Positions 1 to 64,000 of a DNA stretch of 64,000 bases are shown piece by piece. Source of the DNA: Streptomyces sp. f51 (GTDB lineage: Bacteria; Actinomycetota; Actinomycetes; Streptomycetales; Streptomycetaceae); NCBI RefSeq assembly GCF_037940415.1, contig NZ_CP149798.1:3713001-3777000 (forward strand). The letters are read 5' to 3'. Made by a program: the position numbers and the translations under genes. The notes beneath the pieces were generated by a model that saw only the letters and a list, made by a program, of their open reading frames with translations, was not told the origin of the DNA and did not search any database. The first letter of the stretch is position 1. Every line of letters starts with the position of its first letter.

Positions 1-365
1 GTGCCGTCCTGGCTGTCACCGTGCGCCCACGAGGAAACTCGCATTACGCCCGAGTGCACCGCTTCCCGATCACTCTTCGTGATCTGTGCCCATCGGAGGC
101 AGGCGGCAGCAGCCATCGACAACTCGACCTGGTTACGGTACGCGCGGCTACGCCATCCGGTCAAACCAACCCCCGGCGGGGGACACTATCCACAGGCTGG
201 GGACAACAACTTGAACCGCACCCGTCGCCCTGACTACCGTGGCTGAACTCCGATTCGTTCCCTTCCCGCCGCCCCAGCGGCTTTGTTCCCCCCGCCCCAA
301 GCGACTGACTTCCCAACCTGTTCCCAGAACCACACGTTCGTGGGACCCGTGAGAGAGCGTGCCCC
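1..365 (+). promoter_or_regulatory. dnaA upstream region (no gene)
   Basis: No convincing gene is visible here; reading frames are short and unlike known proteins. The stretch should hold the dnaA promoter. A DnaA-box-like nonamer, CTATCCACA, lies at 186-194, one base from TTATCCACA, and would suit autoregulation of dnaA as known in Streptomyces. In other Streptomyces a divergent rpmH lies beyond this side; it is not in the window. Confidence 0.6.
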
Positions 366-2372
366 GTGGCTGACGTACCTGCCGATCTTGCCGCAGTGTG
401 GCCACGCGTACTGGAACAACTCCTGGGCGAGGGCCGCGGGCAGGGTGTCGAGGTGAAGGACGAGCACTGGATCAAGCGCTGCCAGCCCTTGGCCCTGGTC
501 GCCGACACCGCTCTGCTCGCCGTCCCCAACGAGTTCGCCAAGAACGTACTGGAAGGCCGGCTCGCTCCGATCGTCAGCGAGACGCTGAGCCGCGAGTGCG
601 GCCGCCCCATCCGTATCGCCATCACCGTCGACGACTCCGCGGGCGAGCCCTCCATGCCCGCCCCGCCCCGCTACGAGGAGCCCGAGCTCCCCGCGGGCCC
701 CGGCCAGGGCCGCGACCCGTACGACAACAAGGGCCGCGACGACCGGGGCGGCTACGACGGCGGCTCGTACGACGGCACACAGTCCCGGGACGACCGCGGC
801 GGCTACGAGAGCCCGGCGCGGGACGACCGCGGCTACGACGGCGGCCAGGGCCGCGACGACCGCGGGACGTACGAGCCGCAGGGCCGCGACGATCGCGCTC
901 CGTACGACTCCCGCCGCGACGGGTACGAGGGCTACGGCCGCCACCGCGCCGACGACCACCGCGGCGGCCGCGCCGAACCGCTCCCCGGAGCCCCTGGCGA
1001 CCAGCTGCCGACCGCCCGTCCCGCGTACCCGGACTACCAGCGTCCGGAGCCGGGCGCCTGGCCGCGGCACTCCCAGGACGACTACGGCTGGCAGCAGCAG
1101 CGCCTCGGCTTCCCCGAGCGGGACCCCTACGCCTCGCCGCCCCAGGACTACCGGCCCCAGCCGGTGGAGCGCTCGCCCTACGAGCAGCGCCAGGACTACG
1201 AGCGCTCCGACCGCCGCGACCAGAACGACCACTCCGACAGCGGTCAGGGACGCAGGGGCGGCCCCGCCCTGCCGTCCTCGGGCGGCGGACCCGGTGCGAA
1301 GCCGTCGCAGCCCGCGCCGGCGCCGGGTCCGGGCGAGCCCACCGCGCGGCTGAACCCGAAGTACCTCTTCGACACGTTCGTGATCGGTGCCTCGAACCGC
1401 TTCGCGCACGCCGCCGCGGTGGCCGTCGCCGAGGCGCCGGCGAAGGCCTACAACCCGCTCTTCATCTACGGGGAGTCGGGACTCGGCAAGACGCACCTGC
1501 TGCACGCGATCGGGCACTACGCCCGCAGCCTCTACCCGGGGACCCGGGTGCGGTACGTGAGCTCGGAGGAGTTCACCAACGAGTTCATCAACTCCATCCG
1601 CGACGGCAAGGGCGACAGCTTCCGCAAGCGGTACCGCGAGATGGACATCCTGCTCGTCGACGACATCCAGTTCCTCGCGGACAAGGAGTCGACGCAGGAG
1701 GAGTTCTTCCACACCTTCAACACCCTGCACAACGCGAACAAGCAGATCGTGCTGTCCAGCGACCGGCCGCCCAAGCAGCTGGTCACGCTGGAGGACCGGC
1801 TGCGCAACCGCTTCGAGTGGGGCCTGATCACCGACGTCCAGCCGCCCGAGCTGGAGACCCGTATCGCCATCCTGCGCAAGAAGGCCGTCCAGGAGCAGCT
1901 CAACGCCCCGCCGGAGGTGCTGGAGTTCATCGCGTCCCGGATCTCGCGCAACATCCGCGAGCTGGAGGGCGCGCTGATCCGGGTGACGGCGTTCGCGTCG
2001 CTCAACCGGCAGCCGGTGGACCTCGGTCTGACGGAGATCGTCCTCAAGGACCTGATCCCCGGTGGTGAGGACTCGGCCCCCGAGATCACCGCCACCGCGA
2101 TCATGGCGGCGACCGCCGACTACTTCGGGCTCACAGTGGACGATCTGTGCGGGTCCTCGCGCAGCCGCGTCCTGGTGACGGCGCGGCAGATCGCCATGTA
2201 CCTGTGCCGTGAGCTCACGGATCTGTCGCTGCCGAAGATCGGCGCGCAGTTCGGCGGCCGCGACCACACGACCGTGATGCACGCCGACCGCAAGATCCGC
2301 GCGCTGATGGCCGAGCGCCGTTCCATCTACAACCAGGTCACCGAACTCACGAACCGCATCAAGAACGGCTGA
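366..2372 (+). CDS. dnaA: Chromosomal replication initiator DnaA
   Basis: DnaA binds the DnaA boxes of the adjacent oriC, melts the DNA and recruits the helicase. The GTG start at 366 gives 668 residues. Visible parts are an N-terminal interaction domain, a very long disordered linker (about residues 100-330), and the AAA+ domain with Walker A GESGLGKT (about 370-376) and Walker B LLVDD (about 429-433). The box-recognition helix [15 protein letters not shown] is near 630-644. The linker contains a degenerate Gly-Arg-Asp-Asp-Arg-Gly-Tyr repeat and is long even for Streptomyces, whose DnaA proteins are already longer than the usual 450 residues or so. A hairpin follows the stop. Confidence 0.98.
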
Positions 2373-2402
2373 CGGAGGCCGGCCTGCGGCCGCACCCGTC
2401 CG

Positions 2403-2435
2403 AGGGCGCTCCGGGACATCGTCCCGGGGCGCCCT
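2403..2435 (+). terminator. dnaA terminator hairpin
   Basis: Arms 2403-2416 and 2422-2435 pair over 14 bp with one G-T wobble around a 5-base loop, 31 bases after the dnaA stop. There is no long T-tract, as is usual in Streptomyces. Confidence 0.7.
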
Positions 2436-2699
2436 TCGCCGTTCCCGGCTCTTCGCGGGATGCCCGCCGCGAGGTTCGACAGGCGTCCCGCGCCGGCCTC
2501 GGGACGCGCGTCCCGAGGGGCTCGGGTGCTCGTCCGGAGAGGCTCGGACACGCGCTCGGAGAACTTCCGCGACAGCGTCACGAGGGCTTCGAAGCCGGTT
2601 CCGACGCCCTCGGAGCCGTGCTCCGAGGCCTTCGGAGCCATGTTCCGAGGGTTCCCGCCCCGTTTCCGGCGCTACCGGACCGACATCTGCTGTTCGAAT

Positions 2700-3230
2700 C
2701 GGAGCGAGGTTACGGCCACTCTCCACAGATGTGGCGACTTTCTTCCGTCCACATCCTGGGGACTGGGAAGTTGTCCAGATCCTGTCCACAGGCAGCACTG
2801 TTGAAAGACCATCAGACCAGGTCAGCCCCCTGTGGATTCGTGGACGAAGACTCTCCACAGCCTGTGGACGATGAAAAGATCCACAGGGTGTGCGCAGAGT
2901 TGTCCACCGTCGGCCCACAGATCCGAGCCGGTTGTCCCCAGCGATCTCCCGCTTCTCCACATCTCTGTCCACTGTTCGGCAACGCGCCGAGCCATCTCAC
3001 CGCGTCGAGTGAAAGGCGTCACACCGAGGTGCCGGATTGGCCTGTGGGGAACCGGGGTAAAGCTGGGGACGACGCTGGGGAGAAGTCGCCCCTCGCTGTG
3101 GACCGAGTGTGCAGAACTTTTCGTCGTCCACAGATACCCCGGGTTGTCCACCGCCTCCACCCACAGGGTCGGTGGACAAAAAATCGCCTCTGAGCTGCGA
3201 AAACGGGGTTATCCACGGTATCCACAGGCC
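2700..3230. other. oriC: Chromosomal origin of replication oriC
   Basis: The region between dnaA and dnaN is crowded with DnaA boxes on both strands. I count 18 nonamers with no more than two differences from TTGTCCACA/TTATCCACA. They start at 2719, 2771, 2782, 2831, 2851, 2863, 2877, 2900, 2932, 2953, 2965, 3043, 3097, 3124, 3144, 3171, 3209 and 3218. Reverse-oriented boxes are those at 2831, 2863, 3043, 3097 and 3171. Number, spacing and position between dnaA and dnaN match the known Streptomyces oriC type (about 19 boxes, no E. coli-like AT-rich 13-mers). No protein gene fits here. Confidence 0.95.
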
Positions 3231-3468
3231 CTACTACTAAGACCAACTAGAGAGAGCCTGGGAATCGTTTCGAAGTGGGGGCTGTGCACAACTTGCCCTC
3301 GGACGCTCGACTGCCGCTCGGCACGACTTGACCCCGAGGGGCAACGACTGTCAGCGCGGTGCGTCAGACTGGTCCCCGGTGTCCTTCCCCTCAGCGGTCG
3401 GAACGACACCGGTCAGACGACGAAGGCCAGCAGGGCGAGAGCGCCGGCAACAGACGGAGGCGGCAACG
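3231..3468 (+). promoter_or_regulatory. dnaN leader/promoter region (no gene)
   Basis: This is noncoding sequence between the last oriC DnaA box and dnaN. An open frame upstream of dnaN has no ribosome-binding site or familiar sequence. The dnaN ribosome-binding site CGGAGG lies at 3455-3460. Confidence 0.5.
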
Positions 3469-4599
3469 GTGAAGATCCGGGTGGAACGCGACGTACTCGC
3501 GGAGGCAGTGGCCTGGGCGGCACGCAGCCTCCCGGCCCGTCCGCCGGCTCCTGTCCTCGCCGGCCTCCTGCTGAAGGCCGAGGAGGGCGCACTGAGCCTC
3601 TCCAGCTTCGACTACGAGGTCTCGGCCCGGGTCTCCGTGGACGCGGAGATCGACGAGGAGGGCACGGTCCTCGTGTCCGGCCGCCTCCTCGCGGACATCT
3701 GCCGCGCGCTGCCCAACCGGCCGGTGGAGATTTCCACAGACGGTGTACGGGCGACCGTGGTCTGCGGCTCCTCACGCTTCACCCTCCACACCCTGCCTGT
3801 GGAGGAGTACCCGGCACTGCCCCAGATGCCGTCGGCGACCGGCACCGTCCCCGGTGAGGTCTTCGCCTCCGCCGCCGCCCAGGTGGCCATCGCCGCGGGA
3901 CGCGACGACACGCTCCCCGTCCTGACCGGTGTGCGCATCGAGATCGAGGGCGACAAGGTCACCCTGGCCTCCACCGACCGCTACCGCTTCGCGGTCCGCG
4001 AGTTCCTGTGGAAGCCGGAGAACCCCGAGGCGTCCGCGGTCGCCCTGGTGCCCGCCAAGACTCTCCTGGACACCGCCAAGGCCCTCACGGGCGGCGACAG
4101 CGTCATCCTGGCGCTGTCCGGCTCCGGCGCGGGCGAGGGCCTGATCGGCTTCGAGGGCGCCGGACGCCGTACGACCACCCGTCTGCTCGAAGGCGACCTC
4201 CCGAAGTACCGCTCGCTGTTCCCGACGGAGTTCAACTCGATCGCCGTCATCGAGACCGCCCCCTTCGTGGAGGCCGTCAAGCGTGTGGCCCTGGTCGCCG
4301 AGCGCAACACCCCCGTGCGGCTGAGCTTCGAGCAGGGCGTGCTGATCCTGGAGGCCGGTTCCAGCGACGACGCACAGGCTGTGGAAAGGGTCGACGCCCA
4401 GCTGGAGGGCGACGACGTCTCGATCGCCTTCAACCCGACCTTCCTGCTCGACGGCCTGAGCGCCATCGACTCGCCGGTGGCCCAGCTCTCCTTCACGACC
4501 TCCACGAAGCCGGCGCTGCTCAGCGGCAAGCCCGCCGTGGACGCCGAGGCGGACGAGGCCTACAAGTACCTGATCATGCCGGTGCGCCTCTCCGGCTGA
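3469..4599 (+). CDS. dnaN: DNA polymerase III sliding clamp, beta subunit
   Basis: The ring-shaped clamp holds the replicative polymerase on DNA. The GTG at 3469, 8 bases after CGGAGG, begins MKIRVERDVL and gives 376 residues, the normal length. The open frame extends 47 codons upstream but that part is not clamp-like. Three repeated clamp domains are recognisable, and the C-terminus YLIMPVRLSG is the typical beta-clamp ending. It lies directly after oriC in the standard order. A hairpin follows the stop. Confidence 0.97.
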   Translation: MKIRVERDVLAEAVAWAARSLPARPPAPVLAGLLLKAEEGALSLSSFDYEVSARVSVDAEIDEEGTVLVSGRLLADICRALPNRPVEISTDGVRATVVCGSSRFTLHTLPVEEYPALPQMPSATGTVPGEVFASAAAQVAIAAGRDDTLPVLTGVRIEIEGDKVTLASTDRYRFAVREFLWKPENPEASAVALVPAKTLLDTAKALTGGDSVILALSGSGAGEGLIGFEGAGRRTTTRLLEGDLPKYRSLFPTEFNSIAVIETAPFVEAVKRVALVAERNTPVRLSFEQGVLILEAGSSDDAQAVERVDAQLEGDDVSIAFNPTFLLDGLSAIDSPVAQLSFTTSTKPALLSGKPAVDAEADEAYKYLIMPVRLSG

Positions 4600-4606
4600 C
4601 CCCGGA

Positions 4607-4633
4607 GCCCGCCGGTCCACGGGACCGGCGGGC
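4607..4633 (+). terminator. dnaN terminator hairpin
   Basis: A perfect 12-bp stem (4607-4618 with 4622-4633) around a 3-base loop lies 8 bases after the dnaN stop. It separates dnaN from gnd. Confidence 0.75.
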
Positions 4634-4787
4634 GCACCGAGGGCGGGCATACGTATGAGCGGTTGTGCCCGCAGATGTGCGTGAGTTCCACCGGTGCCCG
4701 AAAGGCGTGGGTGGTACCCCCCGGTTTAGGCTCGGACCAGGTACGAGAGTGCCCTCACGCCACGTCGCAACCCCTAAGGAACAACTG

Positions 4788-5663
4788 ATGGAGCTCGGTC
4801 TCGTCGGCCTCGGCAAGATGGGCGGCAACATGCGCGAGCGGATCCGCCGCGCAGGTCACACCGTCATCGGATACGACCGCAACCCGGACCTCGCCGACGT
4901 CCACAGCCTGGAAGAACTCGTGGGCAAGCTCAAGGGCCCGCGCGTGGTGTGGGTGATGGTCCCGGCGGGCGCCGCGACCCAGTCCACCATCGACGAGCTG
5001 GCCGCCCTGCTGGAGCCGGGCGACGTCGTCGTGGACGGCGGCAACTCGCGCTGGACGGACGACGAGAAGCACGCCGTCGAGCTCGGCATCAAGGGCATCG
5101 GCTTCGTCGACTGCGGCGTCTCCGGCGGCGTCTGGGGCCTGGAGAACGGCTACGCGCTCATGTACGGCGGCCACGCCGAGCACGTCGCCGCGGTCCAGCC
5201 GATCTTCGACGCGCTCAAGCCCGAGGGCGACTTCGGAGCGGTGCACGCCGGCAAGGTCGGCGCGGGCCACTTCGCGAAGATGGTCCACAACGGCATCGAG
5301 TACGCCATGATGCAGGCCTACGCCGAGGGCTGGGAGCTGCTCGAGAAGGCCGACTCCGTCACCGACGTGCGCGAGGTCTTCCGTTCCTGGCAGGAGGGCA
5401 CGGTCATCCGTTCCTGGCTGCTGGACCTCGCCGTCAACGCGCTGGACGAGGACGAGCACCTGGAGAAGCTCAAGGGCTTCGCGCAGGACTCGGGCGAGGG
5501 CCGGTGGACCGTGGAGGCCGCCATCGACCACGCGGTGCCGCTGCCCGCGATCACCGCGTCGCTCTTCGCCCGCTTCGCCTCGCGGCAGGACGACTCGCCG
5601 CAGATGAAGATGATCGCCGCGCTGCGCAACCAGTTCGGCGGCCACGCCGTCGAGAAGGCCTGA
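4788..5663 (+). CDS. gnd: 6-phosphogluconate dehydrogenase, decarboxylating (short form)
   Basis: Oxidises 6-phosphogluconate to ribulose 5-phosphate and CO2 in the oxidative pentose phosphate pathway. The ATG at 4788, with AAGGA a few bases upstream, gives 291 residues. That is the short bacterial class, not the 470-residue form. The N-terminal nucleotide-binding motif [12 protein letters not shown] is clear, followed by the substrate signature [10 protein letters not shown] and a C-terminal helical domain with [15 protein letters not shown]. This gene sits between dnaN and recF in Streptomyces. Cofactor preference (NAD or NADP) cannot be read with certainty. Confidence 0.95.
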
Positions 5664-5805
5664 TCGACGCCCCGGGATCTCCACACCCCGGGGTGACCCG
5701 GTTGTCCACAGCCGGGGGAAGAACCTGAGGACCGGGGTCCGCGAGGACCCCGGGCACAACCCGCAACACCCGAAACACCACGCTGGGGGAGGTCGGCGAA
5801 CGACC
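5664..5805 (+). promoter_or_regulatory. gnd-recF intergenic region with two hairpins and a perfect DnaA box
   Basis: A 7-bp GC stem at 5670-5693 is a likely gnd terminator. A perfect 9-bp stem with a GCGA loop sits at 5732-5753. Between them lies a perfect DnaA box, TTGTCCACA, at 5702-5710. The recF ribosome-binding site GGGGGAGG is at 5785-5792. Confidence 0.6.
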
Positions 5806-6930
5806 ATGCACGTCACGCATCTGTCGCTGGCCGACTACCGCTCGTACGCCCGGGTCGAGGTCCCGCTCGACCCGGGCGTCACCGCGTTCGTGGGGCCCAA
5901 CGGACAGGGCAAGACGAACCTCGTCGAGGCCGTCGGCTATCTCGCGACCCTCGGCAGCCACCGCGTCTCCTCGGACGCGCCCCTCGTCCGCATGGGCGCC
6001 GACCGCGCGATCATCCGGGCCAACGTCCGCCAGGGCGAGCGCCAGCAGCTCATCGAGCTGGAGCTGAACCCCGGAAAGGCCAACCGCGCCCGGATCAACA
6101 GGTCGTCCCAGGTCAGGCCGCGTGACGTGCTCGGCATCGTGCGCACGGTCCTGTTCGCGCCCGAGGACCTCGCCCTGATCAAGGGCGACCCCGGCGAGCG
6201 CCGCCGGTTCCTCGACGAACTGATCACCGCCCGCTCCCCGCGCATGGCGGGTGTCCGGTCCGACTACGACCGGGTCCTCAAACAGCGCAACACCCTCCTG
6301 AAGTCGGCCGCGCTGGCCCGCCGGCACGGCGGCCGCACCATGGACCTGTCCACACTCGATGTGTGGGACCAGCACCTCGCGCGCGTGGGCGCCGAACTGA
6401 TGGCCCAGCGGCTCGACCTGGTCGCCGCGATCCAGCCGCTGGCCGACAAGGCCTACGAGCAGCTGGCGCCCGGGGGCGGGCCGCTCGCCCTGGAGTACAA
6501 GGCGTCCTCGCCCGGCGTCGTGGGCCACGCCCGCGAGGAGCTCTACGGACAGCTGATGGCCGCCATGGAGGAGGCCCGCAAGCCGGAGATCGAACGCGGA
6601 GTGACCCTCGTGGGGCCCCACCGGGACGAACTGCTCCTCAAGCTCGGCCAGCTGCCCGCCAAGGGATACGCCTCGCACGGAGAGTCCTGGTCGTACGCGC
6701 TCTCGCTGCGCCTCGCCTCGTACGACCTGCTCAAGGCCGAGGGCAACGAGCCGGTGCTGGTCCTCGACGACGTCTTCGCGGAACTGGACAGCCGCCGACG
6801 GGAGCGCCTCGCGGAGCTGGTCGCCCCCGGAGAGCAGGTGCTCGTGACGGCGGCCGTGGACGACGACGTACCGGATGTCCTGACCGGGACGCGGTTCGCC
6901 GTGTCCGAAGGCACGGTGGAGCGGCTATGA
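5806..6930 (+). CDS. recF: DNA replication and repair protein RecF
   Basis: SMC-like ATPase that helps load RecA at single-strand gaps. It has 374 residues, the usual length, with ATG at 5806 after a strong GGGGGAGG. Walker [10 protein letters not shown] is at residues 30-38, the ABC-type signature lies in [16 protein letters not shown], and Walker B is [12 protein letters not shown] near the C-terminus. The stop overlaps the start of the next gene by 4 bases (ATGA), so the two are translationally coupled. Confidence 0.97.
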
Positions 6931-7493
6931 CGGAGAACACATCGGGAGCGGGCGCCGAGGGTGCCGCCTCCGGCAAGAAGACCCCGGAGCCGTCCGGCGT
7001 CGACCTCGCGCGCGTGGCGCTGCGCGCCGCGAAGGAGCAGGCCCGCGCGCGCGGGGACGCGGCCCAGCAGAAGAAGCAGGCGCGGCGCGGCGGCGGTCTG
7101 CGCTCCGGATCGGGAGCCGACGGGCGCGACCCCATGGCGCTCGGCTCCGCCATCAACCGGCTGCTCACCGAGCGGGGATGGGAGACCCCGGCCGCGGTGG
7201 GCGGTGTGATGGGCCGCTGGCCGCAGATCGTGGGCGACGACCTGGCCAAGCACTGCGTCCCGCTGCGCTACGACGACGACCCGGCCGAGCGGGTGCTGAC
7301 GGTGCAGTGCGACTCGACCGCCTGGGCGACCCAGCTGCGCCTCCTGGCACCGCAGCTGGTCGCGCGGCTGAACCAGGACCTCGGCCACGGCACGGTGCGC
7401 CTGATCAAGGTCCAGGGGCCGACGGGCCCCCCGTGCCGGTACGGGCCGCTGCGCGCGCCCGGCAGCACGGGCCCCGGCGACACGTACGGCTGA
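6927..7493 (+). CDS. DUF721 (DciA-type) protein
   Basis: A 188-residue protein with the ATG overlapping the recF stop. The first 70 residues are charged and disordered. The DUF721 core runs from about residue 71 ([20 protein letters not shown]) through [13 protein letters not shown] and the [20 protein letters not shown] stretch. DUF721 is the family of DciA, the ancestral helicase operator that many bacteria use instead of DnaC, so a role in loading DnaB is a fair inference given the dnaA-recF-gyrB setting. Just after the stop the same frame continues into a His/Gly-rich repeat (see the next feature). Confidence 0.88.
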
Positions 7494-10620
<3,127 letters not shown>

Positions 10621-10662
10621 GTCGGTCTCAGCTGACCGCGTCAGAAAGGATCTTCACCAGCA

Positions 10663-13254
<2,592 letters not shown>

Positions 13255-13272
13255 CGCGAGGAGTGAATCGTC

Positions 13273-13980
13273 GTGAGCGGAGCCACGGGCGCCGGATCGA
13301 CCGGTACGGAAACGGACGGCGGCCGTGGCACCGCCATGGACGGGAACGACTCCCATGACACTCATGGATCCCAGGGGGGAACTGTGACGGACACCCGGGG
13401 CCAGCAGGCCCAGCAGCACGCGGGCGGGCAGGCGGCCCCGGTCGCTCCGGGCGTGCCGCAGACGGCACCGGCGGCGGCGCCTTCGCCGCTGCCGGGCGAG
13501 CGGCCGGGGCAGCAGCCCGGGCAGCCGTATCACCCGCCGCAGGCGTACCCGGCGCAGCCGCCGGCGGGCGCCGTCCGCCGTCCGCGCACCGGTGCGCGGA
13601 CGACTCCGCGGGTGCGCAAGGCGCGGCTGCGGGTGGCCAAGGCCGACCCGTGGTCGGTGATGAAGGTCAGCTTCCTGCTCTCCATCGCGCTCGGCATCTG
13701 CACGATCGTGGCGGCCGCGGTGCTGTGGATGGTCATGGACGCCATGGGCGTCTTCTCGACGGTCGGCGGCACGATCTCCGAGGCGACCGGGTCGAACGAG
13801 GGCAACGGCTTCGACCTCCAGTCGTTCCTCTCGCTCCCGCACGTCCTGATGTTCACGTCCGTCATCGCGGTCATCGACGTGGTCCTCGCAACCGCTCTGG
13901 CGACCCTCGGCGCGTTCATCTACAACCTCTCCGCCGGCTTCGTCGGCGGCGTGGAGCTGACCCTCGCAGAGGACGAGTGA
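13273..13980 (+). CDS. DUF3566 membrane protein
   Basis: A 235-residue protein beginning with GTG 13273 after GAGGAGTG. The first 115 residues are a Gly/Gln/Pro-rich disordered cytoplasmic segment. The C-terminal half is the DUF3566 domain: KADPWSVMKVSFLLSIALG, a membrane helix, a periplasmic loop, and a second helix (VLMFTSVIAVIDVVLATALATLGAF with the conserved YNLSAGFVGGVELTLAED ending). The family follows gyrA across actinobacteria (Rv0007-type in mycobacteria). Function is unknown. Its position 18 bases after gyrA suggests co-transcription. Confidence 0.9.
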   Translation: MSGATGAGSTGTETDGGRGTAMDGNDSHDTHGSQGGTVTDTRGQQAQQHAGGQAAPVAPGVPQTAPAAAPSPLPGERPGQQPGQPYHPPQAYPAQPPAGAVRRPRTGARTTPRVRKARLRVAKADPWSVMKVSFLLSIALGICTIVAAAVLWMVMDAMGVFSTVGGTISEATGSNEGNGFDLQSFLSLPHVLMFTSVIAVIDVVLATALATLGAFIYNLSAGFVGGVELTLAEDE

Positions 13981-14012
13981 GGGCGCGTCCAAACGCCCTC
14001 CGAGTATCGATT

Positions 14013-14041
14013 TTGGGACTGGCCGCGTCGTGCGCTAATCT
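14013..14041 (+). promoter_or_regulatory. Promoter of tRNA-Ile
   Basis: TTGGGA (14013-14018) and TAATCT (14036-14041) are separated by 17 bases and lie about 40 bases before the tRNA, a good vegetative-type promoter. The same TAATCT precedes tRNA-Leu at 38081. Confidence 0.55.
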
Positions 14042-14081
14042 TCAGAGGTCAGCGCGCGGGACACACACCGCAAAGCGCGGC

Positions 14082-14158
14082 GGGGCTATAGCTCAGTTGG
14101 TTAGAGCGCATCCCTGATAAGGATGAGGCCACAGGTTCAAATCCTGTTAGCCCCACCA
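14082..14158 (+). tRNA. tRNA-Ile (anticodon GAT)
   Basis: The acceptor stem GGGGCTA pairs with TAGCCCC (14148-14154). The anticodon arm is CATCC-CTGATAA-GGATG, with GAT in the loop. The T-arm contains GGTTCAAATCC. The CCA end is encoded (14156-14158), unlike the other two tRNAs in the window. This gene follows gyrA in Streptomyces. Confidence 0.97.
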
Positions 14159-14162
14159 GTGC

Positions 14163-14196
14163 AAAGGCCCCCGGTCCATACGGACCGGGGGCCTTT
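14163..14196 (+). terminator. tRNA-Ile terminator
   Basis: A perfect 15-bp stem with an ATAC loop lies 4 bases after the tRNA and ends in TTT. Confidence 0.85.
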
Positions 14197-14230
14197 GTCA
14201 TCTACGGCTGACATCAACCCAAGAGGCGTG

Positions 14231-14395
14231 ATGACTGATCCCGACAGAGACGGCGGCAGGGACCCGCTCTACGACGATCCCTACGAACGAGGGAAGTTCG
14301 ATCAAGCCTCCTGCGGCTGGGTCGTCCTGGGTGTGTTCGTCCTCTTCACCCTGCTCTACGTGCTGGTCTTGCTTGATGCTTCACATTCCGGCTAG
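14231..14395 (+). CDS. Small single-span membrane protein
   Basis: A 54-residue ORF from ATG 14231. An acidic N-terminus (MTDPDRDGGRDPLYDDPYERGKF) precedes one clear membrane helix, WVVLGVFVLFTLLYVLVLLD, with a short tail. I do not recognise the family. Reasons to accept it are the amphipathic-then-hydrophobic design and the hairpin at 14501-14530 downstream. The ribosome-binding site is weak (AGAGGCG), and the GTG at 14228 is an alternative start. Confidence 0.6.
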   Translation: MTDPDRDGGRDPLYDDPYERGKFDQASCGWVVLGVFVLFTLLYVLVLLDASHSG

Positions 14396-14500
14396 GTCGC
14401 ACCGGAGCACGGCTGTCAGCTCTGGGGCGCGCCGGCCGATCAGCGGATCTTCCTGCCACGGACGGCCGGTGGACTGCCCGGGGGACGCGGTCATGTCTGA

Positions 14501-14530
14501 GGCCCGGCGGCTCTTCCGAGTCGCCGGGCC
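14501..14530 (+). terminator. Hairpin terminator after the small membrane-protein gene
   Basis: A perfect 9-bp GC stem (14501-14509 with 14522-14530) has a 12-base loop and is followed by TTT. Confidence 0.65.
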
Positions 14531-14982
14531 TTTGCCCTGGGTGCTTTGTACGCAAGTTCGCCGCTACTTCAGGGTGTCTGTGAGGGGTGAGGACCGGGAG
14601 GGTGCGGGAGACGTGCTCCGGAGGCTCTTGGGGCCGAGGAGAGGCCGAGCAGGGGCCGAGCAGGGGTCGAGGACCGCGGGTTCGTGGACAGGCCGGGTCG
14701 AGAGGTCCAGCGGGGCCGAAGAGAGCTGCGGGGGCTGTCCGGGGCGGTGCCGGGGACGACGGTCCCTGGTGTCCGCCCGAAGCCCGTACCGGCGTCTCGT
14801 ACGGTGCTTTCCGTCTCCCGCGGCGTCGGCCGCGGTGTGTGTGCTCGCGTCCGTCCGGCGCCTTGAGGGGTCGGTCGGAGGCCGGGGCCCTGGTGGGTCC
14901 GGAGCCGGTGCCACGTCTGTCCGGCGCTTGTCCGGGTCGAGGAGGGATCGGCGCCTGTCCTGGCGCCTGGAGCGGCGCCCGC
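14531..14982. other. Purine-rich gene-free stretch
   Basis: No gene is supported. The plus strand is strikingly G-rich, with short repeats such as GGCCGAGCAGG twice near 14650-14665. Long frames on either strand give Arg/Pro/Gly-rich nonsense. It lies downstream of both the plus-strand small gene and the minus-strand secreted-protein gene. Confidence 0.4.
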
Positions 14983-15405
14983 TCAGCGTTGGAGCTGTGC
15001 CACGGGGGTGAGGGCCCCCAGCGGCTCCGTGGCGGGCGTCACGAGGTTCTCGGGCACGGCACAGGCGTCGGGTTCCGCGAGGTCTTCCGCACTGCCGGGG
15101 GCGGCGGCGTCCGCCGTACCGTCCTCCGCCGGTGCGCGGTGGCGGCAGCTCGGCGAGGATCCGTGCGCCTCGGCGCGGATGCGTTGCTTCATGGTGGGGG
15201 GCAGGGCCCTGGTCGAGGACCGGGTCCAGTGGGCCGGGGCCGGAACGATCGCCTGGGCGGCCACCGAGGACTCGGTGTTGCGGGCCGGGCCGGCCTGCGG
15301 TACCGCGGCGGCCGCGGTGGTCGTGACGAGTCCGAGCGTCGTGCACAGCGCCAGGAAGGCGGTGACGATCGCGCTCCACAGCTTCATGACCTTGTTCTGG
15401 GTCAC
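14983..15405 (-). CDS. Small secreted protein (DUF6344-like)
   Basis: A 140-residue protein with a GTG start. It has a classic signal peptide: MTQNKVMKLW, then a hydrophobic core AIVTAFLALCTTLGLVTT, and an Ala-rich cleavage zone near residue 34-39. The mature part is mostly low complexity. It carries a conserved-looking central block, RALPPTMKQRIRAEAHGSSP, with the Cys in SCRHR, which I associate with the Streptomyces family DUF6344. Function is unknown. The Cys pair (about 87 and 114) could form a disulfide. Confidence 0.75.
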   Translation of the reverse strand: MTQNKVMKLWSAIVTAFLALCTTLGLVTTTAAAAVPQAGPARNTESSVAAQAIVPAPAHWTRSSTRALPPTMKQRIRAEAHGSSPSCRHRAPAEDGTADAAAPGSAEDLAEPDACAVPENLVTPATEPLGALTPVAQLQR

Positions 15406-15732
15406 GGCCCCTCACTTTCGGGTCGGGCGATTTGCGTACTTTCCTCATGATGTGTATGCGGGCCGCAAAGTGGTGGATCTGCATCCGTGGCGCGTTGATG
15501 TTCAGATGAACACCACCCGGATGGCCGCAAGTGATCGGAGAAGTCCGTAGATGCGCATAAAAGTCGCACTCTGTGACGTGTGATCACCGTGAGATCGGAG
15601 CGGTGGCATCCTGGGCTACCGCTGGGCGCGGGGCCGCAGTTGGGGGCCGATCCAGGTCACCGATCGATATCGGTCGGTGTGTATAGTCGGGCGCCAGAAG
15701 TCCCCTACGTCAACGAAGGACGAGGTCGCGCG
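15406..15732. promoter_or_regulatory. Divergent promoter region
   Basis: A 327-base noncoding stretch between the minus-strand secreted-protein gene and the plus-strand DLW-39 gene. A TATAGT hexamer at 15682-15687 is a good -10 candidate for the latter, next to an AT-rich CGATCGATATCG. I see no gene here. Confidence 0.45.
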
Positions 15733-15861
15733 GTGAAGAAGCTTCTCCTGGTCGCACTGGCCGCCATCGGCGGGCTCCTCGTGTACCGCCAGATCCAGGC
15801 GGATCGCGCCGAGCAGGATCTGTGGACGGAGGCGACCGACTCCGTGCCCACGGGTTCGTGA
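15733..15861 (+). CDS. DLW-39 family small protein
   Basis: A 42-residue protein with GTG start and GAAGGACGAGG just upstream. It begins MKKLLLVALAAIGGLLVYRQ, a single hydrophobic helix, followed by a short acidic tail with the DLW motif (EQDLWTEATD) that names the family. It is conserved in this position in Streptomyces. Its role is unknown. It is followed by its own hairpin, so it is probably a stand-alone transcript. Confidence 0.88.
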   Translation: MKKLLLVALAAIGGLLVYRQIQADRAEQDLWTEATDSVPTGS

Positions 15862-15885
15862 GGATCGACAACAGTCTCGGAGCAG

Positions 15886-15910
15886 ACCCCGGCCGCCTCG
15901 CGGTCGGGGT
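15886..15910 (+). terminator. Terminator after DLW-39
   Basis: A 9-bp stem (15886-15894 with 15902-15910, one G-T pair) with a 7-base loop is followed by TTTTG. Confidence 0.75.
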
Positions 15911-16095
15911 TTTGTGTTTCCCGGATCTCGGGCACTTCCCGGACCCCGCCGGTTCACGAAAGCAAGCGAATCGGTTGCACGGGCGAAAATGACCGGAATC
16001 CGGCCGCTTCCTTTCGGACGCTCCCTCCGATAGCCCGGGTGCCGCGGTGGCCGACGGGGCAGGATGGGCCGCCAGGACCAGGACGGGGGTGGCGC

Positions 16096-17643
16096 GTGAC
16101 GGGGCGGCGCATGGGGGGCCGACGGCCGGGACCGTGGCACGGCAGGTTGATCGCGGCCGCGGCCGCCGTGGCCGCACTGTGCGTGACCCTCGTACCCACG
16201 GGCCGAGCCGCCGCCCTTCCGGGGACCGGCGGCAGCGCGCGGACCGCCGCCACGGCCGCGAGGACGGCCGCCGACGGGACGCCCGGGCCGTACGCCTTCG
16301 CCGAGGACGCCGTCACCGTGGAGGGCACGACCGACACGACCGACTCCGTGCTCCTTCGGCCAGGCCGGACGTACAGGAGTTCCGTCGGAGTCGCGGGAGC
16401 GGGCGGCAGGCTGTATTACCGGCTCGAACTCGACGCGGTCTCCGACGCCTACGTCTCCGCCACCGCCGTCCCCCGGTCCGGTGCGACGGTCTCCTACTCG
16501 GACGGCCTCAAGGTCTCCCTCCAGGACGCCAACGGCCGCAACTGCTCCTTCACCGGCACCGTCCACTTCGGCGCCACCCAGAGCCCGCACCCCATCACCT
16601 CCTGGGCGGCCCGCGAGACGAGCGGCGAGCAGTACGCCTGCCAGACGGCGGGAACGTACTACGCGGTCGTCGAACGCACCGGGGCGGGCGGGGCGGCCGG
16701 CGGTACGAGAGGTGCGTCCGGCACGGAGCCTTCCGCGTCCCGGCCCTGGGACCTGGAACTCGGCTATGTGTCGGAGCCCGCGCTGAAGAAGGCGTCCGGC
16801 CCGACGAGCGCTCCGGAGGTCTGGAACTCGGCGTCGCCCGAGGCGCTCGTGGGGGAGGCGGAGCACCGCGGCGGCGGCGCGGGATTCAGCGATGCCGCCC
16901 CGCTCGGACAGGGCGTCTGGAAGGACGGCATCAGCCCGGGGCAGACCCGCTTCTACAAGGTTCCGGTCGACTGGGGGCAGCAGGTCCACGCGACCGCGGA
17001 CCTGGGCAGCGCGAGCCGCGGGCAGGGCTCGGTCGGCACCGCCCTCGTCATGTCCCTCTACAACCCGGTACGGGGCTTCGTCGACGACGTCGGCGCCGGA
17101 TACGACGGCCGTCAGCGCTCCGCCGCGCTCGACCCCCTGCCTCCCGTCGCGTACGAGAACCGCTACGCGCTCAACGACCGGGTGAGCGGGATGCGGTTCG
17201 CCGGTTCCTACTACCTCGTCGTCCATCTCGCGGAGCAGGTCGCCGACCGCTTCGGCGAGGGACCGTTCGGGCTGACCCTTCGGGTGCGTGTGTCCGGAAC
17301 GGCAGGGAAGGGACCCGCCTACGCGGGGAAGCCGTCACCCCGCGACGTGTTCGCCGTTCCGGCGGGCGGCTCCGACGGCGCGGCCGGTGACCGGGCGAGG
17401 GACGGCGCGGCGGGCACCGGCAACGGCGGGGGCGGCGCGGGACGCGGCGAGGTCATGAAGCTGGTCGCCGCGGGCGGCATCGGCGCAGGCACCCTGCTGA
17501 CGCTGGGACTCGGAGTCTGGACCGTGGTCGCGCGCCGTCGCGCCGCGCGGCCGGCCGGGCCCCGACAGGAGGACGCGGACACGGCCTCGGCCTCCCTGCC
17601 GATGCCGGCTCCCTGGGAGCACGGCGTGACACGGGGCCGGTAG
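16096..17643 (+). CDS. Secreted, C-terminally membrane-anchored protein
   Basis: From GTG 16096 (after GGGGGTGG) the protein has 515 residues. It has a basic N-terminus (MTGRRMGGRRPGPWHGR), a signal helix (LIAAAAAVAALCVTLVP), a large extracellular part, a Gly/Ala-rich linker, one membrane helix (GIGAGTLLTLGLGVWTVVA) and a basic cytoplasmic tail. The ectodomain has two beta-rich segments (around GGRLYYRLELDAVSDAYVSA and ISPGQTRFYKVPVDWGQQ) that resemble each other, suggesting a duplicated jelly-roll-like fold. I do not recognise a named family. It converges on a Ser/Thr kinase gene 25 bases away, a pairing that hints at envelope sensing. Confidence 0.75.
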   Translation: MTGRRMGGRRPGPWHGRLIAAAAAVAALCVTLVPTGRAAALPGTGGSARTAATAARTAADGTPGPYAFAEDAVTVEGTTDTTDSVLLRPGRTYRSSVGVAGAGGRLYYRLELDAVSDAYVSATAVPRSGATVSYSDGLKVSLQDANGRNCSFTGTVHFGATQSPHPITSWAARETSGEQYACQTAGTYYAVVERTGAGGAAGGTRGASGTEPSASRPWDLELGYVSEPALKKASGPTSAPEVWNSASPEALVGEAEHRGGGAGFSDAAPLGQGVWKDGISPGQTRFYKVPVDWGQQVHATADLGSASRGQGSVGTALVMSLYNPVRGFVDDVGAGYDGRQRSAALDPLPPVAYENRYALNDRVSGMRFAGSYYLVVHLAEQVADRFGEGPFGLTLRVRVSGTAGKGPAYAGKPSPRDVFAVPAGGSDGAAGDRARDGAAGTGNGGGGAGRGEVMKLVAAGGIGAGTLLTLGLGVWTVVARRRAARPAGPRQEDADTASASLPMPAPWEHGVTRGR

Positions 17644-17668
17644 CGCCCGGATCCGTCCTCTCCCGGGC

Positions 17669-19651
17669 TCAGACCTGGGTCAGTGCCCAGAACCCCACCG
17701 CGAAACAGGCGAGAGCGAGCAGCAGCACCGGCACGGCGACCGCGGCGGGCGGCCCCGGCCGCGGCCGTGCGCGCCTTCTCCGGTGGCCTGGAACGGCCGC
17801 GGTCGCGGGCGGAACCTGAACGGGCCGAGCGGTGTACGAAGCGGTGGGGGCGTAGGTGTGCTGCGGCATCGCGGCAGGCGGGTGCGGGGACCGCTGAGGG
17901 GAGTTCGCGTACGCGGGAAGGGGCGCCGTCGGGGGAGTCGGGGTCGGTGTCGGTGTCGGGTCGAAGGGCGGCGGGCCGAACGGCGGGGACACGGGCGGGA
18001 AGAGCGTGACCGCAGTGGGGGGAGTGGGTGCCTGCGGGTCGGGCCGGGGCTGTCGGGTCTGCGGGGACACGGACCGGTCGCCGCCGGAATACCCGGGCTG
18101 CGGCTCCAGCCGGGGATCGGCGGCGGTCGCGGGCCGAGGCGGGGGCAGATGGAAACTTCCGGTGTCCGACATCGAGGACGGCCTGGGGGCGATCTCGGGA
18201 GCCGGCTCCCCAGGGGGGTCGACCAGTGCGGCGGGAGACCGGTCGTCCTCGGACACGGGCCGAGCCCGTACGTCGTCGGGGGCGACCGGCGGCCGCACGT
18301 GCTGTTGGCCAGGATGGACCACAGCCTCCCCGTTTCCTGCCGGAGCCGGTGCGCCGGCCTGGGCCGCCTCCAGCCCGGCCGGGTCCGGGGCGGAACTCCC
18401 CCCGGCCCCGGCGGGACGGGATGGCCGGACCTCGTCCCCGGTCCCGGGGGCGCGATATTCGTCCCCGCCCCCGTTTTTCGCCCCTGCATCCGGAGCGTGC
18501 TCCAACTCGCTTTGCGGATGCGGCTGGTCGAGGGCCGGAACGGGCCCGGAGCCGGTTCCCTCGTCCGGGCCCGACGACGAAGGCGGGGCGGGAAGCACAC
18601 CGGAGCCGGCGGAGTGGGTGGAGCGGGTGGAGTTGGCGAAGTCTCCGGGGCCGCTGGAGCCGTCGGTGCCGGAGCTCGGGTCGGAGTCGGTCCCGGGAGC
18701 CGCGGCCGTCGTGTCCGCGAGTCCACGGGAGGACAGCGTCCGCGCGCCCCCCGACGAGGCGGCTCCCGCTCCCAGGGGGCCCGTGGGGCCGAAACCCTCG
18801 GGCAGGGGCCCGAGTTGGTCGAAGACCTCGATCAGTTCGTCGTCGGGCCCGGGCTCGGGCAGCAGCTCGACGGCCGCGGCGAGCGCCTTGCGCGCTCCCG
18901 TGGCGGTCCGGAAGCGGGCGTGCGGATCCGGCTGGAGGAGCATCGCCAGGACCTGCCACAGGGGCTCGGGTATGCCCCGTGGCGCGGACGGTGTGCCGTG
19001 CTCGGCGAAGTACTCGATCAGCGCCTTGGCGTCGGGCTTGGAGCCCTCCAGGAGGTACAGGGCGACCAGGCCGACGGCGAACAGGTCGGCGGGAAAGTCG
19101 GGCTCGGAGCCCAGCATCTGCTCGGGGGCGAAGTAACCCGGCGTCCCCACCACGTAGTTGGTCTCGGTCAGCCGTGGTTCGCCCAGCCGCATGGCGATGC
19201 CGAAGTCGGACAGACGCAACCGCGGCCGGCCCGTGCCGGTCGCTTCGAGCAGCACGTTGGCGGGCTTGATGTCTCGGTGGACCACCCCCTCCGCGTGCAC
19301 GGCGGCCAGACCCGCGAGGAGCTGGTCGGTCAGGGTGCAGACGAACGAAGGGGGCAGGGGGCCGTAGTCGTTGACCAGATGGACCAGGGAGCCCCCGGCG
19401 ACCAGGTCCATCGTGAACAGGACCTTGTCGTCGTCGGCGGCCCAGCTGGCGGGAGCGAGTACATGGGGATGGTCGATCCGTAGCGCCTGTTCCCGCACGA
19501 ACCGCAGCAGGGCGTGCGCGTCGCTCTGCTGGAGGACCTTGGCGGCCACGTAACGGCGCCGCCTGTGGTCCCAGGCGCGCCACACCGCACCGACTCCCCC
19601 GCGCCCGATCGGGTCGACCAGTTCGTACCGGCCTGCGAAGACCTCACCCAT
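17669..19651 (-). CDS. Membrane-anchored Ser/Thr protein kinase
   Basis: Eukaryotic-type kinase, 660 residues from ATG 19651 (MGEVFAGRYELVDPIG), preceded by AAGGGGAG. An in-frame ATG at 19714 would add 21 residues but lacks a ribosome-binding site. Catalytic features are the Gly-rich loop GRGGVGAVW, Lys38, HRDIKPAN (Asp127), the DFG motif Asp149, and the GTPGYFAPEQ activation segment. About 340 Pro/Ser/Gly-rich residues follow, then one C-terminal membrane helix (AVAVPVLLLALACFAVGFWAL). There is almost nothing outside the cell, so unlike PknB it has no PASTA sensor. Substrate unknown. Confidence 0.92.
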   Translation of the reverse strand: MGEVFAGRYELVDPIGRGGVGAVWRAWDHRRRRYVAAKVLQQSDAHALLRFVREQALRIDHPHVLAPASWAADDDKVLFTMDLVAGGSLVHLVNDYGPLPPSFVCTLTDQLLAGLAAVHAEGVVHRDIKPANVLLEATGTGRPRLRLSDFGIAMRLGEPRLTETNYVVGTPGYFAPEQMLGSEPDFPADLFAVGLVALYLLEGSKPDAKALIEYFAEHGTPSAPRGIPEPLWQVLAMLLQPDPHARFRTATGARKALAAAVELLPEPGPDDELIEVFDQLGPLPEGFGPTGPLGAGAASSGGARTLSSRGLADTTAAAPGTDSDPSSGTDGSSGPGDFANSTRSTHSAGSGVLPAPPSSSGPDEGTGSGPVPALDQPHPQSELEHAPDAGAKNGGGDEYRAPGTGDEVRPSRPAGAGGSSAPDPAGLEAAQAGAPAPAGNGEAVVHPGQQHVRPPVAPDDVRARPVSEDDRSPAALVDPPGEPAPEIAPRPSSMSDTGSFHLPPPRPATAADPRLEPQPGYSGGDRSVSPQTRQPRPDPQAPTPPTAVTLFPPVSPPFGPPPFDPTPTPTPTPPTAPLPAYANSPQRSPHPPAAMPQHTYAPTASYTARPVQVPPATAAVPGHRRRRARPRPGPPAAVAVPVLLLALACFAVGFWALTQV

Positions 19652-19777
19652 GGTCGTACGTCGCTCCCCTTCGGCGATCGGTCCGGAGACCTCTTCCGAG
19701 GTGCCCGGCTGCATGACGTGCGGCGGCTGGAGGGCGCACTGCCTCCAGCGCCGGACGGTCGGGCGGCCGGGCTCGGC

Positions 19778-20326
19778 TCAGCTCTGGTGGGACTGGTAGT
19801 GCGCGACCGCGTCGGACGTACGGCCGGCACCGTAGACCCGGAGGAACTCTGCCAGCTCCGGGTGGGTCGGGGCGAGGGTGTCCGCCGCGTCGATGATGTC
19901 CCCGGCGGCCGCCACCGAACGCAGCAGGGACTGGATCTCGCGGACCACCCGCTTGACCGTCGGGGCTCCCGAACTGGTCGTCGACTGCGTGGTGTTGCTC
20001 AGCACCGATCCCCCCTGGGACTTCTTGATCTCGTCCATCCGCTCGGTCGCCTCGGCGGCGCTGACGCTTCCGTCCGCGACCTGCCCCGCCAGGTCCTGAA
20101 GAAGCTGGACGCGCTGGACCACGGCGGGATTGCCGATCTTGGCACGCTGACCGCTCATCAGCTGCGACAACATGGGCGCGGACAGGCCCAGTACGCCGGC
20201 GAGACGCGCCTGGTTGAGGCCCAGGTCCTCTATGAGCCTACGGAACAGCGCCCCCAGCGGCTCCCCGTACCAGTTCCGCTGAAGCTCCCGGGCTCTCGCG
20301 GTTGCTTCCTGCTGTGCGGCGTCCAT
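19778..20326 (-). CDS. Helix-turn-helix DNA-binding protein
   Basis: A 182-residue protein starting at ATG 20326 (MDAAQQEATARARELQ), 5-6 bases after GGGGAG. An upstream in-frame ATG at 20386 has no such site. An XRE-type helix-turn-helix is visible at about residues 35-62 (LNQARLAGVLGLSAPMLSQLMSGQR). A basic/acidic segment and a C-terminal helical half (APTVKRVVREIQSLLRSVAAAGDII) follow, likely for dimerisation. It lies 126 bases upstream of the kinase gene in the same direction. Target unknown. Confidence 0.85.
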   Translation of the reverse strand: MDAAQQEATARARELQRNWYGEPLGALFRRLIEDLGLNQARLAGVLGLSAPMLSQLMSGQRAKIGNPAVVQRVQLLQDLAGQVADGSVSAAEATERMDEIKKSQGGSVLSNTTQSTTSSGAPTVKRVVREIQSLLRSVAAAGDIIDAADTLAPTHPELAEFLRVYGAGRTSDAVAHYQSHQS

Positions 20327-20507
20327 TGCGTCTCCCCATCGCTTCCCCAAGTACCGCGGTTCGCGACAGCGAACCACGTCGAGCATCTTACGGAGAGTGG
20401 TCGTCCACGGGGACCCCCAATATTTTGCGAGATCCCCTGGGTGACCCGGTACTCTGGTCTGCGGCGCCCGTCGACAGATGGTTCCTGTGGCCGGACGCTC
20501 CTCTTAC

Positions 20508-20580
20508 GGGGCCTTAGCTCAGTTGGTAGAGCGCTGTCTTTGCATGGCAGATGTCAGGGGTTCGACTCCCCTAGGCTCCA
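20508..20580 (+). tRNA. tRNA-Ala (anticodon TGC)
   Basis: The acceptor stem GGGGCCT (20508-20514) pairs with AGGCTCC (20573-20579) with one G-T wobble. The anticodon loop TTTGCAT carries TGC, and the T-arm GGGGTTCGACTCCCC is perfect. CCA is not encoded. Confidence 0.97.
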
Positions 20581-20588
20581 CAACACCG

Positions 20589-20624
20589 AACCGGCCGGAC
20601 GCCCCTAGCGGCGTCCGGCCGGTT
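20589..20624 (+). terminator. tRNA-Ala terminator
   Basis: A perfect 15-bp stem with a 6-base loop lies 8 bases after the tRNA and ends GGTTTT. Confidence 0.85.
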
Positions 20625-20993
20625 TTCTCATGCCCTCCGAAGCCTCGCCCGCTCCCCTGCCAGGACGGCGCCCGGGCCGGACGCGCCGGAGGCCGGGGCA
20701 TCCCAGTGACCTGAGTCACAAGACTGGCTTTGCAGGCGTTGCAGTTCTTTGCGCAAACGGCTGGGTGGGTGCGCTGTCCACGGGCCCGCCGCACGCACGG
20801 CCGATGCGACGTCGGAGTCGCGGCCGCGCGCCAGGACCCTTGTGCGAGCTGCCGAGCTGGCTGCCGGGTGACCGCTTCGACGCAGTGCGTCAACAACATC
20901 TCCATGGATGCTGCACACGGGAACCGTTGCAAACGTCATCGCGAGCGGTGCGGGTAAATCCTCGGCCGAGCGTCCGCGGCCTCGGTGGGCGTT
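20625..20993. other. Gene-free stretch downstream of tRNA-Ala
   Basis: I find no supported gene. Frames on both strands are Cys/Arg/His-rich and implausible. There is no integrase or other trace of an island inserted at the tRNA. Confidence 0.4.
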
Positions 20994-21007
20994 GTTCCAC
21001 GTGAAAC
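20994..21007. promoter_or_regulatory. parS: parS site (ParB binding), one mismatch
   Basis: GTTCCACGTGAAAC matches 13 of 14 bases of the Streptomyces parS palindrome GTTTCACGTGAAAC. Exactly the same variant, on the other strand, occurs at 25672-25685. Origin-proximal clustering of parS is established for Streptomyces. Confidence 0.8.
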
Positions 21008-21056
21008 ATCGCCGCGGGGCAGGAGACCCTCAAGTCTCCTGCCCCGCGGCGATGTT
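21005..21056 (-). terminator. Very strong hairpin, terminator of the DUF5324 gene
   Basis: A perfect 22-bp inverted repeat (21005-21026 with 21035-21056) around an 8-base loop begins 10 bases past the stop of the minus-strand DUF5324 gene. It is by far the longest perfect stem in the window and slightly overlaps the parS site at 20994-21007. Confidence 0.8.
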
Positions 21057-21066
21057 GGATGCCGGC

Positions 21067-21768
21067 TCAGTGGCGGTCGTCGCGCTCCGCCGCCTTCTCC
21101 TCGGCTTCCTTGACCTGTACCTCGGGGTCCAGATCGGACCGGCCGCTGCCGTCGACCGACGACAGACGTCCGCCCTCGGGCACTTCGGTGGCCGCCGGGG
21201 GTTCGACGAGCCAGTCGGGGTTGGCCTGCTTGTCCCACCACTTCCAGGCGGCGAAAGCGCCGCCCGCCAGGATCCCCAGTACGGCCAGCCCCTTCACGAG
21301 ACGGCCGGCCCTCGCCCGCCGCTCGTGCTTGCGGAGCAGTTTCTGGATCTCCTGTGGTGTGACCTGGCCGCGCAGGGCGGCGATGGCCGCCACACCGCGC
21401 GCGGCCGCCTCGTCCCGAACGGGCTGGGCCGCGGCCACGGCCTGCTCGATCCTCGGCTTGGAGTAGTCGGCGGCCTGGCGGGCGGCCTTGCGGGTGCGGA
21501 TGGCCGCCTCCTGGGCGACCTCTTCGACCTTCGGCGGCACATGGGTACGGGCTTGCTCAAGGCGCGGTGCGAGATGGGCGTCGTACTGGACGCGGGCCTG
21601 TTCGGCGGCCTGCGACACCTTCGGCGCGAGCCGGACACGTGCTTCGGTCGCGTAGTACGAGGCCCTGTCCTTGGCCGTGTCGGCGTAAGGCGCCACCACT
21701 TCCGCGGCGTGCAGCACGCTTTCCTTCGCCGAGCCGGTCGCGGCGCGCACGCTGTCGATGCGGGTCAC
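21067..21768 (-). CDS. DUF5324 family membrane-associated protein
   Basis: A 233-residue protein with a GTG start after GGAGGAGGAG. Residues 1-145 are an almost continuous charged, Ala-rich helix with repeated lysines and glutamates and regularly spaced prolines (PYAD, APKV, APRL, PPKV), like an apolipoprotein or LEA-type amphipathic rod. One membrane helix follows ([22 protein letters not shown]), then an acidic C-terminal tail. The family is confined to actinomycetes and its function is unknown. A perfect palindrome lies 30 bases upstream. Confidence 0.85.
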
Positions 21769-21797
21769 GGGTCTCCTCCTCCTCGGTGGCGTACGTC

Positions 21798-21816
21798 GGG
21801 GGTACCAGGTACCCCC
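21798..21816. promoter_or_regulatory. Perfect palindrome upstream of the DUF5324 gene
   Basis: GGGGGTACC-A-GGTACCCCC, two 9-base arms with one central base, lies 30 bases before the DUF5324 start on the minus strand. It could be a repressor operator overlapping the promoter or an mRNA leader hairpin. No regulator is assigned. Confidence 0.5.
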
Positions 21817-22227
21817 AAAGACACACAGTTCACCTTTCCACCCCTAGGGGGATCATGCCCGCCCAAGGGGCCCGGGGCATGTGAGGGCGGGCATCCGTGT
21901 CACGGGTGCCGACTCCCGGGGACTCCCGGGACGGAGCCGGTCAGGTGTCGATCAAGTGAGATAGCGGATCAATACGGGGCAACGGGAGCTTGCCGTCGAC
22001 AATGCCACGGATCGCCCCGGCCCGCTCCCGTCCGACGCGACTCGACCGGATTTCCGTACGTTCGGGCTTGCGTGCGTTCGGCTCTCCGTGCGCACGCGGT
22101 TCCGTGCGGACGGCGTTCCTTCCGGGGGCCGCCGTCCGCACGTGCGTCCGGAGGTGGCGGTCGGGGGTCGAGCGGCCCGGTCCGTGCGAGGATCAGGCCG
22201 TCAAGAGAAGGCAACGGAAGGCAGATC
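21817..22227. other. Intergenic region upstream of ppiA
   Basis: About 410 bases without a supported gene. The ppiA frame is open far upstream, but that part has no family resemblance or ribosome-binding site. The right end must contain the ppiA promoter; GGAAG at 22216-22220 is its ribosome-binding site. Confidence 0.4.
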
Positions 22228-22761
22228 GTGGCCGAGCAGCTTTACGCCACCCTGAAGACCAACCAAGGCGACATCGAGATCCGGCTCCTGCCGAACCACG
22301 CGCCGAAGACGGTCCGGAACTTCGTCGAACTCGCCACGGGTGAGCGTGAGTGGGTCAACCCGGAGACGGGTGTGACGTCCATGGACAAGCTGTACGACGG
22401 CACGGTCTTCCACCGGGTGATCAGCGGCTTCATGATCCAGGGCGGTGACCCGCTGGGGAACGGGACCGGCGGCCCCGGCTACCAGTTCGAGGACGAGTTC
22501 CACCCGGACCTTCGCTTCGACAAGCCCTATCTGCTGGCCATGGCCAACGCCGGCCCGGCGACCAACGGCTCGCAGTTCTTCATCACCGTCGCCCCGACGG
22601 CCTGGCTGACCCGCAAGCACACGATCTTCGGTGAGATCACGGACGCGGCCAGCCAGAAGGTCGTGGACGCCGTCGCCGGCGCCCCGACCAACCCCCGCAC
22701 GGACCGCCCGGTCGACGACATCGTGATCGAGTCGGTCGTGGTCGAGACCCGCGAGCGCTGA
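22228..22761 (+). CDS. ppiA: Peptidyl-prolyl cis-trans isomerase (cyclophilin)
   Basis: Speeds proline isomerisation during protein folding. The GTG at 22228 ([20 protein letters not shown]) gives 177 residues with no signal peptide, so it is cytoplasmic. Cyclophilin active-site motifs are visible: [15 protein letters not shown] (catalytic Arg), [17 protein letters not shown], and [13 protein letters not shown] hairpin follows. Single-domain length is normal. Confidence 0.95.
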
Positions 22762-22825
22762 GCCGGCGCCGCGATTTCCAAGGGCTCTCCTTCCCCGAGC
22801 CCGAAGGATCCCGCAGGGAACCAAA

Positions 22826-22857
22826 CGCCCCGTTCATCCGTAAGGATGGACGGGGCG
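22826..22857 (+). terminator. ppiA terminator
   Basis: A 14-bp stem with one G-T pair and a 4-base GTAA loop lies 65 bases after the ppiA stop. Confidence 0.75.
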
Positions 22858-22927
22858 GTGCGTTGCACCCGGACCCGGACCCGCCGTGACCGTGTGCGAG
22901 CCGCCGTACGGAGATTGAGGGGACCCC

Positions 22928-23839
22928 ATGGACCAGCAGCCGCCCGGCAGCCCGCAGGGACCGCCGGATCAGGGACCACAGGACGCCCGGAGCCTGCCCG
23001 GCTGCTACCGGCACCCGGACCGCGAGACCGGCGTGCGCTGCACCCGCTGCGAGCGCCCGATCTGCCCCGAGTGCATGGTCAGCGCCTCGGTCGGCTTCCA
23101 GTGCCCCGACTGCGTCCGCGGCGGCTCCGGCACCGGACATGCCCCGGCGGCCAATCAGCCCCGCACGATCGCGGGCGGCGCCGTCGCGTCCGACCCCCGG
23201 CTCGTCACCAAGGTGCTGATCGGCCTCAACCTGGCCCTCTATCTTGTCCAGGTCTCGGTGGGCGACGCCTTCACCAACAGCTTCGACCTGTTCGGCCGTG
23301 CCTGGCTCTCCGGTGAGGTCCAGGGCGTGGCCGAGGGCCAGTGGTACCGCATGGTGACGTCGATGTTCCTGCACGGCAGCGTCATGCACATTCTTTTCAA
23401 CATGGTCAGCCTGTGGTGGATCGGCGGCCCGCTGGAGGCGGCCCTCGGCCGTGCCCGCTACATCACGCTGTACTTCGTCTCGGGCCTGGCCGGCAGTGCG
23501 CTCACCTATCTGCTCGCGGGCCCGAACCTGCCGTCGCTCGGTGCCTCCGGCGCGATCTTCGGTCTCTTCGGTGCCACCGCGATCCTCATGCGACGCCTCA
23601 ACTACGACATGCGCCCGGTCATCGGCCTGCTGGTGGTCAATCTGATCATCAGCTTCTCGCCGGGGTTCAACATCGCCTGGCAGGCCCACGTCGGTGGTCT
23701 GATCGGTGGCGTCGTCGTCGGCTACGCGATGGTCCACGCTCCGCGCGAGCGGAGGAACCTCGTCCAGTACGGGGTGGCCGGGCTGATGCTCGCCGCGGTG
23801 ATCGTCACGACGTTGCTCAGAACGGCACAGCTCACCTGA
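22928..23839 (+). CDS. Rhomboid-family intramembrane serine protease with zinc-finger N-terminus
   Basis: A 303-residue protein with ATG after GAGGGGACCCC. The N-terminus holds a B-box-like zinc finger with Cys26, Cys38, Cys41, Cys46, Cys49, Cys59 and Cys62 (CTRCERPICPEC, CPDC). The rhomboid domain has six or seven membrane helices. The catalytic dyad is Ser207 in GASGAIFG and His254 in QAHVGG; His154 and Asn158 in HILFN complete the oxyanion region. Substrate unknown. The finger-rhomboid fusion is common in Streptomyces. Confidence 0.93.
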   Translation: MDQQPPGSPQGPPDQGPQDARSLPGCYRHPDRETGVRCTRCERPICPECMVSASVGFQCPDCVRGGSGTGHAPAANQPRTIAGGAVASDPRLVTKVLIGLNLALYLVQVSVGDAFTNSFDLFGRAWLSGEVQGVAEGQWYRMVTSMFLHGSVMHILFNMVSLWWIGGPLEAALGRARYITLYFVSGLAGSALTYLLAGPNLPSLGASGAIFGLFGATAILMRRLNYDMRPVIGLLVVNLIISFSPGFNIAWQAHVGGLIGGVVVGYAMVHAPRERRNLVQYGVAGLMLAAVIVTTLLRTAQLT

Positions 23840-23869
23840 GACCCCGTTCGGCTCACCTGAGAAGTGATG

Positions 23870-24069
23870 TTGTCCACAGACCGCGGCCGATCTTGTGCAC
23901 CCTGTGCGGGAACAGCTGTGCCCCCTGTCGCTGACCCGGGTTTTCCCAGGTCGGACAGGGGGCGAACAGGTTTGCGGGAGCTTGGGGGCCGGTCACACCG
24001 GCGTCAACCGCGGATTAGTTATCCACAGATCGTCTTTCTTTTCCACCTGTGGACAAGTGTTGTGGATAA
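23870..24069. other. Cluster of four perfect DnaA boxes outside oriC
   Basis: Within 200 bases are TTGTCCACA (23870-23878), TTATCCACA (24019-24027), and inverted copies at 24048-24056 (TTGTCCACA) and 24061-24069 (TTATCCACA). All four match a DnaA-box consensus exactly, which is stricter than most oriC boxes. The last three lie within 51 bases. The stretch 23840-24129 has no gene; it is downstream of both the rhomboid gene and crgA. Streptomyces is known to carry DnaA-box clusters outside oriC that titrate DnaA. Confidence 0.8.
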
Positions 24070-24129
24070 CTCAGTGGACAGCTGTGGGCAGAGCTCGGGC
24101 CCGCGTTGCTTCCATCCGGGCGAAGACGG

Positions 24130-24384
24130 TCACTTCCACTGGGTGGAGACGCCGAAACCGGCCGCGATGAAGCCGAAGCCGACCACGATGTTCCAGTTGT
24201 CGAGCGCGTCGATCGGCAGGGAGCCGTCCGTCACGTAGAAGACGACGATCCAGGCGAGGCCGATGAGGAACATGGCCAGCATGGCCGGTGCCACCCAGGC
24301 GTTGCTGTTCATCTTGATGGTGGTCGCCTGCTTCGCCGGGGGCGGCGTGTAGTCGGCCTTCTTGCGGATACGTGACTTCGGCAC
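24130..24384 (-). CDS. crgA: Cell division inhibitor CrgA
   Basis: An 84-residue protein from GTG 24384 after AGGAGAG. It is basic at the N-terminus ([16 protein letters not shown]), with two membrane helices ([20 protein letters not shown] and [20 protein letters not shown]). Length and motifs match Streptomyces CrgA. CrgA influences FtsZ-ring formation in aerial hyphae and, in mycobacteria, bridges FtsZ to septal penicillin-binding proteins. It lies next to the extra-oriC DnaA-box cluster. Confidence 0.95.
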
Positions 24385-24526
24385 GAGGGTCTCTCCTGTC
24401 GATGCGCTGCGTGGCCGCGCAGGGAACTGGGGCGGGCTCCGGGGCAGCGTACAAGGGGAAACTGAGCGCTCCCCCGGGCGTCAGTTAGCGTAGTGCTTCC
24501 GCGGCGCCGAAGGAGATAAGGGTACG

Positions 24527-25306
24527 TTGAGCAATTCTGCCGACTCCCCCGGGACGAATTCCAGTCCTGGCGGTACGCACCGTTTCCGTCCGGTACGCGT
24601 CCTCACCGTGGCCGTCTTCGCGCTCGCGGGACTCATCTTCTTCACGAGCTTCGACACGGCCAAGGGTACGAACATCCGTACGGACTCGTCGATGCTGAAG
24701 CTCTCCGACCTGATCCAGGAACGCAGCCGCAAGAACGCGACGCTGGACGAGTCCAATGGTGCCCTGCGCCGCGACGTGGACGGCCTCGCCGGCCGCGAGG
24801 ACGGCAGCAGCGCCGCCGGGGACGCCAGGCTCGCGGCGCTGGAGAAGAACGCGGGCACCCGGAAGACCAAGGGGCAGGCCCTCACGGTCACCCTCAACGA
24901 CGCCCCGCCGAACGCGACGGCGAAGCTCCCCGGCTACCCCGAGCCGCAGCCCGACTACCTCGTCATCCACCAGCAGGACCTCCAGGCGGTGGTGAACGCC
25001 CTGTGGCAGGGCGGCGCCAAGGGCATCAAGGTCATGGACCAGCGTCTGATCTCCACCAGTGCCGTGCGCTGCGTCGGCAACACCCTGATCCTCCAGGGCC
25101 GCGTCTACTCGCCTCCCTACAAGATCACCGCTATCGGCGACCCGGCCAAGCTCCAGAAGTCGCTCGCCGCCTCCCCGGCGATCCAGAACTACATGGTGTA
25201 CGTCAACGTCTACGGGCTCGGCTGGAAAGTCGAGGAGAACGGGACGGTGACTCTTCCCGGCTACTCGGGCACAGTGGATCTGCACTACGCGAAGCCCGTG
25301 CAGTAG
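24527..25306 (+). CDS. DUF881 family membrane-anchored protein
   Basis: A 259-residue protein with a TTG start 10 bases after AAGGAGA. Residues 24-42 form a signal-anchor helix (VLTVAVFALAGLIFFTS), followed by a coiled-coil-like charged segment (about 55-100) and the DUF881 domain (about 105-255), with VNALWQGGAKGIKVMDQRL and the GWKVEENGTVTLPGYSG ending. The fold resembles periplasmic division/secretion partner proteins. Exact role unknown. It starts the plus-strand sortase run and is divergent from crgA. Confidence 0.88.
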   Translation: MSNSADSPGTNSSPGGTHRFRPVRVLTVAVFALAGLIFFTSFDTAKGTNIRTDSSMLKLSDLIQERSRKNATLDESNGALRRDVDGLAGREDGSSAAGDARLAALEKNAGTRKTKGQALTVTLNDAPPNATAKLPGYPEPQPDYLVIHQQDLQAVVNALWQGGAKGIKVMDQRLISTSAVRCVGNTLILQGRVYSPPYKITAIGDPAKLQKSLAASPAIQNYMVYVNVYGLGWKVEENGTVTLPGYSGTVDLHYAKPVQ

Positions 25307-25367
25307 GAGCCGGTCCTCGCGGAGCAGTGGGCGAAGCCTGTGGAGCCAGCCGCCGCCGGGGGGCCTT

Positions 25368-26099
25368 GTGTCGGTGCGAGTGGTCGTCAGGACGATCAGT
25401 GAGCTGTGCCTGACCGCGGGGGCCCTGATCGTGCTCTTCGTGGTCTACGTGTTGTTCTGGACCGGGATCAAGGCCGACAGCGCGATGAACCACCAGATCG
25501 AAGTGCTCCAGGAGCAGTGGTCGAAGGGAGCGGTGGCCCAGTCGCCGAAGCCCGGCTCCGACTCCTCCGGAGCACCGGGCCGTACGGGCGGATCGGCTCC
25601 CGGGAGTCCGAAGGCGCCCGGCCCCTACACGTTCGGCGGCCCGTTCGCCGTCATGTACATCCCGCGTCTTGGTTTCACGTGGAACAAGCCGGTGCTCGAA
25701 GGCACGGCCACCCAGGTGCTGAAGCAGGGACTCGGCCACTACCGGGGGACCGCCCGGCTCGGCCAGGAGGGAAACTTCTCGGTCGCGGGTCACCGGCGCA
25801 CGTACGGGGATCCCTTCAAGGACTTTCCCGAGCTCCGCAAGGGTGACGCGGTGGTGCTGACGGACGGAACCACCTGGTTCACGTATCGGATCGACAAAGG
25901 GCCCTACAAAACAGTGCCCTCGGACATTGAGGTGATCGACCCTGTGCCACGTAAGTCCGGGTATACGCGTCCGGGACGCTATCTCACGCTGACCACGTGC
26001 GATCCGGAGTGGGGGCACAGCCATCGGTTGATCGTGTGGGCACACCTCGATTCCACACAGCCTGTGGAGGCAGGGAAACCGGCGGCTCTGCGCCGTTAG
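25368..26099 (+). CDS. Class E sortase (first of three)
   Basis: Transpeptidase of the cell surface, 243 residues. GTG 25368 follows a G-run, and GTG 25374 is an alternative. It has an N-terminal signal-anchor (TAGALIVLFVVYVLFWTGIK), a Ser/Pro/Gly linker and a sortase domain from about residue 90. The catalytic His is in AGHRRTYGDPF, the Cys in TLTTCDPEW and the Arg in HSHRLIVW. Class E sortases use LAXTG-type signals. A one-mismatch parS site lies inside the gene at 25672-25685. Confidence 0.93.
   Translation: MSVRVVVRTISELCLTAGALIVLFVVYVLFWTGIKADSAMNHQIEVLQEQWSKGAVAQSPKPGSDSSGAPGRTGGSAPGSPKAPGPYTFGGPFAVMYIPRLGFTWNKPVLEGTATQVLKQGLGHYRGTARLGQEGNFSVAGHRRTYGDPFKDFPELRKGDAVVLTDGTTWFTYRIDKGPYKTVPSDIEVIDPVPRKSGYTRPGRYLTLTTCDPEWGHSHRLIVWAHLDSTQPVEAGKPAALRR
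25672..25685. promoter_or_regulatory. parS: parS site inside the sortase gene, one mismatch
   Basis: GTTTCACGTGGAAC matches 13 of 14 bases of GTTTCACGTGAAAC. It is the reverse complement of the variant at 20994-21007. Many Streptomyces parS sites are intragenic. Confidence 0.75.
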
Positions 26100-26130
26100 T
26101 CTGTTGGCGTACGGCTACGGAAGGGACGGC

Positions 26131-26292
26131 ATGTACGGCTGGATCTGGCGGCATCTGCCGGGGAGCGTATGGGTGAGGGCGCTGATCTCGCTCGTGCTCG
26201 TCCTGGCGGTGGTCTACGTGCTCTTCCAGTACGTCTTCCCGTGGGCCGAACCGCTGCTTCCCTTCAACGATGTGACGGTGGACAACCAGTGA
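26131..26292 (+). CDS. Small membrane protein between sortase and pabA
   Basis: A 53-residue protein from ATG 26131, 4 bases after GGAAGGGA; a TTG at 26104 could extend it by 9 residues. One membrane helix (VRALISLVLVLAVVYVLFQYV) is followed by WAEPLLPFNDVTVDNQ. The stop overlaps the pabA start by 4 bases (GTGA), so it is coupled to pabA. I do not recognise a function. Tight packing in the operon and a good ribosome-binding site support it as real. Confidence 0.78.
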   Translation: MYGWIWRHLPGSVWVRALISLVLVLAVVYVLFQYVFPWAEPLLPFNDVTVDNQ

Positions 26293-26927
26293 GCACGCGC
26301 ATCCTCGTTGTGGACAACTACGACAGCTTCGTCTTCAACCTGGTCCAGTACCTGTACCAGTTGGGCGCGGAGTGCGAAGTGCTGCGCAACGACGAGGTGT
26401 CGACCGCGCACGCCCAGGACGGCTTCGACGGTGTGCTCCTGTCCCCGGGGCCCGGCGCTCCCGAACAGGCCGGTGTCTGCGTCGACATGGTCCGGCACTG
26501 CGCCGCGACCGGGGTCCCCGTCTTCGGGGTCTGCCTCGGGATGCAGTCGATGCAGGTGGCCTACGGGGGTGTGGTCGGCCGGGCGCCCGAGCTGCTGCAC
26601 GGAAAGACCTCGCTCGTGGAGCACCAGGGCAAGGGCGTCTTCGCCGGACTGCCCTCTCCCTTCACGGCGACCCGCTACCACTCGCTGGCCGCCGAGCCGG
26701 AGACCGTCCCGGCCGAGCTGGAAGTCACCGCCCGAACGCACGACGGAATCGTCATGGGTCTCAGACACCGTGAACTGCCCGTCGAGGGCGTGCAGTTCCA
26801 CCCGGAGTCGGTGCTCACCGAGCACGGCCACCGGATGCTCGCCAACTGGCTGCTCGAGTGCGGTGACAAGGTGGCCGTGGCGAGGTCGGCGGGGCTCGCC
26901 CCGGTGGTGGGCAGGGCCACGGCGTGA
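26289..26927 (+). CDS. pabA: Aminodeoxychorismate/anthranilate synthase glutamine amidotransferase subunit
   Basis: Supplies ammonia from glutamine to chorismate for p-aminobenzoate (folate) or anthranilate. The GTG at 26289 gives 212 residues. The class I amidotransferase triad is visible: Cys in GVCLGMQ, His and Glu in GVQFHPES. The N-terminal ILVVDNYDSFVFNLVQYL is typical. No component I gene is adjacent; it is embedded between sortase genes, overlapping both neighbours by 4 bases, so it is expressed with the envelope genes. PabA versus TrpG cannot be decided from sequence; position favours PabA. Confidence 0.9.
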   Translation: MSTRILVVDNYDSFVFNLVQYLYQLGAECEVLRNDEVSTAHAQDGFDGVLLSPGPGAPEQAGVCVDMVRHCAATGVPVFGVCLGMQSMQVAYGGVVGRAPELLHGKTSLVEHQGKGVFAGLPSPFTATRYHSLAAEPETVPAELEVTARTHDGIVMGLRHRELPVEGVQFHPESVLTEHGHRMLANWLLECGDKVAVARSAGLAPVVGRATA

Positions 26928-28381
26928 CCGCGCTGCGCCCCGAGCGCGACAGCTCCCCCTACGGCGGCGAGGCCGCGTACGGGGGCGCCGGCGCGTTCGA
27001 GGCGGCGGTCGGAGGACTCGCGGACCCGCTGACGGATCCGCTGCCCGGCCAGGCACAGGGCCAGGCCCCGGGCGCACCGCAGCAGGGCTACGACCACGGC
27101 GGGTACGGACCCGACTGGTACGCGGCGCAGCAACAGCAGCAGGAGCAGGCGGCCCGGATGCAGGCCGCGCATCTTCACGCGGCCCAGACCGCGCAGGCAC
27201 AGGCGCAGGCGCAGGCTGCGCAGGCACAGGCCGCCCAGGCGTACGCCGCCCAGGCCCGAGCGGCCCAGGCTCCCGCGCAGGCGATGCCGTCCACCCCGGC
27301 TCCGGCACCCTCGTACGCGGACGACTACGAGCGGACGTACGCGCAGCCGTACGAGGAGACCGCGGCCGGTCACTACATCGGACCGGCCGCCGCCCCGATG
27401 ACCCCTCCCACGGCCGCCACAATGGCCGCCCCCGCGGCGGAACCGGTCCTGCCGGGCCTGCCGCTGGACGACCGGACGGTCGCGCTGCGCCTTCCCGGTT
27501 CGTCCACGAGGGCGGAGCGCCGCGCGCGCGAGGCCGACAGCACGAGCGGCCCCGCCTCCGGAGGCCGTGCGGCCCGTCGTAAGGCCGCCAGACGCCACGG
27601 GCGGCACGGGGGGCCACTGGACCCCCACGAGCCCCAGGAGGCGGCTCAGGAGGCCGTCGGCACCCCTCGGAGCCGGATGGACGCCCGGCGTGCGGCGCGG
27701 GCGTCGAAGCCCGGCGCGGCGGTCCTGGTGAGCCGGATGGTCGGCGAGGTGTTCATCACCACCGGCGTGCTGATGCTGCTGTTCGTCACGTACCAGCTGT
27801 GGTGGTCGAACGTGCGGGCGCACCAGCAGGCGGGCAGCGAGGCGAGCAGCCTTCAGCAGGACTGGGCGAACGGGAAGCGGAACCCGGGGACGTTCTCGCC
27901 CGGGCAGGGCTTCGCCATCCTGCACATCCCGAAGCTGGACGTGGTCGCGCCGATCGCGGAGGGCACGAGCAAGACGGACGTGCTCGACCGCGGCATGGTC
28001 GGGCACTACGGCGAGGCGCCCCTCAAGACGGCGATGCCGAACGCCAAGACGGGCAACTTCGCGCTCGCCGGGCACCGCAACACCCACGGCGAACCGTTCC
28101 GCTACATCAACCGCCTCAAGCCGGGCGACGAGATCGTCGTCGAGACGCAGGACGACTACTACGTCTACAAGATGACGTCGATCCTGCCGGTGACGAGCCC
28201 GAGCAACACGAGCGTGCTCGACCCGGTCCCCAAGGGTTCGGGCTTCACCGCGCCGGGCCGCTACATCACCCTGACCACCTGCACACCGGAGTTCACCAGT
28301 AAGTACCGGATGATCGTCTGGGGCAAGATGGTCGAGGACCGGCCGCGCAGCAAGGGCAAGCCCGACGCGCTGATGGGCTGA
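26924..28381 (+). CDS. srtE1: Class E sortase with long Gln/Ala-rich N-terminal extension
   Basis: A 485-residue protein with a GTG overlapping the pabA stop. Residues 1-250 are disordered and cytoplasmic, with a Gln/Ala repeat zone (about 65-125) and many Arg-rich patches. One membrane helix (VGEVFITTGVLMLLFVTYQLWW) follows, then the sortase domain (about 325-470) with His in AGHRNTHGEPF, Cys in TLTTCTPEF and Arg in SKYRMIVWG. By position after pabA this corresponds to SrtE1 of S. coelicolor, needed for displaying chaplins on aerial hyphae; the symbol is an inference from position. Confidence 0.92.
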   Translation: MTALRPERDSSPYGGEAAYGGAGAFEAAVGGLADPLTDPLPGQAQGQAPGAPQQGYDHGGYGPDWYAAQQQQQEQAARMQAAHLHAAQTAQAQAQAQAAQAQAAQAYAAQARAAQAPAQAMPSTPAPAPSYADDYERTYAQPYEETAAGHYIGPAAAPMTPPTAATMAAPAAEPVLPGLPLDDRTVALRLPGSSTRAERRAREADSTSGPASGGRAARRKAARRHGRHGGPLDPHEPQEAAQEAVGTPRSRMDARRAARASKPGAAVLVSRMVGEVFITTGVLMLLFVTYQLWWSNVRAHQQAGSEASSLQQDWANGKRNPGTFSPGQGFAILHIPKLDVVAPIAEGTSKTDVLDRGMVGHYGEAPLKTAMPNAKTGNFALAGHRNTHGEPFRYINRLKPGDEIVVETQDDYYVYKMTSILPVTSPSNTSVLDPVPKGSGFTAPGRYITLTTCTPEFTSKYRMIVWGKMVEDRPRSKGKPDALMG

Positions 28382-28465
28382 GGACGGACGCCGGCGCGGG
28401 GACGGACCGCGGGCGTCACGCGCACGAGAGACAACCTGAGACAGACCAGACGGGGCAGATGAACA

Positions 28466-29227
28466 GTGGCAGCGAGGACCGACCACGACGAACGCGCCGG
28501 ATCGGACGCCGGCTACGCCGCCCCTGGTGACGTGACCGGCGGACGCCGGCGCATGGGATGGTTCGCGATGACGGTCAGCGTCTTCGGTGAACTCCTCATC
28601 ACGGTGGGGCTGGTGCTCGGCCTGTTCGTCGTCTACTCGCTGTGGTGGACGAACGTCGTGGCCGACCGCGAGGCGCACAAGCAGGGGGACAAGGTCCGCG
28701 ACCACTGGGCGCAGGCCCCGAGCGGTCCCGGCGCCCTGGACACCAAGGACGGCATCGGCTTCCTGCACGTCCCGGCGATGAAGAACGGCGAGGTGCTCGT
28801 CCAGAAGGGCACGGCGACGACGGTCCTCAACGAAGGTGTCGCCGGCTACTACACCGAACCCGTCAAGGCGTCCCTGCCGATGACCGGCAAGGACGGCAAC
28901 TTCACCCTCGCCGCCCACCGGGACGGCCACGGTGCCAAGTTCCACAACATCGACAAGATCGCCCAGGGCGACGCGATCGTCTTCGAGACCCGCGACAAGT
29001 GGTACGTCTACAAGGTCTTCGACATCCTCCCGGAGACCTCGAAGTACAACGTCAAGGTGCTCCAGACGGTGCCGAAGGAGTCCGGTAGGACGAAGCCGGG
29101 CCACTACATCACCCTGACGACCTGCACCCCGGTGTACACCTCCCGCTACCGCTACGTGGTGTGGGGCGAACTGGAACGCGTCGACAAGGTCGACAGCGCC
29201 CGCACACCGCCGAAGGAACTGCGCTAG
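28466..29227 (+). CDS. srtE2: Class E sortase (third of the run)
   Basis: A 253-residue protein with GTG 28466 preceded by GGGGCAG. It has a cytoplasmic N-terminus, one helix (GELLITVGLVLGLFVVYSLWW) and a sortase domain. The catalytic residues are His in AAHRDGHGAKF, Cys in TLTTCTPVY and Arg in SRYRYVVWG. It closely resembles the preceding sortase, pointing to tandem duplication. Likely the SrtE2 counterpart by position. A tandem repeat and a strong hairpin follow it. Confidence 0.92.
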   Translation: MAARTDHDERAGSDAGYAAPGDVTGGRRRMGWFAMTVSVFGELLITVGLVLGLFVVYSLWWTNVVADREAHKQGDKVRDHWAQAPSGPGALDTKDGIGFLHVPAMKNGEVLVQKGTATTVLNEGVAGYYTEPVKASLPMTGKDGNFTLAAHRDGHGAKFHNIDKIAQGDAIVFETRDKWYVYKVFDILPETSKYNVKVLQTVPKESGRTKPGHYITLTTCTPVYTSRYRYVVWGELERVDKVDSARTPPKELR

Positions 29228-29241
29228 TCCCTGCCCGTGTT

Positions 29242-29304
29242 CACGGCCAGGCAGCTCCACGGCCAGGCAGCTCCACGGCGACGCAGCTCCACGGCGACGG
29301 ACTC
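29242..29304. repeat. 16-bp tandem repeat, four copies
   Basis: The unit CACGGCCAGGCAGCTC occurs twice exactly (29242-29257, 29258-29273), once with two changes (29274-29289) and once shortened to 15 bp (29290-29304). It lies between the last sortase stop and the bidirectional hairpin, noncoding on both strands. Confidence 0.9.
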
Positions 29305-29316
29305 CACGGTCACGCG

Positions 29317-29350
29317 AAGGGCCCCGGCACTGTGAAGTGCCGGGGCCCTT
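29317..29350. terminator. Bidirectional terminator between sortase and pknB operons
   Basis: A perfect 14-bp GC stem with a 6-base loop, flanked by AA and TT, lies between the plus-strand sortase run and the minus-strand pknB operon and can serve both. Confidence 0.85.
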
Positions 29351-29388
29351 TCCGTGGCCTGCCTCAGTGGGCGGTCGCCGGGCGGGTC

Positions 29389-31380
<1,992 letters not shown>

Positions 31381-31550
31381 AGCTACCTACCAGCCCTCTC
31401 CGTCGGTCCCGACCGCACCTTTGTGTGGTCCGGCGGTGTGCTGTCCGGGCATACCGTACCCGGATCGCTTCCTGTGACCTGGCCTGGACCGTCACCCGTG
31501 ACAGGACCGGTATCGCAACGTGCACCGATGTGATGGGGACGTGAGCGGGG

Positions 31551-33032
31551 TCACTTCTTGCTGTCGATGACTGCCTTCATCACGTCCCTTGCGATGGGGG
31601 CGGCCAGACCGCCACCGGTGATGTCGCCGCGGTTGGCGCTGCCGTCCTCGACGACCACCGCGACGGCGACCGGGGAGCTGCCGTCGGGCAGCTTGGCGTA
31701 GGAGATGAACCACGCGTACGGCTTCTCGCTGTTGGCGACACCGTGCTGGGCGGTACCCGTCTTGCCACCCACGGTGACGTTGGGGATCTGTGCCCTCGTG
31801 CCCGTGCCCTCCTTGACGACCGTCTCCATCATCGACTGGAGGATCTGGGCGTTGGACTCGGAGAGCGGCTGGCTGAGCTTCTCGGGCTCGGTCTGCGAGA
31901 CGACGTCCAGGTTGGGTGCCTGGAGCTTGTCGACCATGTAGGGCTTCATGAGCGTGCCGTTGTTGGCGACGGTGGAGGCCACCATGGCCATCTGGAGCGG
32001 GGTCGCGGCCGTCTCGAACTGGCCGATGGAGCTGAGCGCGGTCTGCGCGTCGTCCATCGACTTGGGGAAGACGGAGGCGTTGGAGCGCACCGGGGTGAGC
32101 TGCTCGGAGTTGAAGCCGAACTTCTCGGCCTCCGCCAGCATCTTGTCCTTGCCGAGGTCGGCGCCGATCTTGCCGAAGACGGTGTTGCAGGAGACCTTGA
32201 GCGCCACGCGCATGGTGGCGTTCTTGCAGGGGATGTTCCCCTCGTTCTTCAGCTCGGTCCGCGTGCCCTTCAGGATGTACGGCAGCGGGGTGTCGGTGTG
32301 CTGGTCCGCCCCCGTGTACAGGCCGTTCTCCAGGGCCGCGGCCGCGGTGACCACCTTGAAGGTGGAGCCGGGCGGGTAGGTCTCGCGCAGCGCCCGGTTG
32401 AGCATCGGGTCGTCGGGGTCGTTCTTCTTCTGGAGCTTGTTCCAGGCCTGCGCGTCGGTGTCGGAGTTGCCGGCGAAGGACGACGGGTCGTACGACGGGG
32501 TCGAGGCCAGCGCCAGGATCGCGCCGGTCTGCGGGTTGATCGCGGCGACGGCGCCCTTGCCCCGGCTCAGCAGGCCCTTGTAGGCGGCCTTCTGCGCGGC
32601 GGCGTTGAGGGTGGTGACGACGTTGCCGCCCTGCTTCCCCTTGCCCGTGATCATGTCGAGGGTGTTGCGGAAGAAGAGCCGGTCGTCGTTGCCGGTGAGG
32701 ATGCCGTCGTCCAGCTTCTCCAGCTGGGAGGCGTCGAAGGCCTGCGAGGCGTACCCGGTGACCGGCGCCCACATGGCGCCGTCCTTGTAGGTGCGCTTCC
32801 ACACGAAGTCGCTGATCCCGGTCTTCTTCGACTTGGCCGCCCCGGTGACCGGGTTGCCGTCGACGATGATGTCGCCGCGCGGAGTGGCGTACCGCTCGAT
32901 GGCGACACGGCGGTTGTTCGAGTTGGTCCGCAGGCTGTCCGCCTGGACGTACTGGACGTAGTTGTCGCGGAGGAGCAGGGCGAGGACCAGGAGCCCGCAG
33001 AAGATCGCGATCCGGCGCAGGGGCTTGTTCAC
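31551..33032 (-). CDS. pbpA: Class A-operon penicillin-binding protein PbpA (class B transpeptidase)
   Basis: Monofunctional DD-transpeptidase that cross-links peptidoglycan with its SEDS partner. The GTG at 33032 (MNKPLRRIAIF) gives 493 residues. It has an N-terminal membrane anchor, a dimerisation-type domain, and a transpeptidase domain with SxxK in PPGSTFKVV, SxN in VSCNTVF and KTG in GGKTGTAQ. Its start overlaps the stop of the rodA/ftsW-like gene by 4 bases, the usual coupling of SEDS and PBP partners. Confidence 0.95.
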   Translation of the reverse strand: MNKPLRRIAIFCGLLVLALLLRDNYVQYVQADSLRTNSNNRRVAIERYATPRGDIIVDGNPVTGAAKSKKTGISDFVWKRTYKDGAMWAPVTGYASQAFDASQLEKLDDGILTGNDDRLFFRNTLDMITGKGKQGGNVVTTLNAAAQKAAYKGLLSRGKGAVAAINPQTGAILALASTPSYDPSSFAGNSDTDAQAWNKLQKKNDPDDPMLNRALRETYPPGSTFKVVTAAAALENGLYTGADQHTDTPLPYILKGTRTELKNEGNIPCKNATMRVALKVSCNTVFGKIGADLGKDKMLAEAEKFGFNSEQLTPVRSNASVFPKSMDDAQTALSSIGQFETAATPLQMAMVASTVANNGTLMKPYMVDKLQAPNLDVVSQTEPEKLSQPLSESNAQILQSMMETVVKEGTGTRAQIPNVTVGGKTGTAQHGVANSEKPYAWFISYAKLPDGSSPVAVAVVVEDGSANRGDITGGGLAAPIARDVMKAVIDSKK

Positions 33033-34465
33033 GGGCGGACCACCTGGGTCATCTCGGCGTCGGGGCTGGGAGCGGGAGCGGGCGCCGGGCGGCGGGCGGT
33101 GTCGCTGATGCGGATCAGGATGCCCATCAGCGCCCAGTTGGCGATGACGGAGGAGCCTCCGTAGGCCACGAACGGCATCGTCATACCGGTCAGCGGGATC
33201 AGGCCCATGACGCCGCCGGCGACCACGAACACCTGGAGCGCGAAGCCGCCGGAGAGACCCACGGCGAGGAGCTTGCCGAAGGGGTCGCGGGCGGCGAGCG
33301 CGGTGCGGATGCCGCGTTCCACGATCAGGCCGTAGATGACCAGGATGCCCATGATCCCGGCGAGGCCCAGTTCCTCGCCGAAGCTGGCGAGGATGAAGTC
33401 GGAGTTGGCGGCGAAGCGGATGAGCTCGGAGTGGCCCTGGCCCCATCCGGTGCCGAGCGTGCCGCCGGAGCCGAAGGCCCACAGTGCCTGCATGGACTGC
33501 TCGGTGTGACCGCCGACGTTCTGGCGGCTGAGCATGAACTCGTGCATCGGGTCGAGCCAGGCCTGGACACGCTGCTGCACGTGCGTCTCGAAGGTCGCCA
33601 CACCGACCGCGCCGGCCGCGGACATCAGCAGACCGAAGACGATCCAGCTGGTGCGCTCGGTGGCGACGTACAGCATGATGATGAACATTCCGAAGAACAG
33701 CAGCGACGTACCGAGGTCGGTCTCGAACACCAGGATCAGGATCGAGATGAACCAGACCACGAGGATCGGGCCGAGGTCGCGGCCGCGGGGAAGGTACAGC
33801 CCCATGAAGCGGCGGCTCGCGAGGGCGAGCGCGTCCCGCTTCACCATCAGGTAGCCGGCGAAGAAGATCGCCAGGACGATCTTGGCGAACTCACCGGGCT
33901 GGATGGAGAAACTGCCGATGTGGATCCAGATCTTGGCGCCGTAGATGTTGGCGCCGAGGCCCGGCACGAGCGGCAGGAGCAGCAGCACCAGGGCGCCGAC
34001 CATGGAGATGTAGGTGTAGCGCTGAAGGACGCGGTGGTCCTTCAGGAAGAACAGCACACCGACGAACAGGGCGATGCCCAGGGCCGTGTACATCAGCTGG
34101 CGGGGCGCGGCGGTGCCCGCCTGCTTGATCGACTGGAGCAGCTTGGACTGGTCGAGCCGCCAGATCATCACCAGCCCGAGGCCGTTCAGCAGCGTGGCCA
34201 GCGGCAGCAGCAGCGGGTCCGCGTACGGAGCGAACTTGCGTACGGCGAGATGGGCGACGCCGGCCAGCAGGCCGAGGCCCAGGCCGTAACTCAGCAGGCC
34301 GGCGGGCACCTTGTCGTCGATGGCGAGGCCCACGTTGGCGTAGGCGAACACCGGGATGACAACGGCGAACACCAGCAAGGCCAGTTCGGTGTTGCGTCGG
34401 CTCGGTGTGCCGATCGATCCGATCGTGGACGTGTGGTGCGTCGGCGTGTTCGTACTACTGCTCAT
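33029..34465 (-). CDS. rodA: SEDS-family peptidoglycan glycosyltransferase (RodA/FtsW)
   Basis: Polymerises lipid II into glycan strands. It has 478 residues with about 10-12 membrane helices. SEDS hallmarks are IQPGEFAKIVLAIFFAGYL, GRDLGPILVVWF..FETDLGTSLLFF (catalytic-type Asp), the ANSDFILASFGEELG loop and VGLIPLTGMTMPFVAYGGSS. The position beside pbpA matches the actinobacterial pknB-pbpA-rodA set. RodA versus FtsW cannot be fixed from the sequence alone. Confidence 0.94.
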   Translation of the reverse strand: MSSSTNTPTHHTSTIGSIGTPSRRNTELALLVFAVVIPVFAYANVGLAIDDKVPAGLLSYGLGLGLLAGVAHLAVRKFAPYADPLLLPLATLLNGLGLVMIWRLDQSKLLQSIKQAGTAAPRQLMYTALGIALFVGVLFFLKDHRVLQRYTYISMVGALVLLLLPLVPGLGANIYGAKIWIHIGSFSIQPGEFAKIVLAIFFAGYLMVKRDALALASRRFMGLYLPRGRDLGPILVVWFISILILVFETDLGTSLLFFGMFIIMLYVATERTSWIVFGLLMSAAGAVGVATFETHVQQRVQAWLDPMHEFMLSRQNVGGHTEQSMQALWAFGSGGTLGTGWGQGHSELIRFAANSDFILASFGEELGLAGIMGILVIYGLIVERGIRTALAARDPFGKLLAVGLSGGFALQVFVVAGGVMGLIPLTGMTMPFVAYGGSSVIANWALMGILIRISDTARRPAPAPAPSPDAEMTQVVRP

Positions 34466-34491
34466 CGTGTGACAGGGCCCCTCACGGCTTC

Positions 34492-36069
34492 TTACTGCTT
34501 ACCGCACAGCGAGACCAGCTTCTGCTCCTCGTCGGAGAGGCTGGGGCCGGGTGTGGGAGTGGGTGCGGTCGTGGACTTGGAGGACGAGGGTGCCGAGCTC
34601 GAAGGGTTCGGGCTCGGGCTGGACGTGGCCTTGGACGTGAGGGAGGCCTTTGTGGTTCCCGTGGTTCCGGCGGCCTTGCTCGCGCTGGGCTTCGCGCTGT
34701 TCTGGCTCTCGGCCGCGCGGCGCTCTGCGTCCTTGCGGCAGGCGGACGCCTGCACGGCGAGTTCGTCGATCTTGGCCTGCGCGTCGGCGAGGCCGCCTTC
34801 GGCGATGGTCGCCTTGACCTGCTTCTGCTGGTAGGGCGGAAGGTACTTGAGTTCGATCTCGGGGTGGTTCTTCTCCACCTTCGAGAGCGAGACCCAAGCC
34901 AGGTCCTGGCTGATGCCGCGGTAGAGCGCGACGTGCTCGTCCTGGGCGCCGACGTAGTACTGCGTCTGCGTCCAGCGGTAACCGCCGTAGAGGCCGCCGC
35001 CGATGACGGCGAGCGTCAGGACGATGTAGAAGGATCGCTTCAGCCACCTGCGTCCGCCGCGGGGCTTGACGAAGTCCTCGTCGGTGTAGTCGCCGAAGCT
35101 GCCGTTGGAGACGTAGCCGGTGGTGTCGCCGCTTCCGGGCGGGCCGAATTCACCGCCGCCGCCCTGTCCGGGCACGGGCCGGCCGAGGCCGGAGGCGCGT
35201 CCGGCGGGGGTCTGCATGGCGCCGTTGTCGTGCAGCTGGTGCTGATGCTGGTTCTCGGCGACCGCGCCGACCACCACGGGGGTGTCGGAGAGCTGTGCGG
35301 CGAGGGTGTCGCCGGAGTCGATGTCGAGGACGTCGGCCACGATGACGGTGATGTTGTCCGGGCCGCCGCCGCGCAGCGCGAGCTGGATGAGCTCCTGCAC
35401 GGTCTCCTGCGGGCCCTGGTAGCTGGCGAGGGTGTCTTCCATCGTCTGGTGGGAGACGACGCCGCTGAGGCCGTCGGAGCAGATCAGATAGCGGTCGCCG
35501 GCGCGGACCTCGCGGATCGAGAGGTCGGGCTCGACGTGGTCGCCACTGCCCAGCGCGCGCATCAGCAGGGAGCGCTGCGGGTGGGTGGTGGCCTCCTCCT
35601 CGGTGATGCGGCCCTCGTCGACGAGACGCTGCACCCAGGTGTGGTCCTGGGTGATCTGCGTCAGCACGCCGTCCCGCAGCAGGTACGCGCGGGAGTCGCC
35701 GACGTGGACGAGACCGAGCCGCTGGCCGGTCCACAGCAGGGCGGTGAGCGTGGTGCCCATGCCCTCGAGCTGCGGGTCCTCCTCGACCATCATCCGGAGC
35801 TGGTCGTTGGCACGCTGCACGGCGGTGCCGAGCGAGGTGAGGATGTCGGATCCGGGCACGTCGTCGTCGAGCGCGACGATGGTGGAGATCACCTCTGAGC
35901 TGGCGACCTCACCGGCGGCCTGGCCGCCCATCCCGTCGGCGATCGCGAGCAGGCGGGGACCGGCGTAGCCCGAGTCCTCGTTGCCCTCGCGGATCATGCC
36001 TTTGTGCGATCCGGCGGCGAAGCGCAGTGACAGACTCATGCGCACCTCGCCCGTCGGCTCCGGGTACAT
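34492..36069 (-). CDS. pstP: PP2C-family Ser/Thr phosphatase
   Basis: Removes phosphates placed by PknB-type kinases. From ATG 36069 (MYPEPTGEVRMSLSLRF) it has 525 residues. GTG starts at 36075 or 36084 and the internal ATG 36039 are alternatives, the first having the best-spaced GGAGG. PP2C metal motifs are visible: REGNEDSGYAG, IADGMGGQAAGE, GDSRAYLL, CSDGLSG and GGPDNITVIVAD. The domain is followed by a linker, one membrane helix (SFYIVLTLAVIGGGLYGGYRW), and an extracellular segment ending in a Ser/Thr/Pro-rich tail. Third in the fhaA-pknB operon. Confidence 0.94.
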   Translation of the reverse strand: MYPEPTGEVRMSLSLRFAAGSHKGMIREGNEDSGYAGPRLLAIADGMGGQAAGEVASSEVISTIVALDDDVPGSDILTSLGTAVQRANDQLRMMVEEDPQLEGMGTTLTALLWTGQRLGLVHVGDSRAYLLRDGVLTQITQDHTWVQRLVDEGRITEEEATTHPQRSLLMRALGSGDHVEPDLSIREVRAGDRYLICSDGLSGVVSHQTMEDTLASYQGPQETVQELIQLALRGGGPDNITVIVADVLDIDSGDTLAAQLSDTPVVVGAVAENQHQHQLHDNGAMQTPAGRASGLGRPVPGQGGGGEFGPPGSGDTTGYVSNGSFGDYTDEDFVKPRGGRRWLKRSFYIVLTLAVIGGGLYGGYRWTQTQYYVGAQDEHVALYRGISQDLAWVSLSKVEKNHPEIELKYLPPYQQKQVKATIAEGGLADAQAKIDELAVQASACRKDAERRAAESQNSAKPSASKAAGTTGTTKASLTSKATSSPSPNPSSSAPSSSKSTTAPTPTPGPSLSDEEQKLVSLCGKQ

Positions 36070-36159
36070 CCGCACGGTGCCCACCCTCCGGTCGGGAGCG
36101 CGCCGGGGTCCCTTGTGTGGACCGCCGCTGCGTGCTCGCTCCGCTCGCTCATTGTCGTA

Positions 36160-36681
36160 CTACTTCCGCAGCTCGATGACGGTCTTGCCGATGCGGATCG
36201 GCGCGCCCAGCGGAACGGGCGTCGGGGTCGTCAGCCGGCTCCGGTCGAGATACGTGCCGTTGGTGGAGCCGAGGTCCTCGACGATCCACTGGCCGTCCCG
36301 GTCGGGGTAGATCCTGGCATGCCTGCTGGACGCGTAGTCGTCGTCCAGCACGATGGTGCTGTCGTGCGCACGGCCCAGGGTGATGGTCTGTCCCTGGAGC
36401 GCCACGGTGGTGCCCGTGAGGGTGCCCTCCGAGACGACCAGCTTGGACGGTGCGCCACGGCGCTGCCGCCCGCCGCTCGCGGGCGCCTGCTGCTGGCGCT
36501 GCTGCGGAGGCGCGGCCTGTCGCGCGGCCTGCTGGGGCCTCGCGGCTTCCCTGCGCGAGCCGCGCTGTGTGACACGCGTTCCGAACAGGTCGCTGCGGAT
36601 GACCTGCACGGCCACGATCACGAACAGCCACAGTACGGCCAGGAAACCCAGCCGCATGACCGTGAGGGTCAGCTCTGACAT
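36160..36681 (-). CDS. fhaB: FHA-domain protein FhaB
   Basis: A 173-residue protein from ATG 36681. An N-terminal membrane helix (LTVMRLGFLAVLWLFVIVAVQVI) is followed by a Gln/Arg-rich linker and a C-terminal FHA domain. The domain binds phosphothreonine: ITLGRAHDSTIVLDDDYASSRHARI and EDLGSTNGTYLD carry the conserved Gly-Arg, Ser-Arg-His and Asn-Gly residues. In mycobacteria this protein (FipA) links kinases to division proteins. It lies between fhaA and the phosphatase gene. Confidence 0.93.
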   Translation of the reverse strand: MSELTLTVMRLGFLAVLWLFVIVAVQVIRSDLFGTRVTQRGSRREAARPQQAARQAAPPQQRQQQAPASGGRQRRGAPSKLVVSEGTLTGTTVALQGQTITLGRAHDSTIVLDDDYASSRHARIYPDRDGQWIVEDLGSTNGTYLDRSRLTTPTPVPLGAPIRIGKTVIELRK

Positions 36682-36691
36682 TGCCCCCGCT

Positions 36692-37534
36692 TCACCCTTC
36701 GGCTTGCCGGTAAATGATGGTGGTGCTGCCCACGACGATCCGCGAGCCGTCGCGGAGCGTAGCGCGGGTTGTGTGCTGCCCGTCCACCACGATGCCGTTG
36801 GTGGACCCGAGATCCTGGATCGTCGAGGGCGTTCCGGTCCGGATCTCACAGTGCCGGCGCGATACGCCGGGGTCGTCGATCCGCACGTCGGCTTCGGTGC
36901 TGCGGCCCAGCACGAGCGTCGGGCGGGAGATCTGATGGCGTGAGCCATTGATCTCGACCCAGTGCCGCATACGGCCGCCCGCCGCGGGACCGGCCGGGGG
37001 CCGGGCACCCGCGGGTGCCATGCCCGGACGGCCGCCGGGAGGCGGCGCGGACGGCATGGGGGGAGCGGCCGATGGAGGGTAGCCGTAGCCACCCTGGGCT
37101 CCGCGGGGGCCCGCCGGGGCGGGGCCCGCGGGGGCACGCTCGGGAGACTGCTGATTGGCGGAGGAGGCGAGCGTACGGCTGCGGACCCGGTACAGGCCGG
37201 TGTCGAGGTCGTCCGCCTTCTCCAGATGGACCTTGATGGGGCCCATGAAGGTGTAGCGCTGCTGCTTGGCGTAGTCGCGGACCATCCCGGCGAGCTCGTC
37301 GCCGAGCTGGCCGGAGTACGGGCTGAGCCGCTCGAAGTCGGGCGTGCTCAGTTCGACGATGAAGTCGTTGGGGACGACGGTCCGGTCGCGGTTCCAGATC
37401 GTGGCGTTGTTGTCGCACTCGCGCTGGAGCGCTCCGGCGATCTCCACGGGCTGGACCTCGGACTTGAACACCTTGGCGAAGGTGCCGTTGACCAGACCTT
37501 CGAGACGCTGCTCGAACTTCTTCAGGACTCCCAT
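36692..37534 (-). CDS. fhaA: FHA-domain protein FhaA (DUF3662 + FHA)
   Basis: A 280-residue protein with GGAGGAGG before the ATG. Residues 1-120 are the DUF3662 domain (MGVLKKFEQRLEGLVNGTFAKVFKSEVQPVEIAGAL begins it). Then come a Pro/Gly-rich linker and a C-terminal FHA domain (LVLGRSTEADVRIDDPGVSRRHCEI, DLGSTNGIVVDG). The FHA domain should read phosphothreonines made by PknB, for instance on the lipid II flippase scaffold MviN in mycobacteria. It is the first gene of the minus-strand operon. Confidence 0.94.
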   Translation of the reverse strand: MGVLKKFEQRLEGLVNGTFAKVFKSEVQPVEIAGALQRECDNNATIWNRDRTVVPNDFIVELSTPDFERLSPYSGQLGDELAGMVRDYAKQQRYTFMGPIKVHLEKADDLDTGLYRVRSRTLASSANQQSPERAPAGPAPAGPRGAQGGYGYPPSAAPPMPSAPPPGGRPGMAPAGARPPAGPAAGGRMRHWVEINGSRHQISRPTLVLGRSTEADVRIDDPGVSRRHCEIRTGTPSTIQDLGSTNGIVVDGQHTTRATLRDGSRIVVGSTTIIYRQAEG

Positions 37535-38057
37535 GGGGCACCTCCTCCGTCGTTGCCGTCCTGGTACAGCTTGCTGTCGTCTTCCTGGCCCTGCTGGACC
37601 AGCCGGCCTAGTCGGCCTTGCTGGTACTGCTTACTGATCGTATCCACGCGTCGGGAAATCGGCTGGTTCCCCCTGTCGGCACGGTCGACGGGTTGTCGAC
37701 ACCTTCCGAAGTCCCCTCCCGAAGTTCCCTGAGAGGCCCCTCTTCGAACTCTTCCCGGCACTGCTTCTGCCATGGATCGTAGAGGCGCCCCACGACCAGT
37801 GTCCCGCACCTGACTGTGCGGTCGGTCCGACTCCTGGGGAGATGCGCAGGACCGGTACGAGGTTGATACGTGAACCGGTTCTGTCCGAAACGTGTGACGC
37901 ACGAGGGGCCGCTGGTGGGGAGGCCGCCGCCGGGCGACGCGGAGCGGCCCGGGCCGGGAGGCCGGGCGGCGCAAGGGCACCGGGCCCGCGGATGCCGGGG
38001 CGGGCCGTGGGTGCGGGGCGGGCCGTGCGCGGGCGGGAGGGCCAGGGGAAAGGGATG
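37535..38057. other. Promoter region of the fhaA-pknB operon (no gene)
   Basis: About 520 bases without a supported gene. It must contain the minus-strand promoter of the fhaA operon and ends near the tRNA-Leu promoter. CTGGACCAGC and GCCTAGTCGGC-like near-palindromes occur at 37590-37620, just upstream of fhaA, but no factor is assigned. Confidence 0.4.
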
Positions 38058-38080
38058 TGATTCCACCCCTGACAGCGTGC

Positions 38081-38086
38081 TAATCT
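38081..38086 (+). promoter_or_regulatory. -10 element of tRNA-Leu
   Basis: GTGCTAATCTTC around 38078 contains TAATCT, the same hexamer as in the tRNA-Ile promoter. No clear -35 element is visible 17 bases upstream. Confidence 0.4.
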
Positions 38087-38141
38087 TCTGCATGTCGGAA
38101 GGCGCCCGCGGCGAAAGCGGGAGACGGAAGACACACCCAAT

Positions 38142-38225
38142 GCGCGGGTGGCGGAATAGGCAGACGCGCTGGATTCAGGTTCCAGTGCCCGAAAGGGCGT
38201 GGGGGTTCAACTCCCCCCTCGCGCA
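38142..38225 (+). tRNA. tRNA-Leu (anticodon CAG)
   Basis: An 84-base class II tRNA. The acceptor stem GCGCGGG pairs with CTCGCGC (one G-T). The anticodon arm CTGGA-TTCAGGT-TCCAG carries CAG. A long variable arm (TGCCCGAAAGGGCGT) and a perfect GGGGG-TTCAACT-CCCCC T-arm follow. CCA is not encoded. Confidence 0.97.
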
Positions 38226-38230
38226 CAGTT

Positions 38231-38265
38231 GAAAGCCCCTCAGGTCCTCGACCTGAGGGGCTTTC
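38231..38265 (+). terminator. tRNA-Leu terminator
   Basis: A perfect 15-bp stem with a CCTCG loop lies 5 bases after the tRNA and includes CTTTC on the 3' side. Confidence 0.85.
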
Positions 38266-38468
38266 GCGTTGTCCGGGGCCGCGAGCGCTGTCCGATGCCT
38301 CGCCCTCGCGGCTCTTCCCGTCTTCTCACCGTTCGCGTGCTGCCGCGCGAGCGGGAGCACCGTTCGCCGCGGGTTGCGCGGACGGCCAGGGGGCGCTGTG
38401 AAGTGTGACGATGCTCTCACGCGGGCGCCCGGGGTCGGCGGGGTGCCCGCGCGTGGAGCGGGTGTCGA

Positions 38469-39122
38469 TCAGGCGGCGAGGCGGGCCGCGACCTTCTTGG
38501 CGTGGGCGGCCGCTTCGTCGAGGGCCTTGCTCCGGGACGCCTCGAAGAGCGGGACCAGGTCGGACATCGCCGGGTTGTGCGGGGCCATGGTGAGCTCCGG
38601 GACGATGAACTCGACGTCGAGGGCGAGCATGTCGCCGAGCACGGCCCCCAGGTAGTTCTGCACGTACTCGAAGCCCGCGCGCGGGGTGCCCGGCGCGTAC
38701 GAGCCGCCGCGGCTGGCGACGACGGTGACCGGGGTGCCCTTGGCCTTGAGGTTCTCGGCCATGGCGGTGCGTCCCACCAGCACGACGTTGTCCAGCCACG
38801 CCTTCAGGGTCGAGGGGATGGAGAAGTTGTACATGGGGGCGCCGATCAGGATCGCGTCCGCGTTCTCCAGCTCCTCGATCAGCTTCAGGCGTGCGGCGAA
38901 GGCCTCGGCCTGTCCGGGGGTGTGCGTGTCCGGGGCGGCGAAGCCGGCGCTGTGGGCGTCGGCCGTGATGTGCGGCACGGGGTGGGCGGCGAGGTCGCGG
39001 TGGACGACCGTGCCGCCGGGGTGCTGTTCCTCCCAGGCCGCGCGGAAGGCGTTCGCCACGGCGCGCGAGACGGAGGTGCCGTCGGGGGAGACGGACGAGT
39101 CGATGTGGAGGAGGGTGGCCAT
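38469..39122 (-). CDS. azoR: FMN-dependent NADH:quinone/azo reductase
   Basis: A flavodoxin-fold enzyme of 217 residues that reduces quinones or azo dyes with NADH. The N-terminal LLHIDSSVSPDGTSVSRAVANAF binds the FMN phosphate. APMYNFSIPSTLKAWLDNVV is the AzoR signature, and SRGGSY is in the FMN-binding site. The start is preceded by TGGAGATCACC. It is divergent from an HxlR regulator 207 bases away, a frequent arrangement for redox-stress quinone reductases. Confidence 0.93.
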   Translation of the reverse strand: MATLLHIDSSVSPDGTSVSRAVANAFRAAWEEQHPGGTVVHRDLAAHPVPHITADAHSAGFAAPDTHTPGQAEAFAARLKLIEELENADAILIGAPMYNFSIPSTLKAWLDNVVLVGRTAMAENLKAKGTPVTVVASRGGSYAPGTPRAGFEYVQNYLGAVLGDMLALDVEFIVPELTMAPHNPAMSDLVPLFEASRSKALDEAAAHAKKVAARLAA

Positions 39123-39262
39123 GGTGATCTCCAGACAAAAGGGTGGGTATCGGGTCGCCTGCGGAACCGGGGCTGAGCCCGGGTTCCGAACGGGGGCGGC
39201 GCCGGGGCAGGGCAGAGCTGTCGCCAGGGACCGGGTCGCCCTGACGAGCTTCTCTTTCGTGC

Positions 39263-39276
39263 CTAACTAGAGATAG
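39263..39276. promoter_or_regulatory. Candidate operator between azoR and hxlR-type gene
   Basis: CTAACTAGAGATAG is palindromic at 10 of 14 positions (CTA-CT--AG-TAG) and lies in the divergent promoter region between azoR and the HxlR regulator. HxlR factors usually bind such AT-containing palindromes. Support is limited to position. Confidence 0.35.
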
Positions 39277-39329
39277 CACAGGGACTTACTTTTTTTCATC
39301 CCCTTGTGTGGACGCAGTACCCTGGGCTC

Positions 39330-39698
39330 ATGCCAGAACCGGGAAGCCACGACGCGGGGCCGTGCCAGAAGGTGGACGACGGCATGACCCGTGTCTTCAC
39401 GCTGCTCGGCAAGCGCTGGACGGGTCTGGTCGTCGCGGTCCTGATGCAGCAGCCCGCCCACTTCGCGGATCTGCGCAGGGCGATCCCCGGCATCAGCGAG
39501 CGGATGCTCTCGGACAGGCTCACCGAACTCGGCGCGGCCGGTCTGGTCCTGCGCAAGGTCAACGAGGGCCCGCCCCTACGGGTTTGCTACGCCCTGACCG
39601 AGGCGGGCGCGGCGCTCGAACCCGCCCTCAAGGAGCTCGGGGCCTGGGCGGAGAGGTATCTGCCGGAGGGCGGCCCCTGCCCGGAGCGGCTGCGGTAG
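39330..39698 (+). CDS. HxlR-family transcriptional regulator
   Basis: A 122-residue winged-helix protein from ATG 39330 (MPEPGSHDAGPCQKVDDGM); a GTG at 39306 could add 8. The HxlR core is clear: LLGKRWTGLVVAVLMQQPAHFADLRRAIPGISERMLSDRLTEL. A Cys (PCQK) at the conserved N-terminal redox position suggests thiol or quinone sensing. It probably represses azoR. No ribosome-binding site is obvious, so the mRNA may be leaderless. Its stop codon lies inside the first copy of a 31-bp repeat. Confidence 0.9.
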   Translation: MPEPGSHDAGPCQKVDDGMTRVFTLLGKRWTGLVVAVLMQQPAHFADLRRAIPGISERMLSDRLTELGAAGLVLRKVNEGPPLRVCYALTEAGAALEPALKELGAWAERYLPEGGPCPERLR

Positions 39699-39776
39699 CG
39701 GGCGACGACAGCGGGAGCGGCCGCGGTAACGGGCGGCCACAGTGCGAGCGGCCGCGGTAACGGGCGGCCACAGCGG
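39684..39776. repeat. 31-bp tandem repeat, three copies, overlapping the HxlR gene end
   Basis: The copies are 39684-39714, 39715-39745 and 39746-39776. Copies 2 and 3 are identical over the first 28 bases; copy 1 differs at five of these. Copy 1 supplies the last codons and TAG of the HxlR gene; the corresponding codon in the other copies is TAA. Confidence 0.9.
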
Positions 39777-39881
39777 GCGGGACGTGGTGCGGCTCGTCCG
39801 GCGGCTCCGGCGGTCCGTGCGCTGCCCGCCGACCGTCCTGCGTCGGCGTTCTCAGGCGCTTCTCCCCGGTTGCGGGCGGAG

Positions 39882-39890
39882 TTGTCCACA
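39882..39890 (+). other. Perfect DnaA box upstream of the DUF2252 gene
   Basis: TTGTCCACA, an exact match to the Streptomyces DnaA-box consensus, lies 72 bases before the DUF2252 start. Confidence 0.6.
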
Positions 39891-39961
39891 GGGTCTGACG
39901 CGTTTTCCCGACCGGCTGTACGGTCAGCACGAGTTGATGTTCGTGCGCGGGGGAGGCGGTC

Positions 39962-41488
39962 GTGATGACCGAGGTCGGTACAGCGGGGGCGGAACGGCGG
40001 ACGGCGCCGACAGGACGGGCCGGGCTGGTCGGACAGGCCGGTCCGGTGCGGCAGGAGCACGCTGCGGCGAGGCCCGGTGACGGCCCGGACGCCGAGGCGT
40101 TCGGGGTCCGGGAGTTCGCGGTCCCGGGATTCGCCGCCTGGCCGGTGAAGGGTTCGCCCAAGGAGGAGGGGAAGGCCCTGCGCGGGCGGGTCCCGCGCGC
40201 GGCGCACGCCGAACTCCTGATGGACACCGACCGCCCGGACGCCGTGGCCGCGGTCGAGGAGTCCAACCGGGGCCGGATCCCCGAGCTCACCCCGATCCGG
40301 GTCGGCAGGATGGCGGCCACCCCCTTCGCGTTCCTGCGCGGCAGCGCGGGCCTCATGGCGTACGACCTCGCCCGCACGCCGATGACCGGCGTCGGCGCCC
40401 AGATCTGCGGTGACGCCCACGCGGCGAACTTCGGCCTGTACGGAGACGCGCGCGGCCGCCTGGTCATCGACCTGAACGACTTCGACGAGACGGTGTACGG
40501 CCCCTGGGAGTGGGACCTCAAGCGGCTCGCCACCTCGCTCGTGCTCGCGGGCCGCGAGGCCGGAGCGGACGAGGACACCTGCCGTGAGGCCGCGCGCGAC
40601 TGCGTGGGCGCCTACCGGCGCACCATGCGCCTGCTGGCCAAGCTGCCGGTCCTGGACGCCTGGAACGCCATCGCCGACGAGGAACTCGTCTCGCACACCG
40701 ACGCCCATGACCTGCTCGGCACGCTGGAGCGGGTGTCCGAGAAGGCGCGGGCCAACACCAGCGGACGCTTCGCCGCCAAGTCGACCGAGGCCGTGGAAGG
40801 GGGTGGCCGCCGCTTCGTCGACGCGGCACCCGTGCTGCGCCGCGTTCCCGACGGGGAGGCGGCCGCGGTGGCCGCGTCCCTGGAGCACTATCTGACGACC
40901 CTCTCCGAGGACCGCCTCCCGCTGCTCGCCCGCTACGCCGTGCACGACGTGGCCTTCCGGGTCGTCGGCACCGGCAGCGTCGGCACCCGCTCGTACGTGG
41001 TGCTGCTCCTGGACCACCGGGGCGAGCCCCTGGTCCTCCAGGTCAAGGAGGCACGTGCCTCGGCACTGCTCCCGCATCTGGCGACCATCGGCCATCCGAT
41101 GCCGGAGGTGGCCCACGAGGGCCGCCGTGTGGTGCTCGGCCAGAAGCGCATGCAGGTCGTCAGCGACATCCTCCTCGGCTGGACCTCGGTCGACGGCCTT
41201 CCCTACCAGGTGCGCCAGTTCCGCAACCGCAAGGGCAGTGTCGACCCGGCCGCCCTGCCCGCCGACCACATCGACGACTACGGCCGCATGACCGGCGCCC
41301 TGCTGGCCCGTGCCCACAGCCACAGCGCGGACCCGCGCCTGATAGCCGGGTACTGCGGCAAGAACGAGGAGCTGGACGAGGCCGTCGCCTCCTTCGCCGT
41401 CGCCTACGCGGACCGCACCGAGGCGGACCACGCGTCCCTGACGGCGGCGGTCCGCAACGGACGGATCGCTTCCGAACCGGGGGTGTGA
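39962..41488 (+). CDS. DUF2252 family protein
   Basis: A 508-residue protein. GTG 39962 (or the adjacent ATG 39965) follows GGGGGAGG. DUF2252 proteins have a kinase-like fold. Here CGDAHAANFGLYG resembles a catalytic HxD-type loop, and VIDLNDFDETVYGPWEWDLKRLA resembles a metal-binding Asp loop, as in aminoglycoside-phosphotransferase relatives. The substrate is unknown. A 12-bp tandem duplication (GACCGGCCCGGA twice) covers its stop codon at 41487-41510. Confidence 0.88.
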   Translation: MMTEVGTAGAERRTAPTGRAGLVGQAGPVRQEHAAARPGDGPDAEAFGVREFAVPGFAAWPVKGSPKEEGKALRGRVPRAAHAELLMDTDRPDAVAAVEESNRGRIPELTPIRVGRMAATPFAFLRGSAGLMAYDLARTPMTGVGAQICGDAHAANFGLYGDARGRLVIDLNDFDETVYGPWEWDLKRLATSLVLAGREAGADEDTCREAARDCVGAYRRTMRLLAKLPVLDAWNAIADEELVSHTDAHDLLGTLERVSEKARANTSGRFAAKSTEAVEGGGRRFVDAAPVLRRVPDGEAAAVAASLEHYLTTLSEDRLPLLARYAVHDVAFRVVGTGSVGTRSYVVLLLDHRGEPLVLQVKEARASALLPHLATIGHPMPEVAHEGRRVVLGQKRMQVVSDILLGWTSVDGLPYQVRQFRNRKGSVDPAALPADHIDDYGRMTGALLARAHSHSADPRLIAGYCGKNEELDEAVASFAVAYADRTEADHASLTAAVRNGRIASEPGV

Positions 41489-41651
41489 CCGGCCCGGAGA
41501 CCGGCCCGGAGACGGTGGCCGATGCCGCTGCCGGAGTCGCTGTCGGGATGATCGGGGTGGTTGGGGTCAATGGGGTCGTTGTGGCCGGTCAGGTGGCTGT
41601 AGGGGCGGGGAAGGCAGTGAGCCCCGCGGGAGTGTGGCCTACGCTGGTCGG

Positions 41652-42698
41652 GTGACGACCCCGGAAGCCGATCAGAGCCAGTCCGAGCCCGCCTTCGAGG
41701 AGGGCCGGGAGCACTCCGGTGCCCCGGAGGGCGAGACGCCCCATGCCTCCCTCGGCGACGCCGGCCGCACCACCGACCCGGAGGGTGCGGAGGGCGCGGA
41801 CGCCTCCTCCGACGCCCGGACCGGGTCCGGAGCCGCGGGGCAGGGTGAGGGACAGTCCGACGGGCAGGGCGAGGCCCGGGCCGATGCGGGTCAGAGCCCG
41901 GCTCCGAGCGCGGACGACCGGCCCGAGGCACGCCTGGAGCGGGCCGTGCGAGCGGCCGAACAGGCGCTGATCGAGTTCGAGATCGCGGTGGAGACCTTCC
42001 GCGTCGAGGTCGACAACTTCTCCCGGCTGCACCACCAGAAGCTCGGTCCGATGTACTCCCGCCTCGACGAGCTGGAGGCCCAGATCGCCGAGGCGCGTGC
42101 CGCGCGCACGGGCGATCCGGAGGACATATTCAAGGCGCACGAGGCACGGGCGCGGGTCATGCCCATGCCCGGTGTCGAGGAGCTGTTCCACGGCTGGATG
42201 GACTCCGACGGCCTGTTTCCCGAGGCCGTGGCCATGCTCACGGACCAGCCCGTGCGGCCCCCGCAGCGGGTGCGTCCGAGCGAGGAGGCCCGCAAGCTGT
42301 TCCGCGAGCTGGTCCGCAAGGCCCACCCGGACCTGGCTCAGGACGACGACGAGCGCAAGCGGCGCGACGAGTTCATCTCCCGCGTGAACGCCGCCTATGC
42401 CCGGGGCGACGAGACACTGCTGCGGGAGCTGGCCGCGGAGTGGGCCGCCGGTCCCGCTCCCGAGGAGTGGAAGCCGAGCCGCAGCGAGGAGCTCTACGCA
42501 CGCCTCGAATGGCTCTCCCAGCGCAAGGAACTGCTCACCCTCGTCGCCCGCGAGCTGGAGGAGAGCGCCATCGGCGCCATGCTCAAGCTGGCCCCGGAAG
42601 ACCCGGACCGTCTCCTGGAGGAGATCGCCGAACAGCTGCTGACGCAGGTCGGTGAGCGCGAGCACGAACTGGCGACACTGATCTCCGAGGCTCCCTGA
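41652..42698 (+). CDS. J-domain protein
   Basis: A 348-residue protein from GTG 41652 (MTTPEADQSQSEP). The first 100 residues are acidic and disordered, followed by a helical segment (about 100-165, probable coiled coil) and a C-terminal J-domain-like region. In the latter EARKLFRELVRKAHPDLAQDDDERKRRDEFISRVNAAY contains the HPD motif required to stimulate DnaK. It may therefore act as a specialised DnaK cochaperone. No Gly/Phe or zinc-finger region of a classical DnaJ is present. The rhodanese gene follows at once. Confidence 0.85.
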   Translation: MTTPEADQSQSEPAFEEGREHSGAPEGETPHASLGDAGRTTDPEGAEGADASSDARTGSGAAGQGEGQSDGQGEARADAGQSPAPSADDRPEARLERAVRAAEQALIEFEIAVETFRVEVDNFSRLHHQKLGPMYSRLDELEAQIAEARAARTGDPEDIFKAHEARARVMPMPGVEELFHGWMDSDGLFPEAVAMLTDQPVRPPQRVRPSEEARKLFRELVRKAHPDLAQDDDERKRRDEFISRVNAAYARGDETLLRELAAEWAAGPAPEEWKPSRSEELYARLEWLSQRKELLTLVARELEESAIGAMLKLAPEDPDRLLEEIAEQLLTQVGEREHELATLISEAP

Positions 42699-42733
42699 GC
42701 TTGGCGCAGGCAGGGTCGGGTAGCGTCGGAGGC

Positions 42734-43081
42734 ATGAGTTTCGGAGCTGGTGTGCCCACGGTCGGGGTCGGCGATCTCGCGGCCGACGACTTCCTGCTGG
42801 ACGTCCGGGAGGACGACGAGTGGGAGGCAGGTCATGCCCAGGGGGCGCTGCACATCCCCATGAGCGACTTCGTCGCCCGGTTCGGTGAGCTGACCGAGGC
42901 CGCCCCGCAGGACGGCCGGGTCAACGTGATCTGCCGCTCCGGAGGCCGTTCGGCCCAGGTCACCATGTACCTGGTCCAGCAGGGCATCGACGCCGCGAAC
43001 GTCGAGGGCGGCATGCAGATCTGGGAGGCCGCGGGCCGCCCGGTTCTGAACGCCAAGGGCGAGCCCGGCTTCGTGCTGTAG
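42734..43081 (+). CDS. Rhodanese-like sulfurtransferase domain protein
   Basis: A 115-residue single-domain rhodanese from ATG 42734 (MSFGAGVPTV). The active-site loop is CRSGGRS with the catalytic Cys. LLDVREDDEWEAGHAQGALHIPM is the CDC25-type signature. A GGAGG sits too close to the ATG to be an ideal ribosome-binding site; TAGCGT about 10 bases upstream suggests a leaderless mRNA, or translation from a TTG at 42701. Physiological substrate unknown. Confidence 0.9.
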   Translation: MSFGAGVPTVGVGDLAADDFLLDVREDDEWEAGHAQGALHIPMSDFVARFGELTEAAPQDGRVNVICRSGGRSAQVTMYLVQQGIDAANVEGGMQIWEAAGRPVLNAKGEPGFVL

Positions 43082-43090
43082 CCCGGGCGC

Positions 43091-44224
43091 TCACCCCAGG
43101 GGGTGGGCCGCCAGCAGGTCGCCCAGCGCTTCCTCGTGTGCTGCCGCCGGGCCGAGCGACAGTTCCAGTTGCTTGGCCCAGGCGTGGTACCGGTGCAGCG
43201 CGTACTCGGTGTCGGCGCCGAAGCCTCCGTGCAGATGCTGGGCGGTCTGCACGACCCGGCGCACCCCTTCGGACGCCCAGATCTTGGCCACCGCCACATC
43301 ACCGCCGGCCGGCAGCGCGCCGTCCGCTCCGGTGCTGATCCGCCACGCGGCCTGCCAGAGCGTCGCCTCCATGGCGCGCAGGTCGATGTAGCGGTCGGCG
43401 GCCTGGACGGCGACCGCCTGGAACGTGGCGACCGGGAACCCGAACTGCTCCCGCTTGCTCGTGTACGCGCTCGTCATCCGGAGCACCTCCTCGCCGAGCC
43501 CGAGCGCCAGGGCGCAGGTCCCGGTGACCAGCAGGTCGCGCAGCCACTCCCACGCCCCCGGCGCGTCGATCACATACCGGGCTTCGATCCGGGCGGATTC
43601 CAGGCGCAGTTCGCCCAGCCGCTCACCGGTCGTGGAGATCTGCTCGGCGAGCACGGCCCCTTCCTGGCCGCGAGCCACCAGGGCGAGGACGGTCCGGTCG
43701 GCGTCCGTGTGCGCGGGCACGACGACGAGGTCGGCGTCGAAGACCCAGGGCACCGCCGTCTGCACTCCGTCCAGCACCCATCCCGTGCCGTCCTGCCGCG
43801 CGGTCACGGCGAGTTCGGCGGGGTCGTGACCGGTCCTGCCGTTGGTGGCCACGGTCAGCACGAGTTCTCCCCGGCCGGCCCGCGCGGCCACGGCCGTGCT
43901 CAACTCCTCGCCGCCGTGGCGTTGGACGGCGGCTGTCGCCGCGCTGTTCTCCAGCAGCGGCACCCGGGCCAGCACCTTCGCCGACTCCCGCAGCACGAGA
44001 CACAGCGCGATCGCGTCGAGGCCCGCTCCGCCGGCCTCCTCGTCGAGCAGCAGGCTGAGCAGGTCCGCGTCGGCGAGCCTCGCCCACAGGGCGCGGTCGA
44101 AGCCTTCGGCGACGGCGCCCGGGGTGAGCGCGGGGCTGGGCACCGCGTCGGGGGAGACGTCGGCGAACACCCCCCGGGCCGCCTCGGCCGCCGCCTGCTG
44201 CTCCTCGGTGAAGGTGAAGTCCAC
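43091..44224 (-). CDS. Acyl-CoA dehydrogenase family protein
   Basis: Flavoprotein of beta-oxidation type, 377 residues from GTG 44224 (MDFTFTEEQQ) with GGAGG 8 bases upstream. It has the N-terminal helical domain, the middle beta domain (DGTGWVLDGVQTAVPWVFDADLVVV) and the C-terminal domain (KREQFGFPVATFQAVA; QHLHGGFGADTEYALHRY). The usual C-terminal catalytic Glu of YEGTSE-type ends is not visible; the chain ends at AAHPLG. Such short-ended members pair with another subunit in steroid-CoA dehydrogenases. A KstR-like palindrome lies 71 bases upstream. Confidence 0.9.
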   Translation of the reverse strand: MDFTFTEEQQAAAEAARGVFADVSPDAVPSPALTPGAVAEGFDRALWARLADADLLSLLLDEEAGGAGLDAIALCLVLRESAKVLARVPLLENSAATAAVQRHGGEELSTAVAARAGRGELVLTVATNGRTGHDPAELAVTARQDGTGWVLDGVQTAVPWVFDADLVVVPAHTDADRTVLALVARGQEGAVLAEQISTTGERLGELRLESARIEARYVIDAPGAWEWLRDLLVTGTCALALGLGEEVLRMTSAYTSKREQFGFPVATFQAVAVQAADRYIDLRAMEATLWQAAWRISTGADGALPAGGDVAVAKIWASEGVRRVVQTAQHLHGGFGADTEYALHRYHAWAKQLELSLGPAAAHEEALGDLLAAHPLG

Positions 44225-44294
44225 GATCCCGTCCTCCCGCACGCGCGTCGGACCAACGACCAAGCAGAAAGCCTGATCTGACGGTGCGTCAAGA

Positions 44295-44308
44295 TAGAAC
44301 AGGTTCTA
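44295..44308. promoter_or_regulatory. KstR-like palindrome upstream of acyl-CoA dehydrogenase
   Basis: TAGAACAGGTTCTA is a perfect 6-2-6 palindrome (7-2-7 when the flanking A and T are included). It fits the mycobacterial KstR operator TnnAACnnGTTnnA at every fixed position. It sits between paaE and the acyl-CoA dehydrogenase start. No KstR-type gene is in the window. Confidence 0.65.
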
Positions 44309-44372
44309 TGAGAAGGGAACGGCCGACGAGCGGCCGCTCCTCCTCAGCGGTGGATTCCGGGTGGTCGCGTCC

Positions 44373-45437
44373 TCAGCGGTCGAAGTCCAACTCGACCTTC
44401 TCCGTGGCGGGATGGGACTGGCAGGCCAGTACGTACCCGGCGTCCGTCTCCTCCGGCTCCAGCGCGAAGTTGCGGTCCATCCGCACCTCGCCCGACACCA
44501 GGAACGCCCGGCAGGTGCCGCACACACCGCCCTTGCAGGCGTAGGGCGCGTCCGGGCGGTTGCGCAGGACCGCGTCCAGCAGCGACTCGCCGTCCTGGAC
44601 GGGCCAGGTGCCGCCGCGTCCGTCGAGCCGCGCGGTCACGGTGCTGTGCGCGGGAGCCGGGACGGTGGAGGGAGCCGTCGTGGTGGCGTCCACGTGGAAG
44701 ATCTCCTGGTGGACGCGGGTCCTGGACACACCGAGCCCACGCAGGGCCCGCTCGGCACCCTCCACGAGCCCCAACGGCCCGCACAGGAACCATCCGGCCA
44801 CCCGGTCCACCGGCAGCAGCGCCGGAAGCAGTGCGGCCAGTCGCTCCTGGTCGAGTCTGCCGGACGGCAGCCCGGCCTGCTGCTCCTCGCGGGAGAGGAC
44901 CGTCACCAGCTGGAACCGCTGCGGATAGCGGTCCTTGAGGTCGGCGACCTCCTCCAGGAACATCGTCGAGGCCGTCGTGCGGTCGCTGCGGATCAGGCAG
45001 AAGCTCGCGTCGGGCTTCCGGGCCAGCAGGGTCGAAACGATCGACAGCACCGGGGTGATCCCGCTGCCGCCCACCACCGCCGCGTACAGGCCGGCCGAGG
45101 GCTCCAGCGTGAAACGCCCCGCCGGGACCATCACGTCCACCTGGTCGCCGACCGTGATCTCCTTGAGCGCGTACGTCGAGAACGCGCCTCCGTCGACCAG
45201 ACGCACTCCGACCCGCAGGGTGCGCGGCGCCTCGTCCTCGGGGGCGGGTGCCGGTGAGCAGATGGAGTACGTGCGGCGGATCTCCGCGCCGTCGACCGTG
45301 CGGCGCAGCGCGAGATGCTGGCCGGCGGCGTGACGGTAGTCCTCGCGCAGTTCCGCGGGCACCGCGAAGGTCAGGGCCACGGAGTCGTCGGTGATCCGGT
45401 CGACCGCGGCCACCGTGAGCGGGTGGAAGCGGGCCAT
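44373..45437 (-). CDS. paaE: Phenylacetyl-CoA epoxidase reductase subunit PaaE
   Basis: Passes electrons from NADPH to the diiron epoxidase PaaAC. The ATG at 45437 (MARFHPLTVAAV), overlapping the paaD stop by one base, gives 354 residues. It has an FAD-binding domain (RRTYSICSPAP), an NAD(P) domain (VGGSGITPVLSI, FLCGPLGLVEGAE) and a C-terminal plant-type 2Fe-2S ferredoxin (CKGGVCGTCRAFL, with the fourth Cys in LACQSHP). It is the last gene of the paaABCDE operon. Confidence 0.95.
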   Translation of the reverse strand: MARFHPLTVAAVDRITDDSVALTFAVPAELREDYRHAAGQHLALRRTVDGAEIRRTYSICSPAPAPEDEAPRTLRVGVRLVDGGAFSTYALKEITVGDQVDVMVPAGRFTLEPSAGLYAAVVGGSGITPVLSIVSTLLARKPDASFCLIRSDRTTASTMFLEEVADLKDRYPQRFQLVTVLSREEQQAGLPSGRLDQERLAALLPALLPVDRVAGWFLCGPLGLVEGAERALRGLGVSRTRVHQEIFHVDATTTAPSTVPAPAHSTVTARLDGRGGTWPVQDGESLLDAVLRNRPDAPYACKGGVCGTCRAFLVSGEVRMDRNFALEPEETDAGYVLACQSHPATEKVELDFDR

Positions 45438-45970
45438 CACAACTCCTTGAAGTGGTCGAACGGTTCGCGGCAGGACAGACAGCGGCGCAGCGCCTTGCAC
45501 GCGGTGGAGGAGAAGCGGCTGAGCAGTTCGGTGTCGGCCGATCCGCAGGACGGACAGCGGACGGGATCCGGCTCCGGCTCGGACGTGAGCGTCCGGGTCG
45601 GCCCCAGGCCGAGAGCGACCGGCCCCGCGGCACGGTTGCCGCGCGGAGGTGCTATCCCGAACTCCCGCAGTTTGCGGCGCCCTTCGTCCGAGATGTCGTC
45701 GGTCGACCAGGCGGGGCTGAGCACCGTGCGCACCGACACCTCGCGGATGCCGTGCTCGTGCAGCACCCGCTCGATGTCGCTGGACATGGCCTCGACGGCG
45801 GGGCAGCCGGTGTAGGTCGGGGTCAGTTCGACCTCGACGCTGTCCGTGCCGCGGACGTGGACGGCCCGCAGCACCCCGAGGTCGTCCAGGGTGAGAACGG
45901 GCAGTTCGGGATCGAGGACGGAGCCGGCCAGGCGGCGCAGCTCCTCTTCCAGGGGGGTGGCCGTCACCAT
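45437..45970 (-). CDS. paaD: Phenylacetate degradation protein PaaD
   Basis: A 177-residue protein with a DUF59/MIP18-type domain (residues 1-95; LDPELPVLTLDDLGVLRAV and TPTYTGCPAVEAMSSDI). A C-terminal zinc-ribbon-like part with CPSCGS and CLSCREPFDHFKEL follows. It is required for maturation of the epoxidase, probably in Fe-S or diiron assembly. Its start overlaps paaC by 7 bases and its end touches paaE. Confidence 0.95.
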   Translation of the reverse strand: MVTATPLEEELRRLAGSVLDPELPVLTLDDLGVLRAVHVRGTDSVEVELTPTYTGCPAVEAMSSDIERVLHEHGIREVSVRTVLSPAWSTDDISDEGRRKLREFGIAPPRGNRAAGPVALGLGPTRTLTSEPEPDPVRCPSCGSADTELLSRFSSTACKALRRCLSCREPFDHFKEL

Positions 45971-46683
45971 GACGCCCCCGGGTGGCTGCGGTGCAGATGC
46001 TGCATCTCGGCGAGCATCCGCCCGAAGGACTCGGTGTGCAGACCCTGGCGTCCGGCGCCGGCCGCCCAGGCCCCGACCCGGGGACCTTCGGGGACCGTCA
46101 GCGTGGCGCGGCGCAGGGTCGCCTCCACGGACTCCAGCCAGGCGGCCTGGATCGCGTCCCAGTCGATGTCGACGCCGTCCAGCGGCTGGAACATCTCACC
46201 GGTGAAGCGCCACAGCTCCTGGCACGCGCGGTTCATCCGCTCGTGGCTCTCGGCAGTGCCGTCGCCCAGGCGCAGGGTCCACTGCTCGGCGTGGTCCTGG
46301 TGGTAGGCGACCTCTTTGACGGCCTTGGCGGCGAGCGGGGCGAACTCGCTGTCCCCGGATGCCAGGTGTGCGTAGAGGAGCCGTTGGTAGGTGGAGAAGT
46401 AGAGCTGCCGGGCGATGGTGTGCGCGAAGTCGCCGTTCGGCTGCTCGACGAGCTGGAGGTTGCGGAAGGCGCGCTCCTCGCGGAGATACGCCAGCTCGTC
46501 CTCGTCACCGGCCAGGGACAGCAGGACGCGGGCCTGGCCGAGCAGGTCCAGCGCGATGTTGGCCAGGGCGACTTCCTCTTCGAGGACCGGCGCGTGGCCG
46601 GCCCACTCCCCCAGCCGGTGCGAGAGCACCAGGGCGTCGTCGCCGAGGGCCAGGGCGGCGGCGGTGTTCACGGTGAGCGTCAC
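45964..46683 (-). CDS. paaC: Phenylacetyl-CoA epoxidase structural subunit PaaC
   Basis: Ferritin-like scaffold partner of PaaA, 239 residues. The GTG at 46683 ([27 protein letters not shown]) overlaps the paaB stop (GTGA). Helical motifs LEEEVALANIALDLLGQAR and EVAYHQDHAEQWTLRLGDGT are typical. It pairs with PaaA and stabilises the catalytic subunit. Confidence 0.95.
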   Translation of the reverse strand: MTLTVNTAAALALGDDALVLSHRLGEWAGHAPVLEEEVALANIALDLLGQARVLLSLAGDEDELAYLREERAFRNLQLVEQPNGDFAHTIARQLYFSTYQRLLYAHLASGDSEFAPLAAKAVKEVAYHQDHAEQWTLRLGDGTAESHERMNRACQELWRFTGEMFQPLDGVDIDWDAIQAAWLESVEATLRRATLTVPEGPRVGAWAAGAGRQGLHTESFGRMLAEMQHLHRSHPGASW

Positions 46684-46967
46684 AGGTGCTTCACCCCTTC
46701 CGGGATCTCGTAGAACGTCGGGTGGCGGTAGGGCTTGTCCGCGGACGGCTCGAAGAACGGGTCCTTCTCGTCGGGCGAGGAGGCCGTGACGGCGGCGGAG
46801 GGGACGACCCAGATCGAGACGCCCTCGCCGCGACGCGTGTACAGATCGCGGGCGTTGCGCAGGGCCAGCTCGGCGTCCGGCGCGTGCAGGCTGCCGGCGT
46901 GGGTGTGCGACAGTCCGCGGCGCGAGCGCACGAAGACCTCCCACAGCGGCCATTCGGTGTTCGTCAT
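46680..46967 (-). CDS. paaB: Phenylacetyl-CoA epoxidase subunit PaaB
   Basis: A 95-residue protein with ATG overlapping the paaA stop (ATGA). [38 protein letters not shown] is characteristic of the family. It bridges PaaAC heterodimers in the full complex. Confidence 0.96.
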
Positions 46968-48004
46968 GCTCGGGTCGCTCCTGTCTCACCGGTCGTGCTC
47001 GTGGAGCCGACGGCCTGGCTCGTGTGCTTGTCCGCGTAGGCCGCGGCCGCCTCCCGTACCCACGCGCCTTCCTCGTGGGCGCGCCGGCGCTGGGTGATCC
47101 GCTGGTCGTTGCACGGGCCGTTGCCCTTGAGGACCTCCCAGAACTCCGTCCAGTCGATGGCGCCGAAGTCGTGGTGTCCCCGCTCCTCGTTCCACACCAG
47201 GTCGGGGTCCGGCAGCGTCAGGCCGAGCGATTCGGCCTGGGGGACGGCGATGTCGACGAAACGCTGGCGCAGTTCGTCGTTCGAGTGGCGCTTGATCTTC
47301 CACGCCATCGACTGGGCGGAGTGCGAGGACTCGTCGTCCGGCGGGCCGAACATCATCAGGGAGGGCCACCACCAGCGGTCGACCGCGTCCTGCGCCATCG
47401 CGTGCTGCTCGGGGGTTCCCTGGCTCAGGGCCAGCAGCAGCTCGTACCCCTGGCGCTGGTGGAAGGACTCCTCCTTGCACACGCGGATCATGGCGCGCGC
47501 GTACGGGCCGTACGAGCAGCGGCACAGGGGGACCTGGTTGGTGATCGCCGCGCCGTCCACGAGCCAGCCGATGGCGCCGACGTCCGCCCAGGTCAGGGTC
47601 GGGTAGTTGAAGATCGACGAGTACTTCTGGCGGCCGGAGTGCAGCTTGTCGAGCAGGTCGTCGCGGCTGACGCCGAGTGTCTCGGCCGCGCTGTACAGGT
47701 ACAGCCCGTGTCCCGCCTCGTCCTGGACCTTCGCCATCAGGATCGCCTTGCGGCGCAGCGAGGGCGCGCGCGTGATCCAGTTGGCCTCCGGCTGCATGCC
47801 GATGATCTCGGAGTGGGCGTGCTGCGCGATCTGGCGGACCAGGGTGGAGCGGTAGGCGTCGGGCATCCAGTCGCGGGGCTCGATGCGTTCGTCGGCCGCC
47901 ACCGCGGCGTCGAAGACCACCTCGTATGCCGCTGTGCGCGCCGCTTCGTCGGCGGCTTCGTCCGCCTGTGTGCGGGCCGTTTGGTGCGCTGATGCTGTCG
48001 CCAT
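46964..48004 (-). CDS. paaA: Phenylacetyl-CoA epoxidase catalytic subunit PaaA
   Basis: Diiron oxygenase that makes the ring 1,2-epoxide of phenylacetyl-CoA, opening the aerobic phenylacetate pathway. The ATG at 48004 follows GAGGGGG and gives 346 residues. Diiron ligand motifs are QDEAGH and [11 protein letters not shown]. The N-terminal 25 residues are an Ala-rich extension. A PaaR-type palindrome lies 31 bases upstream of the start, likely over the promoter. Confidence 0.96.
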
Positions 48005-48035
48005 GCGGTCCCCCTCGACCTCTCGCTCCCGACCG

Positions 48036-48049
48036 ACCGATCGTTCGGT
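48036..48049. promoter_or_regulatory. PaaR-type operator upstream of paaA
   Basis: ACCGATCGTTCGGT fits ACCG-NN-CG-NN-CGGT. Its reverse complement, ACCGAACGATCGGT, is identical to the site between paaN and paaH. It lies 31 bases upstream of the paaA start. Confidence 0.8.
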
Positions 48050-48094
48050 CCATTCGCAACAATGGTCGGCCGAGCGCCGTACGGTGTCAACCGC

Positions 48095-48103
48095 TGTGGA
48101 TAA
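48095..48103 (-). other. Perfect DnaA box in the paaA/DUF5819 divergent region
   Basis: TGTGGATAA, the reverse of TTATCCACA, lies between the PaaR site and the DUF5819 gene. Confidence 0.6.
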
Positions 48104-48273
48104 CCTCGTGCGCGTCGGTGTGGCCGTCGGGACGCCCGGGGCTGTGCCGGACGGTCGGCGCTGAGTACGGTTCGCTTGCGAACGACGTGGTGCGAGGCGG
48201 CGCGGCGGTACGGTGCCCGCAGTCCGGCGGCCGGCGGCCGGCAGCCGGATCCGGAATCTTGAATCGGGGCGGG

Positions 48274-49275
48274 ATGGACGCGAGGGACGAGGGCTCGAAG
48301 CGGGAGCCGGGGTCGGTCGCGCCCGAGGGGGGCGCGCCCGGCGCCACCGGCGCCACCGGCGGCACCCCGGTGCCCGGTCCGCGGCCGGCGGGCGCTGAGG
48401 AGGCGGGGTCCCCGGCGGGCGGTTCCGAGGCGGCCGTGCCGGCGATCGGGTCTTCCGGCGAGGCCCTCGCCGAGGCCGGGCCTGAGGTGGCTGGGCCGGA
48501 GGCGGGCGGTTCCGAGGCGGCCGGGCCAGATGCGGGTGGGGTCGGAGCACACGTGGCCGAGGGCGTCGTCTCCGAGTGCCCCGGTGAGGCCGACCCGCTC
48601 GGGGACAGGGGTCCCGTCGGGCTTGCCGCGCTGTCCCTGCGGCATCAGATCGTCGCCGCGCTCGCCCTCGCCGCCGTCGCCGTCGTCGCCTGCGCGCACC
48701 TCGGGATGGTGTTCCTCCACATCGCGCCCCCGAACACGGTGACGAAGCAGCACGGGCACGCGATCGACGAATGGATCTACCCCGAGTTCGAGCAGAACTG
48801 GAAGCTCTTCGCTCCCAACCCCTTGCAGCAGGACATCACGGTCGAGGTCCGTGCCCTGGTTCGTTCCGCGGACGGCACCAGCCGGGAGACGGGCTGGTAC
48901 GACCTGTCCGCGCTCGACGGGCTGGCCATCGACGGAAATCCGCTGCCGAGCCACACCCAGCAGAACGAGCTGCGCCGCGCCTGGGACTTCTACGCGAGTA
49001 CGCACGACGGCCAGAACCGTGCCGTGGGTCTGCGCGGCGACCTCTCGGAGCGCTATCTGCGGCGTATCGGGGTGCTGCGCCTCGACCGCGAACACGCGGG
49101 CGGCGAGGGCGCCGTCGTCGAACGGGTCCAGTTCCGCTCCCTCACCACGGACGTCCCGCCTCCACGCTGGAGCGACGAGAAGGTGTCCGACCGGCCCGTC
49201 GTCCGTGAGCTGCCCTGGTGGGCCGTTCCCGTGAGTGACCGCGCGGACGCCCTGACGGAGGCGAGCGCCCGATGA
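48274..49275 (+). CDS. DUF5819 (SdpA-like) membrane protein
   Basis: A 333-residue protein from ATG 48274 after GGGGCGGG. The first 120 residues are Gly/Ala/Glu-rich and disordered. One membrane helix (about 124-148, [20 protein letters not shown]) leads to an extracellular domain. There [15 protein letters not shown] (about 169-183) matches the aromatic-W..F.PNP motif of the SdpA family, a partner of SdpB in toxin maturation. The following gene, overlapping by 4 bases, encodes an SdpB-like HTTM protein, which supports the assignment. Substrate unknown. Confidence 0.85.
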
Positions 49276-50504
49276 ACAGATCCGCTCCGACGATCGCGCG
49301 CGGTATCGCCCGGGTCACCGAGTCCGCTCTCGGCCCGTACCAGAGCGCTGTGATCCGTATCGGCTTGGCCGCCACCTGGCTGCTGTTCCTGCTGCGCGAA
49401 TACCCGAACCGTCAGGAGATGTACGGGCCCGACGCGCCCTGGAGCTGGGACCTCGCCCGGCAGCTCGTCGACAGCAACCACGCCTTCACGGTCCTGATGT
49501 GGTCCGACAGCCAGGTGTGGTTCGAGACCGTCTACGCCCTCGCGGTCCTCTCCGGCGTCCTGCTGCTGGTGGGATGGCGGACCCGCGCGGTGTCGGTGCT
49601 GTTCATGATCGGCGTGCTGTCCCTCCAGAACCGCAGTGTCTTCATCGGGGACGGCGGGGACAACGTCCTCCATCTGATGGCGATCTATCTGGTATTCACC
49701 CGCTGCGCCCAGGTGTGGTCGCTCGACGCGCGGCGGGACCGCCTGGCCCGTGCGGCACGCGCGCGTGGCGAGCGGATCCGGCCCGACCGGGGCGGCGCCG
49801 TGCTGTGGGCGGCGCTCGGGATCGTGCTGGCGGTGGCGACGGGAGCGGGACACGTCGACGCCGGTTTCCTGGGCGGCTGGCTCACGGTCCTCTGGGGACT
49901 GTGGGCGGTGCAGGCCCTGTGGTGGGCCGTCGGCCGTCTCGCCCGCACCGCGGAGCCGCGCGTCCTGCTGGACGTCGTCGCCAACATCGTGCACAACGCC
50001 GCTCTGATGGTCGTCATGGCCGAGGCGTGCCTGATCTACGCGACCGCCGGCTGGTACAAGATCGAGGGTTCGCGCTGGCAGGACGGCACCGCTGTCTACT
50101 ACCCGCTCCACCTGGAGTCCTTCTCCCCGTGGCCCGCGCTGTCCGAACTGATGTCCGCGCACGGCACGATCGTGATGCTGGTGACCTACGGGACGGTCCT
50201 CGTCCAGGTCGCCTTCCCCTTCACCCTGTTCAACCGGCGGGTGAAGAACGTCCTGCTGGCGGTCATGATGACCGAGCACGCGGTGATCGCCGTGGTGCTC
50301 GGGCTGCCGTTCTTCTCGCTCGCGATGATCGCCGCCGACTCCGTGTTCCTGCCGACGTCCTTCCTCCTGCGCCTGGGCTCAGGGGCGGCACGCGTGCGTG
50401 ACCGGCTCCTCCCCGGCCGCGGCCCCGCGGTGCCGGGGCCCAGGGAGCCCGCCGCGGGCGTTCCGGAGGAGCCCGAGCACCCGCACGTAGGCTTCACGGC
50501 ATGA
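49272..50504 (+). CDS. HTTM-domain (SdpB-like) multi-spanning membrane protein
   Basis: A 410-residue protein with ATG overlapping the DUF5819 stop. It has about 7-8 membrane helices. LLREYPNRQEMYGPDAPWSW, GDGGDNVLHLMAIYLVFTRC and TAGWYKIEGSRWQDGTAVYYPLHL are the HTTM (vitamin K-dependent carboxylase-like) hallmarks. In Bacillus, SdpA and SdpB mature the SdpC toxin; no SdpC-like gene is visible beside this pair. The stop overlaps the SpoU methyltransferase gene by 4 bases. Confidence 0.88.
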   Translation: MNRSAPTIARGIARVTESALGPYQSAVIRIGLAATWLLFLLREYPNRQEMYGPDAPWSWDLARQLVDSNHAFTVLMWSDSQVWFETVYALAVLSGVLLLVGWRTRAVSVLFMIGVLSLQNRSVFIGDGGDNVLHLMAIYLVFTRCAQVWSLDARRDRLARAARARGERIRPDRGGAVLWAALGIVLAVATGAGHVDAGFLGGWLTVLWGLWAVQALWWAVGRLARTAEPRVLLDVVANIVHNAALMVVMAEACLIYATAGWYKIEGSRWQDGTAVYYPLHLESFSPWPALSELMSAHGTIVMLVTYGTVLVQVAFPFTLFNRRVKNVLLAVMMTEHAVIAVVLGLPFFSLAMIAADSVFLPTSFLLRLGSGAARVRDRLLPGRGPAVPGPREPAAGVPEEPEHPHVGFTA

Positions 50505-51250
50505 ACGACCCGGTACGTGTCTGGCGCCAGCTCTCCGACGACTCCGTCCTGCTCGACGGCTTCCACGCCCTCAAGCACGCGGTGCGCTTCGGGGCGCGCG
50601 TCCCGGTCGCCGTCGCGATCGACCGGGAGGCGGTTCTCGGGCTGGCCGACGAACTCGCGCCGGACGTACGCGCCGCCCTCGACGCGCTGCTGACCGAGGT
50701 CCCGGAGACGGTGTTCACCACCCTCGTGCCGCGTCCGCACCCCACCTCGGTGGCGGCTCTGGCCGTACGCCCTTCACGGGCCGCCAACCTGGAGACGCTG
50801 GCCCGCACCCCCCGAACGGCGCCCGTGGTCGTCCTCGACGATCCGCGCAACCTCGGCAACGCCGGTGCGGTGATCCGGCTCGCGGCCGGCTTCGGCGCGA
50901 CCGGGGTGGTCACGACGGGCACGCTCGATCCCTGGCACCCCACGGTCGTACGGGGCGGGGCGGGGCTGCACTTCGCGACCGCGGTGGAGCGTCTGGCGGT
51001 GGACGAACTGCCGGGGGGCCCGGTGTTCGCGCTCGACCCCGAGGGAGAGGACATCCGGGGGACGAAGATTCCCGACGACGCCCTGCTCGCCTTCGGCTCG
51101 GAGCGCAGCGGGCTGTCCGCCGAACTGCGCTCCCGGGCCGACCACTTGGTGTCCCTGCCGATGCGCCCGCAGGTCTCCAGCTACAACCTCGCGACCAGTG
51201 TCGGCATGACGCTGTTCCACTGGAGCGCCACGGGCGGCGCACCGGCATAG
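50501..51250 (+). CDS. SpoU/TrmH-family RNA 2'-O-methyltransferase
   Basis: A 249-residue SPOUT enzyme using S-adenosylmethionine on tRNA or rRNA. The three family motifs are visible: DDPRNLGNAGAVIRLAAGFGATGV, LLAFGSERSGLS and VSLPMRPQVSSYNLATSVGM. Its ATG overlaps the HTTM gene, so it ends the DUF5819-HTTM-SpoU operon. The modified nucleotide is unknown. A hairpin with two alternative 5' arms follows. Confidence 0.92.
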   Translation: MNDPVRVWRQLSDDSVLLDGFHALKHAVRFGARVPVAVAIDREAVLGLADELAPDVRAALDALLTEVPETVFTTLVPRPHPTSVAALAVRPSRAANLETLARTPRTAPVVVLDDPRNLGNAGAVIRLAAGFGATGVVTTGTLDPWHPTVVRGGAGLHFATAVERLAVDELPGGPVFALDPEGEDIRGTKIPDDALLAFGSERSGLSAELRSRADHLVSLPMRPQVSSYNLATSVGMTLFHWSATGGAPA

Positions 51251-51298
51251 GGGTGCCGTCCGGACTTAGGGGGTGCCGTCCGGAGTGAACGGCACCCC
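51250..51298. terminator. Terminator with duplicated 5' arm between spoU and paaN
   Basis: GGGGTGCCGT occurs at 51250-51259 and again at 51270-51279, within an exact 15-base repeat. Either copy can pair perfectly with ACGGCACCCC at 51289-51298. It lies between convergent genes and may stop both. Confidence 0.75.
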
Positions 51299-51304
51299 AG
51301 GGGC

Positions 51305-53020
51305 TCACGCCTCCCGGCGTACCTCGATCACCCGGAAGCGGTTCGCCACGAACGCCCCGTCGCACAGGGCCGCGTTGGCCGCGGCGTTGCCGCCGGAGCC
51401 GTGGAAGTCCGAGAACGCGGCCGTCTGGTTGACGTACACGCCGCCCGTGAGGTTCAGGGAGAGCTGGGCGCACTCCTCCAGGCAGGCCTCCCGCACCTCG
51501 CGCTCGAACGCCTCGTCGGTGGTGTACGCGCCGACGGTCATCGCACCCTTGTCCCGCGTCGTGCGGCGCAGGAGCTCGACGGCGTCCGCGGCCGAGTCGA
51601 CGGCCACGGCGAAGGAGACCGGACCGAAGCACTCGCTCATGTAGGCGGCCTCGTCGTCCGCGCCCCCGGCGTTCTCCCAGTACTTGCGGGCTCCGTCGAG
51701 CTTCACGATCAGCGGTGAGCGCACGACGGCGCCCGGGAACTCCGGGTTGTCGATCTGCCGTGAGGGCAGGGCCACTTCGCCGAGTCCGGCGGCGGCCTCC
51801 AGGCGGGCCTTCACGTCCGGGTTCACGATGGCGCCGAGCAGCGCGTTCGCGCGGGCGTCGTCGCCGAGGAGTCCGCCGACCGACTTGGCGAGATCGGCGA
51901 CGACCTCGTCGTAGGACTTGTGGCCCTCGTCCGTGGAGACGCCGTCGCGCGGGATGAGCAGGTTCTGCGGGGTGGTGCACATCTGGCCGCTGTAGAGCGA
52001 GAGGGAGAACGCCAGGTTGGACAGCATCCCCTTGTAGTCACCGGTCGACTCGACGATCACCGTGTTGACGCCGGCCTTCTCCGTGTAGACCTGCGCCTGG
52101 CGGGCGTTGGCCTCCAGCCAGTCGCCGAAGGCGGTGGAGCCGGTGTAGTCGATGATGCGGATCTCGGGGTGGGTGGCCAGCGTCTTCGCGATCCCCTCGC
52201 CGGGACGCTCGGCGGCGAGTGCCACCAGGTTGGGGTCGAAGCCCGCCTCGGCGAGCACATCGCGCGCGACCTGCACCGTGAGCGCGAGCGGGAGCACCGC
52301 GCGCGGGTGGGGCTTCACCAGGACCGCGTTGCCCGTGGCCAGGGAGGCGAACAGGCCCGGATAGCCGTTCCACGTCGGGAAGGTGTTGCAGCCGATCATC
52401 AGCGCGATGCCGCGCGGGACGGGCGTGAACTGCTTGGTGAGCGCGAGCGGGTCCCGCTTGCCCTGGGGCTTGCTCCACTCCGCGGTGCCGGGGGTGCGGA
52501 CCTGCTCCGCGTACGCGTAGGCCACCGCCTCCAGGCCGCGGTCCTGCGCGTGCGGGCCGCCCGCCTGGAACGCCATCATGAAGGCCTGGCCGCTGGTGTG
52601 CATGACCGCGTGCGCGAACTCGTGGGTGCGGTCGCTGATCCGCTTGAGGATCTCCAGACAGACCACGGCCCGGACCTCGGCGCCCGCGTCGCGCCAGGCG
52701 CGCTGCCCCGCGCGCATGGCGGGCAGGAGGGTGTCGATGTCCGCGTGCGGGTACGTGACGCCCAGCTCGATGCCGTACGGCGACACCTCGCCGCCGACCC
52801 AGTCGTCCGTGCCGGGCTGGCCCAGGTCGAGGCGGGTGCCCAGGAGGGCGTCGAAGGCGGCCTTGCCCTCGGCCATGCCCAGGCTGCCGTGCTCGCCGTA
52901 CGCCTTGGGGTGCTCGGGATGCGGGGACCAGTACGCGCGCGTGCGGATCGCTTCCAGCGCCTGATCGAGGGTGGGCCGGTGCTGGGCGATCAACTGGTGC
53001 GCGGTGGATTCGGCGGCCAT
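51305..53020 (-). CDS. paaN: Phenylacetic acid degradation protein PaaN (aldehyde dehydrogenase family)
   Basis: A 571-residue protein from ATG 53020, about 10 bases after GAGGAG. It has aldehyde-dehydrogenase folds: NTFPTWNGYPGLFASLATGNAVLVKPHPRAVLPL (cofactor), IIDYTGSTAFGDWLEANA and SLYSGQMCTTPQNLLIPRDG with the catalytic Cys. PaaN acts where proteobacteria use the fused PaaZ, oxidising the ring-opened semialdehyde; no MaoC hydratase domain is fused here, so hydrolysis needs another gene. It is divergent from paaH, sharing a PaaR-type operator. Confidence 0.93.
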   Translation of the reverse strand: MAAESTAHQLIAQHRPTLDQALEAIRTRAYWSPHPEHPKAYGEHGSLGMAEGKAAFDALLGTRLDLGQPGTDDWVGGEVSPYGIELGVTYPHADIDTLLPAMRAGQRAWRDAGAEVRAVVCLEILKRISDRTHEFAHAVMHTSGQAFMMAFQAGGPHAQDRGLEAVAYAYAEQVRTPGTAEWSKPQGKRDPLALTKQFTPVPRGIALMIGCNTFPTWNGYPGLFASLATGNAVLVKPHPRAVLPLALTVQVARDVLAEAGFDPNLVALAAERPGEGIAKTLATHPEIRIIDYTGSTAFGDWLEANARQAQVYTEKAGVNTVIVESTGDYKGMLSNLAFSLSLYSGQMCTTPQNLLIPRDGVSTDEGHKSYDEVVADLAKSVGGLLGDDARANALLGAIVNPDVKARLEAAAGLGEVALPSRQIDNPEFPGAVVRSPLIVKLDGARKYWENAGGADDEAAYMSECFGPVSFAVAVDSAADAVELLRRTTRDKGAMTVGAYTTDEAFEREVREACLEECAQLSLNLTGGVYVNQTAAFSDFHGSGGNAAANAALCDGAFVANRFRVIEVRREA

Positions 53021-53098
53021 CAAGGACCAACTCCTCGTCTCAAGAGCTCCTCGTCGAGCTCGCGAGCTGGGCAGGAATGGACAGTCAGAGTTAGAGTA

Positions 53099-53112
53099 AC
53101 CGAACGATCGGT
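53099..53112. promoter_or_regulatory. PaaR-type operator between paaN and paaH
   Basis: ACCGAACGATCGGT fits ACCG-NN-CG-NN-CGGT and equals the paaA-site reverse complement. It lies 56 bases before paaH and 78 before paaN, so one site can control both divergent genes. Confidence 0.82.
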
Positions 53113-53168
53113 CGGGACAAGGGGGTCCGCCGCATCTGTGGAAAACGGCGTGCGGGAGGATCGCGCAC

Positions 53169-54683
53169 ATGACAGCACTCGACCTCAGTAGCCCCGTGGC
53201 AGTCGTCGGCACCGGCACCATGGGCCAGGGCATAGCCCAGGTCGCGCTGGTGGCGGGCCACCCCGTGCGGCTCCACGACGCCGCTCCCGGGCGTGCCGCG
53301 GCGGCGGCCGAAGCGATCGGCGCCCGGCTCGACCGGCTCGTCGCGAAGGACCGGCTCACCGGCGCCGAACGGGATGCCGCGCGGGCCCGGCTCCAGCCCG
53401 CCGAGCGTCTCACCGACCTCGCGGACTGCGCGCTCGTCGTCGAGGCGGTGCTCGAAGAACTCGACGTCAAGCAAAAGCTGTTCGGCGACCTCGAGGACAT
53501 CGTCGGGGACGACTGCCTGCTGGCCACCAACACCTCCTCGCTGTCCGTCACGGCCATCGGCGGCGCGCTGCGCAACCCGGGCCGGCTCGTCGGACTGCAC
53601 TTCTTCAACCCGGCCCCGCTGCTGCCCCTGGTGGAGGTCGTCTCCGGGTTCGCGACCGACGTCACCTCGGCCACGCGCGCGTACGAGACGGCCCGCGCCT
53701 GGGGCAAGACACCCGTCGCCTGCGCGGACACCCCGGGGTTCATCGTCAACCGCATCGCCCGGCCCTTCTACGCCGAGGCGTTCGCGGTCCACGAGTCCCA
53801 GGCCGCCGACCCCGCCACCATCGACGCGGTCCTGCGCGAGTCCGGCGGTTTCCGGATGGGCGCCTTCGAACTCACCGACCTGATCGGCCAGGACGTCAAC
53901 GAGTCCGTCACGCACTCCGTGTGGCGGTCCTTCTTCCAGGACGTGCGCTTCGTCCCCTCGCTCGCCCAGCGGCGGCTCGTCGAGTCGGGCCGGCTCGGCC
54001 GCAAGACGGGACACGGCTGGTACGACTACGGGGACGGTGCCGAGGTCTCCGAGCCGCACACCGCGGAGAAGGCCCAGCCGCCCGCCTACGTCGTCGCGGA
54101 AGGCGACCTGGGCCCCGCCGCCGATGTCCTCGCCCTGATCCGCGAGGCCGGAATCCAGGTCCGTGAGGACGAGGAGGACCACGGCACGCGTCTGGTGCTG
54201 CCGAGCGGCGGCCAGCTGGTCCTCGCCGACGGCCAGACCTCGGTCGAGTTCCGTGACGTCGTCTACTTCGACCTCGCGCTCGACTACAGGAAGGCCACCC
54301 GGATCGCCCTGTCGGCGTCCCAGGACACCGCTCCGCAGACCCTCTCCGAGGCCATCGGCCTCTTCCAGGCGCTGGGCAAGGACGTCAGCGTGATCGGGGA
54401 CTGCCCCGGCATGATCGTCGCCCGCACGGTGGCCCGGATCGTCGACCTCGCGTACGACGCGGTCGCCAAGGGCGTGGCCACCGAGGAGGACATCGACACC
54501 GCGATGCGCCTCGGCGTCAACTACCCGCTCGGCCCCTTCGAGTGGAGCCGCAGGCTCGGCGCGAGCTGGTCGTACGACGTCCTGGACGAACTGCACGTGC
54601 GCGACCCCTCCGGTCGCTACGCACCCTCGCTGGCCCTCTACCGCGACGCGTACGCCACCGAGAAGCGTGAGGGTGCCCAGTGA
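53169..54683 (+). CDS. paaH: 3-hydroxyacyl-CoA dehydrogenase PaaH
   Basis: Oxidises 3-hydroxyadipyl-CoA to 3-oxoadipyl-CoA late in phenylacetate breakdown. It has 504 residues with GGGAGGA before the ATG. The N-terminal NAD motif is VAVVGTGTMGQGIAQVALVAGH. The catalytic His-Glu pair lies in GLHFFNPAPLLPLVEVV. Two 3HCDH C-terminal domains in tandem (FIVNRIARPFYAEA and MIVARTVARIVDLAYDAV) are typical of PaaH. Its stop overlaps paaR by 4 bases. Confidence 0.95.
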   Translation: MTALDLSSPVAVVGTGTMGQGIAQVALVAGHPVRLHDAAPGRAAAAAEAIGARLDRLVAKDRLTGAERDAARARLQPAERLTDLADCALVVEAVLEELDVKQKLFGDLEDIVGDDCLLATNTSSLSVTAIGGALRNPGRLVGLHFFNPAPLLPLVEVVSGFATDVTSATRAYETARAWGKTPVACADTPGFIVNRIARPFYAEAFAVHESQAADPATIDAVLRESGGFRMGAFELTDLIGQDVNESVTHSVWRSFFQDVRFVPSLAQRRLVESGRLGRKTGHGWYDYGDGAEVSEPHTAEKAQPPAYVVAEGDLGPAADVLALIREAGIQVREDEEDHGTRLVLPSGGQLVLADGQTSVEFRDVVYFDLALDYRKATRIALSASQDTAPQTLSEAIGLFQALGKDVSVIGDCPGMIVARTVARIVDLAYDAVAKGVATEEDIDTAMRLGVNYPLGPFEWSRRLGASWSYDVLDELHVRDPSGRYAPSLALYRDAYATEKREGAQ

Positions 54684-55270
54684 CCACCGCCAAGCGGGAC
54701 ACGTACACCCCCGAGACGCTGCTCTCCGTCGCCGTCCAGGTCTTCAACGAACGCGGCTACGACGGCACTTCCATGGAGCACCTCTCCAAGGCGGCCGGCA
54801 TCTCCAAGTCGTCGATCTACCACCATGTCGCGGGCAAGGAGGAGTTGCTGCGGCGCGCGGTGAGCCGGGCGCTGGACGGGCTCTTCGAGATCCTCGACGA
54901 GGAGCACGCGCGCGTGGGACGTGCCGTGGAGCGCCTGGAGTACGTGGTGCGGCGCATGGTGGAGGTGCTCACGTCCGAGCTGCCCTACGTGACGCTGCTC
55001 CTGCGGGTGCGCGGCAACACGGACACCGAGCGGTGGGCCCTGGAGCGGCGCCGGGACTTCGACCACAGGGTCGCCGAGCTGCTCAAGGCCGCGGCCGCCG
55101 ACGGGGACGTACGCGGTGACGTGGAGGTCAGGCTCGCGACCCGGCTGGTCTTCGGAATGATCAACTCGCTCGTGGAGTGGTACCGCCCCGACGCGCGGGG
55201 CATGGGCGCGCGTGAGGTGGCCGACGCCGTGGTGGTGCTGGTCTTCGGGGGGCTCCGCCGGGAGGCGTGA
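54680..55270 (+). CDS. paaR: TetR-family regulator, probable PaaR
   Basis: A 196-residue repressor-type protein with GTG overlapping the paaH stop (GTGA). The TetR helix-turn-helix is at residues 10-55 (LLSVAVQVFNERGYDGTSMEHLSKAAGISKSSIYHHVAGKEELL). The C-terminal part should bind phenylacetyl-CoA or a similar CoA ester. Three nearby palindromes fitting the PaaR pattern (48036, 53099, 55913) and its place in the paaH operon argue it controls paaABCDE, paaN and its own operon. Confidence 0.9.
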   Translation: MTTAKRDTYTPETLLSVAVQVFNERGYDGTSMEHLSKAAGISKSSIYHHVAGKEELLRRAVSRALDGLFEILDEEHARVGRAVERLEYVVRRMVEVLTSELPYVTLLLRVRGNTDTERWALERRRDFDHRVAELLKAAAADGDVRGDVEVRLATRLVFGMINSLVEWYRPDARGMGAREVADAVVVLVFGGLRREA

Positions 55271-55310
55271 GGCCGGCCGTCGCACGGCGGGCCGGGTGGG
55301 AGCGGTCGTG

Positions 55311-55811
55311 TCAGCCCTCCGGTTCCAGGTCCTCCTCCTCGAAGACCAGCAGCGTCCTGCTGCTGAGTACCTCGGGGATGGCCTGGAGCCGGGTGAGCAC
55401 CAGTTCGCGCAGGGCCCGGTTGTCCGGCGTGTGCACCAGGAGAAGGACGTCGAAGTCGCCGCCCACCAGGGCGATGTGCGAGGCCCCTGGAAGGACTCTC
55501 AGCCGCTCCCGCACCGTGCGCCAGGAGTTCTGCACGATCTTGAGGGTGATGTAGGCCGAGGTGCCCTGCCCCGCGCGTTCGTGGTCGACGCGCGCCCCGA
55601 AGCCGCGGATCACCCCGTCGTCGATGAGGCGGTTGATCCGCGCGTACGCGTTGGCCCGCGAGACATGGACCCGCTCGGCCACGGAACGTATGGAGGCACG
55701 GCCGTCCGCCTGGAGCATGTGCAGGATGTCCTGGTCGATCGCGTCGAGCGGACGGGCGGGCGGCACGGAGGGTCCGGCCTCCGGCGGCTCGGCCATTTGT
55801 TCAGGTGCCAT
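55311..55811 (-). CDS. bkdR: Lrp/AsnC-family regulator, probable BkdR
   Basis: From ATG 55811 (MAPEQMAEPPEAG) the protein has 166 residues. The AsnC helix-turn-helix (LDAIDQDILHMLQADGRASIRSVAERVHVSRANAYARINRL) is at about 22-70, and an effector-binding RAM domain follows. It is divergent from the branched-chain dehydrogenase operon, as BkdR is in Streptomyces. A DnaA box and a degenerate PaaR-type palindrome lie in the shared promoter region. Confidence 0.9.
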   Translation of the reverse strand: MAPEQMAEPPEAGPSVPPARPLDAIDQDILHMLQADGRASIRSVAERVHVSRANAYARINRLIDDGVIRGFGARVDHERAGQGTSAYITLKIVQNSWRTVRERLRVLPGASHIALVGGDFDVLLLVHTPDNRALRELVLTRLQAIPEVLSSRTLLVFEEEDLEPEG

Positions 55812-55869
55812 GTCCCCCCGCCTCCCTACCATGGACGTACTGCGTCCATCTCAGGCTGTGCGGAACCGT

Positions 55870-55878
55870 TTGTCCACA
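55870..55878 (+). other. Perfect DnaA box between bkdR and bkdA
   Basis: TTGTCCACA lies in the 174-base divergent promoter region, 35 bases from the degenerate PaaR-type palindrome. Confidence 0.6.
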
Positions 55879-55912
55879 GCCTGGCGGCGCCTGTAGCCAA
55901 AATGTGCCGACG

Positions 55913-55926
55913 ACCGAACAATCGGT
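55913..55926. promoter_or_regulatory. Degenerate PaaR-type palindrome upstream of bkdA
   Basis: ACCGAACAATCGGT differs from the paaN/paaH site ACCGAACGATCGGT by one base, in the central CG. It lies 59 bases before the bkdA start. It may extend PaaR control to this operon. Confidence 0.6.
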
Positions 55927-55985
55927 AGGTGAGGCGCGTCACACCCGTGACGCGTCCGAAGCCGCTCCCACGAGGAGGTGCCGTC

Positions 55986-57155
55986 ATGACGGTCATGGAG
56001 CAGCGAGGGGCCTACCGGCCCACGCCGCCGCCCGCCTGGCAGCCCCGCACCGACCCCGCGCCGCTGCTGCCCGACGCGCTGCCCCACCGCGTCCTCGGCA
56101 CCGACGCGGCCGCCGAGGCCGACCCGGACCTGCTGCGCCGGCTGCACAAGGAGCTGGTGCGCGGCCGCAGGTACAACGTCCAGGCCACCGCTCTCACCAA
56201 GCAGGGCCGTCTCGCGGTGTACCCGTCCAGCACCGGGCAGGAGGCCTGCGAGGTCGCCGCCGCGCTCGTGCTGGAGGAGCGCGACTGGCTCTTCCCGAGC
56301 TACCGCGACACCCTCGCCGCCGTGGCCCGCGGCCTCGACCCCGTCCAGGCCCTCACGCTCCTGCGCGGCGACTGGCACACCGGCTACGACCCGCGCGAGC
56401 ACCGCGTCGCGCCGCTGAGCACCCCGCTCGCGACCCAGCTCCCGCACGCCGTGGGCCTCGCGCACGCCGCCCGCCTCAAGGGCGACGACGTGGTCGCGCT
56501 CGCCCTGGTCGGCGACGGCGGCACCAGCGAGGGCGACTTCCACGAGGCGCTGAACTTCGCCGCCGTGTGGCAGGCCCCCGTCGTCTTCCTCGTGCAGAAC
56601 AACGGCTTCGCCATCTCCGTGCCGCTCGCCAAGCAGACCGCCGCCCCGTCGCTGGCCCACAAGGCCGTCGGCTACGGGATGCCGGGCCGCCTGGTCGACG
56701 GCAACGACGCGGTGGCCGTGCACCAGGTCCTGAGCGAGGCCATCGCCCACGCGCGCGCGGGCGGCGGTCCCACCCTCGTCGAGGCCGTGACGTACCGCAT
56801 CGACGCCCACACCAACGCCGACGACGCCACCCGCTACCGCGTCGACGCCGAGGTCGAGGCCTGGCGCGCGCACGACCCCGTCGCCCTGGTGGAGCGCGAG
56901 CTGACCGAGCGCGGACTCCTCGACGAGGCGGCTCTCCAGGCGGTGCGTGACGACGCCGAGGCGATGGCCGCGGACCTGCGGGAGCGCATGAACCAGGACC
57001 CGGTGCTCGACCCCATGGACCTGTTCGCCCATGTGTATGCCCACCCCACTCCTCAGCTGCTTGAGCAGGAGAGCCTGTTGAGAGCGGAGCTGGACGCCGA
57101 GGCGGACGGCACGCTCGGAGCGGGCCCGCACGGCCCGGAAGGAGCCGGGCGATGA
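55986..57155 (+). CDS. bkdA: Branched-chain 2-oxoacid dehydrogenase E1 alpha subunit
   Basis: Thiamine-diphosphate subunit that decarboxylates 2-oxo acids from Val, Leu and Ile. The ATG at 55986, 7 bases after GAGGAGG, gives 389 residues. ThDP/Mg motif GDGGTSEGDFHEALNFAAVWQAPVVFLVQNN is present. RIDAHTNADDATRYR is the E1-alpha phosphorylation-loop region. In Streptomyces these complexes supply starters for branched fatty acids and polyketides. It overlaps bkdB by 4 bases. A pyruvate dehydrogenase assignment is less likely given the Lrp neighbour. Confidence 0.92.
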   Translation: MTVMEQRGAYRPTPPPAWQPRTDPAPLLPDALPHRVLGTDAAAEADPDLLRRLHKELVRGRRYNVQATALTKQGRLAVYPSSTGQEACEVAAALVLEERDWLFPSYRDTLAAVARGLDPVQALTLLRGDWHTGYDPREHRVAPLSTPLATQLPHAVGLAHAARLKGDDVVALALVGDGGTSEGDFHEALNFAAVWQAPVVFLVQNNGFAISVPLAKQTAAPSLAHKAVGYGMPGRLVDGNDAVAVHQVLSEAIAHARAGGGPTLVEAVTYRIDAHTNADDATRYRVDAEVEAWRAHDPVALVERELTERGLLDEAALQAVRDDAEAMAADLRERMNQDPVLDPMDLFAHVYAHPTPQLLEQESLLRAELDAEADGTLGAGPHGPEGAGR

Positions 57156-58156
57156 CCACGGTTGCCCTCAAACCGGCCACCATGGCGCAGGCGCTCGGGC
57201 GCGCCCTGCGCGACGCCATGGCCGCCGACCCGTCCGTCCATGTCATGGGCGAGGACGTCGGCACGCTCGGCGGTGTCTTCCGGGTCACCGACGGGCTCGC
57301 CAAGGAGTTCGGCGACGACCGCTGCACGGACACCCCCCTCGCCGAGGCGGGCATTCTCGGCGCGGCGGTCGGCATGGCCATGTACGGCCTGCGGCCGGTC
57401 GTCGAGATGCAGTTCGACGCGTTCGCCTACCCGGCGTTCGAACAGCTCATCTCGCACGTGGCGAAGATGCGCAACCGCACGCGGGGTGCCATGCCCCTGC
57501 CCATCACGATCCGCGTCCCGTACGGCGGCGGCATCGGGGGCGTCGAGCACCACAGCGACTCCTCCGAGGCGTACTACATGGCGACCCCGGGCCTGCATGT
57601 CGTCATGCCCGCGACCGTCTCCGACGCGTACGGACTGCTGCGCGAGGCCATCGCCTCGGACGACCCGGTGGTCTTCCTGGAGCCCAAGAGGCTGTACTGG
57701 TCGAAGGATTCCTGGAACCCGGACGAGCCGCCGGCCGTTGAGCCGATAGGCCGCGCCGTGGTGCGGCGCCCCGGCCGGAGCGCCACCCTGATCACGTACG
57801 GGCCGTCCGTGCCCGTCTGCCTCGAAGCCGCCGAGGCGGCGCGGGCCGAGGGCTGGGACCTCGAAGTCGTCGACCTGCGCTCCCTGGTGCCGTTCGACGA
57901 CGAGACGGTCGCGGCCTCCGTGCGGCGGACCGGACGAGCGGTCGTCGTGCACGAGTCGGGCGGGTTCGGAGGACCGGGCGGGGAGATCGCGGCCCGCGTC
58001 ACGGAGCGCTGCTTCCACCACCTGGAGGCGCCGGTGCTGCGCGTCGCCGGGTTCGACATCCCGTATCCGCCCCCGATGCTGGAGCGGCACCACCTGCCCG
58101 GCGTCGACCGGATCCTGGACGCCGTGGGGCGTCTGCAATGGGAGGCGCAGAGCTGA
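57152..58156 (+). CDS. bkdB: Branched-chain 2-oxoacid dehydrogenase E1 beta subunit
   Basis: A 334-residue partner of E1 alpha. Transketolase-type motifs: VHVMGEDVGTLGGVFRVTDGL, DTPLAEAGILGAAVGMA, and the C-terminal VVDLRSLVPFDDETVAASVRRTGRAVVVHE. Its stop overlaps the bkdC start (TGATG), as expected for stoichiometric subunits. Confidence 0.94.
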   Translation: MTTVALKPATMAQALGRALRDAMAADPSVHVMGEDVGTLGGVFRVTDGLAKEFGDDRCTDTPLAEAGILGAAVGMAMYGLRPVVEMQFDAFAYPAFEQLISHVAKMRNRTRGAMPLPITIRVPYGGGIGGVEHHSDSSEAYYMATPGLHVVMPATVSDAYGLLREAIASDDPVVFLEPKRLYWSKDSWNPDEPPAVEPIGRAVVRRPGRSATLITYGPSVPVCLEAAEAARAEGWDLEVVDLRSLVPFDDETVAASVRRTGRAVVVHESGGFGGPGGEIAARVTERCFHHLEAPVLRVAGFDIPYPPPMLERHHLPGVDRILDAVGRLQWEAQS

Positions 58157-59715
58157 TGGCACAGGTGCTGGAGTTCAAGCTCCCCGACCTCGGGGAGGGG
58201 CTCACCGAGGCGGAGATCGTCCGCTGGCTGGTGGAGGTCGGTGACGTCGTCGCCGTCGACCAGCTCGTCGTCGAGGTCGAGACGGCCAAGGCGATGGTCG
58301 AGGTCCCCTGCCCGTACGGCGGTGTGGTCACCGCGCGCTTCGGCGAGGAGGGCACGGAGATGCCCGTCGGGGCACCGCTGCTGACCGTCGCCGTGGGCAG
58401 CCCGGCCGAGGACGCCGGGAGCGGGACCGGTCCCGGCGAGGACGAGCGGAGCGGCGAGGGCTCCGGGAACGTGCTGGTGGGCTACGGCACGGGCGCGCCC
58501 CCGGCGCGTCGCCGCAGGGTTCGCCCCGCGGGCGGGGCCGTCGCCGGAGGACCGGCCGGTGCGCCGGCCCGTGCCGGCACGAGCACCTCGCCCACCAGGC
58601 CCGAACCGGCCCGCCGCGAGCCGGCCCGCCCCGAACCCGTCGCCGCCGTACCGTCGGCCGCCGCGGGTGCGCCGAGGACCGCCCACCACGGCTTCGCGCC
58701 GTCGCGCGGCGATGGTCCCGTTCCGGTCATCTCGCCCCTCGTGCGACGGCTCGCCCGGGAGAACGGCGTCGACCTCCGCGAACTGAAGGGCTCAGGCCCC
58801 GAAGGACTCATCCTGCGGGCCGACGTGGAGTACGCGCTGCGCGCGGCGGCGACCGGCCGGCTGCGGTCGTCGGCCACCGCCGAGCCGCACCACGCCACGG
58901 CGGCCGGATCCGGCGCGCCCGTCGCGGAGCCCTCGTACGACGCCGTGTCCGATCGGATGACCTCGTACACGGACATCGCGTCGGTGGTGCCCGGAGCGTC
59001 GGGTGTCTCCCGGGGCGCGACCCCGCAGGGCGTCCGTGTTCCCCTCAAGGGGGTCCGCGGCGCCGTCGCCGACAAGCTCTCCCGCAGCCGCCGCGAGATC
59101 CCCGACGCGACCTGCTGGGTGGACGCCGACGCCACGGAGCTCATGCGGGCACGCGGGGCGATGAACGCGGCCGGCGGCCCGAAGATCTCGCTGCTGGCGC
59201 TGCTGGCCCGGATCTGCACCGCGGCCCTGGCCCGCTTCCCCGAGCTCAACTCGACGGTCGACCTGGAAGCCCGCGAGATCGTCAGGCTCGACCAGGTGCA
59301 TCTGGGCTTCGCGGCCCAGACCGAGCGGGGGCTCGTGGTCCCCGTCGTGCGGGACGCGCACACACGGGATGCAGAAGCGCTGAGCGCGGAGTTCGGCCAG
59401 CTGACCGAGGCGGCCCGGACCGGGACCCTGACGCCCGCGGACCTCACGGGCGGCACCTTCACGCTGAACAACTACGGCGTGTTCGGTGTCGACGGCTCCA
59501 CGCCGATCATCAACCACCCCGAGGCGGCCATGCTGGGCGTCGGCCGCATCATCCCCAAGCCCTGGGTCCACGAGGGCGAGTTGGCGGTGCGTCAGATCGT
59601 CCAGCTCTCGCTCTCCTTCGACCACCGGGTCTGCGACGGCGGTACGGCGGGCGGTTTCCTGAGGTACGTGGCGGACTGCGTGGAACAGCCGGCGGTGCTG
59701 CTGCGCACGCTGTAG
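58156..59715 (+). CDS. bkdC: Branched-chain 2-oxoacid dehydrogenase E2, lipoamide acyltransferase
   Basis: Core of the complex, 519 residues from ATG 58156. The lipoyl domain is at 1-80, with Lys45 in ETAKAMVEVP. A Pro/Ala-rich linker follows, then the E3-binding domain (PVISPLVRRLARENGVDLRELKGSG, about 190-230), a second linker and the catalytic domain with SFDHRVCDGG (His490, Asp494). No E3 (lipoamide dehydrogenase) gene is linked; it must be shared from elsewhere. Confidence 0.94.
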   Translation: MAQVLEFKLPDLGEGLTEAEIVRWLVEVGDVVAVDQLVVEVETAKAMVEVPCPYGGVVTARFGEEGTEMPVGAPLLTVAVGSPAEDAGSGTGPGEDERSGEGSGNVLVGYGTGAPPARRRRVRPAGGAVAGGPAGAPARAGTSTSPTRPEPARREPARPEPVAAVPSAAAGAPRTAHHGFAPSRGDGPVPVISPLVRRLARENGVDLRELKGSGPEGLILRADVEYALRAAATGRLRSSATAEPHHATAAGSGAPVAEPSYDAVSDRMTSYTDIASVVPGASGVSRGATPQGVRVPLKGVRGAVADKLSRSRREIPDATCWVDADATELMRARGAMNAAGGPKISLLALLARICTAALARFPELNSTVDLEAREIVRLDQVHLGFAAQTERGLVVPVVRDAHTRDAEALSAEFGQLTEAARTGTLTPADLTGGTFTLNNYGVFGVDGSTPIINHPEAAMLGVGRIIPKPWVHEGELAVRQIVQLSLSFDHRVCDGGTAGGFLRYVADCVEQPAVLLRTL

Positions 59716-59794
59716 GACGTGGGGTCCGGTCGCACCGGCACCCGTGCCGTGCCCCGAGGGTGGCGCCGATTCCCCGGACGCCCATACTCGGGGC

Positions 59795-60970
59795 ATGACC
59801 GCGTACGAGCCCGAGGGCGCGACCGGGTGCCCCGCGAACCGTGGCCCCTGGGGCAGCCCGGGCGCCGACGTCGGGTACGACGCCGTCGTGCTCGCGGGCG
59901 GTGCAGCCCGGCGGCTCGGCGGCGAGGACAAGCCCGGCGTGCGCGTGGGCGGACGAACGCTGCTCGACCGGGTGCTGGCCGCCTGTGCCGATGCCACCCG
60001 CACGGTGGTCGTGGCCGGACCCAGGCCCACGGCGCGCCCCGTGGAGTGGGCTCGCGAGGATCCGCCGGGCGGGGGACCGCTCGCCGCGCTGGACGCCGGG
60101 CTGAGGCTGACCGAGGCGCCGCACGTCCTCGTGCTCTCGGCCGACCTGCCGTTTCTGGAGGAGAAGACGGTCCGGCGCCTGCTGGACACCCTGCGCACGG
60201 GCGCCGCCCCACAGGAGACCCACGCCGCCCCCGAGACCCCGCACCCGGCAGACACCGACACCGCTCCCACCGACACCGGCAACGCTGGCTCCGATGCCCG
60301 CACCGCTCCAGCCGGGGACAGCACGGCCACCGCTCCCGCAGGAGACGGCAAGGGCACGGGGCCCGCCGGGGACAGCACCCGCGAAGGCCCCCGGGTCCGC
60401 CCGGACGGAGTCCTCCTCACCGACTCGGGCGGGCGGGATCAGCCGCTCGTGGCCGTCTACCGCGCCGACGCGTTGCGACGTGAGCTGGACCTGCTCGCCG
60501 CCACGCACGGGAGTCTCGCCGGGCTGCCTCTGCGTCGGCTCGTCGCCGCCCTCGACCTCACTCGCGTCACCGACCCCGTCGCGTCCTTCGACTGCGACAC
60601 CTGGGACGACATCGCCGCCGCCCGAGCACGCATCAGGGAGCATGGGCACGTGCTGGATGAATGGATTTCCGCAGTCAAGGACGAACTGGGCATCGACCTG
60701 GACGTCGACACCGGGGTACTGCTCGACCTGGCCCGTGACGCCGCGCACGGTGTCGCCAGGCCCGCCGCTCCGCTGACCACGTTCCTCGTCGGATACGCGG
60801 CCGCGTATGCCGGCGGAGGCCCGGAGGCGGTCGCCGAGGCCTCCCGCAAGGCCGTCGCGCTCGCGCTCCGCTGGGCCGACGAGGACACCCCGGAAGGCAA
60901 GGCGGACACCGCACCGCCCGCCACCGGGCCGGACGCCGGACCGCCCTCCACCGCACCGGACGCCGGATGA
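59795..60970 (+). CDS. MobA-like nucleotidyltransferase fused to DUF6457
   Basis: A 391-residue protein from ATG 59795; no strong ribosome-binding site, possibly leaderless. The MobA fold begins with LAGGAARRLGGEDKP (33-47), the GTP-binding signature, and continues with LSADLPFLEEKTV. Residues about 137-201 are a low-complexity insert containing three 9-residue repeats of APAGDSTAT type (171-197). The C-terminal part (about 290-375; LDEWISAVKDELGIDLDVDTG) is the actinobacterial DUF6457 domain. It links GMP to molybdopterin, and moeA overlaps its stop by 4 bases, fitting a cofactor operon. Confidence 0.88.
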   Translation: MTAYEPEGATGCPANRGPWGSPGADVGYDAVVLAGGAARRLGGEDKPGVRVGGRTLLDRVLAACADATRTVVVAGPRPTARPVEWAREDPPGGGPLAALDAGLRLTEAPHVLVLSADLPFLEEKTVRRLLDTLRTGAAPQETHAAPETPHPADTDTAPTDTGNAGSDARTAPAGDSTATAPAGDGKGTGPAGDSTREGPRVRPDGVLLTDSGGRDQPLVAVYRADALRRELDLLAATHGSLAGLPLRRLVAALDLTRVTDPVASFDCDTWDDIAAARARIREHGHVLDEWISAVKDELGIDLDVDTGVLLDLARDAAHGVARPAAPLTTFLVGYAAAYAGGGPEAVAEASRKAVALALRWADEDTPEGKADTAPPATGPDAGPPSTAPDAG

Positions 60971-62421
60971 CCGCCGCCCGCTCCACCAGGGCCGGCCAGG
61001 ACAGCCAGGACGCCGACGACTTCGACGTCGAGGAGGCGCTCGCCCTGGTCAAGGGCGTGAGCGCCCACGCGTCCGGCGAGCCGGGCCGGGCCGAGCGCGC
61101 GGTCCCCGGACCGCAGGGGACCGACCCCGCGGTCCCGGCACCCGGTGCCCAGGACGGCGGCGAGGGCAAGCACGCCCGGCACCGGGCCACTCCCTGGCCG
61201 GAGGCCCGGGCCATCGCGGAGCGGGCCGCCCGCTCCCTGCCCCGGCGTACCCCGGTCCCGGTCTCCCTCGACGCCTCGCTCGGCCTCGTCATCGCCGCTC
61301 CCCTGACGGCGCTCACCGACCTTCCCTCCTTCGACACCTCGGCGATGGACGGCTGGGCCGTCGCCGGACCCGGCCCCTGGGAGGTGCGGGAGGACGGCGT
61401 GCTCGCCGGGCACGCGGAACCGGAACGGCTCGGCGACGGCGAGGCGGTCAGGATCGCCACCGGCGCGCGGGTCCCCCGGGACGCCACCGCCGTTCTGCGC
61501 AGCGAGCACGGCCACCTCGACGCCAAGGGACGGCTGCACGCGGGAGGCGCGCAGGAGCAGGGCTCCGCCCGCTCCCGGGGGGTCCTGGCGCTCGCGCACG
61601 GTCAGGACATCCGCCCGCGCGGCCAGGAGTGCCGCAGCGGCGACCAGCTGTTGCCCCTCGGAGCCCTGGTCACCCCGGCCGTGCTGGGCCTCGCGGCGGC
61701 CGCCGGCTACGACTCGCTCGCCGTCGTCCCGCGCCCGCGCGCCGAGGTGTTCGTCCTCGGCGACGAACTGCTCGCCGGGGGGCTTCCCCGCGACGGGCTC
61801 ATCCGGGACGCGCTCGGCCCCATGCTGCCGCCGTGGCTGCGGGCGCTGGGCGCCGAGGTCGTCGCGGTCCGCAGGCTGGGGGACGACGCCAAGGCGCTGC
61901 ACAAGGCGATCACCGGCTCGCGGGCCGATCTGATCGTCACCACCGGCGGTACGGCGGGCGGTCCCGTCGACCACGTCCACCCCACGCTGCGCCGGATCGG
62001 CGCGGAACTGCTGGTGGACGGCGTCAAGGTGCGGCCGGGTCACCCGATGCTGCTGGCCCGTACCCAGGAGAACCAGCACCTCGTCGGCCTGCCCGGCAAT
62101 CCCCTCGCCGCCGTCTCCGGACTGCTCACGCTCGCCGAGCCGATGCTGCGCACACTGGCCGGACGTACGGCCCCGGAGCCCTACACGTTGCCTCTCGGGG
62201 AAGCTGTCCAGGGGCACCCGTACGACACCCGGCTCATCCCCGTCTCACTGCGCGGCGAACGGGCCGCTCCGTTGCACTACAACGGCCCGGCGATGCTGCG
62301 GGGCATCGCCGCCGCCGACGCGCTCGCGGTCGTACCGCCGGGAGGGGCACGGGCCGGGCAGGAGCTGGACCTGATCGACCTGCCGTGGGCCGCCACAGGG
62401 ATCGACGCCTGCTTCGTCTGA
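60967..62421 (+). CDS. moeA: Molybdopterin molybdotransferase MoeA
   Basis: Inserts molybdate into adenylylated molybdopterin. It has 484 residues with ATG overlapping the mobA-type gene. FDTSAMDGWAVAG, VRIATGARVPRDATAVL and DLIVTTGGTAGGPVDHVHP are MoeA motifs, and LVGLPGNPLAAVSGLLTL is near the C-terminus. The N-terminal 75 residues are an extra disordered segment. Confidence 0.93.
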   Translation: MTAARSTRAGQDSQDADDFDVEEALALVKGVSAHASGEPGRAERAVPGPQGTDPAVPAPGAQDGGEGKHARHRATPWPEARAIAERAARSLPRRTPVPVSLDASLGLVIAAPLTALTDLPSFDTSAMDGWAVAGPGPWEVREDGVLAGHAEPERLGDGEAVRIATGARVPRDATAVLRSEHGHLDAKGRLHAGGAQEQGSARSRGVLALAHGQDIRPRGQECRSGDQLLPLGALVTPAVLGLAAAAGYDSLAVVPRPRAEVFVLGDELLAGGLPRDGLIRDALGPMLPPWLRALGAEVVAVRRLGDDAKALHKAITGSRADLIVTTGGTAGGPVDHVHPTLRRIGAELLVDGVKVRPGHPMLLARTQENQHLVGLPGNPLAAVSGLLTLAEPMLRTLAGRTAPEPYTLPLGEAVQGHPYDTRLIPVSLRGERAAPLHYNGPAMLRGIAAADALAVVPPGGARAGQELDLIDLPWAATGIDACFV

Positions 62422-62466
62422 ATCCGAACCGGTCCAGGGCATGAGCGGCACGAATCCGAGCGGGGA

Positions 62467-63573
62467 GTGTTTCACGTGAAACTTCCGGGCGATGACACGA
62501 TCGCCCGCCAGGCGGACGAACATCTCGTGACCTATCAGGTGAAGCTGCCGCAGAAGGTGGTGCAGCGCCCGATCCGGCAGGTGGCGAAGCGACTGGCGGT
62601 GGCACTGCTGCTGCTCGTGCTCACGGCGCTCATCGTCTGGGTCGACCGCGGCGGCTACACCGACAACTCCGACGGCACCGTCGACCTGCTCGATTCCTTC
62701 TACTACGCGACGGTCACCCTCTCCACCACCGGATACGGCGACATCACCCCGACCAGTGACGTCGCCCGGCTCATCAACATCCTCGTCATCACTCCCTTGC
62801 GGGTGCTGTTCCTGATCATCCTGGTCGGCACCACGCTGGAGGTCCTCACGGAACGCACCCGGGAGGAGTGGCGATTGAACCGCTGGAGGGCGACCTTGCG
62901 GGAGCACACCGTTGTTGTCGGGTTCGGGACCAAGGGGCGGTCGGCCATCGAGACCGTCTGCGCGACCGGGCTCAAGAAGGAGCAGGTCGTGGTCGTCGAC
63001 CCGAGTTCCCGGGTGGTCGACGCGGCGACGGCCGAGGGGTACGCCGGAGTGATCGGGGACGCCACGCGCAGCGATGTGCTGATGCGGGCCGAGGTCCACA
63101 AGGCGCGGCAGATCATCATCGCCACCCAGCGCGACGACACCGCGGTCCTGGTCACCCTGACGGCGCGGCAGCTCAATCGCGGGGCGAAGATCGTCGCCGC
63201 CGTCCGCGAGGAGGAGAACGCGCCGTTGCTCCGGCAGTCCGGCGCCGACTCGGTCATCACCAGCGCCAGCGCGGCCGGGCGGCTGCTCGGGCTCTCCGTG
63301 CTCAGCCCCGCCGCGGGCATGGTGATGGAGGACCTGATCCATCAGGGCAGCGGGCTCGACATCGTGGAGCGGCCCGTCACCAAGGCAGAGGTGGGCCTCG
63401 GCGCCCGCGAGACGACCGACCTGGTGGTCAGCGTCGTACGAGGGCACCGCGTGCTCGGATACGACGATCCGGAGGTCGGCGCGCTGGAGCCGATGGACCG
63501 GCTGATCACGATTGCCCGGGTCACGCGCAGCACCCGGATGATGCCGGGCAACCGGCCCCTGCCGCAGGACTAG
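62467..63573 (+). CDS. Potassium channel protein with RCK/TrkA domain
   Basis: A 368-residue protein from GTG 62467 (MFHVKLPGDD); GTG 62476 is an alternative inside the parS palindrome. It has two membrane helices with a pore loop and selectivity filter TTGYGD (87-92). A cytoplasmic Rossmann-type RCK domain (VVVGFGTKGRSAIETV, IGDATRSDVLMRA) follows, with a further TrkA-C-like part. It should gate K+ flow in response to nucleotide or ligand binding. Confidence 0.9.
   Translation: MFHVKLPGDDTIARQADEHLVTYQVKLPQKVVQRPIRQVAKRLAVALLLLVLTALIVWVDRGGYTDNSDGTVDLLDSFYYATVTLSTTGYGDITPTSDVARLINILVITPLRVLFLIILVGTTLEVLTERTREEWRLNRWRATLREHTVVVGFGTKGRSAIETVCATGLKKEQVVVVDPSSRVVDAATAEGYAGVIGDATRSDVLMRAEVHKARQIIIATQRDDTAVLVTLTARQLNRGAKIVAAVREEENAPLLRQSGADSVITSASAAGRLLGLSVLSPAAGMVMEDLIHQGSGLDIVERPVTKAEVGLGARETTDLVVSVVRGHRVLGYDDPEVGALEPMDRLITIARVTRSTRMMPGNRPLPQD
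62469..62482. promoter_or_regulatory. parS: Perfect parS site overlapping a gene start
   Basis: GTTTCACGTGAAAC matches the 14-bp Streptomyces parS palindrome exactly. It covers codons 1-5 of the downstream K+ channel gene. It is about 59.5 kb from the oriC centre. Confidence 0.9.
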
Positions 63574-63603
63574 CCGCCACCGTCCAGGAGTAGCGTCCCT
63601 CTC

Positions 63604-64000
63604 ATGTACGCGATCACGATTCCCGAACCTGGTGGACCCGAGGCGCTGGTGTGGGACGAGGTTCCCGATCCGGTGCCCGCCGAGGGCGAAGTGCTGGTCG
63701 AGGTGGTGGCCGGCGCCGTCAACCGAGCCGATCTGCTCCAGCGACAGGGCTTCTACAACCCGCCGCCCGGAGCCTCCCCCTACCCCGGACTCGAATGCTC
63801 CGGGCGCGTCGCCGCGGTCGGTCCCGGCGTCCTGGGCTGGTCGGTCGGTGACGAGGTGTGCGCGCTCCTGTCCGGCGGTGGCTACGCCCAGAAGGTCGCC
63901 GTCCCCGCGGGCCAGCTGCTGCCCGTGCCCGCGGGCCTGGAGCTGCGGCAGGCGGCGGCGCTGCCCGAAGTGGCGTGCACCGTCTGGTCGAACGTCTTCA
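63604..64000 (+). CDS. NAD(P)H-quinone oxidoreductase (partial, cut by window end)
   Basis: The first 132 codons of a zinc-independent medium-chain dehydrogenase from ATG 63604. MYAITIPEPGGPEALVW, VNRADLLQRQGFYNPPPGASPYPGLECSG and GDEVCALLSGGGYAQ are typical of the PIG3/Qor family. The C-terminal nucleotide-binding half lies beyond the window, so function is only inferred. Confidence 0.85.
   Translation, partial: MYAITIPEPGGPEALVWDEVPDPVPAEGEVLVEVVAGAVNRADLLQRQGFYNPPPGASPYPGLECSGRVAAVGPGVLGWSVGDEVCALLSGGGYAQKVAVPAGQLLPVPAGLELRQAAALPEVACTVWSNVF

Follow-up and report, generated by a model that had tools for sequence, protein, structure and literature searches.

A DnaA-box element that includes four exact consensus boxes lies at the 3' end of crgA in Streptomyces sp. 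f51, and related arrays occupy the same place in most of the sampled families of the class Actinomycetes; for this reason we think that the element probably helps to control the timing of chromosome copying. The cluster is best read as a DnaA-binding control site, because it is strongly conserved, close to oriC, located 3' of both flanking genes and free of a recognizable sigma-70-like promoter. To our knowledge, once-per-cycle control of initiation in actinomycetes is little known relative to that in E. coli. An earlier note, made from the DNA sequence alone, had described the site as a compact cluster of four boxes. The boxes are real, but they form part of a larger element, whose head-to-head box pair, palindrome, phasing and class-wide reach the note had missed.

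The window, by which we mean the whole 64-kb stretch of DNA analysed, contains nine perfect DnaA boxes, defined throughout as exact matches to TTRTCCACA, and the cluster accounts for four of them. Box 1 (TTGTCCACA, 23870–23878) and box 2 (TTATCCACA, 24019–24027) are exact matches on the forward strand, while box 3 (TTGTCCACA, 24048–24056) and box 4 (TTATCCACA, 24061–24069) are exact matches on the reverse strand. All four thus fall within 200 bp and three of them within 51 bp, two of these reversed, in agreement with the earlier description. In an excerpt of PMC4285127, TTGTCCACA is given as a high-affinity DnaA box of S. coelicolor. A degenerate box, TTTTCCACC (24039–24047, forward strand), abuts box 3 and forms the forward half of a head-to-head pair; at this position many relatives read TTTTCCCCA. 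Boxes 3 and 4 are set in a 12–13 bp register that is kept in relatives, and a weak third reverse box, AGTGGACAG (24073–24081, reverse strand), can be read from the sequence in the same register. In nearly all genus and family loci that we compared, box 2 is the box at the core.

Genome-wide (8.15 Mb) there are 68 perfect boxes versus 21 matches to the reversed pattern, and among the genome's listed perfect boxes the crgA cluster alone has four in 200 bp. At the background rate, the probability of at least four boxes per 200-bp window is about 2.5e-13, or about 1e-8 genome-wide over non-overlapping windows, so that the clustering is far beyond chance. The boxes also match the consensus better than most oriC boxes, as had been claimed, because the oriC stretch (2771–3291) contains 12 one-mismatch boxes and no perfect one. 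The cluster is intergenic and lies, as originally placed, beside crgA and about 21 kb from oriC, between the convergent ends of a rhomboid protease gene (22928–23839, forward strand; Pfam Rhomboid, 1.1e-38) and crgA (24130–24384, reverse strand; Pfam CrgA, 1.4e-29), whose 3' end it follows and whose product is up to 94% identical to CrgA of named Streptomyces relatives. With at least three consensus boxes between two genes and near oriC, it has the make-up of an extra-origin cluster of the S. coelicolor type; at this distance it lacks the adjacency to dnaA that marks oriC itself. A promoter role had been judged unlikely, and this judgement holds, since the site is 3' of both flanking genes and no sigma-70-like promoter was found in 23800–24500. 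No Rfam RNA was found at E 0.1 within 23500–24700, and a terminator scan requiring a T-run reported none around the crgA/rhomboid intergenic region. An inverted repeat, GCCCCCTGTC...GACAGGGGGC, read from the sequence between boxes 1 and 2 (23920–23963), may act as a hairpin terminator for the two convergent genes.

Within Streptomyces, a search with CrgA of 111 genomes, including the source genome, gave matches in 110. The intergenic region 3' of crgA contained four, three, two and zero perfect boxes in 16, 80, 12 and 2 of the 110 loci, respectively, and hence at least two in 108 genomes; both boxless loci also had no rhomboid match there. In a set of 80 named Streptomyces loci, from genomes partly shared with the genus set, every locus had at least two boxes, and 255 boxes were found in the 52 kb lying within 650 bp 3' of crgA compared to 3 in the remaining 441 kb. 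The usual core reads AG-TTATCCACA-GATC...TTTTCCCCA-N(0-2)-TGTGGAYAA-NNN(N)-TGTGGAYAA, with at least one of the later boxes often degenerate. Among 16 other genera of the Streptomycetaceae, for which we examined 41 of 51 genomes, all 41 loci carried at least two perfect boxes.

Outside the Streptomycetaceae, we examined 85 genomes from 35 families, out of 130 with a CrgA match, and left out any second locus from a genome already represented. A perfect box lay within 320 bp 3' of crgA in 56 of the 85 genomes, and two boxes, with one mismatch allowed, lay within 60 bp of each other in 68. One or the other was present in 73 genomes and 30 of the 35 families, and neither in 12 genomes, whereas 1084 control windows from the same loci contained a perfect box in seven cases and two boxes in four (about 1%). 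For 40 of the 85 loci, held out as a set, predictions were written beforehand; 28 of these 40 had a perfect box, with 35 boxes in 12.5 kb versus 4 in 221 kb. Since 12 of the 85 genomes outside the family and 2 of the 110 within Streptomyces show no element, it is dispensable or movable. We found no description of a DnaA element 3' of crgA in the PMC literature, judged by titles and abstract openings among the matches listed, a scope that does not take in the 2006 study of S. coelicolor clusters.

The element tracks the 3' end of crgA even where the neighbouring gene is a different one. As CrgA is a division protein, this constancy would also suit a DnaA-controlled transcription element, which would block read-through or drive an antisense or neighbour transcript and so couple crgA or the next gene to replication. 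At two loci of one family (f4), an open reading frame of 143–183 codons on the crgA strand starts close after the element, which makes a promoter role possible at those two loci. However, the nearest long gene, by a rough codon test at 70 loci, was convergent in 58, co-directional in 9 and unassigned in 3, and in Streptomyces the element sits 3' of convergent genes, with no sigma-70-like promoter found in the stretch scanned in the window. We therefore regard a role in transcription as unlikely, and two features of the element's geometry, described below, speak against it as well.

The head-to-head pair, defined as TTRTCCACA-N(0-2)-TGTGGAYAA with at most three mismatches overall, was found in 67 of 110 Streptomyces loci versus 0 of 278 control windows, in 32 of 41 loci from other genera of the family versus 0 of 124 controls, and in 60 of 85 class loci versus 3 of 1084 controls. 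The only other convergent pairs of perfect boxes in the source genome with a gap of at most 30 bp are at 3640328–3640361, between a MerR-family gene and a gene for a KptA-like RNA 2'-phosphotransferase, and at 3193675–3193695, inside a long reading frame with a cyclase domain. The core of the crgA element, in which one strong box opposes two tandem boxes 3–4 bp apart, is built as in DARS1 and DARS2 of E. coli, and head-to-head contact is a prominent DARS feature according to an excerpt of PMC5742627. Such a likeness could mean that the element aids the exchange of ADP for ATP on DnaA and so promotes initiation. The opposed strong boxes are, however, 20 bp apart at crgA versus about 8 bp in the DARS2 primer shown in an excerpt of PMC4585315, on which the boxes were placed by eye, and we consider an activating site of this kind improbable.

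The element further includes a palindrome. In the first class set, the 14-mer TNACACNNGTGTNA with at most two mismatches was about 25 times as dense 3' of crgA as in the rest of the sequence (44 in 14.7 kb versus 20 in 169 kb, counts that include one genome twice), and its flanks extend it to a 20-bp palindrome, GAATNACANNNNTGTNATTC. The aligned loci were picked by the inner pattern, so the conservation of the inner columns follows from that choice, and the independent columns are the flanks (−3 to −1 and 14 to 16). The palindrome was present in 66 of the 85 class loci and in 32 of the 40 held-out loci, with 36 copies near crgA versus 27 in 221 kb in the latter. Its start follows a forward box by 32–34 bp in 25 loci and a reverse box by exactly 23 bp in 14; of the 47 loci with a palindrome as well as a perfect box, 38 showed at least one of these fixed spacings. 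The spacing of 32–34 bp had been predicted; of the 12 held-out loci in which a perfect box faces forward, 9 showed it, and the remaining 28 loci all lacked it. The 23-bp spacing was unpredicted, having been seen in the held-out set and then counted across all 85 loci. At five loci of family f19, the palindrome is directly followed, at a 14-bp step, by a second and weaker one, and in several of them a reverse DnaA box comes next.

In Streptomyces, a match to the palindrome with at most three mismatches, which reads TCACACCGGCGTCA or nearly so, lies 25–27 bp 5' of a forward box in 105 of 112 loci. The copy in the window, TCACACCGGCGTCA (23993–24006), is degenerate and lies 26 bp before box 2, where it forms a putative partner-protein site; the window has no other match to TNACACNNGTGTNA with at most one mismatch. 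This copy is more than two mismatches away from the 20-mer; the source genome has a single site within that limit, at about 7.5 Mb. Among the other Streptomycetaceae genera, only 14 of 41 loci keep a copy at 26 bp, and the partner is therefore not universal. Relative to the boxes, the palindrome lies towards crgA in the 38 class loci with fixed spacing and away from it in Streptomyces, for which we have considered an inversion of the whole module. This difference in side also argues against an element that serves transcription.

Allowing two mismatches, the 20-mer occurred 1–11 times per genome in 31 of 31 genomes, crgA sites included, compared to 0–3 times for a reversed control, and this excess points to what is likely a small set of sites for one protein outside Streptomyces. 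The 14-mer alone occurred 0–4 times per genome in 25 genomes, which is about control level and speaks against a large regulon. As the partner at the palindrome, MtrA is a weak candidate. Its site is given as a direct repeat, GTnACC-n5-GTnACn, in an excerpt of PMC13189361. The Streptomyces copy, GTCACA-CCGGC-GTCAAC, is two specified positions off this site and the class palindrome three. We scanned the neighbours of 23 listed palindrome sites away from crgA, using reading frames chosen by length, some of which may be wrong; two sites precede M23 peptidase genes that are orthologous to each other, one precedes an NlpC/P60 gene, and the neighbours of the other 20 are unrelated or unassigned. Genes for peptidoglycan hydrolases of the M23 and NlpC/P60 types are MtrA-type targets. 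At two loci of family f19 (L279 and L280, 1501–1520), a palindrome with one mismatch is found about 30 bp before genes for PcsB-like M23 peptidases. No link of MtrA to the crgA site was found in the literature searched, which included excerpts of PMC6265350, PMC5650626 and PMC13189361. BldD was rejected as the partner, since the BldD box, TNAC(N)5GTNA in the excerpt available, has a spacer of five and the palindrome one of six.

The distances between box 1 and box 2 approximate whole helical turns. Those in Streptomyces fall near 115, 137, 148, 159, 169 and 180 bp, those in other genera near 82, 113, 125–129, 138, 148, 158, 169, 179 and 189 bp, and 38 genus-distinct values gave R=0.58 at 10.5 bp, a value reached by none of 20,000 jittered sets in a test that is generous, as it counts distinct spacings within one genus as independent. 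Without Streptomyces, phasing was still seen (n=22, p=0.001); spacings of 55, 88 and 155 bp were off-phase. The spacing from box 2 to the reverse boxes had its best period at 12, because the tandem register is 12–13 bp, and p=0.04 at 10.5 bp for pooled distinct values; helical phasing is claimed for the distance between boxes 1 and 2 only. This phasing points to two bound patches that would face each other, as in a loop. In an excerpt of PMC13270200, the DnaA domain I dimer is conserved across Actinomycetes and self-contacts of DnaA are proposed as links between distant boxes, both of which suit looping. A simple transcription block would not predict helical phasing across 14 turns. The same geometry bears on passive titration, in which the number of boxes would matter and not their structure. 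High-affinity boxes close to oriC are what such a site would offer, and titration by origin-proximal, DnaA-motif-rich DNA has been argued for E. coli in an excerpt of PMC12371093; counting, however, needs no fixed spacing, orientation, phasing or palindrome, and we find titration alone an improbable account of the element.

We measured the distance between crgA and dnaA in 60 genomes chosen for their few contigs, with six of the distances assuming circular contigs. It was 18–44 kb in 27 of 28 Streptomyces genomes, 16–38 kb in 6 of 6 others of the family and 9–133 kb in 26 of 26 outside it, and 9–133 kb in 59 of the 60 genomes overall. In one single-contig Streptomyces genome, crgA and dnaA are 6.3 Mb apart and two boxes are still present at crgA. 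This distance may reflect a rearrangement or an assembly error; unless the assembly is wrong, the persistence of the boxes suggests that closeness to oriC is not strictly required.

The source genome has a second DnaA-box cluster in the pheA-serS intergenic region (3629400–3629697), 86 kb from oriC and on its other side, with a long-range box spacing of its own. The 600 bp before serS contained boxes in 30 of 30 Streptomyces genomes, 2 of 5 other genomes of the family and 0 of 22 outside it, counts that exclude 1 of 31 genus genomes and 3 of 30 other genomes without a usable serS locus. Gene order at serS was checked within Streptomyces, and a pheA-serS cluster that had moved elsewhere would escape the count; within this sample, the cluster is confined to the Streptomycetaceae. 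A 2006 study in J Bacteriol by Smulczyk-Krawczyszyn reportedly named three S. coelicolor clusters, D78, H24 and H69, and deletion of D78 is said to have raised initiation; class-wide reach, a palindrome and phasing are reportedly not among the features it described. Going by the cosmid order, the pheA-serS cluster is probably D78, and the crgA cluster is probably one of the other two, perhaps H69. The earlier note had invoked an S. coelicolor cluster that restrains initiation as precedent for the crgA site. Such clusters do exist, but the one with the deletion phenotype is probably at pheA-serS and the precedent was thus probably assigned to the wrong locus.

Altogether, the geometry of the element, its deep conservation and its proximity to oriC are better explained by a DnaA control complex than by a promoter, a terminator or the number of boxes alone. 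We give about an even chance to the more specific proposal that it is an old, origin-proximal DnaA control element that restrains re-initiation. DnaA would bind the strong boxes and then spread across the weak ones, on a core made up of the head-to-head pair and the tandem reverse boxes; in the Streptomycetaceae, looping would bring one more box to this core, usually from a distance of about 14 helical turns, and a second protein at the palindrome would set the geometry, a role that IHF plays at datA or DARS2. Replication reaches the element shortly after oriC, so that it would take up or inactivate DnaA right after initiation, and the sign of its effect would hence be a restraint on re-initiation. 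More tentatively, and with less confidence, we suggest that the element might be the Actinomycetes' own ancestral counterpart of datA and DARS, in which head-to-head boxes would be combined with a 20-bp palindrome. A second regulator, perhaps MtrA, which controls division and the cell wall, would bind this palindrome, and the composite, fixed 3' of crgA no more than about 130 kb from oriC, would let the state of division or of the envelope gate DnaA. In this scenario, the D78-type cluster would have been added later in Streptomyces. An element kept at one place across so many families provides a concrete locus for deletion and pull-down, and its palindrome a handle on the partner protein. Furthermore, separating the old class-wide element from the younger Streptomyces cluster shows which cluster to test for which role.

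The closest known systems are the D78, H24 and H69 clusters of S. coelicolor, which are likewise extra-origin clusters of high-affinity boxes near oriC, and one of these clusters is probably orthologous to the crgA locus. According to excerpts of three later papers, datA-like DnaA-box clusters repress untimely initiation in S. coelicolor. Excerpts of PMC5742627 and PMC4585315 say the same of the extra-origin clusters of B. subtilis (Okumura 2012). Compared to DARS1 and DARS2 of E. coli, the crgA element shares the opposition of one box to two tandem boxes and differs in the spacing of the opposed boxes. With E. coli datA, as far as the excerpted descriptions go, it has in common a non-coding box cluster near oriC, conserved spacing and, next to the boxes, a putative site for another protein; in families other than the Streptomycetaceae, the palindrome at fixed spacing from the boxes is the candidate for such a site. 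The boxes of datA surround an IHF site, however, whereas the palindrome of the crgA element is no known IHF site, and the two elements are not orthologous.
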